Part shown: piece by piece, positions 1 to 64,000 of the stretch
How the letters are laid out: every line of letters starts with the position of its first letter
Position numbering within the stretch: position 1 is the first letter of the stretch
Source: an uncultured Acidobacteriota bacterium
Lineage (GTDB): Bacteria; Acidobacteriota; Terriglobia; Terriglobales; Acidobacteriaceae
Direction: 5' to 3'
NCBI GenBank assembly: GCA_903873705.1
Contig: CAIQPK010000092.1
Span: forward strand, 1-64,000
Length of the DNA stretch: 64,000 bases
Notes under the pieces: generated by a model
The model's database searches: none
Told to the model about the DNA's origin: nothing
The model's input: only the letters and a program-made list of their open reading frames with translations
Translations under genes and position numbers: made by a program

Positions 1-685
<685 letters not shown>

Positions 686-689
<4 letters not shown>

Positions 690-1789
690 GCGGCACGCTC
701 GATGCTGCGCGCCAAGGCGCGGGGCTGCTTGCCTTCCAGAGCCTGGGCGATGGCGGCGATGTGTTCCGGCGTGTTGCCGCAGCAGCCGCCGGCGATGTTG
801 ATGAGGCCGGCGTTGGCGAAGCTGGAGAGGAAGCGCGCCATGTCCGCTGGGACGAGGTCGAAGCCGGTTTCGGAGAGCGGGTTGGGCAGGCCGGCGTTGG
901 GGTACGCGGAGATGGCGACGTCGGCTTTTTGCGAGAGCTCTTCTAGGAAGGGGTACATGAGGTCGGGGCCGAGCGAGCAGTTGAGGCCGACGAAGAGCGG
1001 GTTGACGTGGGCGACGGCGTTCCAGAAGGCTTCGGTGGTTTGCGCGGAGATCAGGGTTTCGCCGCCGCGGCCGACGGCGGCGGAGATGCCGATGGGGAGC
1101 GTGACGCCGTCTGCGTCGAAGACCTCGCGGATGGCGACGAGCGCGGCCTTGGCGTTGAGGGAGTCGAAGATGGTTTCGACGAGGAGGATGTCGGAGCCGC
1201 CGGCGATGAGGGCGCGGATTTGTTCGGCGTAGGCGGTCTTGACCTGGTCGAAGGTGACGACGCGGAAGCCGGCGTCGTCGGCGTCGGGTGAGTTGGAGAG
1301 CGAGACGGTGAGCGGGCCGATGGCGCCGGCGACGAAGCGCTGGCGGCCGGTGTCGGATGCGATGTTGTCGGCCCATTGGCGACACTGGCGGGCGGAGGTT
1401 TCGTTGATCTCCCAGGCGAGGGCGCTGAGGGTTTTGTCGTCGATGATTTTCTGGTAGAACTCGGGATCTTTGCGGCCGCCGTACTCGCGGGGGTCGTCGA
1501 CGAAGAACTCGCTCTGCGTGATGCTGGTGGCGCCGAAGGTGTTGGTCTCGATGATGTCGGCGCCGGCTTCGAGGAAGCGGCGGTGGATGTCGCAGATCAT
1601 GTCCGGCTGGGTGAGGGAGAAGAGGTCGCCGTCGTTGAGGAGGTCCTTGGTGGAGCTGGCGAAGCGGTTGCCGCGGATGTCGGCTTCGGTTTTGCCGTAG
1701 GTGCGGATGGTGGTGCCCATGGCGCCGTCGATGATGGCGATGCGTTCGTGGAGAATTTTTTCGAGCGGGTGGAGTGGCGTGTTGGGCAT
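686..1789 (-). CDS. Homocysteine S-methyltransferase domain protein (N-terminal half of split MetH)
   Basis: 367-residue zinc-dependent homocysteine S-methyltransferase barrel. It has [14 protein letters not shown] near the N terminus, [25 protein letters not shown], the first zinc ligand in [12 protein letters not shown], and the C-terminal pair in [13 protein letters not shown] that completes the Cys/Cys-Cys zinc site. In most bacteria this is domain 1 of one long MetH polypeptide; here it is a stand-alone gene whose stop overlaps the GTG of the pterin-binding gene (686-689). The ATG at 1789 was chosen because GGAG lies 8 bases upstream; an in-frame start at 1816 has no such site. Homocysteine activation in methionine synthesis is a confident call. 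Confidence 0.93.
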
Positions 1790-1879
1790 CGTTCTTACTC
1801 CGCGCGGTGGGGTCACGCGCCTATCGCAGTGCGGCGAGCCTTGAAGGCTCGCCGGGTATCTCTGGGTGCTGCTCGTTTG

Positions 1880-2386
1880 CTAGGAGAGCACGTCGGCGAG
1901 GTCGTTCTGACTGCGGGGATCAAGTGGCATGGCCGGCATGATCCCCACCAGCATGTCTTCCTTGCGCATGACGAGGTTGGTGGCGTTGAGCGAGGCGAGT
2001 TCGAAGCCGTGGCCGTGGGTGATGGCGTCGGTGGGGCAGGCTTCGACGCAGTAGCCGCAGAAGATGCAGCGGTTGTAATCGATGTTGTAGACCTTGGCGT
2101 AGCGCTCGGCGGAGGAGATGCGCACGGTTTCAGTGTTCTCGGCGGCTTCGATGTAGATGCAGTTCGATGGGCAGGCTGCGGCGCAGAGGAAGCAGGCGAC
2201 ACACTTTTCGAGGCCGTTCTCGTCGCGCTGGAGCTGGTGCTTGCCGCGGAAGCGCTCCTGGAACTGGGCGCCGCGCATGGGGCCCTTGCCGTCGGGGTAG
2301 TTTTCGACCTCGGTGGGCTGGAAGGCCTCGCGGAGGGTGATGGTCATGCCCTTGGCGATGGCGGCCGCATTGCGGATGATCGACAT
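1880..2386 (-). CDS. nuoI: NADH-quinone oxidoreductase subunit I
   Basis: 168-residue ferredoxin-like subunit of respiratory complex I, carrying clusters N6a and N6b on the peripheral arm. Two 4Fe-4S motifs are visible: CVACFLCAAACPSNC (about residues 62-76) and CIFCGYCVEACPTDA (about 107-121). No other nuo gene lies nearby, so it is detached from the main nuo operon or is an additional copy. The ATG at 2386 has no Shine-Dalgarno, but a perfect-looking TATACT box lies 7 bases upstream, consistent with a leaderless transcript. Confidence 0.95.
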   Translation of the reverse strand: MSIIRNAAAIAKGMTITLREAFQPTEVENYPDGKGPMRGAQFQERFRGKHQLQRDENGLEKCVACFLCAAACPSNCIYIEAAENTETVRISSAERYAKVYNIDYNRCIFCGYCVEACPTDAITHGHGFELASLNATNLVMRKEDMLVGIMPAMPLDPRSQNDLADVLS

Positions 2387-2399
2387 AGATACCAGTATA
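2387..2399 (-). promoter_or_regulatory. -10 box of nuoI, candidate leaderless promoter
   Basis: On the minus strand TATACT (2399-2394) is followed by 7 bases and then the nuoI ATG. At the usual distance between a -10 box and the transcription start, the RNA would begin at or next to the start codon. I see no good -35 hexamer. Confidence 0.45.
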
Positions 2400-2424
2400 C
2401 GACGGTGGTGGAGGCCCGGAGAGC

Positions 2425-2440
2425 CAGGGCTGAAGCCCTG
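2425..2440. repeat. Short dispersed palindrome (GGC-TGAA-GCC type)
   Basis: CAGGGCTGAAGCCCTG is a perfect 6-bp stem with a TGAA loop, in the 205-base gap between nuoI and the next gene. Related elements occur at 3164-3175 and 3198-3215. The rest of 2387-2591 holds a related degenerate copy near 2464-2490 (GGGCTAAAGCACGCTG) and nothing else I can name. Confidence 0.6.
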
Positions 2441-2591
2441 AAAAGGCGTTGCGCGTGGTTCCGCGGGCTAAAGCACGCTGCTACTCCTTGGCGCGTAGCG
2501 TCTGGTGGTTCTTTGGGTAGGTGAAACGGCTACTGACGGATGACGGCATTTTCATGAAACGATACGGTGTGATCCGTATATGCTGGAAGGC

Positions 2592-3140
2592 ATGAAGCGC
2601 CTTCTTGTTGCTGCCGCCGCCCTCTCTTTCGTTGTTACGCTTTCTGCCGCTGCCCAGATGGGCGAGATGGCGGGCATGGACCATGGGAAGGCTGCGCCGA
2701 AGAAGATGGGTGAGCCTTCGACGTCGTTGACGGTGAAAACCGAGGCGGGTAAGACGCTGGTGTTGTCGCTGGAGGATTTGAAGGCGCTGCCGCAGCAGAC
2801 GCTGACTGCGCACAACGGGCACAGCGGCAAGGATGAAAGCTACAGCGGGCCGCTGCTGTCGGACGTGCTGGCGAAGGCGGGCATCGTGCTGACGAGCGAG
2901 ACCGAGCATCCGATGCTGCATGAGTACATGGTGGCGACGGGGACCGATAAGTACTATGCGGTCTACTCGCTGGCTGAGGTGGAGCCTGGATTGCACAAGG
3001 CGCAGGTGATTGTGGCGATTCGGCGGGATGGGGAGATGCTGCGAGAGTCGGGGCAGTTTGAGTTGATTAATAGCGGGGATTTGAAGCCGAACCGGTGGGT
3101 GCACAATGTGGCATCGGTGGTGGTGCGGACGGTGCAGTAG
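2592..3140 (+). CDS. Secreted molybdopterin-oxidoreductase-fold protein without cysteine
   Basis: Small exported protein. Signal peptide MKRLLVAAAALSFVVTLSAAAQ is followed by a Met/His-rich stretch (MGEMAGMDHGK) and a domain resembling the sulfite-oxidase/YedY molybdopterin-binding fold (SLEDLKALPQQTL; YSGPLLSDVLAKAGI; YYAVYSLAEVEP; LINSGDLKPNRWVHNVASVVV). It has no cysteine, so the conserved Cys that ligates Mo in active members is missing; it is probably a binding or structural relative. The Met/His-rich start could bind copper, which is speculation. ATG 2592 begins the signal peptide directly; an in-frame ATG at 2580 adds four residues and cannot be excluded. It stands alone between short repeats. 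Confidence 0.75.
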   Translation: MKRLLVAAAALSFVVTLSAAAQMGEMAGMDHGKAAPKKMGEPSTSLTVKTEAGKTLVLSLEDLKALPQQTLTAHNGHSGKDESYSGPLLSDVLAKAGIVLTSETEHPMLHEYMVATGTDKYYAVYSLAEVEPGLHKAQVIVAIRRDGEMLRESGQFELINSGDLKPNRWVHNVASVVVRTVQ

Positions 3141-3163
3141 AGGCTGGGCAGGCTTTACCCCAG

Positions 3164-3215
3164 GGGCTAAAGCCCATTTGTGGAGCGGGCGTTGATGCCA
3201 AGGCTGAAGCCTTGG
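3164..3215. repeat. Two dispersed palindromes
   Basis: GGGCTAAAGCCC (3164-3175, 4-bp stem, TAAA loop) and CCAAGGCTGAAGCCTTGG (3198-3215, 7-bp stem, TGAA loop) follow the end of the preceding gene. They share the GGC-TRAA-GCC core with the element at 2425-2440. They could form RNA hairpins but lack a T tract, so I call them repeat elements rather than terminators. Confidence 0.6.
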
Positions 3216-3225
3216 CGTACCTGGA

Positions 3226-3312
3226 AGCAACGGCAACGACAACGGCAGCGGCTAGAACAACGGCAGCGGCAACGACAACGGCAGCGGCAACAACAACGGC
3301 AACGGCGAGTTT
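3226..3312. repeat. Low-complexity microsatellite of AACGGCAGCGGC-like units
   Basis: Imperfect tandem array of 6- and 12-base units (CAACGG, CAACGA, CAGCGG) in the gap at 3141-3472. It can be read as a Thr/Ala run but has no credible gene around it. Downstream (3360-3383) is TCCTTCGGCTTCGCTCAGG followed by ATGAC, which resembles short dispersed elements common in acidobacterial intergenic DNA (general recollection, not checked). Confidence 0.6.
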
Positions 3313-3435
3313 CGTGGCTGAAGGTGCGGGCGAATTTGCGGGTGTGGGCGGTTTGGTAGGTCCTTCGGCTTCGCTCAGGATGACAGAGTTTTTCTGGGTT
3401 GAGGTAGGACAAGGGCGAGAGCAACGGCAACCACA

Positions 3436-3465
3436 AGCAGATTTCCTGCGGGAATGACAAACGGC
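3436..3465. repeat. Dispersed element, copy 1
   Basis: The stretch starting AGCAGATTTCCTGCGGG and continuing AATGACA...AAAAGG matches 25779-25811 closely (two substitutions in the first 24 bases). It lies in the gene-free stretch just before the end of the PagL-like gene. Confidence 0.5.
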
Positions 3466-3472
3466 AAAAAGG

Positions 3473-4255
3473 TCAGTGACCGAAGCGGTAGCTGAGGCGG
3501 AGAACCTGGCTGTCAATGCCGGGGTTGTAGAAGCCGCGGTAGCCGTTGGAGAGATGGTGAAGGCGGTAGTCGAGCGCGATGGCGTGGTGAGGGTCGCGGA
3601 ACCACTCGAAGCCGGCGCCGCCTTCGAAGGTGAAGTTGGCGCGCGAGGAGTTGTTGACGGGGACGTCTACCGTGGAGATCATCATGCCCCCGTTGGCTAC
3701 GAGGAAGGGCTCGAGGCGATGTTGGCGGGCAAAGGTGAAGCGGAGACCCAGGGGGCTTACTCCGGCGGCGTAGGTCCAGCGGGAGCTGCATTGCTGGGCG
3801 ATCGTCTGGGTGTAGCTGACGCCATTCTGGGTGACGCCGTTGTAGACGGTCGTGCCGCTGGCGCAGTTGGCGGTGGTGGGGCCGTTGAAGTGCCCGCTGA
3901 AGGGGAGGCCGATGATGATGGTGGGCGTGCCGTGGACGACGATCGTGCTGTCGCCGTCGACGAAGGGGTCGCGGATGTAGGCGAAAGGGCGGAGCTCGGG
4001 TTCCCAGCTGAAGTCAAAGTGTTTTGCGCGGTGGATGCGGCGGGAGTAGCCGATGCCGAGCTCGGCTAGTTTGCGGTTCTGCTCCTGGCCGATGATGATG
4101 TGGCTGGAATCGTTGGCGTAGCTGGCGAAGAGAGTGATGGTGTTGGTGCTGCCGTAGAGATCTAGCGGGTCGATGATGGGCATCGCACCTTGTGCGTGGA
4201 GGGTGGTCGCGGCGAAGAGTGCTGTGGCGAGGAGTGTGGCTTCGAGAAGCTTCAT
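3473..4255 (-). CDS. Acyloxyacyl hydrolase / PagL-like lipid A 3-O-deacylase
   Basis: 260-residue outer-membrane beta-barrel protein with signal peptide MKLLEATLLATALFAATTLHAQ. The C-terminal end carries HLSNGYRGFYNPGID: His234-x-Ser236-Asn matches the PagL H-x-S-N active site, and the acidic residue 12 after the Ser is Asp248 where PagL has Glu. The chain ends in alternating strand-like sequence with an aromatic RLSYRFGH end typical of outer-membrane insertion. PagL removes the 3-O acyl chain of lipid A, so a role in LPS remodelling is likely. ATG 4255 overlaps the ubiD stop (ATGA), so the two are translationally coupled; an upstream frame extension lies inside ubiD. Confidence 0.8.
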   Translation of the reverse strand: MKLLEATLLATALFAATTLHAQGAMPIIDPLDLYGSTNTITLFASYANDSSHIIIGQEQNRKLAELGIGYSRRIHRAKHFDFSWEPELRPFAYIRDPFVDGDSTIVVHGTPTIIIGLPFSGHFNGPTTANCASGTTVYNGVTQNGVSYTQTIAQQCSSRWTYAAGVSPLGLRFTFARQHRLEPFLVANGGMMISTVDVPVNNSSRANFTFEGGAGFEWFRDPHHAIALDYRLHHLSNGYRGFYNPGIDSQVLRLSYRFGH

Positions 4256-5850
4256 CCGATGCCGAGGTCCTTGCAGATCTTTGAGACGCGGGCTTTGATT
4301 TCGGGGGTCATGGAGAGCATGGCGGGCCAGGGGCGGTGGAAGCCTTCGGCGGGCCATTTGCGGGTGGCGTCGATGCCCATCTTGCTGCCGAAGTTGGGGA
4401 GGCGGCTGGCGTGGTCGAGGGTGTCGACAGGGCCGAGGGTGAACTGGATGTCGCGCTCGGGGTCGATGTTGTTGCCGGCGCGGAGCATGACTTCGGCGAC
4501 GTCCTGCACGTCGCAGTCCTCATCGACGACGACGATGCACTTGGTGAACATGGCCTGACCGAGGCCCCAGATGGCGTGCATCACTTTGCGGGCGTGGCCG
4601 GCGTAACTTTTGCGGATGCTGACCAGCATGAGGTTGTGGGCGACGCCTTCGGCGGGGAGATTGATGTCGACGATTTCAGGGATGGTGAGCTTCATGAGCG
4701 GAAGGAAGACGCGCTCGACGGCCTTGATCATCCAGGTGTCTTCCATCGGCGGTTTACCGACGACGGTGGCGGCGTAGATGGGGTCTTTGCGGTGGGTGAT
4801 GCAGGTGATGTGGAAGACGGGGTACTCGTCCTGCATGGTGTAGAAGCCGGTGTGGTCGCCGAAGGGGCCCTCGGTGCGGAGCTCGCCTAGCTCGACGTAG
4901 CCTTCGAGGATGATTTCGGCGGTGGCGGGGACGTCGAGATCGACGGTTTCGCAACGGACGAGCTCGACGGCTTTGCCGCGGAGGAAGCCGGCGATGAGGT
5001 ACTCCTCTACTTCTGGCGGAGCGGGGACGATGGCTGAGAAGGTGGTCGCGGGGTCGGTGCCGATGGCGACGGCTACTTCCATGCGCTGGCCGCGAATTTT
5101 GGTGAGGACGGTTTGCGGGACGCTTTCAGTCGAGAGCGCGGCGGTGGTGCCGCCGGCGGTGAGGGCCATGATGTCGACGGCGCCGGTGAGGTCGTCGGTT
5201 GCGCTACGCATGCGGTCGCGGAAGTGTTCGGCGGCGACTTTCTGGCGCTGCCAGTGCATGCCGGTGGACTGGCCGTCGTAGACCTGCATGCGGTACATGC
5301 CGAGGTTGCGCTTGTTGGATTTGGGGTCGCGGGTGGTGACGCAGGGGAGGGTGATGAAACGGCCGCCATCCTGTGGCCAGGTTTGGAGGATGGGAAATTT
5401 GAGAACGTCGACCGCGGGGCCGTGGTGGATGACTTCCTTGCAGGGGGCGGATTTGGCGGCGGCGCCTTCCAGGCGTTTGGGGAAGAAGCTGCCGACCTCG
5501 GCTAACATGGGGAGCATCTTGAGCTTGTCCATGAAGCTGGTGGGGGCCTGCGGACGGAGGAGGACTTCGATGCGGGTGGCTACTTCGTCGAGGGCGTTGA
5601 CTTCGAGCGCGAGCTGCATGCGGCGGGCGCTGCCGAACTGGTTCATGAGGACGCGCGCGCCGGGGTGGCCGATGATGTTTTCAAAGAGCAGCGCGGGGCC
5701 GCCGGCGCGGGCAGTTCCCTTGCCTGACTTGCAGGCGCGGTCGGCGATTTCGGCCATCTCGAGGATGGGGGAAACGGGTGCGGTGATGCGTTTTAGTTCG
5801 CCGGCTTTGTCGAGCGTTTTGATCCAGTCGCGTAGACTTTCGTAACCCAA
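4252..5850 (-). CDS. UbiD-family prenylated-FMN decarboxylase (quinone biosynthesis)
   Basis: 532-residue UbiD-type decarboxylase, somewhat longer than the roughly 500 usual for UbiD. Family sequences are clear: GGPALLFENI (51-60), KFPILQTWPQDGGRFIT (151-167), GMYRMQVYDGQSTGMHWQ (184-201), and ELRTEGPFGDHTGFY (323-337), which holds the Glu-Arg-Glu set and the acidic residue needed with prenyl-FMN. It likely removes a carboxyl from an aromatic quinone precursor. Acidobacteria use menaquinone, so a menaquinone branch is more probable than ubiquinone, but substrate is not shown by sequence. It starts with TTG at 5850 behind a strong GGAGG 6 bases away. Co-directional with the acyltransferase upstream (14-base gap) and coupled to the PagL-like gene. 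Confidence 0.88.
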   Translation of the reverse strand: MGYESLRDWIKTLDKAGELKRITAPVSPILEMAEIADRACKSGKGTARAGGPALLFENIIGHPGARVLMNQFGSARRMQLALEVNALDEVATRIEVLLRPQAPTSFMDKLKMLPMLAEVGSFFPKRLEGAAAKSAPCKEVIHHGPAVDVLKFPILQTWPQDGGRFITLPCVTTRDPKSNKRNLGMYRMQVYDGQSTGMHWQRQKVAAEHFRDRMRSATDDLTGAVDIMALTAGGTTAALSTESVPQTVLTKIRGQRMEVAVAIGTDPATTFSAIVPAPPEVEEYLIAGFLRGKAVELVRCETVDLDVPATAEIILEGYVELGELRTEGPFGDHTGFYTMQDEYPVFHITCITHRKDPIYAATVVGKPPMEDTWMIKAVERVFLPLMKLTIPEIVDINLPAEGVAHNLMLVSIRKSYAGHARKVMHAIWGLGQAMFTKCIVVVDEDCDVQDVAEVMLRAGNNIDPERDIQFTLGPVDTLDHASRLPNFGSKMGIDATRKWPAEGFHRPWPAMLSMTPEIKARVSKICKDLGIG

Positions 5851-5864
5851 TTACTGCCTCCGAT

Positions 5865-7085
5865 TTAAATCTTCCAGAAAATCCTTTTGTGCCACAAGAA
5901 CCAGTTGGGCATGAAACAGACAATGACGACGGCGATGGCGAAGGCCAGCGATGTCCAATTGTTGGACGTGCCGTGGGAGAAGCCGTGGATGTAGGCGAGG
6001 CTCCAAAGGTTGCGTGACTTGCCGTCAGCGCCGGTGAGGTGGATGAGGGCGCAGGTTTTTACGACGACGACCGAGGTGGTGTAGGCCGCGATGGCGTTGG
6101 CACCGAAGACAAACCAGGGCCAGGTGGAGACTTCGAGCCAGCGTGGCCAGGGCTTGGGGCGGCGGTCTACTAACGCGCTGCAGGCGGCCAGCGCGACGGC
6201 GGAGATGCCGGCGCAGAAGAGGACGTAGCTGCTGGTCCACAGGTTTTTGTTGAGCGGGAACCAGATGCTCCAGATGACGCCGGTGATGATGGCGGCCATG
6301 CCGGAGAGCGAGAGGATGGTGCGCATGCGGCGAGGCGATGGTTCGCTGCGCATCCAGAGGCCAGCTACTGCGCCGCAGAGAGTGGTGGCGACGGAGGTGA
6401 GGGTGCTGAGTAGGCCTTCGGGGTCGGAGGTTTTGAGGTAGAGGGTGCCGGTGTGGAGCCAGCGGAGGGTGAAGGCACTGACCTGGCGGTCGAGCCAGGC
6501 GGTGAGGTTGAGTTGGCGGTCGAGGAGTGGGAAGTCGCGGACGGGCATGCCGGCGCCGGGGACAGGTACCCAGCGGAGGAGTATCCAGTAGCCGATGAGC
6601 AGCGCAGCGATGACGATGAGCAGCGTGCGGATGCGGCGGGTGGTGAGCAGGACTAATCCGGCGAGCAGGTAGCAGAGAGCGATGCGGGTGAGGACGCCGT
6701 AGATGCGCATCGTCGACCAGTGGAAGAGCGGCACGAGGGAGAGGGCTGTCTTGAGCAGGAAGAGCTTGGTGGCGCGCCAGAAGATGTGGCCGGTGAGGGT
6801 CTTTTTGCAGTTGCCCTGACGCTCGCGGGCTTCGAGGGAGAAGACGGTGGCGGCGCCGACGAGGAAGAGGAACATGGGGAAGACGAGGTCGGTGAGGGTG
6901 CAGCCGTTCCACTCGGAGTGGTCGAGTTGCTTGAAGACGTGGGACCAGTCGCCGGGGTCGTTGACCAGGACCATGAAGGCGATGGTGATGCCGCGGAGGA
7001 GGTCGACGGAGAGGATGCGCTCCGGCTTGCGGAGTTCGGTGGGCGCGGGTGACGGCGCGAGCGTGGAGTGGACGGCTGTCGACAT
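5865..7085 (-). CDS. Heparan-alpha-glucosaminide N-acetyltransferase-like membrane acyltransferase (DUF5009/YeiB type)
   Basis: 406-residue polytopic membrane protein. N-terminal RILSVDLLRGITIAFMVLVN, HSEWNGCTLTDLVFPMFLFLVG and a series of about ten hydrophobic segments match the HGSNAT/DUF5009 family, which carries acyl groups across the membrane onto sugars. The conserved His of the HSEWNG motif is present. First gene of a three-gene unit (acyltransferase, ubiD, PagL-like), so together they may modify envelope lipids or glycans; that link is inference. ATG 7085 has only a weak GGAA upstream. Confidence 0.82.
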   Translation of the reverse strand: MSTAVHSTLAPSPAPTELRKPERILSVDLLRGITIAFMVLVNDPGDWSHVFKQLDHSEWNGCTLTDLVFPMFLFLVGAATVFSLEARERQGNCKKTLTGHIFWRATKLFLLKTALSLVPLFHWSTMRIYGVLTRIALCYLLAGLVLLTTRRIRTLLIVIAALLIGYWILLRWVPVPGAGMPVRDFPLLDRQLNLTAWLDRQVSAFTLRWLHTGTLYLKTSDPEGLLSTLTSVATTLCGAVAGLWMRSEPSPRRMRTILSLSGMAAIITGVIWSIWFPLNKNLWTSSYVLFCAGISAVALAACSALVDRRPKPWPRWLEVSTWPWFVFGANAIAAYTTSVVVVKTCALIHLTGADGKSRNLWSLAYIHGFSHGTSNNWTSLAFAIAVVIVCFMPNWFLWHKRIFWKI

Positions 7086-7215
7086 GCCTGTTCCATCATC
7101 TACCGAAATGGTGGCGTTCGCCAGTTGGCGGAACCTTCGCAGAGGCGGTGGTGTCTAAGCCCGTGACCGCATTCCTCGCCTGGATGCGGCACATCGATGA
7201 TTTTCGAGGTGCCGT

Positions 7216-7929
7216 ATGTTCGAGGACTCCCTTTTAGAATCCGCCCATCTTATTCGTCGTCAGAGCCGCTGGCCGGCGTTTGCTTCGATTGCGCTGCAGG
7301 GTGTTGTCGCTGCGGCGATTATTGTTATTCCGCTGTTGAGGCCGGCGGCGTTGACGCTGCGGGCGGACTCGATGGTGTTGACTGCGCCGGAAATGCCGAA
7401 AGCCACGCCGCCACGGACAGAGCCAGTGCATTCACGGCCTGCAGCCGAGCTGGCGCAGCCGACGGAGAATCCGTTTGAGGCTCCGCCGCGTGTTCCCACT
7501 GGTATCGACCGCGGGTATGTAGGGCCGGCACCGGAGAACAACACCGGCGAGGGCATGGTGCGCAGCGGGGATGCATTGAATGCCGTCCCGATGATGACCG
7601 AGCCGGTAACGCCGCGCGTGACGGTGGTTACGCCGGTGAAAACGGGAAGGGTGTCGCTGGGTGTGTCGGCTGGATTGTTACTGGAGCCAATACGACCGGT
7701 ATATTCGGCCATTGCACGGGCGGCGGGCGTTCAAGGGACGGTGGTGATTCACGCGATCATTTCGAAAGAGGGACGAATTGAGAGTGCAAACGTGATGAGC
7801 GGACCGGTGCTGTTGCAGGGTGCTGCGCTGGAGGCAGTGAAAGCAGCGCATTACCGGCCGTACCTGCTGAATGGCGAGCCCACGGAGGTAGAGACGACGT
7901 TCAGCATCAACTTCCACATGAGTAGCTAA
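7216..7929 (+). CDS. TonB-family energy transducer
   Basis: 237 residues with one N-terminal membrane anchor (about 22-42), a Pro/Glu-rich periplasmic linker (about 55-140) and a C-terminal TonB domain: IRPVYSAIARAAGVQGTVVIHAIISKEGRI and AALEAVKAAHYRPYLLNGEP. TonB proteins couple the proton-motive force (via ExbBD) to outer-membrane receptors; no exbB/exbD or receptor is adjacent. GAGGT lies just upstream of the ATG. Divergent from the gene at 5865-7085; the 130-base gap between them should hold both promoters but I see no clear boxes. Confidence 0.85.
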   Translation: MFEDSLLESAHLIRRQSRWPAFASIALQGVVAAAIIVIPLLRPAALTLRADSMVLTAPEMPKATPPRTEPVHSRPAAELAQPTENPFEAPPRVPTGIDRGYVGPAPENNTGEGMVRSGDALNAVPMMTEPVTPRVTVVTPVKTGRVSLGVSAGLLLEPIRPVYSAIARAAGVQGTVVIHAIISKEGRIESANVMSGPVLLQGAALEAVKAAHYRPYLLNGEPTEVETTFSINFHMSS

Positions 7930-8114
7930 CGGTTTGATCTCGCGACTCGCGGTGGTGGTAGGAGCCTGAAGTTTGCCCGAGCTGCGGGCTTCTCCACCGC
8001 GTGAGAAAGAGGCAATCGCAAGAGCGCTTCACCCCAAGAGCGCGAAGGTTTTAGTGCAACGGCGAAGGCAGATGTATCGACCGCGGTACGGTTAGTTAAA
8101 GGTGGCTTGGGGAA

Positions 8115-9071
8115 CTAGACCAGGGCGATGGCTTCGAGCGGGTAGCCGGCGTCTTTCCAGCCTTGCAGGCCGCCGCGTAGGGGGCGGACGCGGAGGACGC
8201 CCATCTTGCGGAGTTCGAGGGCGATCTTGGCGCTGGTTTCCTCGCTAGGGCAGGTGCAGTAGAGGACGACGTCGCGGTCGCGGGGGATGATGGCGTTGCG
8301 TTCCTTGAGGTCTTCGGGGCCGATGTGGACGGCGCCGGGGAGGGCGCGGGGGTCGGGGAGGATGTCGAGGGGGTGGCGGAGGTCAACAATGTAGGGTAGC
8401 GGGAGGTCGGCGAGGCGGGCGTCTTCCATCATGGCCATCAGTTGCTCGGGTTCGAGGCGTAGGCCCCGGAGCTCACCGAGGAACTGGCGGCGCTTGACGA
8501 TGCGGAAGATGAGGACGCCGATGACCATGAGGAAGACGAGGCCGAAGGCGAAGTGGGTGAGGAGGCCGAAGAACTCATTGCTGCGCTTGGCGATATCGCC
8601 GAAGAAGCGGCCGGCGAAGAGCCAGGCACCGGCCCACATGAGGGTGCCGGCAGTGTCGTACAGCAGGAAGCGCCAGTAGGGGATGCGTGCCTGGCCGGCG
8701 ATGGGCGCGGCCATGGTGCTGAGCCCCGGGACGAACTTGGCGAAGAGCAGCGTGATGGGGCCGCGCGAACCGACGGTGCGTTGGGTCTTTTCGACGCAGG
8801 TGGCAGCCTCAAAAGAGAAGCGGCACAGCAGGTTCATGACCTTCGTGCCATGGCGACGGCCAAGGAAGAACCACATGGAGTCGGAGATGATGCAGGCGAG
8901 CAGGATGGCCGGGAAGGCGTAGGCGAGCGTGAGCTTGTGCGCAGCGCTCATGGTGCCGGCGGCGAGCATGAGTGGAACGCTTGGCACGGGGATACCGGCC
9001 TGCTCCATCAGGACCCAGCCGAAAAGAACCAGGTACGCGTGCTGCACCAGCAGACCCATTACCGACGACAT
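8115..9071 (-). CDS. DedA-family membrane protein fused to a rhodanese domain
   Basis: 318 residues. Residues about 1-190 are a DedA/SNARE-associated integral membrane domain (GWVLMEQAGIPVPSVPLMLAAG; FLGRRHG; RFVPG-like FAKFVPGLSTMAAPIAG), a family linked to lipid scrambling. Residues about 210-318 are a rhodanese domain (YIVDLRHPLDI; DVVLYCTCPSEETSAKIA; LRGGLQGWKDAGYPL) with the active-site Cys in YCTCPSEET. The fusion suggests a membrane protein with a cytosolic sulfur or redox module. ATG 9071 has GGAGG 5-6 bases upstream; an earlier in-frame start at 9083 lacks a site. The 185-base gap at 7930-8114 holds nothing I can identify. Confidence 0.9.
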   Translation of the reverse strand: MSSVMGLLVQHAYLVLFGWVLMEQAGIPVPSVPLMLAAGTMSAAHKLTLAYAFPAILLACIISDSMWFFLGRRHGTKVMNLLCRFSFEAATCVEKTQRTVGSRGPITLLFAKFVPGLSTMAAPIAGQARIPYWRFLLYDTAGTLMWAGAWLFAGRFFGDIAKRSNEFFGLLTHFAFGLVFLMVIGVLIFRIVKRRQFLGELRGLRLEPEQLMAMMEDARLADLPLPYIVDLRHPLDILPDPRALPGAVHIGPEDLKERNAIIPRDRDVVLYCTCPSEETSAKIALELRKMGVLRVRPLRGGLQGWKDAGYPLEAIALV

Positions 9072-9136
9072 AATTGCCTCCAAGCCATGCTATGTAGATG
9101 TTGCCCTATCTGAGGCGTCGCAGAATAGTTTTATGG

Positions 9137-9167
9137 AAAGAAAAACGGCCCGGCCGGAGCCGGACCG
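9137..9167 (-). terminator. Intrinsic terminator of the efflux operon
   Basis: On the minus strand a 9-bp stem (CGGTCCGGC / GCCGGGCCG, one G-T wobble) closes a TCCG loop and is followed by TTTTTCTTTCC. It lies 20 bases after the stop of the membrane-fusion gene. Confidence 0.85.
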
Positions 9168-9187
9168 CTTCTGGTACTGGTGGAAAG

Positions 9188-10510
9188 CTATTTGACAGTG
9201 ACGTCCGGGGTGACGGACATACCTGGGCGGAGCTTCTGGTCTTTGTCTTCCTCGGCAAGGTTGGTGAAGTCGATACGGACGGGGATGCGCTGCACCACCT
9301 TGACATAGTTGCCGGTGGCGTTTTCCGGCGGGAAGAGGCTGAGGCGCGAGCCGGTGGCGCCACCGATTTCGGTGACGCGGCCGTGGAACTTGCGGCCGCC
9401 GAGAGCGTCGACTTTGAGGTCAACGTCCTGGCCGGCGTGGAGGCCCTTGAGCTGGGTCTCTTTGAAGTTGGCGGTGACCCAGAGCTTGTCGAGGGGGACG
9501 ATGGTGAGGAGGTCCTGTCCGACCGAGAGGTTAGCACCGACGGCGACGTTCTTCTTGTTGACGATGCCGGTGATGGGGGCGACGATTTTGCCGTAGCTGA
9601 GGTTGAGGCGGGCCTGGTCGACCTTCGCCTGGGCCTGCTGGATCTGGGCGCTGGCAGCGTCGGCGCGGGCCTGCTGGACGCGGATCTGGTCGGGACCGTT
9701 CTGGCGGTTCTGCTGCTCCTGGTCGCGGGCCGAAGCGACGCGCTGCTGGGCGATGCGGACGTTTTCGCGGGCGGCGCCGGCGGACTTCTGGGCTTCGAGA
9801 ACGGCTGCATTGGCGGCGTCGCGCTGGGCTACGGCGGCGTCGAACTGCTGCTTGGAGATGACGTCCTTCTGTACGAGCGGGGTGTAGCGGTCGACGTCGG
9901 ACTGGGCCTTGACGGCGTTGGCTTTGGCCTGCTCGATACGGGCGGTGTTGGCCTGCTCCTGCTGCTGAGCCTGCAGGACGCTGGCCTGGCTGCCGAGGAC
10001 GTCGGACCCCGCGGTGCTGACGCTGGTGCGCACGTTGACGGCAGTGATGGGCACGTTGGAGCTGGCCTGCGCATACTGGGCGCGGGCGTCGGCGAGGTTG
10101 GCTTCGGCCTGGGCGAGCGACACCTGGAGATCGCGGGGGTCGATATCGGCGATAGGCTGGCCCTGCTGGACGAGCTGGTTGTCTTCGACGTAGACCTTGA
10201 GCACCTGGCCGGCTACGCGCGAGCTGACCTGGTAGAGGTCGCCGTCTACCTGCGCGTCGTCGGTGTCCTCCGTGAACGTGGAGTGCCAGTAGTAGAGGCC
10301 GCCGAGGACGACGAGGATGAGGAGGACGATGATGCCGATGACCTTGCGGCTGGACTTCTTCTCCGGGATGTCGTCATCGGGGGCCTGCTGGGGCTTGGCA
10401 TCCTGCGGCTTGCCTGCCGGGGCGTCGCCCTGCGGCACGATCTTTACCGTGCCCGAAATCTGCGCTGTTTGTTCCTGTCCACCGTTGTTGTTTTGATCTT
10501 GATCCGCCAC
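9188..10510 (-). CDS. HlyD/EmrA-type membrane fusion protein
   Basis: 440 residues: a charged cytosolic tail (1-50), one membrane helix (about 56-76, VIGIIVLLILVVLGGLYYW), the EmrA-like TEDTDDAQVDGDLYQVSSRVAGQV segment, a long alanine/glutamine-rich coiled coil (about 130-280) and a beta-barrel/lipoyl C-terminal part (GKIVAPITGIV; DLLTIVPLDKLWVTANFKETQL). It should bridge an inner-membrane exporter and TolC; no EmrB-like MFS partner is adjacent. Start is GTG 10510 with GGAGG 8 bases upstream, one base after the tolC-like stop, so the two are co-translated. A longer frame to 10585 lies inside the upstream gene and is rejected. Confidence 0.9.
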   Translation of the reverse strand: MADQDQNNNGGQEQTAQISGTVKIVPQGDAPAGKPQDAKPQQAPDDDIPEKKSSRKVIGIIVLLILVVLGGLYYWHSTFTEDTDDAQVDGDLYQVSSRVAGQVLKVYVEDNQLVQQGQPIADIDPRDLQVSLAQAEANLADARAQYAQASSNVPITAVNVRTSVSTAGSDVLGSQASVLQAQQQEQANTARIEQAKANAVKAQSDVDRYTPLVQKDVISKQQFDAAVAQRDAANAAVLEAQKSAGAARENVRIAQQRVASARDQEQQNRQNGPDQIRVQQARADAASAQIQQAQAKVDQARLNLSYGKIVAPITGIVNKKNVAVGANLSVGQDLLTIVPLDKLWVTANFKETQLKGLHAGQDVDLKVDALGGRKFHGRVTEIGGATGSRLSLFPPENATGNYVKVVQRIPVRIDFTNLAEEDKDQKLRPGMSVTPDVTVK

Positions 10511-10511
10511 G

Positions 10512-12122
10512 CTACTTGCCTCCCATATCGTTCGCGGCCGGGGCGGGTGCGCCCGTGCCGGTCGTTGTCGCCGTGCCAGTGGCACTGGTGTTTGGTGTTC
10601 CGGTTACATAATCCTTGTAGTTGGTCGATGCGACGCCGAGTGCACGGGCCAGGGCGAGCTTGGCGACGTTGTGCTGGTAAAGCGCGCTGATGTACTGGTC
10701 GTCGGCCTGCTCGGCCTGGGCGAGCGCCTGCGAGACGGCGAGGCTGGTGTCGACGCCGGCGTGGAAGCGCTGCTGGGCCTCGGAGAGTGCTTCGCGCGCG
10801 AGGTCGACGTTGCTCTTGGTAGCGTCGATGAGCTTGGCGGCGGACTGGATATCGAGGATGGCGTCGCGAATGTCGGCGTTGACTTGCTGGACCTGGTCGG
10901 AGAGGCGAGCCCTGGACTGGTCGGCATTGGCACTAGCTACCAGCTCGTCGCCGTGGGTTTTGGCGATCTGCAGGATGGGTGCTGAGACCTGCCCGGTGGC
11001 GGTGTAGGTGCCGTGCGAGTGGGCGGCGGTAGTGCCGAGGTCGCCGAAGTCGCCGGAGAAACTGACGACGGGCAGTTGCTCGGCCCAGGCGGCCTTCTTC
11101 TGAGTTTCGGCGGCCTTGAGGGACTCGGCGGCGGCGGCGAGATCCTTGCGCTGCTTGAGGGCTTGCTGGAGTGCGGCTTCGGCATCGGGAGTGTCGAGGT
11201 TGGCGAAGGGTGCGATGTCGGTGAGGCGAAATTTCTGGTCGAGGGGCATGCCGATGGTGCGGGCGAGCGCCAGTTTATCTTTTTCGAACTGGTTAGTGGT
11301 GGCGATCAGCTGCTGCTGCTCGTTCTGGTAGTCGACCTGGGCGCGGAGGACATCGAGGCGAGGGCTGGTGCCGGCTTCGTGGGCGTCGTTGGCCTGTTTG
11401 AGGGAGACACCGGAGGTCTCGAGTTCGGCTTTGACGGCGTCTATGCGGGCGGCGTCGGCGATGCAGAGGAGGTAGGCGTTGCCGACGGTGAGGACGACGA
11501 GGTCGCGGGCGTCCTGCGCGGTGAGCCTGGCGGCGGCGAAGTTGTGGCGGGCGGCGATGAAGTTTTCCAGCGCCTGCACGTTGACCAGGTTCTGCGTGAG
11601 GTAAGCGCGGAAGTCGACGACCTGGAAGGGGCCGACGATGGGGTTGAGGCCGGGAAATTTGAGGCCGTAGGCGGCGAGGTTGACCTGCTCTACTTCGATG
11701 GACGCGGCGCCGGTGACGGTGGGCAGGAGGGCCTGGAGTTGCTGGAGGCGCTGGCCGTTGGCACCCTTCTCGTTGGCGGTCTGGAGGATCACGCCAAGGT
11801 TGTTGCGGAGGCCGCGCTGTATGGCGTCGTCGAGGGTGAGGTCGAGAGTGCCGGCGGTGGCCTTGTCGCGGACGAGGCTGCCGCGAAAGGAAGCGTCGCC
11901 GGCGCTAGCCTGCGGTGTGACACTGGGGCCGGGCTGCGAAAGCTGCTGCTGCGCGCGCAGGACGCCCTGGACGTCCGACGAAGACCCTTCTGCTGCACCG
12001 CTGTTGGGGGCTCCGCGGCCTCCGGGGCCCTGGCTGTATGCCAGTGGCGCCAGAAGCGCTGCTCCCACCACTAGAGCCGCGCTCACTGCTGCGCGATTTC
12101 TCATTCTGAACATATCTCCCAT
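10512..12122 (-). CDS. TolC-family outer-membrane efflux protein
   Basis: 536 residues with a signal peptide (MRNRAAVSAALVVGAALLAPLAYSQG) and the two-repeat coiled-coil layout of outer-membrane efflux proteins: LTLDDAIQRGLRNNLGVIL, LVVLTVGNAYLLCIADAARI, LDVLRAQVDYQNEQQQLI, VNADIRDAILDIQSAAKLI, GVDTSLAVSQALAQAEQADD. It forms the trans-envelope duct for the adjacent EmrA-like protein. Candidate starts are 12122, 12113 and 12104; all keep the signal peptide and none has an ideal site, so the start is uncertain by up to six residues. The C-terminal tail is Thr/Ala/Pro-rich. Confidence 0.9.
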   Translation of the reverse strand: MGDMFRMRNRAAVSAALVVGAALLAPLAYSQGPGGRGAPNSGAAEGSSSDVQGVLRAQQQLSQPGPSVTPQASAGDASFRGSLVRDKATAGTLDLTLDDAIQRGLRNNLGVILQTANEKGANGQRLQQLQALLPTVTGAASIEVEQVNLAAYGLKFPGLNPIVGPFQVVDFRAYLTQNLVNVQALENFIAARHNFAAARLTAQDARDLVVLTVGNAYLLCIADAARIDAVKAELETSGVSLKQANDAHEAGTSPRLDVLRAQVDYQNEQQQLIATTNQFEKDKLALARTIGMPLDQKFRLTDIAPFANLDTPDAEAALQQALKQRKDLAAAAESLKAAETQKKAAWAEQLPVVSFSGDFGDLGTTAAHSHGTYTATGQVSAPILQIAKTHGDELVASANADQSRARLSDQVQQVNADIRDAILDIQSAAKLIDATKSNVDLAREALSEAQQRFHAGVDTSLAVSQALAQAEQADDQYISALYQHNVAKLALARALGVASTNYKDYVTGTPNTSATGTATTTGTGAPAPAANDMGGK

Positions 12123-12351
12123 GCTACATTCCCCGCCGGGCGCCTACCCACTCCGAGGCAAAACGCGTTTTCAAAATCAGGCGATCAAATTTGTTCACCA
12201 TTTGAGATGCACGAGGATGACCGAGATATGCAAAAGTTTGCGCGGCGTGGCCGTATATCAGCCTGATGAGTGAGTTAGCGCAGGCGGCATGTTGACGGCG
12301 CCTGCGGGGACAGGCAGTATCGTTGGCAGTTCGACATTAAGGAGACCGCCC

Positions 12352-13170
12352 ATGGAAAACGATGAGCAATTGCAAAAACTGAAGCAAGGCATGCGAGCGA
12401 CATGGATGGCGGGCGACTTTGGGGTGGTGGCCAAGACGATTGTGGCGGGAGCGGAGGCGTTTATCGCAAGGCTGCCGATCGAGGCTGGGGCGCGGGTGCT
12501 CGACGTGGCCTGTGGGACGGGGAACCTGGCGATTCCGGCGGCCAGGCGCGGGGCGATCGTGACCGGCGTGGATATCGCACCGAACCTGCTGGTACAGGCG
12601 CAGGAGCGGGCGGAGGCTGAAGGCCTGAAGATCACGTTCGATGAGGGCGATGCCGAGCATCTTCCCTACCCTGACGCCGTTTTCGACAGCGTGGTAACGA
12701 TGTTTGGGGCAATGTTTGCGCCACGGCCGGAGCGGGTGGCGTCGGAACTGGCGCGGGTATTGAGGCCGGGGGGACAGCTGGCGATGGCTAACTGGAATCC
12801 TGCCGGGTTTACGGGAAAGATGTTCAAGATCGGGAGCCAGCATGTGCCGCCGCCGGAAGGGGTTCTGCCGCCGGTGCTGTGGGGGGATGAAGCGATGGTG
12901 CAGGAGCGGCTTAGCCCTTACTTCAACGATATTCAGACGGCGCTGGTGCCCATCGATTTCGATATGGCGACAACGCCGGTGGGGGCAGTGCAGTTTTTCC
13001 GAGACTACTTCGGTCCAACGAGAATGGCGTTCGCGAGGTTGGACGAGATCGGTCAAGCTGCATTTGCGAAGGATCTGGAGGCTCTGTGGGCTGGAGCGAA
13101 TGTGGCTACCGAGCCGAACCGGACGCTGATCCATAATCAATACCTCAGCGTGATAGCGACGCGGAAGTAA
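12352..13170 (+). CDS. Class I SAM-dependent methyltransferase (UbiE-like)
   Basis: 272 residues with a Rossmann methyltransferase core: VLDVACGTGNLAIPAARRG (motif I), VTGVDIAPNLLVQAQERA, FDEGDAEHLPYPDAVFDSVVTMFGAMF and ARVLRPGGQLAMANW. The substrate is not evident; the closest pattern is the UbiE/Methyltransf_11 group. ATG 12352 has AAGGAG 7 bases upstream; an earlier in-frame ATG at 12289 has none. The 229-base gap 12123-12351 separates divergent genes and should hold both promoters, but I see no convincing boxes. Confidence 0.85.
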   Translation: MENDEQLQKLKQGMRATWMAGDFGVVAKTIVAGAEAFIARLPIEAGARVLDVACGTGNLAIPAARRGAIVTGVDIAPNLLVQAQERAEAEGLKITFDEGDAEHLPYPDAVFDSVVTMFGAMFAPRPERVASELARVLRPGGQLAMANWNPAGFTGKMFKIGSQHVPPPEGVLPPVLWGDEAMVQERLSPYFNDIQTALVPIDFDMATTPVGAVQFFRDYFGPTRMAFARLDEIGQAAFAKDLEALWAGANVATEPNRTLIHNQYLSVIATRK

Positions 13171-13189
13171 ACGCCGTACCATAGAGGGC

Positions 13190-14299
13190 ATGAGCGCTCC
13201 GATTCGTGTGGCGGTTCTCGGGTTCGGGCTGGGGGGACGGGTTTTTCACGTTCCCTTTGTCTCGGCCATTCCAGGGCTTGAGCTGGCGGCGATTGTGCAG
13301 CGGCAAGGGGATGAGGCCGCGGCGGCGTATCCGGGGGTGAGGGTGCTGCGATCGGCCGAGGAAGCGTTCGCCGATCCTGCCATTGACCTGGTTGTTGTTG
13401 CGACGCCCAACGACACGCACTTCAACCTGGCATCACGTGCTCTGCAGGCGGGAAAGCATGTGGTGGTGGATAAGCCGATCACGTCCACCTCGCAGCAGGC
13501 GCGTGAGCTGATTGCGCTGGCGAAGGCTCAGGGTAAGGTGCTGGCTCCATTTCATAACCGTCGGTTTGATGGAGATTTTTTGACGGTTCGCAAGCTGCGC
13601 GCGGAGCTGAAGCTGGGGCGGATTGTGACGGTGGAGTCGCACTTTGACCGCTTTAGGCCCATGCAGCGGACGGGTTCGTGGAAGGAAGCGGGCGGGCCGG
13701 CCAATGGACTGCTTTTCGACCTGGGACCGCATTTGATTGACCAGGCGCTGGCGCTGTTTGGACCGCCGCAGGCGATTACGGCGACGATTCGCGGTGATCG
13801 CGACGAGACTGATATTGATGATGCGTTCAGCGTGTTGCTGGAGTACACGGGTGAAGGGACGACTTACGTGCGGTATGAGTGCCGAGCGACGATGCTGGCG
13901 GCCGATCCGGCACCGCGCTTCAGGGTGCATGGGACGCATGGGAGTTATGTGAAGTCGGGCGTCGATCCGCAGGAAGCGGCGTTGCTGGGTAGGGCGAGGC
14001 CGCCGATGCTGGGGACGGATGAGGCGTGGCTACGGGAGGCAGAGACGGCCTGGGGGACGTTGACCGTGGCGCTGGACCGGAATGAGCCGGGGAGTCTGGA
14101 GCGGATGGCGTGCGCTACCGAGCGCGGGGACTACCGGCTGTTCTATGCCAATGTGCGGGATGCCATTTTGGGAACTGCGCCCTTGGCGATTCCGGCGGAA
14201 GATGGATATCGTGTGATTCGGTTGCTGGAGCTGGCTCGGCTGAGCAGCGAGCGGAGAATGACGCTGGATGTAAGTTTTGACCAGGGCGAAGCGGTGTGA
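13190..14299 (+). CDS. Gfo/Idh/MocA-family NAD(P)-dependent oxidoreductase
   Basis: 369 residues. N-terminal Rossmann fold RVAVLGFGLGGRVFHVPFV, then DLVVVATPNDTHFNLASRALQAGKHVVVDKPIT with the DKP catalytic Lys, and the C-terminal alpha/beta domain (GLLFDLGPHLIDQALALFG) typical of sugar or inositol dehydrogenases such as YdgJ/IolW. Substrate unknown. It begins 19 bases after the methyltransferase. TACCAT lies 7 bases before the ATG, and the same stretch contains GAGGG, so the mode of initiation is ambiguous. Confidence 0.9.
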   Translation: MSAPIRVAVLGFGLGGRVFHVPFVSAIPGLELAAIVQRQGDEAAAAYPGVRVLRSAEEAFADPAIDLVVVATPNDTHFNLASRALQAGKHVVVDKPITSTSQQARELIALAKAQGKVLAPFHNRRFDGDFLTVRKLRAELKLGRIVTVESHFDRFRPMQRTGSWKEAGGPANGLLFDLGPHLIDQALALFGPPQAITATIRGDRDETDIDDAFSVLLEYTGEGTTYVRYECRATMLAADPAPRFRVHGTHGSYVKSGVDPQEAALLGRARPPMLGTDEAWLREAETAWGTLTVALDRNEPGSLERMACATERGDYRLFYANVRDAILGTAPLAIPAEDGYRVIRLLELARLSSERRMTLDVSFDQGEAV

Positions 14300-14343
14300 C
14301 GGCAATCACCAAACCGGATGTGCGATGGCGTTAGAATAAAACT

Positions 14344-14802
14344 GTGAAAAAAGCTCAGAATTCGACTACGAAGTTCATCGTTGCGGCGGTCATTGTGTTT
14401 GGCGTGGTGGGCTGGCTGTCGATCTCGGCTGGCCGCGACAGCAAGAGCTACTACGTGACCATCACGGAGCTGCAGGCTATGGGCGGTAAGGCCTACTCGC
14501 GTAACCTGCGGGTGGCCGGCAATGTGAAGCCGGGAAGCATCAATCATGTGGGGACGTCGGCGACGTTTACGCTGCTGGAACAGGGCAAGATGCTGCAGGT
14601 GACGTACCAGGGGTCGGAACCGCCTCCGGATACGTTCAAGGACGATGCGCAGGCGCTGGCGATTGGGACGTATGGCCGCGATGGCGTGTTTCATGCGACG
14701 CAGCTACAGGCCAAGTGCGCCAGCAAGTATGCTCCGGCACAGACGCCGGGAGCGGCGCCTACGGGGAATACCGCGCCGATTGCGGCGGCGCTGCCTAAGT
14801 AA
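14344..14802 (+). CDS. ccmE: Cytochrome c maturation heme chaperone CcmE, CxxxY type
   Basis: 152 residues: one N-terminal membrane anchor (about 11-27) and a periplasmic OB-fold (SRNLRVAGNVKPGSI; ATFTLLEQGKMLQVTYQG; LAIGTYGRDGVFHATQLQAKC). Classical CcmE binds heme covalently through the His of an HxxxY motif; here the place is CASKY, with Cys125 and Tyr129. C-type CcmE proteins are known from some anaerobes and archaea. The Pro/Ala-rich tail follows. Start GTG 14344 lacks a Shine-Dalgarno, but TAGAAT lies 6 bases upstream (leaderless candidate). It is separated by 4.5 kb from ccmABCD downstream. Confidence 0.88.
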   Translation: MKKAQNSTTKFIVAAVIVFGVVGWLSISAGRDSKSYYVTITELQAMGGKAYSRNLRVAGNVKPGSINHVGTSATFTLLEQGKMLQVTYQGSEPPPDTFKDDAQALAIGTYGRDGVFHATQLQAKCASKYAPAQTPGAAPTGNTAPIAAALPK

Positions 14803-14825
14803 GGTCCTTTTGTTGAGTTGAGAAG

Positions 14826-14858
14826 AGCCGGGACCACGCGAGTGGCTTCCCGGCTTTT
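14826..14858 (+). terminator. Intrinsic terminator after ccmE
   Basis: AGCCGGGA pairs with TCCCGGCT (8 bp), with an inner CCAC-GCGA-GTGG hairpin, followed by TTTT. It lies 23 bases beyond the ccmE stop, so ccmE ends its own transcript and is not read through into opposing genes. Confidence 0.85.
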
Positions 14859-14862
14859 CGCA

Positions 14863-16383
14863 TCACATATTCTGATTTCTTACTGCGTTCGCGAGCGAGG
14901 TCAGGTTCGCGGTGAACGTCTGCCGACGCCGGTCGACTACTCGATATGGGGCGAACGCAAGGATCGCCCCCGGGCAGAAATAATGCCCTTTCTCCGTTCT
15001 GGAGTCTGACGAAGGCAGAAGCTCAAAACTCAACGCCGTGGACCACACGGACGTTATGCCGAACTCCGCTAGGTCGGTGGACGTATTGCCAACCCAACCG
15101 ATTCCTTCTCCGCCATCGGCGACAAGGACATGATCTTTGGAGCAGGGTTGCGATGCGAACCGTGTCCCGACCAACATCAGCGGCGGCTGGCGCAAGGCTG
15201 TTCTACAGGTGACGCTGCCGTAACCGGATTCTCGGTCGCAGATGGCTCCGCCAGGAATGGTGAACGAATCGTCGGGGAGTTTTATCCGGGTCACGCTGCC
15301 GGCCTTGAGCGTTGTCACGCCGACGGTGAAGTCGATGGTCACCGGCAGATTCTTGACCTTGTCGAAGAAAGGCCGGCTTACTTTAAGGATGAGATCTCCG
15401 TCGGTCTGCCCAGGCAGCCAGGTTTGCACGTTCGCCTGCCAGTGAGACGTCCAGCGCTGGCCGTTCTGGGCCGATATGGTGATTTTGGCGTCGTTAGCCT
15501 GAACCGCGGTGCCGAGTTGCACGCCCGAGATGCCCACAGGAAAGATGAGTTCGACCTCGCGGTCTCCGCTTTCGAAGATGCGAGACGACTCGGCCTTCTC
15601 GGGCCGGAAATCAAGCCGTAGCGACGAACCAGCGCTGCCTCTGTCGGGATAAGTCGCCTTCATCAATAGATCTTCCGGCCCTGCCAGAGCGAAGGTGGCG
15701 AGCAACAAGGCCATCGCGACGACGAAGAGACGCGATAAGGCCGTTCTGCGGCGGGCGTATTGCAGAACGATGATGCCGATGAAGGCGCATTCGACCAGCG
15801 AGGTCCATATCCATTCGCCGGCGTCGGTGGATGAGCTTGCTGTCGGCAGGAAATCAGAGAGATAAGCAGTGCCGGCCGTGAAGGCGATGATGATGAGCAG
15901 CGCCAGCGTCATCTTGCCGAAGTTTGAGGTTATGGTCGAGACGACCATGAGCGGGATTACCGCAATGAACGTGGCCAACACCAGATTGAAGAGCAGACCC
16001 CGCCAGTACATCGTCGGATGAAAGCCTCCTTCTTTCAACAGAAGCATCGTCGCGACCAGGAACGGCACATACACGTATGCCAGGATGAACAACGCTTTGG
16101 CGCCGAGCAGGCTGGGCCAGCGGTAGGGCCGGGTGATCCAGAACTGGCGGTCGCCGACCAGGCTTTCAGCGTGTATGACGCGGGAGATGACCAGCCACCA
16201 ACTGACTGGGACGAGAGCGACGATGACGCCTACTGTCCATGATGGGAGACGATCGCTGAGCACGTGTGCGCCCCAATTCTCGGGATAGAGCCTGACGAAT
16301 GTCACCAGGATAACGAGCGAGAGAAGGATCTCGGGGTAGAAGCGGCGGGTGTCTTTCAGGAAGATGTGCAGACTCTGTTTCAT
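14863..16383 (-). CDS. ABC transporter permease-like membrane protein with extracytoplasmic domain
   Basis: 506 residues. Residues about 1-235 contain six or seven hydrophobic helices (LLSLVILVTFVRLY; VGVIVALVPVSWWLVI; ALFILAYVYVPFLVATMLLL; LVLATFIAVIPLMVVSTI; LALLIIIAFTAGTAYL). The rest (about 240-506) is a soluble, strand-rich region with four Cys. It follows the ATPase gene with no spacer (TAG then ATG), so it is the membrane partner of that ATPase. I do not recognise a named family; an ABC-2-like exporter is likely but the substrate is unknown. Confidence 0.7.
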   Translation of the reverse strand: MKQSLHIFLKDTRRFYPEILLSLVILVTFVRLYPENWGAHVLSDRLPSWTVGVIVALVPVSWWLVISRVIHAESLVGDRQFWITRPYRWPSLLGAKALFILAYVYVPFLVATMLLLKEGGFHPTMYWRGLLFNLVLATFIAVIPLMVVSTITSNFGKMTLALLIIIAFTAGTAYLSDFLPTASSSTDAGEWIWTSLVECAFIGIIVLQYARRRTALSRLFVVAMALLLATFALAGPEDLLMKATYPDRGSAGSSLRLDFRPEKAESSRIFESGDREVELIFPVGISGVQLGTAVQANDAKITISAQNGQRWTSHWQANVQTWLPGQTDGDLILKVSRPFFDKVKNLPVTIDFTVGVTTLKAGSVTRIKLPDDSFTIPGGAICDRESGYGSVTCRTALRQPPLMLVGTRFASQPCSKDHVLVADGGEGIGWVGNTSTDLAEFGITSVWSTALSFELLPSSDSRTEKGHYFCPGAILAFAPYRVVDRRRQTFTANLTSLANAVRNQNM

Positions 16384-17280
16384 CTACGCGGCCGTCGTTT
16401 CGGCCGATCTGGCGAGGGCGAGGAAGATGGTCTTGAGCGACATGGGTGAGATGGCGATGCGGGTTGCATTTGGAAAACGCTCTGCGAGATCGCGTTCGGT
16501 AGCTTCGGTGAATTGCGTGTCGACGAAGCGGAGGGTGGAGGGCGTTGTCACCGGCTGAAGCCAGGTGGGAAGGAAATTGGAGAATTTCCAGGCTTCTGCG
16601 ATTTCGATTTCGATCTCGCGGAAGCGGCTGGCGAGGGCGGACATTTCTTCGGAGAACAGGAGCTTGCCGTTTTCGAGGTAGCCGACGTGGGTGGCGAGGG
16701 GTTCGATTTCGGCTAGGTCATGCGAGGAGAGGAAGAGGGTGGTTTCGTGCCGGAGGGCGATGAGGCCGCGGATCACTTCGTCGCGGACGAGAGGGTCGAG
16801 TCCGGAGAAGGGTTCGTCGAGGACGATGAGCGGCGGGTGGTAGGCAAGCACGCTGATGAGGACGGCCTTCATTTTCATGCCGCGGGAAAGGTGCTTGAGC
16901 TTGCGGTCGCGGGGCAAGGCGAGCTCTCGGATGAGGCGCTCTTCGAGGGCGCGGTCCCAGTTGGGGTAGAAACCGCGAACGTAGGCGAGGAAGGCCTTGA
17001 CGGTCATCGACTCCGGGAGCTCCTGGTTTTCGGAGACATAACCGATCTGCTCGAAGGCTGCGCCGGCGACGTGGTTGAGCGGCACGCCGAGCACGCTTCC
17101 CGCGCCTGAGGTGGGTTGGAGAATGTTCATCAGGAGCTTGATGAGGGTAGTTTTGCCTGCTCCGTTTTCGCCGACGAGCGCGTAGACGGCGCCCGGAGGA
17201 ACGTTCAGCGTGACATTCGTGAGCACGGTGTGGCTGCGGTATCGCTTGGAGAGCGACTGAGTTTGTATCGCCATTGCCAT
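16384..17280 (-). CDS. ABC transporter ATP-binding protein
   Basis: 298-residue ATPase: Walker A GENGAGKT (37-44), LSRGMKMK signature, Walker B LIVLDEPFSGLDPL and the switch His in LSSHD. The C-terminal ~80 residues are an extra domain as in ABC-2 exporters of the CcmA/YhaQ type. It powers the adjacent permease-like protein. The ATG at 17280 (MAMAIQTQSLSKRY) starts at the usual distance before the ATPase fold; no good Shine-Dalgarno is seen, and 17274 is an alternative. Confidence 0.88.
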   Translation of the reverse strand: MAMAIQTQSLSKRYRSHTVLTNVTLNVPPGAVYALVGENGAGKTTLIKLLMNILQPTSGAGSVLGVPLNHVAGAAFEQIGYVSENQELPESMTVKAFLAYVRGFYPNWDRALEERLIRELALPRDRKLKHLSRGMKMKAVLISVLAYHPPLIVLDEPFSGLDPLVRDEVIRGLIALRHETTLFLSSHDLAEIEPLATHVGYLENGKLLFSEEMSALASRFREIEIEIAEAWKFSNFLPTWLQPVTTPSTLRFVDTQFTEATERDLAERFPNATRIAISPMSLKTIFLALARSAETTAA

Positions 17281-17340
17281 GTGAGTCTCTGCCTGGGTTG
17301 TTGGGATGCTCCACTCTATCGCAACCGGGTGCACGAGGGG

Positions 17341-18783
17341 TTATGGCCTGGTGAGGGCTTTCAGGTAGAGGTAGTAGAACTCCACGCCTCGATAGAAGGC
17401 TTCGACGCGGAGACGCTCGTCGCGTCCGTGCGCGCGGTCGTCGTCGAAGTCAACGCCCATGGCGGTGACGCCGTAGCTGGGAATGCCGGCGGCCATGGTG
17501 ATGATGGAGTCGCTGGCGCCGGCGGACATGGAGGGAACGACGGGAATGCCGGGCCACATGGTGGCGGTGACCTGGCGGAGCGGGGTCATGACGTCTTCGC
17601 GCAGGGGCGGCGGAGCGAAGCTTTTGCGGTCGGAGGCCTTGCCGAGTACGTCTCCGTTGTCGGCTACGTACTCGACGGTGATGCCGGGGTCAGCGAAGAG
17701 GGTGAGCAGGTGCTGGCGGATTTCTTCCTGCGAGTGGCCGGGGAGGATGCGGCAGTTGACGTTGGCCTGGGCGCTGCCAGGGAGGGCGTTGGGTGCGTGG
17801 CCGCCCTTGAGCATGGTGGCGACGCAGGTGGTGTGGAGGGTGGCGTTGCCTCCGGGATCTTTGGAGAACTCGGCAACGGCCTTCATGTCGGAAGGAGTGG
17901 CAAGGATGCCGCGGATGAGGGCGGCGCGCTCCGGCGTGGAGACTTTTTCGGTTGCGGCGAGTGAGGCGCGGGTGACTTCGTTCAGCTCGAAGGGGAAGGG
18001 CGTGGCTTCCAGTTTTTCGAGCGCGTGCATGAGCTGGTAGATCGCATTGTCGGGGCGCGGGAGCGAGCTGTGGCCGCCGCGGTTGCTGGTGGTCACCTGG
18101 TAGTCGGCGTAAACCTTCTCGGTGGCTTCGATGGAGAGCTTGACCGGCTTGCCGTCGCGGAGCTCGAGGCCACCTGCGTCAGGGTTGAGGACGAAGTCGG
18201 CCTTCGTCAGCTCTGGACGGTTGCGGATGAGCCAGTCGACGCCGTTGGACTTGCCGCCTTCTTCGTCGGCGGTGAGGGCGATGACGATGTCGCGCTTGGG
18301 GACCCAGCCCTCGCGTTTGAGGCGGATGAAGTTTTCGACGAGCTGCGCATCTTCTTCCTTGATGTCCTGGGTGCCGCGGCCGTAGAAGAAGCCGTCCTTT
18401 TCAACGAACTGATAGGGGTCGGTGGTCCAGTCTTCGCGGCGGGCTTCGACGACGTCCAGGTGGCAGATGATGAGGATGGGCTTGAGCGCGGAACTGCTGC
18501 CGCGATAGGTGGCGACGAGGTTCTGCTTCCGGTCGTTGGGGCCGGCGATGACGAGGTCAGAGGCAGCGAAGCCGGCGGCGGCGAGGCGGTCGCGCATGGC
18601 GAGGGCGGCGGCGGTGACGCTGCCGTTGGAGTCCTGCGAGTTGATTTCGATGAGCTGCTTGAAGAGGTCGCGGGCAAGAGCGCGGTCGGGCGCGGGCAGC
18701 GCGGGGGCCTGGGCTGCGGCGAGGCCGGTTGCGGAAACCACGAACAACGCAGCGCTGCGAATTGCTGAATGAGAGAACGTCAT
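17341..18783 (-). CDS. Secreted M20-family metallopeptidase
   Basis: 480 residues with signal peptide MTFSHSAIRSAALFVVSATGLAAAQA. M20 zinc motifs are clear: ILIICHLDVVEARREDW, GRGTQDIKEEDAQL, ALTADEEGGKSNGVDWL, VLNPDAGGLEL and the C-terminal His in DDRAHGRDERLRVEAF. It should hydrolyse peptides or acylated amino acids in the periplasm, in the dipeptidase/carboxypeptidase range. ATG 18783 precedes the signal peptide; GTG 18798 is a possible earlier start. A perfect 8-bp inverted repeat at 18802-18820 sits just upstream. Confidence 0.88.
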   Translation of the reverse strand: MTFSHSAIRSAALFVVSATGLAAAQAPALPAPDRALARDLFKQLIEINSQDSNGSVTAAALAMRDRLAAAGFAASDLVIAGPNDRKQNLVATYRGSSSALKPILIICHLDVVEARREDWTTDPYQFVEKDGFFYGRGTQDIKEEDAQLVENFIRLKREGWVPKRDIVIALTADEEGGKSNGVDWLIRNRPELTKADFVLNPDAGGLELRDGKPVKLSIEATEKVYADYQVTTSNRGGHSSLPRPDNAIYQLMHALEKLEATPFPFELNEVTRASLAATEKVSTPERAALIRGILATPSDMKAVAEFSKDPGGNATLHTTCVATMLKGGHAPNALPGSAQANVNCRILPGHSQEEIRQHLLTLFADPGITVEYVADNGDVLGKASDRKSFAPPPLREDVMTPLRQVTATMWPGIPVVPSMSAGASDSIITMAAGIPSYGVTAMGVDFDDDRAHGRDERLRVEAFYRGVEFYYLYLKALTRP

Positions 18784-18801
18784 ACGCGGGCGGTCCACCT
18801 T

Positions 18802-18820
18802 GCCTATCAGTTTGATAGGC
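18802..18820 (-). promoter_or_regulatory. Palindromic operator candidate ahead of the M20 peptidase gene
   Basis: GCCTATCAGTTTGATAGGC is a perfect 8-bp inverted repeat with 3-base centre. It covers the stop codon of the upstream membrane-protein gene and the predicted transcription start of the peptidase gene, since TACACT lies at 18828-18823. A repressor site or a small RNA hairpin would both fit. Confidence 0.45.
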
Positions 18821-19304
18821 CTAGTGTACCGTCCGCTGCGGCGTGTGCCGACTGGTCAAAGTTGAAATCGTGCAAATGATATTGGAAGGCGATGGCTCCG
18901 AAGAAGAAGGTGAGGCCACCGCCGACGAAGACCCTGATGGGTTCTTCGGCGAGCTCATTGCGCAGCGTGAACACGGTGAGCAGGCGCAGCCCGATGACGG
19001 CCAGCCGGAAGAGATCGCTGATGCCTTCGAAGATGGCGGGGTCCGGTTGCATGTTGACGAAGGCGAAAGCGGCGCTGACAAAAATGACCGCGCCGAAGAG
19101 CATAGGCAAAGCGCAGAGATAAGCGATCGCCCAGGGCAGCGCTCTTGACTTGCCTTTGACCCGGCGCACCCAGTTGGCCTGGACGACCAGCCAAACAGGG
19201 TCAAACAGGCCGACGGAAATGATTTCCAGCACAAGCACTATGCCCCAATGCAGACGAGGGGGGGGCGGAAGGACACGGGTGGCGGCCAGGCTGGCGGGAT
19301 ACAT
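18807..19304 (-). CDS. Hypothetical membrane protein
   Basis: 165 residues from ATG 19304 (AAGGTGG upstream). Four hydrophobic segments are visible (GIVLVLEIISVGLFDPVWLVV; WAIAYLCALPMLFGAVIFVSAAFAFV; LFRLAVIGLRLLTVFTL; VFVGGGLTFFFGAIAFQY). I recognise no family. It is followed 23 bases later by the M20 peptidase gene on the same strand and is divergent from ccmA. A longer in-frame extension to 19508 overlaps ccmA and is unlikely. Confidence 0.65.
   Translation of the reverse strand: MYPASLAATRVLPPPPRLHWGIVLVLEIISVGLFDPVWLVVQANWVRRVKGKSRALPWAIAYLCALPMLFGAVIFVSAAFAFVNMQPDPAIFEGISDLFRLAVIGLRLLTVFTLRNELAEEPIRVFVGGGLTFFFGAIAFQYHLHDFNFDQSAHAAADGTLGLSN
18823..18851 (-). promoter_or_regulatory. Candidate promoter of the M20 peptidase gene
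   Basis: On the minus strand TCGGCA (18851-18846) and TACACT (18828-18823) are 17 bases apart, inside the 3' end of the upstream gene. The match to TTGACA/TATAAT is 4 of 6 in each. Confidence 0.35.
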
Positions 19305-19333
19305 GGCGACCACCTTAGAGCAACCCCGGCGAG

Positions 19334-19361
19334 CTGGCAACAGAAATTCGCACACTATACT
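19334..19361 (+). promoter_or_regulatory. Candidate leaderless promoter of the ccmA-ybaK-ccmBCD operon
   Basis: CTGGCA (19334-19339), 16 bases, TATACT (19356-19361), then 7 bases to the ccmA ATG at 19369. No Shine-Dalgarno is present, so the message probably starts at the ATG. Confidence 0.5.
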
Positions 19362-19368
19362 TAAAACA

Positions 19369-20046
19369 ATGTCCATTGCCATAACGTCCGCTATTGAACT
19401 GCACCGCGTGTCGCGCGTGTATGGCAGCTTTGCTGCTCTGCGGAATGTTTCACTTACGGTTCCCGCGGGCGCGAGCGTGGTGGTGGTGGGCGAGAACGGT
19501 GCGGGCAAGTCGACGTTGCTGCGGCTGCTCGCGGGGTTGGTAAGTCCGAGCTATGGGACGGTGACATTGTTTGGCGGCGCGGCGCGAGAGCAGGTGGATC
19601 GGCTGGCGTACATGAGCCACGAGACGATGCTTTACGACGAACTGACAGGGGTGGAAAATCTGCGTTACTTTGCCGCTCTGCAAGGTGTGCGCGCGGAGAG
19701 GGTGGAGGAAGCGCTGCACTCAGTGGGACTGGATCCGGCAATTCCGCGGCGGGTGGGCGAGTACTCGCAGGGGATGAGGCAGCGGGCGTCGCTGGCTCGA
19801 GTACTGCTGACGCAGCCTGACCTGTTGCTGCTGGATGAACCTTTTTCGAATTTGGATGTAGCTTCGGCGCGGCACATGGTGGAGTTGCTGCAGGCTTATG
19901 TGGCCGGACGGAATGGAGATGGGTTACCGAGGACGCTGCTGCTGACGACGCACCAGCATGAGCTGGCGCGGCCGCTTGCGGAGATGACCCTGACATTGCA
20001 GGCCGGGCAGGTGGTATCGCTCGAAGGCGCGGGGGTAACGCATTGA
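19369..20046 (+). CDS. ccmA: Heme exporter ATP-binding protein CcmA
   Basis: 225-residue ABC ATPase: Walker A GENGAGKS (41-48), YSQGMRQRASLARVLL signature, LLLLDEPFSNLD Walker B and TTHQH switch. Short form with no extra domain, as in CcmA, which drives release of heme-loaded CcmE. ccmB, ccmC and a ccmD-like gene follow. ATG 19369 sits 7 bases after a TATACT box; an in-frame extension to 19150 overlaps the opposite gene and lacks a site. Confidence 0.88.
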   Translation: MSIAITSAIELHRVSRVYGSFAALRNVSLTVPAGASVVVVGENGAGKSTLLRLLAGLVSPSYGTVTLFGGAAREQVDRLAYMSHETMLYDELTGVENLRYFAALQGVRAERVEEALHSVGLDPAIPRRVGEYSQGMRQRASLARVLLTQPDLLLLDEPFSNLDVASARHMVELLQAYVAGRNGDGLPRTLLLTTHQHELARPLAEMTLTLQAGQVVSLEGAGVTH

Positions 20047-20552
20047 AGACCGCCAAGGCAACGAAGACGAATGCGGCTCGTCTGCTGGATACGCTGGAGA
20101 TTGCTTATGAGCTGCGCGCTTATGAGGTCGATCCGGATGACCTTACGGCGATTTCCGTGGCAAAGAAGATCGGGCTGCCGCCGGAGCAAGTGTTCAAGAC
20201 GCTGCTGACGCATACTCAGGCGGGCGAACACCTTTTCGCGGTGGTGCCGGGCGATGCGGAGCTTGATCTGAAGAAGCTCGCCACGGCGGCTGGAGCGCGG
20301 AAGTGCGAGCTGGCAGCGTTGAAGGAAGTGGAACCCCTGACGGGGTACATTCGCGGCGGGGTGACGGTGCTGGCGGCGAAGAAGGCCTTCCCTGCTTTTG
20401 CCGACGAGACGATTGAGCTTTTCGATGTCATTTCTATTTCGGCGGGCATGCGCGGGCTGCAACTGGTGATGGCGCCGACGGACTACGTGCGAGCGGCTGA
20501 GACGATGCTGGCTGATTTGACGAAGTCGCCGCAGATGGGCGGTGGCGCATGA
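20043..20552 (+). CDS. ybaK: YbaK/EbsC-type Cys-tRNA(Pro) deacylase
   Basis: 169 residues of the YbaK family: AYEVDPDDLTAISVAKKIGLPPEQVFKTLL, LFAVVPGDAELDLKKLATAAGARKCEL and LTGYIRGGVTVLAAKKAFPAF. It hydrolyses mischarged Cys-tRNA(Pro). It is embedded between ccmA and ccmB: its TTG start overlaps the ccmA stop (TTGA) and its stop overlaps the ccmB start (ATGA). A translation quality-control enzyme inside a heme export operon is odd but the overlaps show it is co-expressed. Confidence 0.88.
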   Translation: MKTAKATKTNAARLLDTLEIAYELRAYEVDPDDLTAISVAKKIGLPPEQVFKTLLTHTQAGEHLFAVVPGDAELDLKKLATAAGARKCELAALKEVEPLTGYIRGGVTVLAAKKAFPAFADETIELFDVISISAGMRGLQLVMAPTDYVRAAETMLADLTKSPQMGGGA

Positions 20553-21229
20553 ATTACTTTCGCTGCGTGATGACGCATCTGCGCAAGGATTTGCAGCTGG
20601 AGTGGCGGACCAAGGACGCGATCAACGGCATGCTGTTCTTTACGCTGCTGGTGGTGGTGGTGTTTTCGCTGGCGTTCGATCCGACGGCTTATCCGACCAT
20701 AGCTCGGCAGATTTCGGGTGGGCTCTTGTGGGTGGCGCTGCTGTTTGCGGCGATGACGGCGCTGAATCAGTCTTGGGCGCGCGAGGTGCGCAACTCAGTT
20801 CTCGATGCGCAGCGCCTGGTGGCGGCGCCGGCGTCGGCGCTGTTTGTGGGCAAGGCACTGGCGAACCTGATTTTTGTTTCGGCGGTGGAAGTGGTTCTGG
20901 CACCGGTGTTTGCGATCTTTTACAACCTGCATCCGCTGGGGCAGACGTGGCTATTGCTGCTGATTTTGCCGCTGGGGACGTGGGCCCTGGTGGTCAACGG
21001 CACGTTTTTTGCAGCGCTGAGTCTGCGCACCCGGAGCCGCGAGTTGATGCTGCCGCTGGTGCTGTTCCCTATTTCCATGCCGGCGCTCCTGGGTATGATT
21101 CAAGCCACAACGAACGTGTTGACCGGGGACCTGGAGCCTACGCTGTGGATCAAGGTGTTGTTTGCCTATGACGTGGTGTTTACAACCGCTTGCGTCCTGC
21201 TTTTCGATACGATTCTGAATACCGACTAA
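20549..21229 (+). CDS. ccmB: Heme exporter protein CcmB
   Basis: 226-residue integral membrane protein with six hydrophobic helices, starting MNYFRCVMTHLRKDLQLEWRTKDAINGMLFFTLLVVVVFS. It shows the CcmB traits LEWRTKD, ALNQSWAREVRNSVLDAQRLV and LSLRTRSRELMLPLVLFPISMPALL. It pairs with CcmA in the CcmABCD complex that releases holo-CcmE. ATGA overlap with ybaK. Confidence 0.9.
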   Translation: MNYFRCVMTHLRKDLQLEWRTKDAINGMLFFTLLVVVVFSLAFDPTAYPTIARQISGGLLWVALLFAAMTALNQSWAREVRNSVLDAQRLVAAPASALFVGKALANLIFVSAVEVVLAPVFAIFYNLHPLGQTWLLLLILPLGTWALVVNGTFFAALSLRTRSRELMLPLVLFPISMPALLGMIQATTNVLTGDLEPTLWIKVLFAYDVVFTTACVLLFDTILNTD

Positions 21230-21279
21230 GGTGATTTCGCTCACACGCGTGCGCTGTACCGCGCGCTAGAATGGCTGCT

Positions 21280-22038
21280 GTGACTACACCGATTAATTCT
21301 CCAAGGCCGGGCAGCAGCAAGGCCCAGATATTCGGCGCGCTGTGGTTTGTGGCGACGATGGTGGTGATGGCTATTGGCTTCTACGCTGCCATGACGGCTC
21401 CCAAGGAAGCGACGATGGGCAATCTCTATCGGGTGTTTTTCTACCATTTCCCTCATACGATTTTGAGCTTCCTATTTCCGTACCTGAACTGCGGGGCGTC
21501 GCTGCTGTACCTGCTGTGGCGGCGGAGCAACCCGTCACGAGCTCTGGCGGCGGACGCTTTCGCCGTGGCCTCGGCGGAGCTGACGGTGTTGTATGCCAGC
21601 GTGGGGTTGGTGACGGGCGTGCTTTGGGGCCGCGCGGCATGGGGCATCTGGTGGACTTGGGATGCGCGGCTGACGACCTACCTGCTGCTGTGGCTGCTTT
21701 ACGTGAGCTACATGCTGGTGCGGAGTTTTGCGATGGGCGGCCAGACGGCGGTGCTTTCATCAGTGTTGGGAATTTTTGCGGCGGTGGATATTCCGATCTG
21801 CTTCATGTCGATCCGGTGGTGGCGGACGCAGCATCCGGCGCCGGTGTTCGGCGGCAGCGAGAATTCGGGTATCGACCCTGTGATGGTGCATGCGGTGCTG
21901 TGGAACATGGCCGCGTGGGCGATGTGGGGTGCGTTCATTCTTGGCCTACGGTATGCGCTGGAGAGGCGCAGACAGCTGAAAGAAACAGCGCAGAACGCAG
22001 AGTTTTACGGCGATTCGTCGCTGATGGAGGCCCGATGA
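21280..22038 (+). CDS. ccmC: Cytochrome c biogenesis protein CcmC
   Basis: 252 residues (255 from ATG 21271). Six membrane helices and the tryptophan-rich heme-handling motif WGIWWTWD, flanked by conserved His in FYHFPHT and MVHAVLWN. CcmC loads heme onto CcmE. Start choice: TAGAAT (21267-21272) is followed by 7 bases and GTG 21280, the same arrangement as ccmE; the ATG at 21271 overlaps that box and has no Shine-Dalgarno, so GTG 21280 is preferred with modest certainty. Confidence 0.9.
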   Translation: MTTPINSPRPGSSKAQIFGALWFVATMVVMAIGFYAAMTAPKEATMGNLYRVFFYHFPHTILSFLFPYLNCGASLLYLLWRRSNPSRALAADAFAVASAELTVLYASVGLVTGVLWGRAAWGIWWTWDARLTTYLLLWLLYVSYMLVRSFAMGGQTAVLSSVLGIFAAVDIPICFMSIRWWRTQHPAPVFGGSENSGIDPVMVHAVLWNMAAWAMWGAFILGLRYALERRRQLKETAQNAEFYGDSSLMEAR

Positions 22039-22175
22039 ATATTCCCTTCAGCACGCTTTCTGAACGGCACCTGGTGTATGCGTACCTGGCGGTGTGGATA
22101 TTGCAGTTCGGGTATGGGAGCTGGGTGGCGAGCAAGTGGTTCGCAGAGCGTCGATCGACAAAACTGGACTCGTAA
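22035..22175 (+). CDS. ccmD: CcmD-like small membrane protein
   Basis: 46-residue frame too short for most gene callers. Starts with ATGA overlapping the ccmC stop. Contains one hydrophobic segment (LVYAYLAVWILQFGYGSWVA) followed by a basic tail (SKWFAERRSTK), the layout of CcmD, which stabilises the CcmABC-CcmE complex. Assignment rests on position, size and topology; CcmD sequences are poorly conserved. Confidence 0.75.
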   Translation: MNIPFSTLSERHLVYAYLAVWILQFGYGSWVASKWFAERRSTKLDS

Positions 22176-22185
22176 AACAAAAAAG

Positions 22186-22214
22186 CAACGGAGCGGCTCT
22201 CGCCAACTCCGTTG
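22186..22214. terminator. Stem-loop after the ccm operon
   Basis: CAACGGAG (22186-22193) pairs with CTCCGTTG (22207-22214) around a 13-base loop. The plus-strand flank after the stem is not T-rich; on the minus strand the stem is followed by CTTTTTTGTTTT. So it looks like an intrinsic terminator facing left, yet no leftward gene is close on the right. It may act on antisense transcription or only stabilise the ccm mRNA end. Confidence 0.5.
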
Positions 22215-22364
22215 TTCCGAGGAGTCCTGCTGCTGATGATCCGGCTGCTGCGTGATGGCTGCCGGTCAATGTTGAAGACGGCGGCACTCGCCGCAAAGTT
22301 GCTTATTTGCAGGGAAATTTTCGCAAGTTGCGGATCGTACCCCCCACCGCTACACTCCGAGAGG

Positions 22365-23576
22365 ATGTCTATTCCCCCTAACCGCTATTACACCGAGCGA
22401 GCGTTCGCCGCCCTTATCGCCTTGCTTGCGCTAGGTTTAGGCGGTTGTAACCGGTATCGATTTCCGGTTTACTCGGCCGATTATCGGGAGTATGCGTACG
22501 TGACCGACGGAGCCGCAGGAACGGTGGCGGTACTGGATCTGGTTTATTTGCGGCAGGATCGCATATTGCAGGTGGGTCAGCAGCCAAGCGGGCTGGCGGT
22601 GAATCCTGCGCGGAACGAGGTCTACGTGGTGAACACGGGAAGCGACTCGGTTTCGGTGATCGATACGACGCAGAACAAGGTGACGGCGACGATCGGGGTG
22701 CATCGGATGCCTTATGCCATTGACGTGGCGGCCGATGGCAAGCGCGGATACGTGGCGAACTCCGGGGCGAACACGGTTTCGGTACTGGATTTGGAGAAGC
22801 ACCGCGAACTGGCGACGGCGGCCACGGGGGAGCAGCCCGGGCTGGCGCGAATTGCGCCCGATATGCGGTCTCTGGTGGTGACCAACCGAGGCAGCGGGAG
22901 CATTTCGATTTATTCCGTGTCGACGGACGTCAAGCGGCCGCTGGCGTTTCGCGAGGCCTACGCTGGCTGCCCGGGAGCGACCGATGCGGTGATTCTGCCC
23001 GACTCGTCGAAGGCGTTTGTGGCGTGCTCGGGGTCGCACCAGGTGATGGCGATCTGGCTGGGAGCGGCGGCCGACTCGTGGCGCGGCAAGCAGGATGCGG
23101 ATTTGCAGCAGGACCATCTGCTGGCGCTGCTGAACGTGGGTCTGACGCCGGTGCATCTGGCACTGAAGCCGGATGGCGGCGAGGTGTTTGTGTCGAACTT
23201 CGGGTCGGACAGCATTTCCGAGATTTCGACCTGGACGAATGAAGTGAGCGGAAGCTACATCATCGGATCCAAGCCGTCGCGCGGCATCATCAGCAAGCGG
23301 GACAACAGTACGCTTTGGGTATCGAATTTCGGGGCGGACTCGATTACGCTTTACAGCATTGATGACGGCAAGGTGATTTCCGGGGTGCGAACGGGAGCGG
23401 CTCCGGATGCAATTGCGTTCTCGGATGACGAACACCTGCTTCTGGTAGCCGATGCGGGGACGGGCGACGTGGCGGTGGTACGGACACAGGCGCAGAACGG
23501 ACCGGAGCTGGTGACCATGCTGCCGGCGGGGCAACATCCGAACGACATCGTGACCAAGGCGTTCAAGGTGAAGTGA
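22365..23576 (+). CDS. YVTN beta-propeller lipoprotein
   Basis: 403 residues. A lipoprotein signal peptide ends in LGGC (Cys28). The rest is a seven-bladed-type propeller of YVTN/YncE repeats: YAYVTDGAAGTVAVLDL, YVVNTGSDSVSVIDT, YVANSGANTVSVLDL, VTNRGSGSISIYSV, VFVSNFGSDSISEIST, LWVSNFGADSITLYSI. Role unknown; such proteins often sit near outer-membrane or redox proteins. ATG 22365 was chosen: it begins the signal peptide, with TACACT 8 bases upstream and TTGCGG 17 bases before that; GAGAGG also abuts the ATG. An extension to 22212 has no support. Confidence 0.85.
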   Translation: MSIPPNRYYTERAFAALIALLALGLGGCNRYRFPVYSADYREYAYVTDGAAGTVAVLDLVYLRQDRILQVGQQPSGLAVNPARNEVYVVNTGSDSVSVIDTTQNKVTATIGVHRMPYAIDVAADGKRGYVANSGANTVSVLDLEKHRELATAATGEQPGLARIAPDMRSLVVTNRGSGSISIYSVSTDVKRPLAFREAYAGCPGATDAVILPDSSKAFVACSGSHQVMAIWLGAAADSWRGKQDADLQQDHLLALLNVGLTPVHLALKPDGGEVFVSNFGSDSISEISTWTNEVSGSYIIGSKPSRGIISKRDNSTLWVSNFGADSITLYSIDDGKVISGVRTGAAPDAIAFSDDEHLLLVADAGTGDVAVVRTQAQNGPELVTMLPAGQHPNDIVTKAFKVK

Positions 23577-23621
23577 GGTATTGGTTGTCGGTTGTTGGTG
23601 TTCGGTGGGGTCTTGGGAGTT

Positions 23622-24560
23622 TTAGGTGTTGCGCTTGAGGTCTGCGTTGCGGGCTTCGCGGAGAGCCTGGCGGGTGGCGGAGACGTAGGCGCCGGCGAGC
23701 AGCAGGAGGCCGGAGATGAAGGCCCACATCATCAGGCTTACAGAGACGCGGAACGGGCCGTAAACGGAGCCGAAGTCGAGTTTGGGCAGCACCCAGATGT
23801 AGACGTACTTCCCTGCTTCCCATAGCAGGCCGACCACGATGGCCGTGGGCAGCACCGCTTTGGGTGGGACTTTGCGATTGGGCAAGCCCCAGTAGATCAG
23901 GAAGAAAAGTGCGATACCCGAGCAGACTGCGCAGATTTCCAGAAAGCCGTGTGCGACGAAGTTGAAGACGAAGTTGTCGGTATGGCCGAAGAACATCCAG
24001 CCGAGAACGGTGCGCTGGGCGGCCGTGAGGGCCACCGACAGCATGGCGAGGAAACCGACGCCGACAGCCAGCCCGATCGAGACGACCTGGTTCCGCAGGT
24101 AGGAGCGGTTCTCCTTCACTCCCCAGACGCTGTTGAGCGCGACTTCCAGCGGCAGGAAGACGCCGGTGGTTGTGATCAGCAGCATGATGAGCGAAAAGAT
24201 CTTGGTGCCGGCGTGGGAGTGGGCGAGGACGCGCATATTGCGGACGACGAAGTCCTGGTTGTTGGGTAGGAAGTTGCTCATCATGTCGGAGACGACGTCG
24301 ACCATCTTTTCGGAGTGGAAGACTTTCTCCGAGAGCGTGAAGAGCAGAACAATAAATGGGAAGAGCGAGAGGATGACCTGGGCGGCGACGCTGAAGGCGT
24401 AGGTGTGGACCTCGGTCTTGGTCATGTAGCGGCCGAGCGCGACGACCTGTGCCCAGGTGCCGGCCTGGCGAACTGGGACGGCGTCGGCGGCAGCGAGGGA
24501 GGGGGCTACGGCCTCCTGTCCGGCTCGTGGGGCCGCTGTGATGATGGGGTTGTCAGCCAT
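23622..24560 (-). CDS. YihY/BrkB-family membrane protein
   Basis: 312 residues with six hydrophobic helices (YAFSVAAQVILSLFPFIVLLF; KIFSLIMLLITTTGVFLPLE; VVSIGLAVGVGFLAMLSVAL; FLEICAVCSGIALFFLIYWGLP; AVLPTAIVVGLLWEAGKYVYIWVL; FRVSVSLMMWAFISGLLLLAGAYVSA). This matches the YihY family, once called ribonuclease BN by mistake; function unsettled. No Shine-Dalgarno; TAAACT lies 6 bases before the ATG on the minus strand, another leaderless candidate. Converges with the propeller gene, 45 bases apart. Confidence 0.87.
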   Translation of the reverse strand: MADNPIITAAPRAGQEAVAPSLAAADAVPVRQAGTWAQVVALGRYMTKTEVHTYAFSVAAQVILSLFPFIVLLFTLSEKVFHSEKMVDVVSDMMSNFLPNNQDFVVRNMRVLAHSHAGTKIFSLIMLLITTTGVFLPLEVALNSVWGVKENRSYLRNQVVSIGLAVGVGFLAMLSVALTAAQRTVLGWMFFGHTDNFVFNFVAHGFLEICAVCSGIALFFLIYWGLPNRKVPPKAVLPTAIVVGLLWEAGKYVYIWVLPKLDFGSVYGPFRVSVSLMMWAFISGLLLLAGAYVSATRQALREARNADLKRNT

Positions 24561-24602
24561 GGGTTGAGTTTACCGGCTGGTGCGCGGAGGAAACGTGGAA
24601 TT

Positions 24603-25700
24603 TCAACGGCTCTGGAGCCGGGTGAGGGCCCAGGTGGCGGCTTCGGCGAGGGTGGGGTCGTCGGATGTGGACCACTCTTGGAGGGTGGGGAGGAAGGTGG
24701 GGTCGGCGCTGTTGCCCATGGCGATGGCGATGTTGCGGCTGAGGCGTTTGCGGCCGGTGCGTTCGAGGGGTGAGCCCCGGAACCAGCGGTTGAAGGTTGG
24801 ACCGTCGAGGGAGGCCAGCCACGCGAGGGCGGGATTGATGAGGGCGGGGCGCGCGTGGGAGGCGGCGATGGGGGCGCGGCGGTTCCAGGGGCAGACGTCC
24901 TGGCAGATGTCGCAGCCGAAGACCTGTCGGCCGATTTCTTTGCGGAGGGCTGGGTCGATGGGACCCTTCTTTTCGATGGTGAGGTAGGCGATGCAGCGGG
25001 AGGCGTCCATCTGGCGGGGGGCGATGAGGGCGTCCGTGGGGCAGGCGTCGATGCAGCGGGTGCAGGTGCCGCAGCGGTCGGCGGCGGGAAGGGCGGCGGC
25101 TGCGGGGGCGAGCGGGAGGCTGGTGACGATGACGCCGAGCAGCAGCCAGGAGCCCTGCTGCTGGTTGAGGACGCAGGTGTTCTTGCCGATCCAGCCGATG
25201 CCGGCGCGCTGGGCGAAGTCGCGCTCGACGATGGGGCCGGTGTCGACGTAGCAGCGGGTTTCGCAGGCGGCGCCGAAACGGGTTTTGAGGGCGGCTTCGA
25301 CGTTGCGAAGTTGGGGGAGCAGGATGTCGTGGTAGTCGGCGCCACGGTTGTCTTCCCTGCCGCTCCAGGCGTAGCGGGCGATCCAGCCGGTGGCGGGGTC
25401 GGCGGGGTCGATGGAGCGGGGAGCGTCGGCGTTGTAGTTGATGGCGCAGACGATGACGGACTGGGCCCAGGGGATGGCTCGGCGGAGGTCGCCGCGGAGG
25501 AGGTTGCCGGCGTCGTCGGTGCGCTGGAGCCAGGCCATGTCGCCGGCGTGGCCTGCGGCGACCCAGGCGGCGAAGCGCCCGGCTTGCTCGGCAGCTTCGC
25601 TGCTGGAGGGGCCTGGCACTGCGGCGATGCCGGCGAGGTCGAAGCCTGCGAGGCGGGCTTCGGCTTCGATCCAGGCGCGGTCGTCGGGCGTCAGCTCCAT
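24603..25700 (-). CDS. queG: Epoxyqueuosine reductase QueG
   Basis: 365-residue cobalamin- and Fe-S-dependent enzyme for the last step of queuosine tRNA modification. Features: cobalamin-site region GADYHDILLPQL and CYVDTGPIVERDFAQRAGIGWIGKNTCVLNQQQGSWLLLG, the first 4Fe-4S motif CGTCTRCIDACPTDALIAP, then DASRCIAYLTIEKKGPI and the second motif CDICQDVCPWNRRAP; C-terminal HEAT-like tail. ATG 25700 precedes MELTPDDRAWIEAEA; the longer frame to 25757 runs through an inverted repeat and is rejected. Confidence 0.94.
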   Translation of the reverse strand: MELTPDDRAWIEAEARLAGFDLAGIAAVPGPSSSEAAEQAGRFAAWVAAGHAGDMAWLQRTDDAGNLLRGDLRRAIPWAQSVIVCAINYNADAPRSIDPADPATGWIARYAWSGREDNRGADYHDILLPQLRNVEAALKTRFGAACETRCYVDTGPIVERDFAQRAGIGWIGKNTCVLNQQQGSWLLLGVIVTSLPLAPAAAALPAADRCGTCTRCIDACPTDALIAPRQMDASRCIAYLTIEKKGPIDPALRKEIGRQVFGCDICQDVCPWNRRAPIAASHARPALINPALAWLASLDGPTFNRWFRGSPLERTGRKRLSRNIAIAMGNSADPTFLPTLQEWSTSDDPTLAEAATWALTRLQSR

Positions 25701-25719
25701 GGAGGTATTGTCGCAGGGG

Positions 25720-25758
25720 CCCATGTCCGAGAGTCCGGACATGGGGCACCCGGACATG
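25720..25758. repeat. Palindromic element upstream of queG
   Basis: CCCATGTCCG (25720-25729) and CGGACATGGG (25736-25745) form a perfect 10-bp stem with 6-base loop; a further CCCGGACATG copy lies at 25749-25758. It resembles a REP-like unit rather than a terminator, having no T tract. Confidence 0.55.
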
Positions 25759-25778
25759 ATTATGGTGGCGCTCCTAAA

Positions 25779-25811
25779 CGCAGATTCCCTTCGGGAATGA
25801 CAGCCAGAAAG
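25779..25811. repeat. Dispersed element, copy 2
   Basis: GCAGATTCCCTTCGGGAATG plus ACAGCCAGAAAGG, near-identical to 3436-3465. Contains the small palindrome CCCTTCGGG. Lies in the 141-base gap between queG and the multicopper oxidase. Confidence 0.5.
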
Positions 25812-25841
25812 GCGAGCGCGCTCAAAGGTGCACCGCTCGAG

Positions 25842-27263
25842 TCAGGCGTAGCGGAAGAGGGCTTTGAAGCCGTAGTCCATGTGCTGCTGGATATGGCAGT
25901 GGAAGAGGGCGAGGCCGGGCTGGTCGGCGGTGAAGTCTACGGTGGCGCGGCCGTAGTAGGGGACGACGACGGTGTCTTTGATGATGCCGGCCATCTTTTT
26001 GCCGTTGATTTCGACCAGCTCCCAGAGGTGACGGTGGAGGTGCATGGGGTGGGCGTCGTCGGTGCGGTTGCGCATGATCATGCGGTAGCGGGCGCCCTGC
26101 TGGAGGACGAATTCGCGGTCGTGGGGGTAGGGCTTGCCGTTGACGGTGAAGAGATTGAACTTGCCCGAGCCCATGGGAATTTTTTCGAAGCTGAGGTCGA
26201 GGGTCTGCGTGGGTGCGGGTGAGGTGGAGGCGGTAGAGCCGAAGATGGCGTAGTCCCAGGCGAACTTTTTGGGGTCGATCCAGGTGGGGGTCTTGTGCTG
26301 GCCGGCATACTCCACGACGACACCGAGGCCCTGGTGGCGGACGTCTTCTTCGGTTGAGCCGAGGATCCAGACGCCGGGGTTGTTCATTTCGATTTCCACG
26401 TCGGCGCGTTCGCCTGCGCCGAGGAAGAGCGAGTCGAGCGTTTGGGGTGTGGGGACGGGGTTGCCGTCGAGGCCGATGATGCGCATCTTGTGGCCGGCGA
26501 GGGCGATGCGGCGGTTTTCGATGGCGCTGGCGTTGAGGAAGTGGATGAGGAGTCGCTGGCCCGGGCGAACGCGGATCGGTTCGCCGGAGCCGAGGGCCTT
26601 GTCGTTGATGGAGTAGGTGACGGAGCCGACTTCGAGGCCGCCGGGGTCCGTGTTGAGGTTGGCGGGCTTTTCGGGGGTGGGGGCGCTGTGGGTGTCGTCG
26701 TCGTTGTCTTCCATCATGCCGGTGTAGAAGGGCTCCCAGTCGCGGAGGGCGAGGAAGAGCTCCTGGTCGTAGTGGCCGGGGTCTTTGCCGTCTTCGATGA
26801 AGACGAAACCGAACTGGCCGGTGTAGGCGCCCTTGTGGAGGTCGTCCATGGCCATGGCGTGGGAGTGGTACCAGCGGGTGCCGGTGGGGCCGGGGGTGAA
26901 GGCGAAGCGCCGCTGGCTGTGGGGGGCGACGGCGGGGGAGCCTTCTTCTTCGGTGCCGTCCATGTCAGAGGGGATGAGGAGGCCGTGCCAGTGGACGAAT
27001 TCGGGGGTGTCGGTGTCGTTGATGACGTCGATGGTGATGGGCTTGCCGGCGCGCATGCGGAGGAGCGGGCCGGGGGCGGTGCCGTTATAGCCGATGGTGG
27101 AGACGATGCGGGAGTGGTCCAGCTCGACGGTGACGGGGGCGATGCGGAGTGTGTGGTCGGCCTTGCCGGCGGGGGCGGCGGATTGGCCGGGCATGGCCAT
27201 GTTCGCCATGCTGGCCTGGGCCAGGGTCATGCTGCCGAGTTTGAGGAAATCGCGGCGGTCCAC
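25842..27263 (-). CDS. Tat-exported multicopper oxidase
   Basis: 473 residues. MDRRDFLKLGSMTLAQASMA is a twin-arginine signal. Three cupredoxin domains carry all copper motifs: FVHWHGLLIP, TRWYHSHAMAMDD, HPMHLHRHLWEL and LFHCHIQQHMDYGF, so trinuclear and T1 sites look complete. Family members oxidise phenols, Cu(I) or Fe(II) in the periplasm; the substrate is open. Met-rich insertions typical of CueO are not prominent. GTG 27263 is chosen because GGGAG lies 8 bases upstream and the Tat motif then starts at residue 2; the frame extends to 27314 without a site. Confidence 0.92.
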   Translation of the reverse strand: MDRRDFLKLGSMTLAQASMANMAMPGQSAAPAGKADHTLRIAPVTVELDHSRIVSTIGYNGTAPGPLLRMRAGKPITIDVINDTDTPEFVHWHGLLIPSDMDGTEEEGSPAVAPHSQRRFAFTPGPTGTRWYHSHAMAMDDLHKGAYTGQFGFVFIEDGKDPGHYDQELFLALRDWEPFYTGMMEDNDDDTHSAPTPEKPANLNTDPGGLEVGSVTYSINDKALGSGEPIRVRPGQRLLIHFLNASAIENRRIALAGHKMRIIGLDGNPVPTPQTLDSLFLGAGERADVEIEMNNPGVWILGSTEEDVRHQGLGVVVEYAGQHKTPTWIDPKKFAWDYAIFGSTASTSPAPTQTLDLSFEKIPMGSGKFNLFTVNGKPYPHDREFVLQQGARYRMIMRNRTDDAHPMHLHRHLWELVEINGKKMAGIIKDTVVVPYYGRATVDFTADQPGLALFHCHIQQHMDYGFKALFRYA

Positions 27264-27379
27264 TGCTTGTGCTCCCTGGCGCTCGCCTGCGGCGGGCTGC
27301 CTGCATAGTCTCATGGTGAAAATTGCTGCGGCAACCGCCGGCGGTCACTAATCCGCAAGGAGGCAGTGACCTGCAGGGG

Positions 27380-27450
27380 TTGACATGCGTCTATACCCGC
27401 AGATACAGGAACGCAGCAACGGGCGTAAGGTTAGCCGTTTCTGGTACTCT
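27380..27450 (+). promoter_or_regulatory. Candidate promoters of the MoxR-cluster operon
   Basis: Two signals lie in the 221-base divergent gap: TTGACA at 27380-27385 with a poor TACAGG 18 bases later, and an extended -10 TGGTACTCT at 27442-27450. The second would give a leader of about 28 bases ending in GGAGG before the ATG at 27485. Confidence 0.35.
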
Positions 27451-27484
27451 CGCCCCACCGAACTCTTCCGCGGAGGATCTGCCG

Positions 27485-28273
27485 ATGAAGCTCTCGCGTA
27501 TTGCCCTGGTGACGTCGGTGGCGGCCTTGTGCTGCGTGGGGTTGAAGGCGTTTCAGCGGACCGCGGACTTTGGCTTTGGGAATGATGACTCGCCTTCGAA
27601 TGTTAAGTCGGAGTTCTACTGGTCACGGCTGGCGTTTGCCTCGGGGATGCGGGGTTATGGCGGGTATTACAGCCGGTATGCGTGGTCGCGGGACTACCCA
27701 AAAGCCGACCGGCAGTTCCTGATTGCGATGCACCGGCTGACGCGGATCGATGGGCGGCCCACTGAGCAGGTGGTGACACTCGATTCCGACGAAATTTTCA
27801 ACTATCCGTGGATTTATGCCGTGCAGGTGCAGGAGTGGACGTTTACCGACGCGGAGGCCAAGCGGCTGCGGGAGTTTCTGCAGAAGGGCGGCTTCCTGAT
27901 GGTGGACGACTTTCATGGCACCGAGGACTGGGAGAATTTTATGAACGGCATGCGCCAGGTACTGCCCAACAGCACGGTGGAAGACCTGCAGAGCGGTGAC
28001 GAGCTCTTTCATACGCTTTACGACATCGACGACAAGATGCAGATACCCGGTGAGCAGTGGATACGCACCGGGCGCACCTACGAAAAGGACGGCTATCAGC
28101 CAAAGTGGCGGGCGATCCGCGATGACAAGGGACGCATCGTCGTCGCGATTTGCCACAACATGCACCTGGGCGATGCGTGGGAGTGGGCCGATGATCCGAA
28201 CTATCCTGAGCCGTTCGCTTCGATGGCGTTCCGCGTGGGGCTGGACTACATTCTGTACGGCATGACGCACTGA
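27485..28273 (+). CDS. DUF4159-domain exported protein
   Basis: 262 residues with signal peptide MKLSRIALVTSVAALCCVGLKA. Body contains ADFGFGNDDSPSNVKSEFYWSRLAF, YPKADRQFLIAMHRLTRI, DEIFNYPWIYAVQVQEWTFT, LREFLQKGGFLMVDDFHGTEDWENF and AICHNMHLGDAWEWAD, the pattern of DUF4159, which has a class I glutamine-amidotransferase-like fold without its catalytic Cys. It is usually found with MoxR, DUF58 and VWA genes. First gene of the cluster; GGAGG lies 8 bases before the ATG. Confidence 0.87.
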   Translation: MKLSRIALVTSVAALCCVGLKAFQRTADFGFGNDDSPSNVKSEFYWSRLAFASGMRGYGGYYSRYAWSRDYPKADRQFLIAMHRLTRIDGRPTEQVVTLDSDEIFNYPWIYAVQVQEWTFTDAEAKRLREFLQKGGFLMVDDFHGTEDWENFMNGMRQVLPNSTVEDLQSGDELFHTLYDIDDKMQIPGEQWIRTGRTYEKDGYQPKWRAIRDDKGRIVVAICHNMHLGDAWEWADDPNYPEPFASMAFRVGLDYILYGMTH

Positions 28274-28358
28274 GCTAGCTCCACGGCTGTGCGGACGCTG
28301 ACCGCGGGGCCACACCTTCACCTTGACGCGATTGACCGTTATCTAAGGCTGCCAGCGG

Positions 28359-30644
28359 ATGTTTGAGTTTTTGTTTCGGTACCCGTTTACGGTGTTCAGC
28401 AAAGGCCAGTTGATCCTGCTCGGCGCCTGGCCGGGGTGGGTGCTGGTGTTGCTGATTGCTGCCGCGGCGGGTGAGCTGGCGTGGCTGGTGCGGCTCCGGC
28501 TGAAGGACGCCGCGCCGAAGTTGCAGGGATGGCGCGGCTGGGCGCTGTGGGGGATGCAGTCGGCGATGGTGGCACTGCTGTTTTTGTTGTTGTGGCAGCC
28601 GGCGGTGCGGGTGGCGGAGTTGAGCTCGGAACAGAACATTATTGCGGTGGTGATTGACGACTCGCACAGCATGGCGGTGGCGGACAGCGACGGCAAAACG
28701 CGCGACGCGGCTGCCGTGGCGGCGTTGAATGACGGTGTGCTGGCGGCGCTGAGGAAGCGGTTTCAGACGCGGATTTACCGGCTGGGGAGTGGGCTGACGC
28801 GCATCGACGATCCAAAGACAGTGACACCGAGTGAGACGGCCACGCACATCGGAGATGGGTTGAAGCAGCTGGCAACGGAGACGGCGGACCTGCCGGTGGG
28901 TGCCGTTGTGCTGCTGAGCGACGGTGGCGAGAATGCTGTTGGAATGGGCGGGTCTCGGATTGGCGTGGACGCGCTACAGGCGTTGCGCAACCGGCGGCTG
29001 CCGGTTCATACGATCGCCTTTGGAAGCGAACAGCAAATCCGCGATGTGGAGATGGAGGATGCGAGCGTGGCGCCGAATGCGATGGCGAATGCGCGCATGA
29101 CGGCGACATTGAGTTTTGTTCAGCAAGGCTATGCGGGGCAGAAGGCGACCATTACGGTGCGCGAGGGGGAGAAGGTGCTCGCGGGGCGGGAGGTGACGCT
29201 GGCGGCGAATGGGGTGATCCAAACGGAGCCGCTGTTTTTTTCTGCGGGAGCCGCCGGCGCGAAGCTGCTGAAGTTCAGCGTGGACCCGCTGGCGGGTGAA
29301 GAGAATGTTGCGAACAATGCGCTGAACCGGCCGGTGCTGGTGAGCGACGCGAAGAAGCGGATTCTGTACATCGAAGGCGAGCCGCGGTGGGAGTTTAAGT
29401 TCATCCGACGGGCCGAGGATGACGATCCGACGATTCAGCTGGTGACAATGCTGCGGACCAGCGAGAACAAAATCTATCGGCAGGGTTTGAGCGGACCGAC
29501 GGAGTTGGCGGAAGGGTTTCCCGTACGGGCCGAGGACTTGTTTGGGTACGCGGGAATCATCATCGGGTCAGTGGACGCGGACTACTTTACGCCGCTACAA
29601 CAGGAGTTGCTGCGGGAGTATGTGGACCGGCGCGGCGGTGGGATTTTGTTCCTGGGCGGGCGGTCTTCACTGAGCGATGGTGGATGGAATGCGTCCGCGC
29701 TGAATGACGTGCTGCCGACGTTTCTGCCGAGTGGGAGGAATAGCTTTCATCGCAACTCGGCGACGGTGGAGCTGACGGCAGCAGGTGTGGAGTCGCCGAT
29801 AACGCGGCTGCTGGATGATCCGGCAAAGAATGCGGAGCGGTGGCGGCGGCTGACGTATCTTGCCGACTATGAAGACCCGGGGACGCCGAAGCCGGGGGCG
29901 ACGGTGCTGGCGGAGATGCATGCGCGTGGAGCAAAACTGCCGCTCCTGATCACGCAAAATTACGGGCATGGCAGAACGGCGGTGATGGCAACCGGAGGGA
30001 CGTGGCGGTGGCAGATGAGCGAGGCTGTGAATGATCCCTCGCATCATCTTTTCTGGCAGCAGTTGTTGCGCTGGCTGGCGGCCGACACGCCTGGGCCGGT
30101 GACGGGTTCGATGCCGGCGAGAATGCTGCAGGACGAGGGCCGGGTGCGGCTTTCGGCGATGGTGCATGACAAGCAGTTTCAGCCGGCGACAGACGCGCAT
30201 GTGACGGCGCATATCGAAGGGCCGCAGGGTGTGACGGCGCTGGTGGATCTATCGCCCTCGCAGGATACGCCCGGGCTTTTCCAAGGGGAGTGGACGGCGG
30301 AGAAACCGGGTCCTTATCTCGCGGAGATTACGGCCGATGCTACGGGGAGTGCGCCGCAGGAGCTGGGACGTGATGTGCTGACGTTTCAACGTGAGGATGG
30401 CGTAGCGGAGAATTTTCATACGGCGCAGAATCGCGGGTTGCTCGAGCAGTTGGCGAAGGAGACCGGCGGGCGCTACTGGAAGCCGGCGGAGGTGAAAGAT
30501 CTGCCGCGTGATATTTCCTACTCGGAGGCGGGAATTTCGGTGCGGAATACACATGAGCTTTGGAATATGCCGATCGTGTTTGTGGTGCTGCTGGGGCTGG
30601 CGTTGACGGAGTGGCTGCTGCGGCGGAAGTGGGGTGTCGTATGA
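28359..30644 (+). CDS. VWA / glutamine-amidotransferase-like membrane protein of the MoxR cluster
   Basis: 761 residues. Two N-terminal membrane helices (about 18-38, 66-80), then a von Willebrand A domain with MIDAS D100-x-S102-x-S104, a stretch with the amidotransferase-like fold (KKRILYIEGEPRWEFKFIRRA; ILFLGGRSSLSDGGW; YGHGRTAVMATGGTWRW) and a C-terminal membrane helix (about 733-752). It should be an inner-membrane protein with a large periplasmic part. Families of this layout accompany MoxR/DUF58 in alphaproteobacteria and acidobacteria; function unknown. The stop overlaps the next gene (ATGA). Confidence 0.82.
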   Translation: MFEFLFRYPFTVFSKGQLILLGAWPGWVLVLLIAAAAGELAWLVRLRLKDAAPKLQGWRGWALWGMQSAMVALLFLLLWQPAVRVAELSSEQNIIAVVIDDSHSMAVADSDGKTRDAAAVAALNDGVLAALRKRFQTRIYRLGSGLTRIDDPKTVTPSETATHIGDGLKQLATETADLPVGAVVLLSDGGENAVGMGGSRIGVDALQALRNRRLPVHTIAFGSEQQIRDVEMEDASVAPNAMANARMTATLSFVQQGYAGQKATITVREGEKVLAGREVTLAANGVIQTEPLFFSAGAAGAKLLKFSVDPLAGEENVANNALNRPVLVSDAKKRILYIEGEPRWEFKFIRRAEDDDPTIQLVTMLRTSENKIYRQGLSGPTELAEGFPVRAEDLFGYAGIIIGSVDADYFTPLQQELLREYVDRRGGGILFLGGRSSLSDGGWNASALNDVLPTFLPSGRNSFHRNSATVELTAAGVESPITRLLDDPAKNAERWRRLTYLADYEDPGTPKPGATVLAEMHARGAKLPLLITQNYGHGRTAVMATGGTWRWQMSEAVNDPSHHLFWQQLLRWLAADTPGPVTGSMPARMLQDEGRVRLSAMVHDKQFQPATDAHVTAHIEGPQGVTALVDLSPSQDTPGLFQGEWTAEKPGPYLAEITADATGSAPQELGRDVLTFQREDGVAENFHTAQNRGLLEQLAKETGGRYWKPAEVKDLPRDISYSEAGISVRNTHELWNMPIVFVVLLGLALTEWLLRRKWGVV

Positions 30645-31564
30645 GGCGCGCGTTGTTGTTGTTGGCTTCCCTGCTCGCGCTCCAGGCGCGGGCAGCGACG
30701 TACTACGTCACGGTGTCGGGTTTGGGTGGTGAGCCGGATTATGAGCAGCGGTTTGCGGCGGAGGCGAAGGACCTGGATAAGGTGTTCAAGGCGGGAGGGA
30801 GTGCGGCGCAGGTCTATACCCTGAGCGGGACGCAGGCTACCGCGGCGCAGTTGAAGGAGACGCTGGCGACGGTGGCGCGGAGCGCGAAGCCTGAGGATGA
30901 TTTTGTGCTGATCCTTATTGGCCATGGGTCGTTCGATAACGTGGAGTACAAGTTCAACCTGGTGGGGCCTGACCTGACGGGCGCGGAGATTGCCGCGCTG
31001 TGCGACCGTGTACCGGCGCGGCGGCAGCTTGTGGTGGTGGCGACGAGTGCGAGTGGGGGCGCGCTGGCGGCGCTGGAGCGCACGGGGCGCGGTGTGATTG
31101 CGGCGACGAAGTCGGGCACGGAGAAGAATGCGGTGGTATTTGGGCGGTACTGGGTGGAGGCGTTGCAGGACTCGGCTGCGGATACAGACAAGAGTGACGC
31201 GGTGAGTGCGATGGAGGCATTCACTTACGCGACGAAGAAGACGGCGGCGTTTTATGACTCGCAGAAACGTATTGCGACCGAGCATGCGGTGTTTGACGAC
31301 ATTGGGCGCGGTGAGGCGGTGCGCGAGGCAGGCGGTGGTCAGGGCACGCTGATGTCGAACTTCACCGTGCTCCGGCTGGGGGCGAGTCAGCAGGCGGCGA
31401 ATGATCCGGCGCGGCGGGCGCTGCTGGCGAAGAAGGAAGAGCTGGAACAGAAGATCGACATGCTGAAGTATCAGAAGGCGGCGATGGATCCGCAGGATTA
31501 TCGGAAGCAGTTGACCGATGCGCTGGTGGAACTGGCGAAGACGCAACAGGAGCTGGATAAATGA
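30641..31564 (+). CDS. Caspase/legumain-fold (clan CD) protein lacking the catalytic cysteine
   Basis: 307 residues with signal peptide MRRALLLLASLLALQARA. Residues about 20-190 look like a C13/C14 caspase-type fold: a strand ending in the catalytic His (FVLILIGHGSF, His95-Gly96) and a second strand QLVVVATSASGG where Cys of the usual AC-x-SG is Ser136. C-terminal helices (about 240-307) are charged and coiled-coil-like (ALLAKKEELEQKIDMLKYQKAAM). If the reading is right it is a pseudo-protease or a Ser-variant. Overlaps both neighbours by ATGA, so it is a fixed part of the MoxR cluster. I do not recognise a named family; the fold assignment is by motif. Confidence 0.65.
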   Translation: MRRALLLLASLLALQARAATYYVTVSGLGGEPDYEQRFAAEAKDLDKVFKAGGSAAQVYTLSGTQATAAQLKETLATVARSAKPEDDFVLILIGHGSFDNVEYKFNLVGPDLTGAEIAALCDRVPARRQLVVVATSASGGALAALERTGRGVIAATKSGTEKNAVVFGRYWVEALQDSAADTDKSDAVSAMEAFTYATKKTAAFYDSQKRIATEHAVFDDIGRGEAVREAGGGQGTLMSNFTVLRLGASQQAANDPARRALLAKKEELEQKIDMLKYQKAAMDPQDYRKQLTDALVELAKTQQELDK

Positions 31565-33756
31565 CGCGCGCGCTCACTGCCGCTTCCTTGCTTCTGGCTT
31601 GCGCTGCGCCGGCGCTTGCGGCGGTGCCTGCTGATTGCTGGACGATGCGCAAGCATGGGCATCGTCCAGAGGCGGAGAAGTGTTTCGATGGGCTGACGCA
31701 ATCCAGCGATGCGTACTTTCGCGCGGAGGGTTTCTGGGGGCTGGAGGAGTGGCAGGCGGCGAACGAGCAGTTTCGTTTAGCGACGCAGGCCGCTGCGAGC
31801 AAGGCGCCGTACAAGGTGCGGTGGGGGCTGCTGTTGCATGAGCGGTTCAACAATGCGCAGGCTGCGGACCTGTTTCATGAAGCGCTGGCGAAGGACCCCG
31901 CGAATGCTGACGCCTACATCGGCCTGGCGACGGTGTCGGCAGATGGTTTTGATGGCAAGGCGATGGCGTACGCAGCCAAGGCTGTGGAGCTCGATCCGAA
32001 GCTGGCGAAGGCGCATGAGTTGATGGCGACGCTGGCGCTGGAGAACGATGACCGTTTTGCCGCTGCGGCGGAGGCGGATAAGGCGCTGGCACTCGAGAGC
32101 GATGCGCTGGATGCGATGGCGATTCATGCGGCACTGGAGTTGATCGCGGACAAATCGCCGGATGCATGGTTTGCGAAGATGAACGCGATCAATGCGAACT
32201 ACGGCGAAGGGTATGCGGCGGTGGCGCATCATCTGGAGCTGCATTATCGGTATGACGATGCGGTCGTGTACCTGCGTAAGGCGGTGGCGGCTGATCCGCG
32301 GCTGTGGTCGGCGCACTCGGCGCTGGGGATTGAGTTGATGCGGCTGGGCAAGGAAGATGAGCCGCTGAAGGAACTTGAGCTTAGCTATAACAATGAGTAT
32401 CGCGATGCGGCTACGGTGAATAGCCTGCGGCTGCTGGATAGTTATAAGAACTTCGACGTGCTGCGTGATGACACGACCGTGGTTAAGTTCAACAAGCAAG
32501 AGACCGCGCTGCTGCGGCTTTATATGCAGACGGAGCTGCATACGATCCTGGCGACGTATGAGAAGAAGTACAAGATGCACCTGGATGGACAGGTGCAGGT
32601 CGAGGTTTATCCGGACCACGAAGACTTTGCCGTGAGGACGATGGGCATGCCGGGGCTGGGTGCGCTGGGTGTGACGTTTGGGCAGGTGGTGGCGATGGAT
32701 TCTCCGTCGGCGCGCAAGCCGGGGGACTTCAACTGGGGCGCGACGCTGTGGCATGAGATGAGCCACGTGTTCATCATTACGGCGACGCATGGACGCGTGC
32801 CGCGATGGTTTACCGAAGGGCTCGCGGTGCATGAGGAGGGCGAGCGGTCGGCGGAGTGGGCCAACCGCGTGACGCCGGATGTGCTGGTCGCGATCCGCGA
32901 CAAGAAGCTGCTGCCGGTGGCGAAGCTGGATCGCGGGTTTGTGTATCCGGAGTATCCGTCGCAGGTGCTGGTGTCTTACTTTCAGGCGGGGAGTATCTGC
33001 GACTTTATCAAGGCGACCTGGAATGAAGACAAGCTGCTGGGGATGGTGCACTCCTATGCGGTGCTGAAGTCGACGCCCGATGCGATACAGGAAAACCTGG
33101 GTGTGACTGCCGAGGAGTTCGACAAGCAGTTTCTGTTATGGATTGACAAGAAGTACGGTGCGGAGGCGGCGCACTTCGATGAGTGGCGTAAAGGGCTGAA
33201 GGGACTGGTCGCGGCGTCGGAGGCGCAGCAGTATGACGCGGTGCTCGCAGAGGGGCCGGCGGTGGTGGCACTGAATCCGGAGTACGTGGACGATGCGAAT
33301 GCGTATGAGTTGATGGCAGCGGCTGACAAGGCGAAGAACGACAGCAAAGCTGAAGCAGCAGCACTCACCCTGTATATGCACCAGGGTGGGCAGAGCCCGG
33401 CCGTGTTGAAACGGCTGGCTGAGCTGGAGAAGACAGCGGGACAAGACGTTGAAGCAGCTGCGACGCTGGCGCGCATCAACTACATCTATCCGGTGAAGGA
33501 TGAGGCACTGCATCGTGAGCTGGGCGACTTATTGCTGGCGCAGAAGAATTATGACGGCGCGATTCGCGAGGACCAGGCGGTGATCGCATCGCATCCGCTG
33601 GATCAAGCGGGAGCAGCGTTTCATTTGGCCGAGGCCTACATGGCTGCGGGACAAAAGGATAAAGCTGAAGAGAGCGTGCTGCAGGCGCTCGAGGTTGCGC
33701 CGGGTTACAAGCCTGCGCAGAAGTTGTTGCTGGAACTGAACGCAAAGACTAACTGA
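31561..33756 (+). CDS. TPR protein with gluzincin-type zinc peptidase domain
   Basis: 731 residues, signal peptide MTRALTAASLLLACAAPALA. N-terminal TPR-like repeats (about 40-270), a peptidase MA-like domain with HEMSH (398-402) and Glu419 in WFTEGLAVHEE, 16 residues after the second His, giving a complete zinc site, then more TPR repeats (about 540-731). The architecture suggests a periplasmic protease held in a complex by its TPRs. It starts inside the stop of the caspase-fold gene, so a peptidase and a pseudo-peptidase are made together. Confidence 0.82.
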   Translation: MTRALTAASLLLACAAPALAAVPADCWTMRKHGHRPEAEKCFDGLTQSSDAYFRAEGFWGLEEWQAANEQFRLATQAAASKAPYKVRWGLLLHERFNNAQAADLFHEALAKDPANADAYIGLATVSADGFDGKAMAYAAKAVELDPKLAKAHELMATLALENDDRFAAAAEADKALALESDALDAMAIHAALELIADKSPDAWFAKMNAINANYGEGYAAVAHHLELHYRYDDAVVYLRKAVAADPRLWSAHSALGIELMRLGKEDEPLKELELSYNNEYRDAATVNSLRLLDSYKNFDVLRDDTTVVKFNKQETALLRLYMQTELHTILATYEKKYKMHLDGQVQVEVYPDHEDFAVRTMGMPGLGALGVTFGQVVAMDSPSARKPGDFNWGATLWHEMSHVFIITATHGRVPRWFTEGLAVHEEGERSAEWANRVTPDVLVAIRDKKLLPVAKLDRGFVYPEYPSQVLVSYFQAGSICDFIKATWNEDKLLGMVHSYAVLKSTPDAIQENLGVTAEEFDKQFLLWIDKKYGAEAAHFDEWRKGLKGLVAASEAQQYDAVLAEGPAVVALNPEYVDDANAYELMAAADKAKNDSKAEAAALTLYMHQGGQSPAVLKRLAELEKTAGQDVEAAATLARINYIYPVKDEALHRELGDLLLAQKNYDGAIREDQAVIASHPLDQAGAAFHLAEAYMAAGQKDKAEESVLQALEVAPGYKPAQKLLLELNAKTN

Positions 33757-33784
33757 CGACATTACTAAAGGCGAGGATGGACTG

Positions 33785-34810
33785 ATGGCATTTACTGATT
33801 TGAATAGCGATGCGGCAGAACTCCAGCAGCACATTGAACGCTTTCACGTGGTGCGCGATGCGATTGTGAAGCAGGTGCGCGAAGTGATCGTGGGACAGGA
33901 CGAGGTGATCGATCAAATATTGATTGCGCTATTCGTCGGTGGACACTGCCTGTTGACCGGCTTGCCCGGCACCGCGAAGACACTAATGGTGAGGACAATT
34001 GCCGAGGCGCTGGGGCTGCAGTTTCAGCGCATCCAGTTCACGCCGGACCTGATGCCTTCGGACATTACCGGTACCGACATCGTCGAGGAAGACCTGACGA
34101 CCGGCCATCGCAGGTGGACGTTTGTGCCCGGGCCGATTTTTGGGAATATCGTGCTGGCTGACGAGATCAACCGCACACCGCCGAAGACGCAGGCAGCGTT
34201 GCTGGAGGCGATGCAGGAGCGCTCGTGCACGGTGCGCGGGAATATTTATAAATTGCCGGCACCATTCTTTGTGCTGGCTACCCAGAACCCGATTGAGCTG
34301 GAGGGGACGTATCCGCTGCCGGAGGCGCAGCTGGATCGCTTCCTGTTCAATGCAACGCTGGATTACCTGAGTGCGGAGGATGAGTTGAAGGTGGTGGACC
34401 TTACCACCGCGACGCGGGCACCGAAGATTGAGACGGTGACGACAGCGGAAGAGCTGCTGAGTTTCCAGCGGCTGGTGCGGATGGTGCCGATTGCGGAGTC
34501 GCTGGCGAAGTATGTGGTGAGCCTGGTGCGGGCCACCCGACACAAGAGCGAGAACGCGCCGGATTTTGTGAAGAAGTATGTGAACTATGGCGGCAGCATT
34601 CGAGCGGCGCAGTTTATTGTGCTGGCGGCGAAGGCGCGGGCACTTTCAAGGAAGCGCTACCACGTGACTTATGAAGACATCACAGCGCTGGCGGTGCCGG
34701 TACTGCGGCATCGCATTCTGCTGAATTTTCATGCGGAGTCTGAACGGATTGATACGGATGAAATTTTGCATCGGCTGATTGCGCATGTCGCGCGGCCGAA
34801 GGAGAGCTGA
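33785..34810 (+). CDS. MoxR-type AAA+ ATPase
   Basis: 341 residues. Walker A GLPGTAKT (59-66), Walker B NIVLADEINRTPPKTQAALLEAMQER (from 121), sensor region FFVLATQNPIELEGTYPLPEAQLDRFLF and the C-terminal AAA-lid. MoxR ATPases act as chaperones that insert cofactors or assemble VWA-domain partners; DUF58 and BatA partners follow directly. The stop shares one base with the DUF58 start (TGATG). GAGG lies about 8 bases before the ATG. Confidence 0.93.
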   Translation: MAFTDLNSDAAELQQHIERFHVVRDAIVKQVREVIVGQDEVIDQILIALFVGGHCLLTGLPGTAKTLMVRTIAEALGLQFQRIQFTPDLMPSDITGTDIVEEDLTTGHRRWTFVPGPIFGNIVLADEINRTPPKTQAALLEAMQERSCTVRGNIYKLPAPFFVLATQNPIELEGTYPLPEAQLDRFLFNATLDYLSAEDELKVVDLTTATRAPKIETVTTAEELLSFQRLVRMVPIAESLAKYVVSLVRATRHKSENAPDFVKKYVNYGGSIRAAQFIVLAAKARALSRKRYHVTYEDITALAVPVLRHRILLNFHAESERIDTDEILHRLIAHVARPKES

Positions 34811-35700
34811 TGGAGCAGCGGTTCCTCGATCCGAAGGTTCTGGCCAGCATATCGTCGCTCGACCTGCTGGCGCGAACGGTGGTGGATGGCTTTGTGGCCG
34901 GCCTGCATCGCTCGCCGGACTTTGCCTTCAGTCATGAGTTCGCCGAGTACCGGGTCTATTCTCCCGGCGATGATTTGCGCCACGTGGATTGGAATCTTTA
35001 TGCGCGCAGCGAGCGCATGTACCTGAAACGGTTTCGCGGTGAGACGAACAGTCAGCTGACGGTGCTGCTGGATGCTAGCAACTCGATGCAGTATGCGTCG
35101 GGTAAGACGACGAAGATGGATTACGCGCGGTACGTGGCGGCGTCGCTGTTTTATCTCGCGATACGCAAGCAGCGCGATGCTGCGGGGCTGATTGTGTTCG
35201 ATGATGAGGTGCGCGATTATGTGCGGCCTTCGACGCGGCAGGGGCAACTGGCGCGGCTGTTTGCGTCGCTGGATGGCGCGGAGCCTCATGCGCGTACCGA
35301 TCTGGCTAAGCCGATGCGCCACTTTCAGGAGTTGCTGCGGCGGCGCGGGATTGCGATCGTGATTTCGGACTTCTATGAAGACCCGGAAGCGGTGGTGAAG
35401 GCGATTGAGCCGCTGCGGTTTCATGGCAATGAGGTGGTGCTGTTTCAGGTGCTCGATCCGCAGGAGATTCGACCGGTGTTGAAAGAGGCAGCTGTGCTGG
35501 TTGACCTGGAGACGGACGAGCGGATCGAGGTAGTGCCGGATTACGCGAAGACGACGTATCGCGAAAAGATGGATGCGCACATAGAGGCGCTGCGCACGCG
35601 GGCGCGGGGTGCAGGCATGGACTATCAGCTGCTGGTGACGGACCAGCCGTTGGATAACGCGCTGCGTGAGTACCTGACACTGCGCAAGGGGAAGAGCTGA
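34810..35700 (+). CDS. DUF58-domain protein
   Basis: 296 residues. The DUF58 signature HEFAEYRVYSPGDDLRHVDW continues with NLYARSERMYLKRF (42-76), followed by a VWA-like fold with D88-A-S90-N-S92 MIDAS residues. No membrane segment or signal, so it is cytosolic and is the usual direct partner of MoxR. Overlaps both neighbours by one base (TGATG). Confidence 0.92.
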   Translation: MEQRFLDPKVLASISSLDLLARTVVDGFVAGLHRSPDFAFSHEFAEYRVYSPGDDLRHVDWNLYARSERMYLKRFRGETNSQLTVLLDASNSMQYASGKTTKMDYARYVAASLFYLAIRKQRDAAGLIVFDDEVRDYVRPSTRQGQLARLFASLDGAEPHARTDLAKPMRHFQELLRRRGIAIVISDFYEDPEAVVKAIEPLRFHGNEVVLFQVLDPQEIRPVLKEAAVLVDLETDERIEVVPDYAKTTYREKMDAHIEALRTRARGAGMDYQLLVTDQPLDNALREYLTLRKGKS

Positions 35701-37742
35701 TGGGCTTCCTGGCGCCATGGTTTCTGGGTGGGCTGGCGGCACTGGGTGTGCCGGTGTTTGTGCATCTGCTGCGCAAGCATGTGACGACGCCGCGGCCAGT
35801 GGGGTCGCTGATGTTTTTCGAGCGCGGGACGCAGAGCTCGAGCAGGCACAGGCGGCTGCGGTATTGGCTGCTGTTCGCGCTGCGGTTTGCGCTGGTGTTG
35901 TTGGTGGTGCTGGCGTTTGCTAATCCGTTTGTGCGGCGGAACGCTGCGGACACAAAGGGGCAACTGCTGGTGATCGTGCTGGACAACTCGTTCAGCATGA
36001 GGGCGGGGACGCGGTTTGCGGATGCGAAGCGGGAGGCGCTGGCCGTGCTGGCTGCCAAGCCGAAGGAGCAGAAGGCGCAGGTGATGGCTCTGGGCGGGCA
36101 GCTGGCGATTCTGCTACAGCCGACGGTTGACGATGGGCCGCTGCGGGCTGCGCTGGAGAGTATTCAGCCGGGCGATGGTCATGCGAATTTTGGCGAGGTG
36201 GGGCGCGGGATTCGGACGTTGAGTGAGACGGTGCCGGGGCCGATCGATGTGCATCTGTTCAGCGATATGCAGAGGACGGCTACGCCGGGGAATTTTGCGG
36301 ACATGGTGTTGCCGGGTAATGCGACGCTCCATGTTCATGCCGTGGCGAAGGGTGCTACGCCGCCGAACTGGACGGTGGAGAGCGTGGATGCGCCGGCGGA
36401 TCTGGCCGATCCGAAGGACCCGAAGCGGTCGCGGGTGAAGGCGGTGGTGGTGGGGTTTGGGACGCCGGCGGCGGAGAAGACGGTGTCGCTGATGGTGAAT
36501 GGGAAGACGATTGCTACGCGCAAGGTGAACATTCCCGCGAATGGGCGCGCAACGGTGGAGTTTGCGCCGCTGGAAGTGGCTTACGGGTTCAACAAGTGCG
36601 CGGTGCGGATTGAGGGGGGCGATGCGTTCCCGGGGGACGATGCGAGTGTGTTCGCGGTGCGGCGGTCCGATCCGGAGCGGGTGCTGTTTATCCATGCTGC
36701 GGGAGAGACGCGGTCGACGTTGTACTTTGGCGCAGCGTTGACGGCAGCTTCGCAGGGATCGTTTCTGTTGCAGTCGGTTGCTGCGGAGCAGACGACAGAC
36801 CTTGATCCGGCGAAGTTTGCGTTTGTGGTGTTGTCGGATACGGCGGCGCTGCCTGCGATTTTTGAGCACACGCTGGAGCAGTACGTGGCGCGCGGCGGGA
36901 GCGTGATGATTGCGCTCGGCACGCACGCCGGGGCGCGGGCGCAGATTCCGTTGTGGCCTTCGGCGGTCAAGGATGTTCGCAACTACGTGCGGACGGGCGG
37001 ATCGGCGGCGGTGGGTGAGGTGGACTTTACGCATCCCGCGCTGGAGGAGACGAAGCCCGGGCGCGACAACGGTGGATGGGCGGAGACGAAGGTGTTTTAT
37101 GCGGCAGTGGTCGATTCGGGGCAGGCGCGCGTGGTGGCGAAGCTGAGCGATGGGACGCCGCTGGTGCTCGACCGGCAGGTGGGCGAAGGGCATGTGCTGC
37201 TGCTGACGTCGGGGTTGGAAAATCTGACTAACGATCTGCCGCTGCATCCCGTGTTCGTGGCGTTTGTGGACCGCACGGCTCGGTATCTTTCAGGCAACGA
37301 GCGGCTGAGCGGGTCTCGGCTGGTGGATGCGTTCGTGCCACTGCGGGCGGCGAATGCTGCGGGCGAGCTTTCGAGTGTGGAAGTGATCGATCCGGTGGGC
37401 AAGCGTCCTCTCTCTCTTGCTGAAGCGCATACGGCGCAGACGCTGCAGCTGCAGCAGGCGGGGTTCTATCAGATACGGCTGGCGAATGGGCGCGATGCGG
37501 TGCTGGGGGTGAATCCGGACCGGCGGGAGTCTGACCTGGAGCCGATGGCGGCGGACGTACAACAGCTCTGGGCCGGCAGCGGTGCGAGCGGGCCGGTGGC
37601 GGAAACGAGCGCAACTGCAAATGTGACGAAATATCAACCCGTAAGCCTGTGGTGGTACGTTATGCTTCTTGCATTGGTCGTCGCGCTGGCGGAGACCGCC
37701 CTCGCCAGCGGCTACATGGGAACGCAGCGGGAGGACGCATGA
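35700..37742 (+). CDS. BatA-like VWA membrane protein
   Basis: 680 residues. N-terminal BatA double-helix domain (FLAPWFLGGLAALGVPVFVHLLRK; LRYWLLFALRFALVLLVVLAFANP), VWA with D95-N-S97-F-S99, a long periplasmic region (about 190-640) and a C-terminal helix (about 650-672). It resembles Bacteroides Bat proteins, which give aerotolerance, but no such role is shown here. Coupled to DUF58 (TGATG) and to the next gene (ATGA). Confidence 0.88.
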   Translation: MGFLAPWFLGGLAALGVPVFVHLLRKHVTTPRPVGSLMFFERGTQSSSRHRRLRYWLLFALRFALVLLVVLAFANPFVRRNAADTKGQLLVIVLDNSFSMRAGTRFADAKREALAVLAAKPKEQKAQVMALGGQLAILLQPTVDDGPLRAALESIQPGDGHANFGEVGRGIRTLSETVPGPIDVHLFSDMQRTATPGNFADMVLPGNATLHVHAVAKGATPPNWTVESVDAPADLADPKDPKRSRVKAVVVGFGTPAAEKTVSLMVNGKTIATRKVNIPANGRATVEFAPLEVAYGFNKCAVRIEGGDAFPGDDASVFAVRRSDPERVLFIHAAGETRSTLYFGAALTAASQGSFLLQSVAAEQTTDLDPAKFAFVVLSDTAALPAIFEHTLEQYVARGGSVMIALGTHAGARAQIPLWPSAVKDVRNYVRTGGSAAVGEVDFTHPALEETKPGRDNGGWAETKVFYAAVVDSGQARVVAKLSDGTPLVLDRQVGEGHVLLLTSGLENLTNDLPLHPVFVAFVDRTARYLSGNERLSGSRLVDAFVPLRAANAAGELSSVEVIDPVGKRPLSLAEAHTAQTLQLQQAGFYQIRLANGRDAVLGVNPDRRESDLEPMAADVQQLWAGSGASGPVAETSATANVTKYQPVSLWWYVMLLALVVALAETALASGYMGTQREDA

Positions 37743-40700
37743 GCAGGCGGAACGAGCTCAACGCCTATATCGCGCAGTTGCAGCAGAGGATGCGCCTGGG
37801 TGCGTCGCTGCGGGGCGTTGCGATCTTTACCGGCACCGCCCTTGCGATCACCGTGGCGCTGGTGCTGTTGCTCAATTCCTATGCGTTTCCGGAACACGGC
37901 GTGACGAACGCACGTGTGGCGTTGATCGTTGCACTGGCTGTGGCCGCTGGGTTGGGGCTGGTGTGGCCGCTGATGGGGTTATCGCGGTCGCGGGCGGTGC
38001 GTGCGGCGGAAGAGGCGCATCCGGAGCTGGAAGAACGGCTAACGACGTTTCATGAGCGTGAAGGCTCCGATCCATTTATTGAGCTGCTGGCCGCGGACAC
38101 GCTGAAGCATACGGAGACAGCGCCGGCTTCGTCGCTGGCTCCTGATAACCGCCTGTTCGCGCTGGGTGGAGCGGGGCTGGCTTGTCTTGCGGTGTTGGTG
38201 TGGATGATTGCTGCCGGGCCGGGGTTTGTGGGGTATGGCGCTTCTCTGCTTTGGACGGGGCCGAAGAAGGATGTTGCTCCGCTGTATGCGCTGGCGGTGA
38301 AGCCGGGCAACGTGGCGGTCCGGCGGAACAGCGATCAGCTGATTACGGCGGACGTGAAGAACATGCGCCCGGACAAGGTGCAGCTGTTTGCGCGCTTCCA
38401 GAGCGCCCAGGGATGGGAGCCGGTGCCGATGCAGGTGCAGCCGGATGCGGGCGGCGGGGCGAGCTATCAGTTTATTTTTGCGGGATTGCCGGAGAACGTG
38501 GAGTACTACGTGGCGGCGGGACCGCTGATGTCGCCGCATTACAAGGTGCGGGTGGTGGACCTGCCTTCGGTGAAGGCGATCAAGGTGACGTACACGTATC
38601 CGAAGTGGACCGGGATGAAGCCGGTGGTGGAGGAGCACTCGGGCGATCTGCGGGCGATTGAAGGGACTGAAGCCGCGGTTGAGATCGAGATGGACCGGCC
38701 GCTGAAGGATGGGCAGTTGTCGCTCGATGGAGGCAAGACTATCCAGCTCTCTGGAGGCGCGGGGAACGTGTACAAGGGCCAGATCCAGATGGACAAGGAT
38801 GGCGCTTACCATGTGGCCGCGACCGATGAGGGGCAGGCGGTGCGGCTGTCGGAGGACTACTTTATTGCGACCGATAAGGCACAGCCACCACAGATAGCGG
38901 TGCAGCGGCCGGGAGCGGATTATCGGGCAAGTCCGATTGAAGAAGTGACGGTCGGCGTGAAAGCTTCGGATGCGTTTGGGTTGAACGATGTGCATCTGCA
39001 CTACTCGGTTAACGGCGGGCCGGACCACGATGTGAACATGCTCAAGGCCGCAGGCGCGAAGGATGCGGATGGGTCGTTCACGCTGCACCTGGAAGACTTC
39101 AAGATGGTGCCGGGCGACTTGGTGAGCCTGTATGCGACCGCGAAAGATGGCCACGCGGAGGCGCGAACGGATATTACGTTTATCCAGGCTGATCCGTTTG
39201 AGCGGGAGTTTTCGCAGTCGCAGCAAGGTGGCGGCGGAGGCGGTGGTGGTGGTGGCGGCGGGGCTAACGATCAGACGGAGATTTCTAAACGTGAAAAAGA
39301 ACTGATTGCGGCGACGTGGAAGCAGCAGAACGCCAAGAACGCAACGCCGAAGGATGCGGCCGCTGCGGCGGCGTTCCTATCAAACGCGCAGAGCAAGCTG
39401 CGGGCGCAGGTAATGGCGCTGTCGGCGCGCATGCAGAGCCGCGACCTCTCGCAGGCGAATGAGGAGTTCACGGGTTTTGAGAAGGACATTGCGACTGCGG
39501 CTGCGGCGATGGCGCCTTCCGCCGAAAAGCTGAAGGGCATGGCGTGGAAGGACGCGCTTCCGCTGGAGCAAAAGGCACTGCAGTCGCTGCTGCGCGCGGA
39601 GGCGACATTCCGGCAGATACAGGTGGCGTTTGGTCAGCAGCAGGGTGGTGGCGGAGGTGGCGGAGGTGCGGGCCGCGACCTGGCGAGCCTGTTCGACCTG
39701 GAACTTGACACGGCGAAGAACCAGTACGAGACGGCGCAGACGGCTTCTCCACAGGAGCAGCATGAGAAGGACGTGAACGACGCGCTGGAGAAGCTGGATG
39801 CGCTGGCGAAGCGGCAGGAAGAGCTGGCCAGCCAGCACAATCCGCAGCAGAGCTTCCAGGAGCGCTGGCAGCAGGAGATGCTGCGGCGTGAGGCAGAACA
39901 GTTGCAGCGGCAGATGGAGCAGTTGGCGCAGAACCAGCAGGGGCAACAGCAGAACGGGCAGCAGGGTCAGCAAGGGCAAATGGGACAGAGCGGCCAGCAG
40001 GGGCAACAAGGACAGCAGGGGCAGAGCGGGCAGCAGGGTCAACAGAGCGCTTCGTCTGGTCAGGGTGGCGGGCAGTCTGGATCGCCATCGGGGTCGCAGC
40101 AGGCCGGGGGTCAAGGCAGTTCGCAGGGGCAGAGCGGCCGGCAGCAGGCGGGACGGCAAGCGGGATCTCAGCAGCAAGCGAGTGGCACCGATCAGCGCAT
40201 TCAGGAGGCGGCGAACCGTGTACGCCAAGCCGGCGAGGCGATGAAGCGGAGCGGCGGGCCTCAGCCCAATGCCGATGCGGCTCGGCAGGCCGCGGTGCGG
40301 CTGCGTGACGCGGCAAACATGTTCGGCGGGGCGCAGCAGCAGATGGCTTCGGGCAAGCTGGGGACGCTCTCGCAGAAGGCAGATCAGCTGGCGCAGCAGG
40401 AACGTGCGCAGGCGGACCGGATTGATAAGCTTTCGGCCGCGCAGCGTGATCCCGGCGCCCTGACGCAGGAGAGCATTCAGCAGCGGTTGCAGGAGCGTGG
40501 CAAGCTGGCGGCAGAACGGCAGCAGCTTTCCAACGATCTATCGACACTACAACGCAACCTGCGCGATGCAGCGCGGGAGATGGCTTCCAGCCAGGCAGGA
40601 GCGGCTCAGAAGCTGCGTGACGCGCTGACGGAGATGGACCAGAACGATCTCGACAATCACGTACAGCGTACGGCGGACTGGCTGCGGCGCGGTGTGAATC

Positions 40701-41491
40701 CGAACTCGAACGGTACCGAGAAGCAGGTGGCCGACGGGCTGCAAAAGCTCGATCAGCAGCTGCGACAAGTGCAGCAAGCGATGGGCCAGGGTCCCGCCAA
40801 GCCGGGCAGCGAGCGCGGGGTGGGCCAGGGGCAAGGTCGTGGGGACCAGACGGCGGCGTTGGGTCAGGTTGAGCGGCTGCGTGGCCAGTTGGAGGCGATG
40901 ACCGGCACACCGAGTGGCAGCGGCCGGCAACCGGGGCAGGATGGCCAGCAGCAGGGTCGCAATGGTCAGGCTGGACAGGGCGGACAGCAGCGTGGCGGTT
41001 ATGGCGCTGGCGGACTGAATAGCGGAGGCGATGTCGGTGGGCAGCTGGGCGGTGTGCGGTCCGGTGGCGGTGTCGACGGCACATTGCGGGGGAATGTGAA
41101 CACCGGCAACAATACCTATGCGGGCGGCGGACAGCGACCGGTGCCCTTGACGGCTGCGGGGAACCCTGCGGATACGGAACGGACGTACGCGCAGAGCATG
41201 CGGGCGCTGAACCAGCTGAAGCAGATGGTGCAGGGGGACGCGGCGGCGTCGAAGGAAGTGCAGGACCTGGCGCGGCAGATGCAGGGACTCGATCCTAGCC
41301 GTTTTCCGGGGAATCCGGCGATGGTGGAGCAGATGCATCGCGAGGTGCTGAGCGCGGTGGACCGGGTTGAGATTCAGTTACACCGGAGCGAGTCGCAGAC
41401 CGAGGCGCGGACGGGCAAGCCGTCGGCTATTCCTGACGGGTACCAGGATTCGGTTGCGGAGTATTACAAGCGGCTGAGTGCCAAGCAGTAG
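37739..41491 (+). CDS. DUF4175-like giant membrane protein with Gln/Gly-rich segment
   Basis: 1250 residues. Three N-terminal membrane helices (about 26-46, 57-79, 139-160), a beta-rich extracytoplasmic part (about 170-490), a run of 12 Gly (497-508), helical coiled-coil regions, a second Gly run (about 635), then about 100 residues dominated by QQG/GQQG repeats (about 720-820) and a further helical, Gly/Gln-rich C-terminal third. DUF4175 proteins accompany MoxR/DUF4159. The low-complexity region is probably disordered and could span or bind peptidoglycan, which is inference. ATG 37739 overlaps the previous stop; the earlier frame is internal to that gene. Confidence 0.85.
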   Translation: MSRRNELNAYIAQLQQRMRLGASLRGVAIFTGTALAITVALVLLLNSYAFPEHGVTNARVALIVALAVAAGLGLVWPLMGLSRSRAVRAAEEAHPELEERLTTFHEREGSDPFIELLAADTLKHTETAPASSLAPDNRLFALGGAGLACLAVLVWMIAAGPGFVGYGASLLWTGPKKDVAPLYALAVKPGNVAVRRNSDQLITADVKNMRPDKVQLFARFQSAQGWEPVPMQVQPDAGGGASYQFIFAGLPENVEYYVAAGPLMSPHYKVRVVDLPSVKAIKVTYTYPKWTGMKPVVEEHSGDLRAIEGTEAAVEIEMDRPLKDGQLSLDGGKTIQLSGGAGNVYKGQIQMDKDGAYHVAATDEGQAVRLSEDYFIATDKAQPPQIAVQRPGADYRASPIEEVTVGVKASDAFGLNDVHLHYSVNGGPDHDVNMLKAAGAKDADGSFTLHLEDFKMVPGDLVSLYATAKDGHAEARTDITFIQADPFEREFSQSQQGGGGGGGGGGGGANDQTEISKREKELIAATWKQQNAKNATPKDAAAAAAFLSNAQSKLRAQVMALSARMQSRDLSQANEEFTGFEKDIATAAAAMAPSAEKLKGMAWKDALPLEQKALQSLLRAEATFRQIQVAFGQQQGGGGGGGGAGRDLASLFDLELDTAKNQYETAQTASPQEQHEKDVNDALEKLDALAKRQEELASQHNPQQSFQERWQQEMLRREAEQLQRQMEQLAQNQQGQQQNGQQGQQGQMGQSGQQGQQGQQGQSGQQGQQSASSGQGGGQSGSPSGSQQAGGQGSSQGQSGRQQAGRQAGSQQQASGTDQRIQEAANRVRQAGEAMKRSGGPQPNADAARQAAVRLRDAANMFGGAQQQMASGKLGTLSQKADQLAQQERAQADRIDKLSAAQRDPGALTQESIQQRLQERGKLAAERQQLSNDLSTLQRNLRDAAREMASSQAGAAQKLRDALTEMDQNDLDNHVQRTADWLRRGVNPNSNGTEKQVADGLQKLDQQLRQVQQAMGQGPAKPGSERGVGQGQGRGDQTAALGQVERLRGQLEAMTGTPSGSGRQPGQDGQQQGRNGQAGQGGQQRGGYGAGGLNSGGDVGGQLGGVRSGGGVDGTLRGNVNTGNNTYAGGGQRPVPLTAAGNPADTERTYAQSMRALNQLKQMVQGDAAASKEVQDLARQMQGLDPSRFPGNPAMVEQMHREVLSAVDRVEIQLHRSESQTEARTGKPSAIPDGYQDSVAEYYKRLSAKQ

Positions 41492-41507
41492 CTGCTAAAC
41501 GAGAGGT

Positions 41508-41531
41508 CCACGCCCGATGATTTGGGCGTGG
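41508..41531. terminator. Stem-loop between convergent DUF4175 and recA genes
   Basis: CCACGCCC (41508-41515) and GGGCGTGG (41524-41531) form a perfect 8-bp stem with an 8-base loop, 16 bases beyond the DUF4175 stop and 22 before the recA end. No T tract on either side, so termination efficiency is uncertain. Confidence 0.55.
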
Positions 41532-41553
41532 CACCGAGTCAATCTTTGAATGT

Positions 41554-42618
<1,065 letters not shown>

Positions 42619-42680
42619 GATATCGGTCTCCTGATCGGTTGTGAAATAAGGTGCCTGTGAGGGCTGCCCGGTAAAAGCCG

Positions 42681-42710
42681 AGTCTAGCACCAAAACCGGA
42701 ATTAAGGCAA
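42681..42710 (-). promoter_or_regulatory. Candidate recA promoter
   Basis: On the minus strand TTGCCT (42710-42705), 18 bases, TAGACT (42686-42681). The leader to the GTG is about 60 bases. I see no clear LexA palindrome. Confidence 0.35.
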
Positions 42711-42790
42711 AGGAAAAGCGAAGACGTGTGGAAAGCGTGCCAAATCGGGAGAAGGGCTACGGGAGTTAGCCGAACGGTGGGGGTCCCCCC

Positions 42791-42840
42791 CCCCAGACCT
42801 AACGCTGTAAAATATTGATTCTACTTAGTCAGGTCTGGGG
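42791..42840 (+). repeat. 10-bp inverted repeat flanking an AT-rich centre
   Basis: CCCCAGACCT (42791-42800) and AGGTCTGGGG (42831-42840) are perfect inverted copies 30 bases apart; the first is preceded by a GGGGGTC and C-run. The centre holds TAAAATATTGATTC. It is the first part of a 631-base gene-free stretch (42619-43249). Confidence 0.6.
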
Positions 42841-42853
42841 CGGGATCTGGATC

Positions 42854-42878
42854 GGGTCTGGGTGGGGTCTGGGTGGGG
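42854..42878 (+). repeat. Tandem 11-base G-rich repeat, G-quadruplex motif
   Basis: GGGTCTGGGTG occurs twice head to tail (42854-42864, 42865-42875) and is followed by GGG. Five runs of three or more G with loops of 1-3 bases meet the G-quadruplex rule on the plus strand. Confidence 0.75.
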
Positions 42879-42903
42879 CGCAAGTGCCTCGGCAAATAGA
42901 AGG

Positions 42904-42933
42904 GCCGCCTGCGCGGACGCAGGCGGCTTTTTT
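42904..42933 (+). terminator. Strong orphan intrinsic terminator
   Basis: GCCGCCTGCG pairs perfectly with CGCAGGCGGC (10 bp, loop CGGA) and is followed by TTTTTT. Orientation is plus strand only. Confidence 0.9.
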
Positions 42934-43249
42934 GATGTCTCTATCCAGTGTAGCGGGTTGGGGGTATATAACACGCCAAGTTTATTTCCGAGATTGGTGT
43001 TTGTTTTGTTGGGGTTGCGGGTTTTTTGCGTGTCGGGGTATTGACAGGATTCGAGCGGTGTCTGGCTTGCAGCCAGGGGCCACCGAATCGGCGGGGTGCG
43101 CATGACGGAAGAAGGCAATTTTTGTCGTTGCGCTTCGCGTCGCTCCAGCCTGCGGCGGTGAGGAAGAGGTCTGGTGTCGGCCTTTATGGCAGGGTCTGAG
43201 ATCTGCCTATCCAGCCGTGGGATCCGGGACATCTGGTGCCGGCTTTACT

Positions 43250-43840
43250 TCAGGGTTTTGCTGCGGCGCCTGGTGAGATTTGCTTGAGGTAGGCGGGACT
43301 GAGGGTGTTCTTCGCTTTGGCGATGGGCAGGAGGGTGGGGTAGAACTGGGTGAAGGTGGTGTCGACGGCGGCGTTGGCCTCATGGCAGGTGTAGCAGGCG
43401 GCGGGACGGGCGACGATCTTTGCCGGGGCGGGCTTGTCGGCGTTGAACTCGTAGAAGCCCCATTTTCCGGGGAGGCTCGCGTCGCGGACGTGGACTTCGA
43501 GGCCCATTATTTCGGGGGTCTGGGATTGGCCGTGGTGGTCGATGGAGACGTGGCTGTCGGCGCCGCGGACTTCGAGGACGAGAGCGGTCTTGTCGGGCCA
43601 GGTGCCGGTGGCGAGGAAGGCTTTATAGGCTGTCGGGTTGACGAAGACGTTGTCGAACATGGGGTGCGGCGGAGCCTGCGGGTTGTAGCTCATGCCGAGG
43701 CCGGAGGTGAGGTAGACCCACTGGCGGTAGTCGGCGGGGTAGTTTAGCTGGTGGTCGGGGGTGAAGGCGATTTCGGCGGCGGGTGGGGTGCCGGAGGCGA
43801 GGAGGGCTGCGGAGAGGACTACGGCCAGGGGACGGAGCAT
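43250..43840 (-). CDS. Cytochrome P460-family protein
   Basis: 196 residues with signal peptide (MLRPLAVVLSAALLASGTPPAA). The P460 domain shows YPADYRQWVYLTSGLGMSY, FDNVFVNPTAYKAFLATGTWPDKTALVLEVR and one heme c motif CYTCH (149-153) before a TFTQFYPTLLPIAK tail. Family members are periplasmic heme proteins linked to hydroxylamine or nitrogen oxide chemistry; here no nitrogen genes are near. GAGG lies shortly upstream of ATG 43840. It needs the Ccm system for heme attachment. Confidence 0.88.
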   Translation of the reverse strand: MLRPLAVVLSAALLASGTPPAAEIAFTPDHQLNYPADYRQWVYLTSGLGMSYNPQAPPHPMFDNVFVNPTAYKAFLATGTWPDKTALVLEVRGADSHVSIDHHGQSQTPEIMGLEVHVRDASLPGKWGFYEFNADKPAPAKIVARPAACYTCHEANAAVDTTFTQFYPTLLPIAKAKNTLSPAYLKQISPGAAAKP

Positions 43841-43905
43841 GAGGTACCTCGGGGATGATGGTGCTACGGACGAGAACGGCTGATTGTTCCACCCTTTGGC
43901 GAAAA

Positions 43906-43952
43906 GCTTTGACGCAAAGTTCGCTAAGTTTAAACGCTAAGTTTCGCAAAGG
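43906..43952. repeat. 47-bp dispersed repeat, copy 1
   Basis: Starts GCTTTGACGCAAAG and ends CGCTAAGTTTCGCAAAGG. By hand alignment 41 of 47 positions match 63941-63987. It lies between the P460 and GxxExxY genes, within 43841-44003. Confidence 0.65.
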
Positions 43953-44003
43953 GTGCCGTGGTGAAATCTGGCGGCTAAACTTTGCGGACTCAGCCTAAAA
44001 ACT

Positions 44004-44393
44004 CTAAAGGCCGTTTACGCGACGGTAGATTCCGTCGCGAAAGCTTTCTACGTTGAAGTTCAAGAGTAAGCCCAATCTGCGATCTGACAGTTTCAAGTAA
44101 GAAATGAGCTGTGACAAATGGACGGGTGCAATGGCTTCCAGCGATTTCACTTCGATCACTAGTTCATTTGAAACGAGGATGTCGATTCTGAAGCCGCAGT
44201 CGCTGAGTTTTACGTTGTCGTAGACGATCGGGACGGGAACTTCCGTTCTGACTTCTAAATCGGCTTTGCGCAGCTCGTAAATCAGGCAGTTGGTGTAGGC
44301 GCTTTCCAGTAGACCGGAACCCAGCGTGGTGTGGACTCGGAAGGCTGCGTCGATGGTTTGTTTTGCCAAGGCATTCAATCGCTCGGGGGACAT
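44004..44393 (-). CDS. GxxExxY protein (PD-(D/E)XK nuclease-like)
   Basis: 129 residues. The family hallmark GLLESAY (Gly-x-x-Glu-x-x-Tyr) is at about 28-34, followed by RIDILVSNELVIEVKSLE, where Asp and Glu-x-Lys match the PD-(D/E)XK nuclease core. Function is not established; the family is common and mobile in acidobacteria and cyanobacteria. Its ATG lies 5 bases after the stop of the ThyX-like gene, with AAGG overlapping that stop, so it may be co-transcribed. A 47-bp dispersed repeat follows it. Confidence 0.88.
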   Translation of the reverse strand: MSPERLNALAKQTIDAAFRVHTTLGSGLLESAYTNCLIYELRKADLEVRTEVPVPIVYDNVKLSDCGFRIDILVSNELVIEVKSLEAIAPVHLSQLISYLKLSDRRLGLLLNFNVESFRDGIYRRVNGL

Positions 44394-44398
44394 TGCAC

Positions 44399-45964
44399 TT
44401 ACCTTTTGAGGAGATCCACCGGGATGTGTACGTCTTCGATACGAAACAGGCTGGCGAGTGCGGGGTGGCGGACGGCTACGGCGCGGTACATCTCCCAGGC
44501 TACCTTGCGGTAGCTGAAGTGACCGGCGGAGCCGGAGCGGAGTTCGGCGATGTAGAGGGCTTCGGCGAAGTCCATTTTGAACATGGAGCGGCAGCGGGTG
44601 CCGAGGGGGAGGAGGTACTGGGCGGTCTGGGCGGCGGCGGGTTCGCCGGAGTCGCGGAGAGAGCGGTAGGCGGCGTTGGCTGCGTTCATGGCGGCGGCGT
44701 ACTCGGCTTCGAGGCCAGCTTCGGCTAGCGTCGGCTGGCCGGGGCAGGTGGGTTCGTCGTAGCCGTGGAGGTCGGTGTACTCCTGCTGGAGCTGGATGCA
44801 GCGGCGGTGGCGGTGCATGTCGCGGAAGCCGCCGATATCCATGAGGATGTCGAAGCGGAAGCCGTGGCCCGAGTTGAAGGAGCGGAGGAGCTCGTCGTGG
44901 CGGCCGCGGTGGGCGGAGCCGATGCGGATGATTTCGTCGCGGCGGGAGGCGTCGAGTGCGGCTACGGCGCCGCGGAGCTGGCGGTAGGAGTAGTGGCAGT
45001 GCCAGTAGAGGAGCGAGGTGGCGATCTCGACTTCGAGGTCCTCGTCGTCGTCGAGGAGGTCGACCAATGGCGCGGGGTAGATGGCGGCGCCGTTCATGAG
45101 CTCGGCGGCGGCCTGGGTGAGTTCGGCGCGGGTGGTGCGGAGGTACTCGTTGGGCTCGGCGTACTTGACGAGCGTGGGGGCAGAGCGGACGGGCTTGAGG
45201 AAGTCTTCGAGGATTTCGCGGGTGGCTTCCTGGGGGACGTTTCCCTCCCCTGCCATTTCTTCGAGTTGGGCGCGCTGGACGTTCCAGGCGGGCTCAGTGG
45301 CGGCGGAGCGGAGCTTGGCGGCGATCTCGCGGATTTCGGGGAAGTCGCTGGAGAGCAGGCGGGAGACCTGCGACTCGAGGGTGCGGGCGTTGACGATCTG
45401 GCCGAGGGAGGTGTTAGTGGCCATGGGGAGCAGGTAGCGGGCGACGTCGAAGGCGCGGGCCTTGAGGGTGCGCTCGTAGCTTTCGGGCTTCATGCTCTCG
45501 GGGCACGGGATGGCGGCCTTGAGCGCGGTGAGCATGTGGCTGCTGAGGGCGTCGTAGGAGGCGAAGAGGCTCTTGATGGCGACGGTGTAGGCTTCGCGCT
45601 GCGCGGTGCCGAGGTGGGGCGTGTACCAGCCGCTGCGGCGGAAATCCTGATAGCGGGTGGAGCGCTCCTGGCCGTCCCAGCGGGTCTCGTCGACGACGGC
45701 GATGGCGGCGAGGAGGCTGAGCTTTTCGATGGCGAAGGGGATGTGCGCGAGGTCGGCGATGGAGCGGTGGCCGTACTGGAAGTAAAAGGTGTTGAGGAAC
45801 TGCTCGGCGCGCTGGGCGCTGATTTCGGTGAGCGACTCGCGCATGGAGAGAGCGGAGCGCGAGTATTTCGCCATGGCGTAGGCGAGAACTTCAGGTTCAG
45901 CGCCGTGAATGGCGTAGACTTCGGTGGAGTTTTCGGTGGGCTTTTCTTCGGGGCGCTCAGACAT
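44399..45964 (-). CDS. Tandem ThyX-like (FAD-dependent thymidylate synthase family) protein
   Basis: 521 residues made of two ThyX-like halves. First half: FYFQYGHRSIADLAHIPFAIEKLS and DGQERSTRYQDF, which keeps the S-x-R-Y end of the ThyX motif but lost the RHR part. Second half: SFNSGHGFRFDILMDIGGFRDMHRHRRCIQLQQEY, with RHR retained but the Ser-rich part replaced, and LLPLGTRCRSMFKMDFAEALYIAELRSG at the end. Ordinary ThyX is 220-250 residues and tetrameric. Each half lacks part of the site, so activity might need both or be lost. A true ThyX or ThyA could lie elsewhere. TATGCT lies 10 bases before ATG 45964. Confidence 0.75.
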   Translation of the reverse strand: MSERPEEKPTENSTEVYAIHGAEPEVLAYAMAKYSRSALSMRESLTEISAQRAEQFLNTFYFQYGHRSIADLAHIPFAIEKLSLLAAIAVVDETRWDGQERSTRYQDFRRSGWYTPHLGTAQREAYTVAIKSLFASYDALSSHMLTALKAAIPCPESMKPESYERTLKARAFDVARYLLPMATNTSLGQIVNARTLESQVSRLLSSDFPEIREIAAKLRSAATEPAWNVQRAQLEEMAGEGNVPQEATREILEDFLKPVRSAPTLVKYAEPNEYLRTTRAELTQAAAELMNGAAIYPAPLVDLLDDDEDLEVEIATSLLYWHCHYSYRQLRGAVAALDASRRDEIIRIGSAHRGRHDELLRSFNSGHGFRFDILMDIGGFRDMHRHRRCIQLQQEYTDLHGYDEPTCPGQPTLAEAGLEAEYAAAMNAANAAYRSLRDSGEPAAAQTAQYLLPLGTRCRSMFKMDFAEALYIAELRSGSAGHFSYRKVAWEMYRAVAVRHPALASLFRIEDVHIPVDLLKR

Positions 45965-46025
45965 GACTCGCTAAAGCATATCGCGCCGCAATGGTTTATT
46001 TTGAGACAAGACCGTGGAGATTAAT

Positions 46026-46772
46026 ATGAGTGGACTTTTGGGCAGGATTGCCTTGGTTACTGGAGCGTCGCAGGGGATCGGGCGCGCTTGTGCGTTGCAA
46101 CTGGCTAAGGATGGCGCGACGGTCGCCCTGGCGGCCCGGAATGTGGAAAAGCTGGAGGCCGTCGCGGCGGAGATTGCTGCGGCTGGCGGAACGGCGAAGG
46201 CTTTTGCGCTGGATGTGGCCAGCGAGGAGTCGATCAAGGCCTGTGCAAAAGCTGTGATTGCGGAGTTCGGGAAGGTGGAAATCCTGGTCAATAATGCCGG
46301 GATTACCAAGGATGGGCTGATGCTGCGGATGAAGCTGCAGGATTGGAATGATGTGTTGAACACGAATTTGACCGGGGCGTTTCTGCTGACGCAGGCTTGC
46401 GCATCGTCGATGATGAAGGCGCGGTGGGGACGGATTATCAACATTACTTCGGTCGTGGGAGAGATGGGACAGGCCGGCCAGGCGAATTACGCGGCGTCGA
46501 AGGCGGGGATGATCGGGCTGACGAAGTCGGTGGCGCGGGAGTTTGCCAGCCGGGGGATTACGGCGAACGCGGTGGCACCGGGATACATTGAAACGGCGAT
46601 GACGGCGGTGCTGAACGACGAGCAGAAGGCGGCGATGACGGTGCACATTCCTCTGCAGCGGGTTGGGCAGGACAGCGATATCGCGGCGGCGGTGGCGTTT
46701 CTGGCGTCGGAGGGTGCGGGGTACATCACCGGGCATACGCTGGACGTGAATGGCGGGATGTACATGGGCTAG
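46026..46772 (+). CDS. fabG: SDR oxidoreductase, 3-oxoacyl-ACP reductase FabG type
   Basis: 248 residues. TGASQGIGRACALQLAKDG (NADPH site), NNAGITKDGLMLRMKLQDWNDVLNTNLTGAF, catalytic Ser in NITSVVGEMGQAGQANYAASKAG with YAASK, and the C-terminal GYITGHTLDVNGGMYMG. This is the FabG pattern of fatty acid synthesis; no other fab gene is adjacent, so the role is likely but not fixed. ATG 46026 has GGAG upstream; GTG 46014 is an in-frame alternative. Confidence 0.9.
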   Translation: MSGLLGRIALVTGASQGIGRACALQLAKDGATVALAARNVEKLEAVAAEIAAAGGTAKAFALDVASEESIKACAKAVIAEFGKVEILVNNAGITKDGLMLRMKLQDWNDVLNTNLTGAFLLTQACASSMMKARWGRIINITSVVGEMGQAGQANYAASKAGMIGLTKSVAREFASRGITANAVAPGYIETAMTAVLNDEQKAAMTVHIPLQRVGQDSDIAAAVAFLASEGAGYITGHTLDVNGGMYMG

Positions 46773-46797
46773 TGGCCCTGGAAGGGGTGGCCACTAG
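46769..46797. terminator. Hairpin at the end of the FabG-type gene
   Basis: CTAGTGGCC (46769-46777) and GGCCACTAG (46789-46797) form a perfect 9-bp stem with 11-base loop overlapping the stop codon. No T tract follows, so it may stabilise the mRNA end or terminate by other means. Confidence 0.5.
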
Positions 46798-46806
46798 GCG
46801 CTGGGG

Positions 46807-46840
46807 GTAACGTAACAAAGAGGTTACGGTGCAGGGTTAC
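46807..46840. promoter_or_regulatory. Cluster of GTAAC/GTTAC half-sites upstream of the XRE regulator
   Basis: GTAAC at 46807 and 46812, GTTAC at 46823 and 46836. The inner pair forms CGTAAC-N6-GTTACG (46811-46828). A short inverted array about 90-120 bases before the regulator gene could be its binding site. Confidence 0.35.
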
Positions 46841-46890
46841 GCACGAATCTGCGATGGTACTGACGAAGTTGCAAAATGCGCATTTGCCTC

Positions 46891-46919
46891 TTGCGTCGGG
46901 AGCGCGCTATCGTTACTTT
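46891..46919 (+). promoter_or_regulatory. Candidate leaderless promoter of the XRE regulator
   Basis: TTGCGT (46891-46896), 17 bases, TACTTT (46914-46919), 7 bases, ATG 46927. Of the leaderless candidates in the window, this has the best -35/-10 spacing. Confidence 0.5.
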
Positions 46920-46926
46920 ACGGTCA

Positions 46927-47337
46927 ATGGCACATATGCAAACAGTTCTGTCGGCCCCAGCGCCGCCAGCGTCACCGGAGCCCGCAGCGATGAACATCGG
47001 TGTGACTATTCGGGCCTTTCGTCTGCAGAAGGGCATGTCTCAAGGGGATATCGAAAAGCGCACGGGCCTGCTACGGTGCTACCTGTCTCGGGTGGAGAAC
47101 GGCCACACGGTTCCGTCGATTGAAACGCTGCAGAAGATTGCGGGCGCGCTCGACCTGCCGCTGAGCCAGATGTTCGACGAGCAGCCGACGCGGGACCTTC
47201 CGGGGCTTTCGCTGAACGAGGATGAGATTCGATTCCTGACGCAGGTGCAGCGCTACTCGGCGCACCTGAGCGAGAGCGACCGCCGGCTGCTGCTGGCGAT
47301 GGTGCGGAAGTTTGCGGCAACTTCAGTCAACGGCTAA
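46927..47337 (+). CDS. XRE-family transcriptional regulator
   Basis: 136 residues. A short Ala/Pro-rich lead, then a helix-turn-helix: IGVTIRAFRLQKGMSQGDIEKRTGLLRCYLSRVENGHTVPSIETLQKIAGALDLPLSQMF (about 24-82), and a C-terminal helical segment (EDEIRFLTQVQRYSAHLSESDRRLLLAMVRKFA). Target genes unknown; the GTAAC/GTTAC array upstream may be an autoregulatory site. ATG 46927 is chosen from the promoter spacing; an in-frame ATG at 46876 lies before the -10 box and would not be transcribed from it. Confidence 0.85.
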   Translation: MAHMQTVLSAPAPPASPEPAAMNIGVTIRAFRLQKGMSQGDIEKRTGLLRCYLSRVENGHTVPSIETLQKIAGALDLPLSQMFDEQPTRDLPGLSLNEDEIRFLTQVQRYSAHLSESDRRLLLAMVRKFAATSVNG

Positions 47338-47340
47338 GTT

Positions 47341-48312
47341 TTAGCGGGGTTGGGTAAGGACACTGGCGGCTGGGCGCTTCGGCGTTTCAGCCGCCTTACT
47401 TATGCCGTAAGCGATCAGCATGAGGGCGAAAGCAGTCCCGGCAAAGGTGACGCGCTGGCGCTCGCGGTAGCCGGTGCGGCCTACCAGCATGCGGGGAAAC
47501 AGCGGCATTCCCATGATGAGGCCGCAAAGCAAGCCGCCGAGGTGGGCCATGTTGTCGATGTGGGTGAGCGGGATGAGTGCTTCGGCTGAACGGCCAAGGA
47601 CCCTGGCGGGGACCAGGGCCATGATGATGGTGGGGGTCATGCCGATGAGCAGATTGAGCACAGCAAACTGAACGACCGAACGGCGCAGAGCGCGGAGCTC
47701 TTCCCACGGCAATGAGAGCTTGCGGTTGGAGAGCAGGACGATGAGAATGCCTGCGATGCCGAAGACGGCGCCGGATGCGCCCACGACGAGGCCGTTGTGG
47801 CCTTGATGCAGGTTGAAGATGATCGAGCACATGTTGCCGGCTATGCCGGTAAGGATATAGACCGCAAAGAGGCCGCGCTTGCCCAGGAGCGGCTCGCCCA
47901 GCAGGCCGAGGTTCCAGAGGCACCACATGTTGACCAGGAGGTGGAGCGGGTTGAGATGGATGAAGGCGGCGGTTACGAGGCGGATCCACTGACCTCCGCC
48001 GACGACGAGGTAGGTGTCGCATCCGCCAAAGTATTTAAGCGCTTCGGGAACGAAGCCGTCGGTGAGGATCTGGAGGTATTTGTGCTGCTGCCAGTCGCGC
48101 ATATAGGGGCCGGAGTGGAACATGGCGGCGAACCAGAGCAGGTTGATGAACAACAACGTGTAGGTGGCGGGGGCGTCGAGCAGGGAGAGCGAGGCGTGGG
48201 CACCGGCTTCGACGGCGGCGGATTGATCTCCCGGGGCGGGGGCATCCGAGGGGTCAGGCATGTCCATCGGCTGTAGGGTAGGGCTTTCCCTGTGTTCCGG
48301 CTCGTCGCTCAT
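47341..48312 (-). CDS. Rhomboid-family intramembrane serine protease
   Basis: 323 residues. A Pro/Asp-rich cytosolic tail (1-45) precedes six or seven helices. Active-site signs: Asn127 in HLNPLHLLVNMWCLWNLG, Ser180 in GASGAVFG and His257 in DNMAHLGGLLCGLIMG. It should cleave membrane proteins within the bilayer. ATG 48312 has GAGG 9 bases upstream; TTG 48321 is an alternative. It follows a zinc-finger-like membrane protein by 11 bases. Confidence 0.92.
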   Translation of the reverse strand: MSDEPEHRESPTLQPMDMPDPSDAPAPGDQSAAVEAGAHASLSLLDAPATYTLLFINLLWFAAMFHSGPYMRDWQQHKYLQILTDGFVPEALKYFGGCDTYLVVGGGQWIRLVTAAFIHLNPLHLLVNMWCLWNLGLLGEPLLGKRGLFAVYILTGIAGNMCSIIFNLHQGHNGLVVGASGAVFGIAGILIVLLSNRKLSLPWEELRALRRSVVQFAVLNLLIGMTPTIIMALVPARVLGRSAEALIPLTHIDNMAHLGGLLCGLIMGMPLFPRMLVGRTGYRERQRVTFAGTAFALMLIAYGISKAAETPKRPAASVLTQPR

Positions 48313-48323
48313 ATCGGCCAACC

Positions 48324-48830
48324 TCAGGCTGCGTGCTTGGAGAGGCGGTCACGCATCTCCGGCGAGACGCGTTGACGCACAAAGCCGGTGACGATACTCG
48401 GGATGGGAGTGGCGATGGCCACCAGGACCCAGAGGACCATCGAGACTAACATGCCAAGAATCGCCGCCGCCTGCAGGCTGATGGTGATGCCGGATGGGAT
48501 GTGGGCGATGCTGGGGTGAATTCGCAGCAGGTGCAGGTTGACGATGTGGGTAAGCTGCTCCAGCCGGTTGATGACCAGCGCGGCGAGCAGGAATGCGGTG
48601 AACGAGAGGGTGGTGGCACAGAGCAGGAGAACGTCGACCGTGCGGTGGACGCGCTGGCGGCGGATGCAGTGTGCGCAGCTGGCGAGGTGTTCCTCGTAGT
48701 CGCCGCGCATGGCTGGGGAGATGCCGGAGATGTCGTAGCGCCAGCCAGAAAGGATCGCGCCAACCACGGGATCCGTGCAGGCGTCGGGACGGCTGCGATG
48801 AGTACGGGATGTTACGGCTCTGATGGGCAT
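48324..48830 (-). CDS. Small membrane protein with HxxxCxxC zinc-finger-like motif
   Basis: 168 residues. Residues about 47-57 hold HLASCAHC in the form H-x3-C-x2-C seen in anti-sigma zinc fingers; two membrane helices follow (about 68-88 and 117-139), and a charged tail. No sigma factor is adjacent, so an anti-sigma role is only a possibility. Just upstream of the rhomboid gene, hence perhaps its partner or substrate. TAGAAT lies 13 bases before ATG 48830. The gap 48831-48960 on its right holds nothing else I can name. Confidence 0.65.
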   Translation of the reverse strand: MPIRAVTSRTHRSRPDACTDPVVGAILSGWRYDISGISPAMRGDYEEHLASCAHCIRRQRVHRTVDVLLLCATTLSFTAFLLAALVINRLEQLTHIVNLHLLRIHPSIAHIPSGITISLQAAAILGMLVSMVLWVLVAIATPIPSIVTGFVRQRVSPEMRDRLSKHAA

Positions 48831-48960
48831 CTCTAGTTATCCATTCTACCGCGCTTGCGCTTCAAAAAGAAGGGCTTGTCCGGGACGGGAAGACATTCCG
48901 CGGCTCGCTCAGTATGAAGAAAAGATGTTCCTGGACGCGGGAAGATGCGGAATTGTCGGC

Positions 48961-49983
48961 CTAGAGGCAGATGGGTTCGAGCGGCTCATGCTGTGCGGCG
49001 AGCACGATGCGATTGCCGAGCAGCGTCATGCGGTTGCCGATGGCCTGCTCGGCGGCGAGCTTTGCCAATTCGGGAAGGTTGTTGGATTCGGAGAGATGGC
49101 CGAGGACGATGGTGTGGGCGCCGCCGTCGTAGTCGCGGAGGAGGAACTCGGCTGCGGCGTGGTTGGAGAGGTGGCCGACGCGGGAGAGGACGCGCTGCTT
49201 GACCGACCAGGGGTAGGGGCCGTCCTTGAGCATTTCGAGGTCGTGGTTGGACTCGAGGAGGAGGACGTCGACGCCTTTGAGAGCCTGCTTGACGTTGGGG
49301 GGAACGTAGCCGAGGTCGGTGGCGACGGCCATGCGGATGGTCTCGGAGCGGGCGTGGAAGACGAAGCCGCAGGGGTCGGCGGCGTCGTGGGGGATAGTGA
49401 AGGGGTTGATGTCGATGTCGCCGATGCAGAAGGTCTGGCCGGCCTGGAAGTACTCGACTGCGGGGAGGAAGGTGGGGTTGGCTTTGACAGCGGCGCGGGT
49501 TTCCTCCGGCTCGCAGGATTCTTCGGCGGCGTCGGGGTCGACGTGTAGCGCGAAGTCGGGGTCGGCTTCGCCGGAAATTTCGACGGAGGCATCCTGGGTG
49601 AGAACCGCGGAGACTTCAGCGGCGACGGCCATGGCGGCGGCCTGGGCGCGGGCTTCCTTTTCGGCCTGCACGTGGTCGAGCCACTTGGCGTAGGTCATGG
49701 TGGTGCGGGGGGTGAGCATGCGGACCCAGGCGCGGTGGGTGGGTTCGGTGAAGAAGACGGGAATGTTGAGGCGGCGGGCCAGAACGGCGAGGCCGGCGAC
49801 GTGGTCCTGGTGCTCGTGGGTGATGAGGATGGCGGTGAGGGCGGCGGGGTCTTCGCCGACAGCGGCCATGCGCTTGAGGAGTTCGCGGCAAGAGAGGCCG
49901 GCGTCGACCAGGATGCGGGTGCGCGCGGACGCGATGACCGTGCTGTTGCCCTTGGAGCCCGAAGCTAGAACCGTCATTCGCAC
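48961..49983 (-). CDS. Metallo-beta-lactamase-fold hydrolase of the WalJ/YycJ type with insertion
   Basis: 340 residues. LASGSKGNSTVI start, zinc motif THEHQDH (55-61), later IPHDAADPCGFVF, MAVATDLGYV, LLLESNHDLEML and IVLGHLSESNN match the YycJ/WalJ exonuclease-like group, usually about 260 residues. An extra stretch of about 80 residues (about 93-173), rich in Ala/Glu/Asp, interrupts the domain after FFTEPTHRAW. Start: TATGCT is followed by 7 bases and GTG 49983, preferred over ATG 49995, which sits inside the box. Confidence 0.85.
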   Translation of the reverse strand: MRMTVLASGSKGNSTVIASARTRILVDAGLSCRELLKRMAAVGEDPAALTAILITHEHQDHVAGLAVLARRLNIPVFFTEPTHRAWVRMLTPRTTMTYAKWLDHVQAEKEARAQAAAMAVAAEVSAVLTQDASVEISGEADPDFALHVDPDAAEESCEPEETRAAVKANPTFLPAVEYFQAGQTFCIGDIDINPFTIPHDAADPCGFVFHARSETIRMAVATDLGYVPPNVKQALKGVDVLLLESNHDLEMLKDGPYPWSVKQRVLSRVGHLSNHAAAEFLLRDYDGGAHTIVLGHLSESNNLPELAKLAAEQAIGNRMTLLGNRIVLAAQHEPLEPICL

Positions 49984-50036
49984 AGGGTTAAGCATACGAC
50001 GCAGGGCTGTGCAAAGGGCCAGGTGGGGGCAGCGAG

Positions 50037-50492
50037 CTAGAGGGGCTTGCGGAGGGGAGCGAGGAAGTTGACGATGGAGCGCATGACGACCTCGTCGCGC
50101 TGGTTGTAGACCGTGGTGCGGGAGCGGACGACGCCGTAGGTGGGGCGCGAGGCGGAGTGGCGGACGTTGAGGATCTCGGCCTGGGTGCGAAGGACGTCGT
50201 TGGGGCGGACGGGCTGGAGCCAGCGCATCTCTTCAACCCCGGCGCCGATCATGCCGCCGGCGATGCGGATGGACTGCACGCGGAGGCGCATGACGATGGC
50301 GGCGGTGAGCCAGCCGGAGGCGGCTAGACCTTTGAAGAAGGAGCTCTCGCCGGCGGCCTCGTCGAGGTGGAAGGGCTGCGGGTCGTAGCGCTCGGCGAAC
50401 TCCTTGATCTCGTCTGCGGTGACGCGATAGCTATAGAGCGAGGGGAAGGTCATCCCGGGGGCGAGGTCTTCGAAGTAGAGTTCGTTGGGCAT
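50037..50492 (-). CDS. MaoC-like (R)-specific enoyl-CoA hydratase/dehydratase
   Basis: 151-residue hotdog-fold protein: YSYRVTADEIKEFAERYDPQPFHLDEAAG with the Asp/His hydratase pair, then FKGLAASGWLTAAIVMRL and VRPNDVLRTQAEILNVRHSASRPTYGVV. It lies 27 bases after the 3-hydroxyacyl-CoA dehydrogenase gene, which fits acyl-CoA metabolism. AGGAG directly precedes the ATG. Confidence 0.87.
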   Translation of the reverse strand: MPNELYFEDLAPGMTFPSLYSYRVTADEIKEFAERYDPQPFHLDEAAGESSFFKGLAASGWLTAAIVMRLRVQSIRIAGGMIGAGVEEMRWLQPVRPNDVLRTQAEILNVRHSASRPTYGVVRSRTTVYNQRDEVVMRSIVNFLAPLRKPL

Positions 50493-50519
50493 GTGTCTCC
50501 TATGATGCTGGCCGGGTGG

Positions 50520-51386
50520 CTACGGTTTCGGCGGATAGGTGTAAAAGCCGCGGCCGGATTTGCGGCCGAGCCAGCCGGCGTCGACCATACGGATGAGCAG
50601 TGGGCAGGGGCGGTACTTGGGGTCGCCGAGGCCGTCTTCGAGGACGCGGAGGATGTCGAGGCAGACGTCGAGGCCGATGAAGTCGGCGAGGGTGAGCGGA
50701 CCCATGGGGTGGGCCATGCCGAGGCGGAAGACCTCGTCTACGGCCTCGGGGGTGGCAACGCCTTCCATGACGGCGAAGATGGCCTCGTTGATCATGGGGA
50801 GAAGGACGCGGTTGGAGACGAAGCCGGCGGCGTCGTTGACGGCGACGGGGGTCTTCCCTGCTTCGAGCGCCAGGGCGCGGGCGGTGTCGAAGGTGGCGTC
50901 GGAGGTCTGGAGGCCACGGATGAGCTCGACCAGCGCCATCACCGGGACGGGGTTGAAGAAATGCATGCCGATGACGCGGTCGGGGCGGCTGGTGCCAGCG
51001 GCGAGCTTGGTGATCGAGATGGACGACGTGTTGGAGGCGAGGATGGCTTCGGGGGCGAGAAGGGTGTCGAGCTGGCGAAAGATGTCCTGCTTGACGGCGA
51101 ACTTTTCAGTGGCTGCTTCAATGACGAGGGTGCAGGAGGCGAGGTCGGCGAGCGCGAGCGTGGGCTTGATGCGCGCGTGCGCGGCGGCGGCTTCGCTGGG
51201 GTCGATCTTCCCTTTTGCGGCTTCGCGGTCGAGGTTGATGCGGATGGTGGCGAGGCCGCGGTCGAGGGCAGCCTGGGCGACTTCGTAATGCGTGACTTCA
51301 AAGCCCGAACGCGCGAAGACGTGAGCGATGCCGTTGCCCATGGTTCCGGCGCCGATGACGCCGATGCGATGCTCAAGTGGATTCAT
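50520..51386 (-). CDS. 3-hydroxybutyryl/3-hydroxyacyl-CoA dehydrogenase
   Basis: 288 residues. NAD site IGVIGAGTMGNGIAHVFARSG, catalytic region ASNTSSISITKLAAGTSRPDRVIGMHFFNPVPVMALVE, and C-terminal domain NDAAGFVSNRVLLPMINEAIF and GMAHPMGPLTLADFIGLDVCLDIL. It oxidises 3-hydroxyacyl-CoA in beta-oxidation or butyrate-type pathways. ATG 51386; the open frame upstream crosses an inverted repeat and is not used. Followed by maoC-like and WalJ-like genes on the same strand. Confidence 0.93.
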   Translation of the reverse strand: MNPLEHRIGVIGAGTMGNGIAHVFARSGFEVTHYEVAQAALDRGLATIRINLDREAAKGKIDPSEAAAAHARIKPTLALADLASCTLVIEAATEKFAVKQDIFRQLDTLLAPEAILASNTSSISITKLAAGTSRPDRVIGMHFFNPVPVMALVELIRGLQTSDATFDTARALALEAGKTPVAVNDAAGFVSNRVLLPMINEAIFAVMEGVATPEAVDEVFRLGMAHPMGPLTLADFIGLDVCLDILRVLEDGLGDPKYRPCPLLIRMVDAGWLGRKSGRGFYTYPPKP

Positions 51387-51390
51387 AGCC

Positions 51391-51420
51391 GCTGCTACTC
51401 CGATGCAACAGAGTAGCAGC
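51391..51420. promoter_or_regulatory. Perfect 10-10-10 inverted repeat before the dehydrogenase gene
   Basis: GCTGCTACTC (51391-51400), 10 bases, GAGTAGCAGC (51411-51420). It abuts the dehydrogenase start codon (51386), so it could be an operator or a 5' hairpin that hides the ribosome site GGAG inside the second arm on the minus strand. GCTGCTACTC also occurs at 2477-2486, so a repeat element is an alternative. Confidence 0.4.
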
Positions 51421-51514
51421 CTGACCCCTGGCTGCGGCAACGGCTTTCGCTCGATAGCCGCACAGTGAACGGTGCGCTTGCGTCGCGCTGGCCCATCCGC
51501 CACACTGAACAGAC

Positions 51515-52351
51515 GTGAACCAGATCATCCATAGTGAAAACCTGACGGCGCTGCGAGCGCTTCCCGACGCCAGCGTGCCGCTGATCTATATCGATCCACC
51601 GTTCAACACCGGAACCACGCAGCAGCGGGTACGCATGCGGACTGTGCAGGACGGTGCAGGCGATCGCACCGGCTTTGGTGGCAAACGCTATCGCACAGTG
51701 CGACAGGAGGATGCACCGGCGTATGCGGATAGCTTTACCGACTACCTTGGATTTCTGCGACCGCGGTTGATGGAGGCTTATCGGATTTTGAGCAAGACGG
51801 GTTCCCTGTTTGTGCACATCGATCCACGCGAGGTGCACTACGTTAAGGTGATGCTCGACGAGATTTTTGCGACCGATGGCGGGGCTGGACGGGCTTGCTT
51901 TCAGAACGAGATCATCTGGGCGTATGACTACGGGGCGCGGTCGACCAAAAGGTGGCCGGCCAAGCACGACAACATTCTCTGGTACACGAAGGACCCGGAG
52001 CACTACACCTTCAACCTGGATGCGACGGATCGCATACCGTATATGGCGCCGTCGCTGGTGGGGCCGGAGAAGGCGGAGCGCGGCAAGACGCCGACCGATG
52101 TGTGGTGGCATACGATTGTGTCGCCTACGGGCAAGGAGAAGACGGGATATCCGACGCAGAAACCGGTGGGGATACTGGAGCGGATTGTGCGGGTGCACTC
52201 GAATGCGGGGGAGACCGTTTTGGACTTTTTTGCGGGGAGTGGGACGACCGGTGAAGCGGCTGCGCGGAATGGGCGGGAGTTTGTGCTGGTGGACGAAAGT
52301 GGAGAGGCTTGCGCAGTGATGCGGGCGCGGCTGGCGGGCTACCTCGGGTAA
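51515..52351 (+). CDS. Site-specific DNA methyltransferase (N4/N6 type), orphan
   Basis: 278 residues. Catalytic motif DPPF at about 25-28 in LIYIDPPFNTG comes before the SAM motif FFAGSGTTGEAA near the C terminus, with TGYPTQKPVGILERIV between, so the order is that of beta-class N6-adenine/N4-cytosine enzymes. No restriction gene is adjacent. Start GTG 51515 has no Shine-Dalgarno. Divergent from the dehydrogenase operon. Confidence 0.9.
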   Translation: MNQIIHSENLTALRALPDASVPLIYIDPPFNTGTTQQRVRMRTVQDGAGDRTGFGGKRYRTVRQEDAPAYADSFTDYLGFLRPRLMEAYRILSKTGSLFVHIDPREVHYVKVMLDEIFATDGGAGRACFQNEIIWAYDYGARSTKRWPAKHDNILWYTKDPEHYTFNLDATDRIPYMAPSLVGPEKAERGKTPTDVWWHTIVSPTGKEKTGYPTQKPVGILERIVRVHSNAGETVLDFFAGSGTTGEAAARNGREFVLVDESGEACAVMRARLAGYLG

Positions 52352-52420
52352 GCTTTTCCCGCTATGGTGACAACGTACTCGGGCTCAACTTCCGGGCGCC
52401 ATGGCGTGTACCATTACCGC

Positions 52421-54091
52421 ATGCGAAATCGAGCTTTACTCCAAATAGTTGCCGCCGCAGCGTGCTTTACCGCCCTGGCGCTGAAGGGCCAGGCACCCGT
52501 CGCAAAGGCCCATGTAACGTGCAGTATTCGCAAGACGCCGATGAGTGCGGGTGATATTGCTGCTGCGAATGGTGAGACGGAAAAGGCCATCGACGCCTAT
52601 CGCGGCGAGAGTAAAGCGGCCGGGCCGGAGGGAGACCGGGCTCATGCTGCGCTGGTGCGCGCACTGCTTTACGACGGCAAGATCGCTGAAGCGGACAGTA
52701 CTGCAAAAGCGTGGGTCGCAAGTACGCCGCAGAGCGGATGGGCGCTGGATGCGATTGCGCAGGTTCAATTTCGCAAGACAGACATGAAGGAGTCACTGGC
52801 GTCGCTGCAGGCAGCGCTGGCCGCCGACCCGTGCAACCCTGCGGCGCGTTATGACACGGAACGTTTTTACGACATTACCGCCATGTACGCTTCAGCCAAG
52901 CGCGCCATTGATATCGCTCACCAACTCGATCCTGTGGATGATGCGATTCGGGCGGACTGGATATCATGGCAGCCACGGGCGCAACGGGTAACAGAGGTCG
53001 GCCGATACCTGGAAGATGCCAAGTACCTGAATGAGAAGCGGCACAAGCTGTTTGAGGATTACCAGGCGAGACTTGCCGCTCCTGCGACGGCACCTTGCCG
53101 CCTGACTACGCCGGTGACCGCCACGGTGAACATTCCCTTCAAACCTGTGAGCTATGGGCCGGGAAACCCCGTGACCTGGGGGCTGGATGTGGGTCTTGAA
53201 GGGAAAGCAAAAAGGCTGGAGATCGACACGGGTGCTTCCGGGTTGATTTTGAGCAAGGGTGCCGCGGCCGCATTGCATTTGACGTTGAGAGAAGGCGGCC
53301 AGGTGTCCGGGTTCGGCGACGAGGGCGCCAGGAAGACGTGGCTGGCGACCGTCAAGAGCGTGCGCATCGGCGGAATTGAATTTGAGAACTGCGACGTTCA
53401 GGTCGTAGAAAAGATGCGGTCGGTCACATCCGATGGCCTGATTGGCGGCAACGTATTTTCACGCTTCCTGCTGACGCTGGACTTCCCGGGTCGCGAACTC
53501 AGACTCGATCCTTTGCCGGCCCGTCCGAATGTGGTCGACGATGCCGCTAACAGCAGCCTGGCCACCAGCGAAGACGACAATGCTACCCCGCATGACCGCT
53601 ACGTCGCTCCCGAGATGAAGGGGTGGACATCGTTCTATCGGACGGGGCACTTCCTGCTGTTGCCCGTCCGCCTGAACGATCATCCGAGCCGCCTGTTCAT
53701 CGTTGACACCGGAGCGTTCCAGAACCTGATCACTCCCGACGCGGCCCGCGAGGTGAGCAAAGTGGAAACGGGATATGGGTCCAATATGAGCGGACTTTCT
53801 GGCCAAGTGGCGCGGGAGATTCGTACGGGTCCCGTTACCCTGGAGTTTGCCGGGCTGCGGCAGGTGACCAACGGTATGAGGGGCGTGGACGGCAACAACT
53901 TCAGCAAAGGAGCAGGGGTTGAGATTTCCGGTTACCTGGGAGCGCCGACGCTGCACCAACTGACGCTCAAAATCGACTACCGGGATAACCTGACCTTCTT
54001 CGACTACGATCCGAAACGCATACGCCCGTGTGGTGGATTGATCAATAACGTCGATTGCGAAAACTTCGATCCGACGCACGACGTTAAATAA
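52421..54091 (+). CDS. Exported aspartic protease with two retropepsin lobes and TPR-like N terminus
   Basis: 556 residues. Signal peptide MRNRALLQIVAAAACFTALALKG, TPR-like helices (about 40-190), then two lobes each with an Asp-Thr-Gly site: LEIDTGASGLIL and LFIVDTGAFQNLI. Each lobe also has the downstream hydrophobic-Gly element (DGLIGGNVFSRFLLTLDFPGREL; GYLGAPTLHQLTLKIDY). Single-chain two-lobe layout resembles pepsin, while each lobe looks like a bacterial retropepsin. Start ATG 52421 lies 6 bases after TACCAT; the frame open to 52364 has no support. Confidence 0.8.
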   Translation: MRNRALLQIVAAAACFTALALKGQAPVAKAHVTCSIRKTPMSAGDIAAANGETEKAIDAYRGESKAAGPEGDRAHAALVRALLYDGKIAEADSTAKAWVASTPQSGWALDAIAQVQFRKTDMKESLASLQAALAADPCNPAARYDTERFYDITAMYASAKRAIDIAHQLDPVDDAIRADWISWQPRAQRVTEVGRYLEDAKYLNEKRHKLFEDYQARLAAPATAPCRLTTPVTATVNIPFKPVSYGPGNPVTWGLDVGLEGKAKRLEIDTGASGLILSKGAAAALHLTLREGGQVSGFGDEGARKTWLATVKSVRIGGIEFENCDVQVVEKMRSVTSDGLIGGNVFSRFLLTLDFPGRELRLDPLPARPNVVDDAANSSLATSEDDNATPHDRYVAPEMKGWTSFYRTGHFLLLPVRLNDHPSRLFIVDTGAFQNLITPDAAREVSKVETGYGSNMSGLSGQVAREIRTGPVTLEFAGLRQVTNGMRGVDGNNFSKGAGVEISGYLGAPTLHQLTLKIDYRDNLTFFDYDPKRIRPCGGLINNVDCENFDPTHDVK

Positions 54092-54092
54092 G

Positions 54093-54120
54093 AATGGACC
54101 CGGCTGAGGCCAGGCCCATT
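54093..54120. terminator. Imperfect stem-loop between convergent genes
   Basis: AATGGACCCGGC and GGCCAGGCCCATT form a stem with two mismatches around TGA, between the protease stop (54091) and the atpC end (54140). It may serve both strands; no T tract. Confidence 0.4.
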
Positions 54121-54139
54121 GCTGCGTGATGGTGCGCGC

Positions 54140-54571
54140 TTAGTGCTTGCCCTGGGCGCTGGCGATCTTCTCTTCAGCGACGCGGGTGACGGAGTTGGCT
54201 TCGTCGTACTTGACCTGGTCGTCGCCGGCCTGCTGCCATAGCTCTTCGCCGTGCTTGAGGTCGGCCTGGGCTGCGTTGAGGTCGATCTCTTCGGGGTGCA
54301 GCGCGGTCTCAGCGAGGATGGTAACGCGCTCGGGGAGGACTTCTACGAAGCCCCAGGCTACGAAGAAGACCTGGTCGCCGGAATTGCCGCCGTGGAGGCG
54401 GACTTCGCCGGCGCCGAGTTCGGCGAGCAGGGGGGCGGCGCCGTAGAGCGCTTCGAGGTAGCCCGACATGGCGGGCAGCTCGACGGCAGCGGCGGTGACG
54501 TCCAGCAGCAGGCGGTCTGGGGTTACCAGACGCACCTGCAGCAGTCCCGAGTTGTTGGTTGCATCAGCCAT
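54140..54571 (-). CDS. atpC: ATP synthase epsilon subunit
   Basis: 143 residues. Beta-sandwich start LLQVRLVTPDRLLLDVTAAAVELPAMSGYLEALYGAAPLLAELGAGEVRL and C-terminal two-helix part (EEIDLNAAQADLKHGEELW...). Regulatory subunit of the F1 central stalk. Last gene of the operon, two bases after atpD. Confidence 0.94.
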   Translation of the reverse strand: MADATNNSGLLQVRLVTPDRLLLDVTAAAVELPAMSGYLEALYGAAPLLAELGAGEVRLHGGNSGDQVFFVAWGFVEVLPERVTILAETALHPEEIDLNAAQADLKHGEELWQQAGDDQVKYDEANSVTRVAEEKIASAQGKH

Positions 54572-54573
54572 GG

Positions 54574-57128
<2,555 letters not shown>

Positions 57129-57134
57129 GGATGC

Positions 57135-59258
<2,124 letters not shown>

Positions 59259-59259
<1 letters not shown>

Positions 59260-59975
59260 TAGTTCTGCCCTCCCTTATCGCCACCGAGACGGTGCGCGAA
59301 GCTTTCGACCAGGAGGCGATCGGTTTCAGCTGTTACGACGAGCTTGCGCGCGGCTTGTTCAATGGCCAGCTCGGCCGCATATTTCTGGATGGAGCGTTGC
59401 GCCGTGGTGGTGGCGGCGGCGATTTCCTGCTCGGCTGCGGTGAGGATCTTGGCCTTCTCTTCCTCGATATTGGCCATGATGCGCTGCTGGTCGCGGGCGG
59501 AGTCGGCTTCAGACTGTGCGCGCATGCCGGCGATCTGCTCGTCGAGCTTGGCGAGCCGTGCTTCGACGCCAGTGAGGCGCGCGGTTGCTTCTTCGGTGGC
59601 GGTGCGGGCGTCGACCAGGCTTTTCTGAATCTGCGTGTTGCGATTGCGGAAGGTTTTGGGCAGGGTTTTCAGCAGGAAGTAGCCGACGGCAATCGCGAGC
59701 ACCAGGAAGTTGAAGAGGGTGAAGGCGGTCGCGGCCTGGTAGCGATTCATACCCAGCATGGCGCCGAACTTGATGACCGAAGGCGAATGAAGGTAGGCAT
59801 CCTTCTCGTCCTGCTCTTCCGCATTCTTGGCCGGGACTTCGGCTTCAGGCGTGGTCTGCTGGCCGGACTGCGTTACGGTCTGCTTTGCAGGCTCCTGCGC
59901 GTTCAGGCGAATCGGAGCGAGCAGAAGCAGGAAGAGCGCTGCCGTGGAGAGGCGTTGAAACAGGGCGCGGCTCAC
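59259..59975 (-). CDS. atpF: ATP synthase b-type subunit with N-terminal signal-like extension
   Basis: 238 residues. Starts at GTG 59975 behind GGAGG, overlapping the previous stop (GTGA). Residues 1-24 look like a signal peptide (LFQRLSTAALFLLLLAPIRLNAQ), then a polar stretch, a membrane helix (about 86-106, FTLFNFLVLAIAVGYFLLKTL) and a long Ala/Glu/Lys coiled coil (about 110-238). The second helix and coil are the peripheral stalk b; the front extension is unusual and may be cleaved. Confidence 0.88.
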
Positions 59976-60436
59976 TGGCGGACCTCCGAGATGTTGGTGC
60001 CCTTGGGGAGCACGGCGCGGAGAATCTGGTCGCTGAGCATCTCGGTCGCGCTTTCGATCTGCTGGCGGGCGACGGCTGCGGAGTCTTCGATCTGCTTGCG
60101 GGCGACGCTGACCTTCTGCTGGGATGCGGTGCGGGCTGCGTTCAGCGCCGCATCGCGCTCTGCGTTCCACTGCTGGAGCAGATGCTCACGCGCCGCGAGG
60201 ACGTCGGCGCGGGCGGCACGAAGCTTGTCTTCGTACACCTGCGTTTCGGCTTCCGCTGCGGAGATGGCGCTGCGGGCCTGCTCAACGGCGCCGGAAGTAC
60301 GTGCGGTGCGCTCAGCCAGCACCTTTGCGAGGGGCCGGCGAACCAGCAGGTTATAGCAGATGACCAGCAGGATGAAGAAGATCATCGTCGGCACAGAGCC
60401 GAGCACAAGACCGCCAAGTTGTTGCACAATTTCCAT
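59972..60436 (-). CDS. atpF: ATP synthase b subunit (second, first in operon)
   Basis: 154 residues. MEIVQQLGGLVLGSVPTMIFFILLVICYNLLVRRPLAKVL gives one membrane helix (about 14-33) followed by a coiled coil (ERTARTSGAVEQARSAISAAEAETQVYEDKL). Two different b-type genes in a row suggest a heterodimeric b/b' stalk, as in phototrophs. Subunits a and c are not in this operon. The ATG at 60436 has no clear Shine-Dalgarno; an open extension to 60574 starts in the promoter and is rejected. Confidence 0.9.
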   Translation of the reverse strand: MEIVQQLGGLVLGSVPTMIFFILLVICYNLLVRRPLAKVLAERTARTSGAVEQARSAISAAEAETQVYEDKLRAARADVLAAREHLLQQWNAERDAALNAARTASQQKVSVARKQIEDSAAVARQQIESATEMLSDQILRAVLPKGTNISEVRQ

Positions 60437-60544
60437 GAATTTATCTGGGTGAAGCGGGGGGTAAAGGCGAGGCCAAAACCCGTTGCCTGCAGGCGCGCGA
60501 AACGGTGAGGAATAGAACGTAGATGCAGGCTTTGATACCAGTAA

Positions 60545-60574
60545 GTTGTAACAAACGCTGCTGTGGAGTGTCAA
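60545..60574 (-). promoter_or_regulatory. Candidate atp operon promoter
   Basis: On the minus strand TTGACA (60574-60569), 18 bases, TACAAC (60550-60545). A perfect -35 and a 4 of 6 -10. The leader to the first b gene would be about 100 bases. Confidence 0.55.
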
Positions 60575-60576
60575 AG

Positions 60577-60738
60577 AGCGCTTGGCGATAAGCGCCTATG
60601 GTGATCGATAATCGATTTATCCCATTATTTCTTCGTGAGACGACGAATATGCCTCAAGAGGTGTCCGAAGAGGAGTAAAATCAGAACACCACCCGAGACC
60701 CGGTTCCGGGTCGTGCAGGCTGCGTGACAGGGGACACC
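60577..60738. other. Structured intergenic element upstream of the atp operon
   Basis: In the 353-base gene-free stretch 60437-60789, hairpins are nested: GCGCTT-N6-AAGCGC (60577-60594), GACCCG-GTTC-CGGGTC (60697-60712), and an outer GGTGTCC (60660-60666) with GGACACC (60732-60738). Conservation of this kind suggests a structured RNA or leader, transcribed from either strand; I match it to no named class. Candidate -10 boxes flank it (TACTAT 60766-60771 on plus, TTAAAT on minus). Confidence 0.35.
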
Positions 60739-60789
60739 ACCTCCGCTCCCCGATCAGGCGGCCTGTACTATTTAACCCACTCGAAAGCG

Positions 60790-62232
60790 CTATGCCGCTG
60801 TTTCCTCGTGGGCGATAAAACGCCGGTAACGATGCAGCAATGAAGCGGGCCCCGTGGCCGTCATGTAGAGCAGGTTGCCGGCGAAGCGCTGGCGCTCGAT
60901 GGTGGCACCGCGCTCAAGGGCAGCGATGACGCGGCCTTCGGATTGCGGAATGCGGAAGCTGGCGGTGGCGAGGGGATCGGCGACGAGCGCGGCGTCGATG
61001 GCGGCGAGCAGGTGGCCTAGTCCCTGCCCCGTGAGGCCTGAAACGCCGATAGCGTCGGTCGGCAGGACGGTGCCGGGCGGCAGCAGGTCTACCTTGTTGA
61101 GCACCTGCAGAACGGGCTTGCCGATGACTTCCAGTTCAGCGAGGACGGCTTCCACCTGGAGGCGTTGTTCTTCGAGCATGGGACTGGAGGCGTCGCGGAT
61201 ATGGAGGAGGAGCTCGGAGCGTTCGACCTCTTCCAGCGTGGCTCGGAAGCTGGATACGAGCGCGTGGGGCAGGTCGCGGACAAAGCCGACGGTGTCGGAG
61301 AGCAGGATTTTGCGGCGCGATGGGAGCTGCAGCTGGCGGAGTTTGGGATCGAGGGTGGCGAACATGCGTTCGGACTCGAGCACGCCAGCGCCGGTGAGGG
61401 CGTTGAAGAGCGTGGACTTGCCGGCGTTGGTGTAGCCAACGAGCGCGACGGTGGGAACGGGTACGGCTTCGCGGCGTTGACGCTGCTGGCCACGGATGCG
61501 GCGCACGGCTTCTATCTGGCGCTTGAGGTGGTCGACGCGGACGTTGATCTTGCGGCGATCGGTTTCAAGCTTGGTTTCACCAGGGCCTCTGGTGCCGATG
61601 CCGCCGCCGAGTTGGGACATGCTCTTGCCTTTGCCGGCGAGGCGTGGGAGCTGGTATTGAAGCTGTGCGAGCTCTACCTGGAGCATACCTTCGCGGGTGC
61701 GGGCGTGGCGGGCGAAGATGTCCAGGATGAGTTGGGAGCGGTCGATGACCGTGCAGGGCAGCCGGGCTTCAATATTGCGGGCCTGCGAGGGTGTGAGGTC
61801 GTGGTCGAAGAGAACGAGGCTGGCGCCGGTGGAGGCGACGACGGCCACGATTTCGTCGAGCTTACCGCCGCCGACGAGCGTGGCGGGATCGGGGCGCGGA
61901 CGGCGCTGGATGAGGACAGCGGCTTCGACGGCGCCGGCCGAGCGGGCGAGTTCCTGGAACTCCTCCAGCGCGGCCTGAAAGTCATGTTCGGTGGATTCTT
62001 TAGTGCTGGCTTGTGGTTCGGGGGCTGATTCTTCTAAAGCGTCGTCCGAGAGGGTGGCTGCGGCTCTCGCTTGTTGGGCCACTGTGGAGATGCGTTTTCG
62101 GCCGGAGGTAAATTCGACCGCAACGAGAACGGCAAGATCGCGCGTGGCCTGCTGGCGTGAGCGCAGGAGAGCTTCCTCCCGCGCCCTGCCGGGAGAGTGT
62201 CTATCGACGACTATTGGCGTTTCTTTAGACAA
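60790..62232 (-). CDS. hflX: Ribosome-associated GTPase HflX
   Basis: 480 residues. N-terminal HflX domain ([87 protein letters not shown]), then G domain with GYTNAGKST (G1), [20 protein letters not shown] (G2/G3) and LNKVDL (G4). HflX splits stalled ribosomes. Start TTG 62232, 17 bases after hfq; no Shine-Dalgarno, so it may depend on hfq translation. Divides with hfq the classic hfq-hflX pairing. Confidence 0.95.
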
Positions 62233-62249
62233 GTAGAGGATTGGCCGAG

Positions 62250-62543
62250 TTAGTGCGCGAGCGCTTCCGCAGGCGCGCTGGTGGTGCGCTGTTCACGGAC
62301 ATCTGCTACCGAGCGAGACTCAAAATGCGCTCCGGCACGGCCACTGACGACCGTTGAGATGGCGTGCTTGAAGATCAGCTGTTCCTGGTTATTGTTCTCC
62401 AACAGGACGGAGTACTTATCGAAGGACCTGATCTTGCCGGTGAGTTTGACGCCACTGACGAGATAGATGGTGATGGGGCTCTTGTCCTTGCGGACGGTGT
62501 TCAGGAAGGTGTCCTGAATGTTCTGTGCCGGCTTGGCATCCAT
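62250..62543 (-). CDS. hfq: RNA chaperone Hfq
   Basis: 97 residues. Sm1 region [39 protein letters not shown] and Sm2 [12 protein letters not shown] (the canonical KH of Hfq). The C-terminal tail is short and Ala/Arg-rich. Its presence supports Hfq-dependent small RNAs in this organism. ATG 62543 has AAGGAG about 8 bases upstream; the longer frame to 62645 has none. Confidence 0.97.
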
Positions 62544-62747
62544 TGGGCCGATCTCCTTTGCGAAGCAGTTCCGGTGTGGCGATGTCGTCACGTCCCGGGT
62601 AAAAGTACAGCAGCTCTCAGAGCGGCGAACCGATGAGAGAGACAACCATACGGGGATGAAGCGTAATGTTCAAGCTGGTTTGACGTAGTGGGGCACAAAT
62701 TTGTTGCCGTGGGGCGCCAATCGGGCTGGCGGGGTAGGATGTTGAGT

Positions 62748-63908
62748 GTGAGCAGGGAGCCGAAAGACGCCGTTGTACAGCCCGTTCCGATGCTGGATTT
62801 CTCCCGGCAGTTCGGTGAAATCCGCGAAGAAGTATTGGCAGCCATCACGCAAGTCTGTGATTCGCAACGGTTCATTCTCGGGCCGGCGGTTGAGCAATTT
62901 GAAAGGTCGGCGGGGGCGGCGTGTGGAACCGCCCATGCCGTGGGCTGTGCCAGTGGTACGGATGCTCTGTGGCTGGCCATGGCGGCGCTGGATATCGGTC
63001 CGGGTGACAAGGTGGTCACCACTCCGTTTACTTTTTTTGCTTCTGTAAGCGCGATCCTGCGGTGCGGGGCGACGCCGGTACTTGCGGACATCGACGCCGA
63101 GACCTTCAACATCGATCCTGAGGCGGTGAAAAAGGCCTGCCACGGGCACGATGTTGGGGCGGTGATGCCGGTGCACCTTTACGGCCAGTGCGCGGATATG
63201 GATGCGCTGAGCAAGCTAGCCGATGAACAGAACCTGGCCATCGTAGAAGATGCGGCGCAGGCTTTTGGTGCGACGTGGAACGGGGTTCGTGCTGGGGCGC
63301 TCGGGGTGACTGGAGCGTTCAGTTTTTATCCGACGAAGAACCTGGCGGCGTTCGGCGATGCGGGACTGGTGACCACGCGAAGCGCTGAGCTGGACGAGCG
63401 GATGCGGTCGCTGCGGGCGCATGGGATGAAGAAGCGCTACTTCCACGAAGAGGTGGGCTGGAACTCGCGGCTGGACTCGCTGCAGGCGGCGGTGCTGGCG
63501 ATCAAACTGCGGTATGTGGACGCGGGCAACCAGCGGCGGCGCGAGCTAGCGGCGCGATACGATGCGCTGTTTGCGGCTGCGGGGCTGGTGGGGGCGTCGA
63601 CGGCTGAGGGTGTGGTGGTTCCCTACACCGATCCGCGGGCCGGACACATTTTTCATCAGTACGTTGTGCGGGTGCCGAAACGCGACCAGCTAAGGGCGTT
63701 CCTGAGCGACCGCCAGATTGGGTCAGAGATTTACTATCCGCTGCCACTGCATCTGCAGGAGTCGCTGGCGATGCTGGGGTATCACAAGGGGTCGTTCCCG
63801 GTGAGCGAGAAGGCGGCCGAGGAGGTGCTGGCCCTGCCAATGTATCCGGAGTTGCGCGAGGACGAGCAGGAGACGGTGGTGGCGGCGGTTAGTGAGTTCT
63901 TCGGCTGA
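62748..63908 (+). CDS. DegT/DnrJ/EryC1-family PLP aminotransferase
   Basis: 386 residues. VPMLDFSRQFGEIREEVLAAI start, GCASGTDALWLAMAAL, TTPFTFFASVSAILRCGATPVLADIDAETFNID, VMPVHLYGQCADMDAL, NLAIVEDAAQAFGATWNG and the PLP Lys (about 197) in FSFYPTKNLAAFGDAGLV. Such enzymes make amino sugars for LPS or glycans; no glycan genes are in view to the left. GTG 62748 lies 7 bases after TAGGAT; ATG 62739 is an in-frame alternative without spacing support. Divergent from hfq, with a 204-base gap. Confidence 0.9.
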   Translation: MSREPKDAVVQPVPMLDFSRQFGEIREEVLAAITQVCDSQRFILGPAVEQFERSAGAACGTAHAVGCASGTDALWLAMAALDIGPGDKVVTTPFTFFASVSAILRCGATPVLADIDAETFNIDPEAVKKACHGHDVGAVMPVHLYGQCADMDALSKLADEQNLAIVEDAAQAFGATWNGVRAGALGVTGAFSFYPTKNLAAFGDAGLVTTRSAELDERMRSLRAHGMKKRYFHEEVGWNSRLDSLQAAVLAIKLRYVDAGNQRRRELAARYDALFAAAGLVGASTAEGVVVPYTDPRAGHIFHQYVVRVPKRDQLRAFLSDRQIGSEIYYPLPLHLQESLAMLGYHKGSFPVSEKAAEEVLALPMYPELREDEQETVVAAVSEFFG

Positions 63909-63940
63909 GGAGCGCCGTGTCGGCCTGGGCAGCGGTAAAC

Positions 63941-63987
63941 GCTTTGACGCAATGTTGGCGACGTTTAAGCGCTAAGTTTCGCGAAGG
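63941..63987. repeat. 47-bp dispersed repeat, copy 2
   Basis: Starts GCTTTGACGCAATG and ends CGCTAAGTTTCGCGAAGG; 41 of 47 positions match 43906-43952. It lies after the aminotransferase stop in the last 92 bases of the window, where no gene is seen. Confidence 0.65.
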
Positions 63988-64000
63988 AACATAGAACGGT

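What the first reader, a model, noticed from the sequence alone, without database searches (positions are those of the whole stretch)
30641..31564. Caspase/legumain-fold protein with Cys replaced by Ser
Seen: LILIGHG (His95) and VVVATSASGG, where the clan CD Cys of AC-x-SG is Ser136; signal peptide and coiled-coil tail. Known: clan CD peptidases need His and Cys. Inferred: a pseudo-protease scaffold, or a Ser nucleophile variant.
Basis: partly seen in the sequence, partly recalled or inferred. Interest (0 to 1): 0.62.

Follow-up and report, generated by a model that had tools for sequence, protein, structure and literature searches.

The report
Protease-fold protein without its cysteine
A secreted acidobacterial protein has kept the shape and one key residue of a family of protein-cutting enzymes but has lost the cysteine that does the cutting, and it travels with the same membrane partner, so it is probably a binding or structural part of a cell-envelope machine and not a working protease.

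Summary
Window 30641-31564 (+) encodes a 307-aa, probably exported protein with a confident caspase/legumain fold (AF2 pLDDT 90.3; legumain Z 20.3, 2.5 A over 195 residues; metacaspase-4 Z 19.9). A profile of 89 family members finds metacaspase-4 at E 2e-6, with Ser136 in the catalytic-Cys column. In 173 distinct family sequences His95 is invariant (173/173); position 136 is Ser in 153, E/P/N/G/T/A in 20, never Cys, with at least 13 Ser/non-Ser changes on the tree. His95 ranks 1st of 301 columns for conservation, Ser136 65th. This argues against Ser136 as an obligate nucleophile and for a His-retaining pseudopeptidase. A VWA/GATase1-like membrane protein is encoded just upstream in 116 of 122 loci, mostly in a Bat/MoxR-type operon. 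In 299 genomes the two genes co-occur almost perfectly: both 128, one alone 3, neither 168. Best reading: a catalytically inert, legumain-like periplasmic subunit of a VWA/MoxR complex. Cys-to-Ser caspase homologues, and inactive caspases in MoxR-vWA systems, are in print, so this is a new variant of a known kind.

The parts
30641..31564 (+). legumain/caspase-fold protein, 307 aa, Ser in the catalytic-Cys position
30641..30694 (+). probable signal peptide, residues 1-18 (cleavage ARA|A)
   Evidence: sequence by eye; hydrophobic stretch in 163 of 169 family sequences
30920..30928 (+). Gly94-His95-Gly96, clan CD His motif
   Evidence: His95 173/173 distinct sequences; conservation rank 1 of 301
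31046..31048 (+). Ser136, position of the clan CD Cys
   Evidence: aligned with Cys of metacaspase-4 and of 8 of 8 caspase-domain proteins in four MAFFT modes; Ser 153/173
31052..31054 (+). Ser138, two residues after the Cys position
   Evidence: Ser 171/173; rank 16 of 301; start of helix 138-145
31181..31216 (+). EF-hand-like loop D181-T-D183-K-S185-D-A-V188-S189-A-M-E192
   Evidence: oxygen-bearing side chains at loop positions 1, 3, 5, 9 and 12 in 173/173
31406..31558 (+). C-terminal helical hairpin, residues 256-306
   Evidence: helices 256-277 and 284-306 in the model; Tyr287 conservation rank 2 of 301
28359..30644 (+). partner: membrane protein with VWA (MIDAS) and GATase1-like regions; its stop overlaps the next start (ATGA)
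   Evidence: PF07090; MIDAS D100/S102/S104 in 118/118, 117/118, 118/118 relatives; co-occurrence
31561..33756 (+). TPR protein with Peptidase_MA_2 (HExxH) domain; start overlaps the previous stop (ATGA)
   Evidence: HExxH 135/135 distinct relatives
27485..28273 (+). DUF4159 protein (longer ORF opens at 27323)
   Evidence: PF13709 E 9e-42
33785..34810 (+). MoxR-type AAA+ ATPase
   Evidence: PF07726 E 1e-60
34810..35700 (+). DUF58/VWA protein
   Evidence: PF01882 E 2e-43
35700..37742 (+). BatA-like VWA membrane protein
   Evidence: PF07584 E 1e-16; TIGR02226
37739..41491 (+). DUF4175-like coiled-coil protein (weak match; start chosen by eye)
   Evidence: PF13779 E 4e-4, below its cut-off

Best explanation
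It is a His-retaining, Cys-less pseudopeptidase of the legumain/caspase fold. Shown by computation: the fold; Ser where the catalytic Cys should be; tolerance of six other residues there; an invariant His95; an EF-hand-like loop; near-obligate pairing with a VWA/GATase1-like membrane protein in a Bat/MoxR-type operon. Inferred: the protein is exported, folds around a Ca2+ ion, docks on the periplasmic VWA/GATase1 part of its partner, and uses its emptied substrate groove and C-terminal helical hairpin to hold a peptide or subunit, with no cutting. The MoxR ATPase and DUF58 protein, and the neighbouring metallopeptidase with its intact HExxH, would supply energy and any proteolysis. What the complex acts on is not known.
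For: Fold: AF2 pLDDT 90.3, pTM 0.85; legumain 5lua Z 20.3, 2.5 A/195 residues, metacaspase-4 6w8r Z 19.9, 3.0 A/206. Homology: profile against PDB metacaspase-4 E 2e-6 with Ser136 on Cys; Peptidase_C13 matched by 49 of 89 members at E<=10, best 1e-9. Inertness: 0 Cys in 173 sequences, 20 non-Ser, at least 13 Ser/non-Ser changes on two trees; all 20 keep His95, Asp111 and Ser138; a Glu136 member keeps the fold (pLDDT 91.7, legumain Z 20.4). The Asp two residues before the Cys in 8 of 8 aligned caspase-domain proteins is absent from the family (mostly T/M/A). Partner: 116 of 122 loci; 128 both, 3 one alone, 168 neither, of 299 genomes. The adjacent metallopeptidase keeps HExxH in 135/135.
Against: Ser136 is still Ser in 153 of 173 (85% after weighting), more than a free position would show, and 7 of the 20 exceptions sit in a second-copy type of locus (7 of 17 such loci) to which the window does not belong; outside it the exceptions are 13 of 156. 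An invariant His is not explained by a bare scaffold. No binding, export, calcium or complex formation was tested; coordinates of the model could not be measured. Topology of the partner was judged by eye.
Confidence: 0.65

Rival explanations
1. An active serine hydrolase: Ser136 replaces the Cys as nucleophile, with His95 as base, in most members; members without Ser lost activity secondarily.
For: Ser136-His95 pair kept in 153 of 173; the window protein belongs to the locus type where Ser is kept in most members.
Against: At least 13 Ser/non-Ser changes while every other conserved residue checked stays; conservation rank 65 of 301; the Asp that precedes the Cys by two in caspase-domain proteins is gone. 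No clan CD serine peptidase is known to me (recalled).
Confidence: 0.12
2. A repurposed active site built on His95 (with Ser138 and conserved acids Asp111, Asp181, Glu214) that binds a metal or ligand or does other, non-thiol chemistry; position 136 is irrelevant.
For: His95 is the most conserved of 301 columns; Asp181, Asp111, Glu214, Glu192 and Ser138 rank 3, 4, 7, 8 and 16. Ser138 is Ser in 171/173 here but only in 4 of 8 Cys-bearing relatives.
Against: Asp181 and Glu192 are explained by the EF-hand-like loop; Ser138 may simply cap the helix that starts there. Side-chain distances could not be measured.
Confidence: 0.17
3. The gene order is a relic and the protein has no current role.
For: Patchy presence: 129 of 299 genomes of the class.
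Against: Loss follows the partner almost exactly (3 discordant of 299); invariant residues across two phyla.
Confidence: 0.04
4. A different fold; the GHG and SASGG motifs are chance.
For: The window protein alone has no Pfam match at E<=10, and as a single sequence its best PDB match is E 0.037.
Confidence: 0.02

Closest known systems
Legumain (peptidase family C13, clan CD)
   Same: Best structural matches, Z about 20; 49 of 89 family members match Pfam Peptidase_C13 at E<=10 and 5 of 10 tested members pass its cut-off; Gly-His-Gly; a helical C-terminal part follows the fold, as legumain's LSAM domain does (passages of PMC4357240).
   Different: No catalytic Cys (0 of 173); the window protein itself does not match the Pfam model; the C-terminus is a two-helix hairpin; prokaryotic operon with VWA/MoxR genes.
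Metacaspases / orthocaspases (C14)
   Same: Profile match to metacaspase-4 at E 2e-6; profile-profile probability 99.2 with Acidobacteriota caspase-domain proteins; EF-hand-like loop pattern also found in 5 of those 8 (the position of the loop was not checked in each).
   Different: Those 8 carry Cys; this family lacks it and the Asp two residues before it.
Pseudo-orthocaspases and TbMC1/TbMC4
   Same: Caspase homologues with Ser in place of Cys; TbMC1 has His plus Ser (passage of PMC6426788). Cys is most often replaced by Ser among prokaryotic caspase homologues with substitutions, 43% (passage of PMC3501461).
   Different: The commonest bacterial pseudo-type is Tyr-Ser; here His is invariant. 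Those papers' passages do not mention a VWA/MoxR operon partner.
Inactive caspases of MoxR-vWA ternary conflict systems
   Same: Inactive caspase domain tied to a vWA and MoxR pair; [quoted passage not shown]
   Different: There the domain is fused to the vWA protein in systems built around a third component such as VMAP; here it is a separate exported protein in a conserved, Bat-like gene order.
SERA5 of Plasmodium (papain fold, Ser for Cys)
   Same: A Ser-for-Cys protease fold shown to act non-enzymatically; its Ser can be Ala without phenotype (abstract of PMC4671257).
   Different: Unrelated fold and organism.
Bat (aerotolerance) operons
   Same: MoxR, DUF58, BatA-type VWA and TPR genes in order.
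   Different: Extra DUF4159, VWA/GATase1-like and this protein. Deleting bat genes in Leptospira biflexa changed neither growth nor oxidative tolerance (abstract of PMC3557215), so 'aerotolerance' is not a safe function.

Membership tests
Clan CD (caspase/haemoglobinase fold) | six-strand caspase/legumain fold | tested here: met
   predicted structure only:
Clan CD peptidases | Gly before the catalytic His | tested here: met
   Gly94-His95 in all 201 aligned domains that cover it; feature as in passages of PMC12445089
Clan CD peptidases | His-Cys dyad | tested here: not met
   His 173/173, Cys 0/173
Clan CD peptidases | peptidase activity | not testable with these tools
   needs purified protein
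Pfam Peptidase_C13 | score over Pfam's cut-off of 22.8 bits | tested here: not met
   window protein: no match at E<=10. Relatives: 5 of 10 chosen members pass, best 30.6 bits
Pfam Peptidase_C14 | score over Pfam's cut-off of 21.4 bits | tested here: not met
   window protein: no match at E<=10; 5 of 89 members match at E<=10, best 9.5e-5
Pseudo-orthocaspase (Tyr-Ser type) | Tyr in place of His and Ser in place of Cys | tested here: not met
   His kept in 173/173; Ser in 153/173
Bat/MoxR-type operon | MoxR, DUF58 and BatA-type VWA genes side by side | tested here: met
   window; a MoxR match somewhere in the fetched stretch of 90 of 109 loci with at least 4.5 kb downstream
MoxR-vWA ternary conflict systems | VMAP, iSTAND, FtsH or beta-propeller third component | not tested
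   no search for these components was made; none is among the families of the 8 operon proteins, though MoxR matches bpMoxR, PF20030, at E 1.6e-13

The most novel reading that the evidence does not exclude
A whole lineage of legumain-like proteins has abandoned thiol chemistry yet built a new, strictly conserved active or ligand site on the old catalytic His (His95 with Ser138 and invariant acids), serving as the signal- or peptide-reading subunit of an envelope VWA/MoxR machine; in the members that keep Ser136 it may even act as a serine hydrolase, which would be a catalytic type I know of in no clan CD enzyme.
Probability: 0.2. Interest if true: 0.8.

Novelty: new variant of a known kind. 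Interest (0 to 1): 0.5.

Why it matters
Bat/MoxR operons are widespread and their role is unsettled. A dedicated, exported pseudo-legumain that is gained and lost with one VWA membrane protein gives a concrete handle: it predicts a stable pair, a bound peptide or subunit, and a function that needs His95 but not the old nucleophile. It also extends pseudo-caspases from the cases in print to a deep, mostly acidobacterial family that the Pfam caspase and legumain models miss in the window's own genome.

Tried and rejected
Ser136 as the conserved nucleophile: set back by 20 non-Ser sequences and at least 13 changes.

Looking for a Cys-bearing relative of the same operon: none among 173 sequences. 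So a Cys-bearing ancestor elsewhere is not excluded.

Alignment at the active site: HMMER and four MAFFT modes put Ser136 on the Cys. The hhalign alignment opens a two-residue gap there and puts Ser136 on the Ser two residues after the Cys. I prefer the ungapped version because SG falls on SG, but this is a disagreement.

Rows dropped: of 11 caspase-like ORFs found in the 10 fetched stretches, 8 went into the Cys alignment; L129, which itself reads GCG and lacks the Cys, L121 and L127 were left out. From the family alignment, rows under 250 residues and identical rows were dropped before counting, which left 173. Seven of 136 matching genomes had only weak matches (best E from 4.7e-6 to 9.3e-4) and were not counted as having the gene. 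The 6 of 122 loci without the partner just upstream are L156, L179, L182, L195, L200 and L205.

HU-alpha (NCBIfam, E 0.001, 19 bits against a cut-off of 162; also PDB): chance. Contamination of the contig: the gene is absent from 27 of 27 genus mates searched and the partner from 24 of 24, but a neighbouring gene, QueG-like (family name recalled), has relatives of 60-73% identity in the 18 mates searched; undecided.

Papers: searches of the held library listed no paper on this family that I recognised from titles and abstract starts; that does not show it is unpublished.

Full report
Observation. The ORF at 30641-31564 (+) is real: ATG at 30641 overlapping the stop of the gene before it, stop overlapping the start of the gene after it, 307 aa. 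Alone, the protein has no Pfam match at E<=1 or E<=10.

Fold. AlphaFold2 on 63 sequences gave pLDDT 90.3 and pTM 0.85. Foldseek's first 19 PDB rows are legumains (best E 2.8e-7), followed by caspases, MALT1 and others among further legumains. VIA-align gave Z 20.3 with 2.5 A over 195 residues for human legumain (5lua), Z 19.9 with 3.0 A over 206 for metacaspase-4 (6w8r) and Z about 17 for caspases. The best row (4nol, Z 20.8) has 5.3 A over 228 residues.

Sequence evidence. A profile from 89 members matched metacaspase-4 at 2e-6; in the wild-type chain (6w8s, E 3.2e-6) Ser136 stands on the Cys of SDSCHSGG. Of those 89, 49 match Pfam Peptidase_C13 (best 1e-9), 6 C25 and 5 C14 at E<=10. The family profile also picks up caspase-domain proteins of the same class, which pass Pfam's C14 cut-off in 5 of 5 tested; in four MAFFT modes His95 stands on their His and Ser136 on their Cys in 8 of 8. 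Profile-profile comparison gave probability 99.2, but with a two-residue shift at this spot. The aligned caspase-domain proteins have Asp two residues before the Cys (8 of 8); the family has mostly T, M or A there.

Conservation. In the first 90 sequences (one gene present twice, as L002 and L090) His95 is 90/90, position 136 S84 E4 P1 N1, Ser138 90/90. With loci from across the phylum, 173 distinct sequences of 250 residues or more: His95 173, position 136 S153 E6 P4 N3 G3 T2 A2 and no Cys, Ser138 171. Most records are named or placed as Acidobacteriota; L040, L057 and L064 bear titles of other phyla, as metagenome bins sometimes do. Jensen-Shannon ranks among 301 columns: His95 1, Asp181 3, Asp111 4, Glu214 7, Glu192 8, Ser138 16, Ser136 65; the 20 non-Ser rows all keep His95, Asp111 and Ser138. 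Parsimony on a FastTree and on an IQ-TREE quick tree, both built without the site's columns, needs 13 Ser/non-Ser changes; direction cannot be told. Seven of the 20 exceptions are among the 17 loci of a second type, with a DUF4175-like gene upstream of the partner; 13 are among the other 156 sequences, not all of which have known context. A second model, of a Glu136 member (L064), is equally confident (91.7) and equally legumain-like (Z 20.4, 2.5 A over 192).

A calcium-type loop. Residues 181-192 read DTDKSDAVSAME. Oxygen-bearing side chains stand at positions 1, 3, 5, 9 and 12 in 173 of 173, and 16 of 89 members touch Pfam EF-hand_5 weakly (best E 0.0036). Five of the 8 caspase-domain proteins contain a similar pattern somewhere. 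Calcium binding is inferred, not shown.

Surroundings. The window order is DUF4159, VWA/GATase1-like, this gene, TPR with Peptidase_MA_2, MoxR, DUF58, BatA-like, DUF4175-like. Of 140 loci examined, 138 contain the gene. A VWA/GATase1-like gene lies just upstream in 116 of the 122 with enough sequence, the TPR/metallopeptidase gene just downstream in 89 of 122, and a MoxR match somewhere in the stretch in 90 of 109. In the same 299 genomes of the class, strong matches to this gene occur in 129 and to the partner in 130: both 128, this gene alone G115, the partner alone G087 and G113 (81, 82 and 92% complete), neither 168. The partner's MIDAS residues are kept (118/118, 117/118, 118/118), and the metallopeptidase's HExxH in 135/135. 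The Gemmatirosa kalamazoonensis plasmid carries partner, this gene, TPR, DUF4159, MoxR, DUF58 and BatA in line, so the set is not confined to one phylum.

Mechanism. The pattern fits an exported pseudo-legumain that works as a subunit with the VWA protein. Export, docking, calcium and peptide holding are inferences. The partner's topology, with the VWA and GATase1-like part outside, rests on reading its three hydrophobic segments and their flanking charges by eye. The unexplained part is why His95 is the most conserved residue of all when the nucleophile position is free to vary; hence the rival of a repurposed His site.

What is known. Passages of PMC3501461 and PMC6426788 report caspase homologues with Ser for Cys, TbMC1 with His-Ser among them. 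Section 12 of PMC7159879 reports that about 70% of caspase domains in effector position of MoxR-vWA systems are inactive and may bind peptides. So neither the substitution nor the link with MoxR and VWA is new in kind. What I did not find in the searches listed is this separate, exported, legumain-like family with its near-obligate partner.

Verdict. Observation confirmed; pseudo-protease reading favoured at 0.65; serine nucleophile 0.12; repurposed His site 0.17.

Noticed in passing
window 31181-31216: EF-hand-like loop inside the p10-like half of the protein, with oxygen ligands at five loop positions in 173 of 173 sequences.
   Followed up: partly
window 31561-33756: The next gene is a TPR protein with an intact HExxH...E metallopeptidase motif (HExxH 135/135), beside a peptidase fold that lost its nucleophile.
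   Followed up: partly
L167, L170, L171, L172, L174, L176, L178, L185, L186, L188, L191, L192, L193, L203, L204, L206, L207: A second locus type, DUF4175-like gene, partner, this gene, in which Ser136 is replaced in 7 of 17; several genomes hold both types.
   Followed up: partly
L222 (Gemmatirosa kalamazoonensis plasmid NZ_CP007129.1): The operon lies on a 1.1-Mb plasmid in another phylum; the first part of this gene is in a different frame from the rest in that record.
   Followed up: partly
whole window contig (G000:C92): None of 27 genus mates has this gene and none of 24 has the partner, though other genera of the family do: repeated loss, transfer or a foreign contig.
   Followed up: partly
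window 28359-30644: The partner's GATase1-like region (PF07090) shows no obvious catalytic Cys by eye; the operon may hold more than one disabled enzyme domain.
   Followed up: no
L129 (window-class genome G156): A caspase-like protein that reads GCG for GHG and lacks the Cys, another degenerate caspase in the class.
   Followed up: no
window 30518-31546 (-): A 342-aa antisense ORF covers nearly all of this gene; long antisense ORFs recur through the region, as expected of GC-rich DNA.
   Followed up: no
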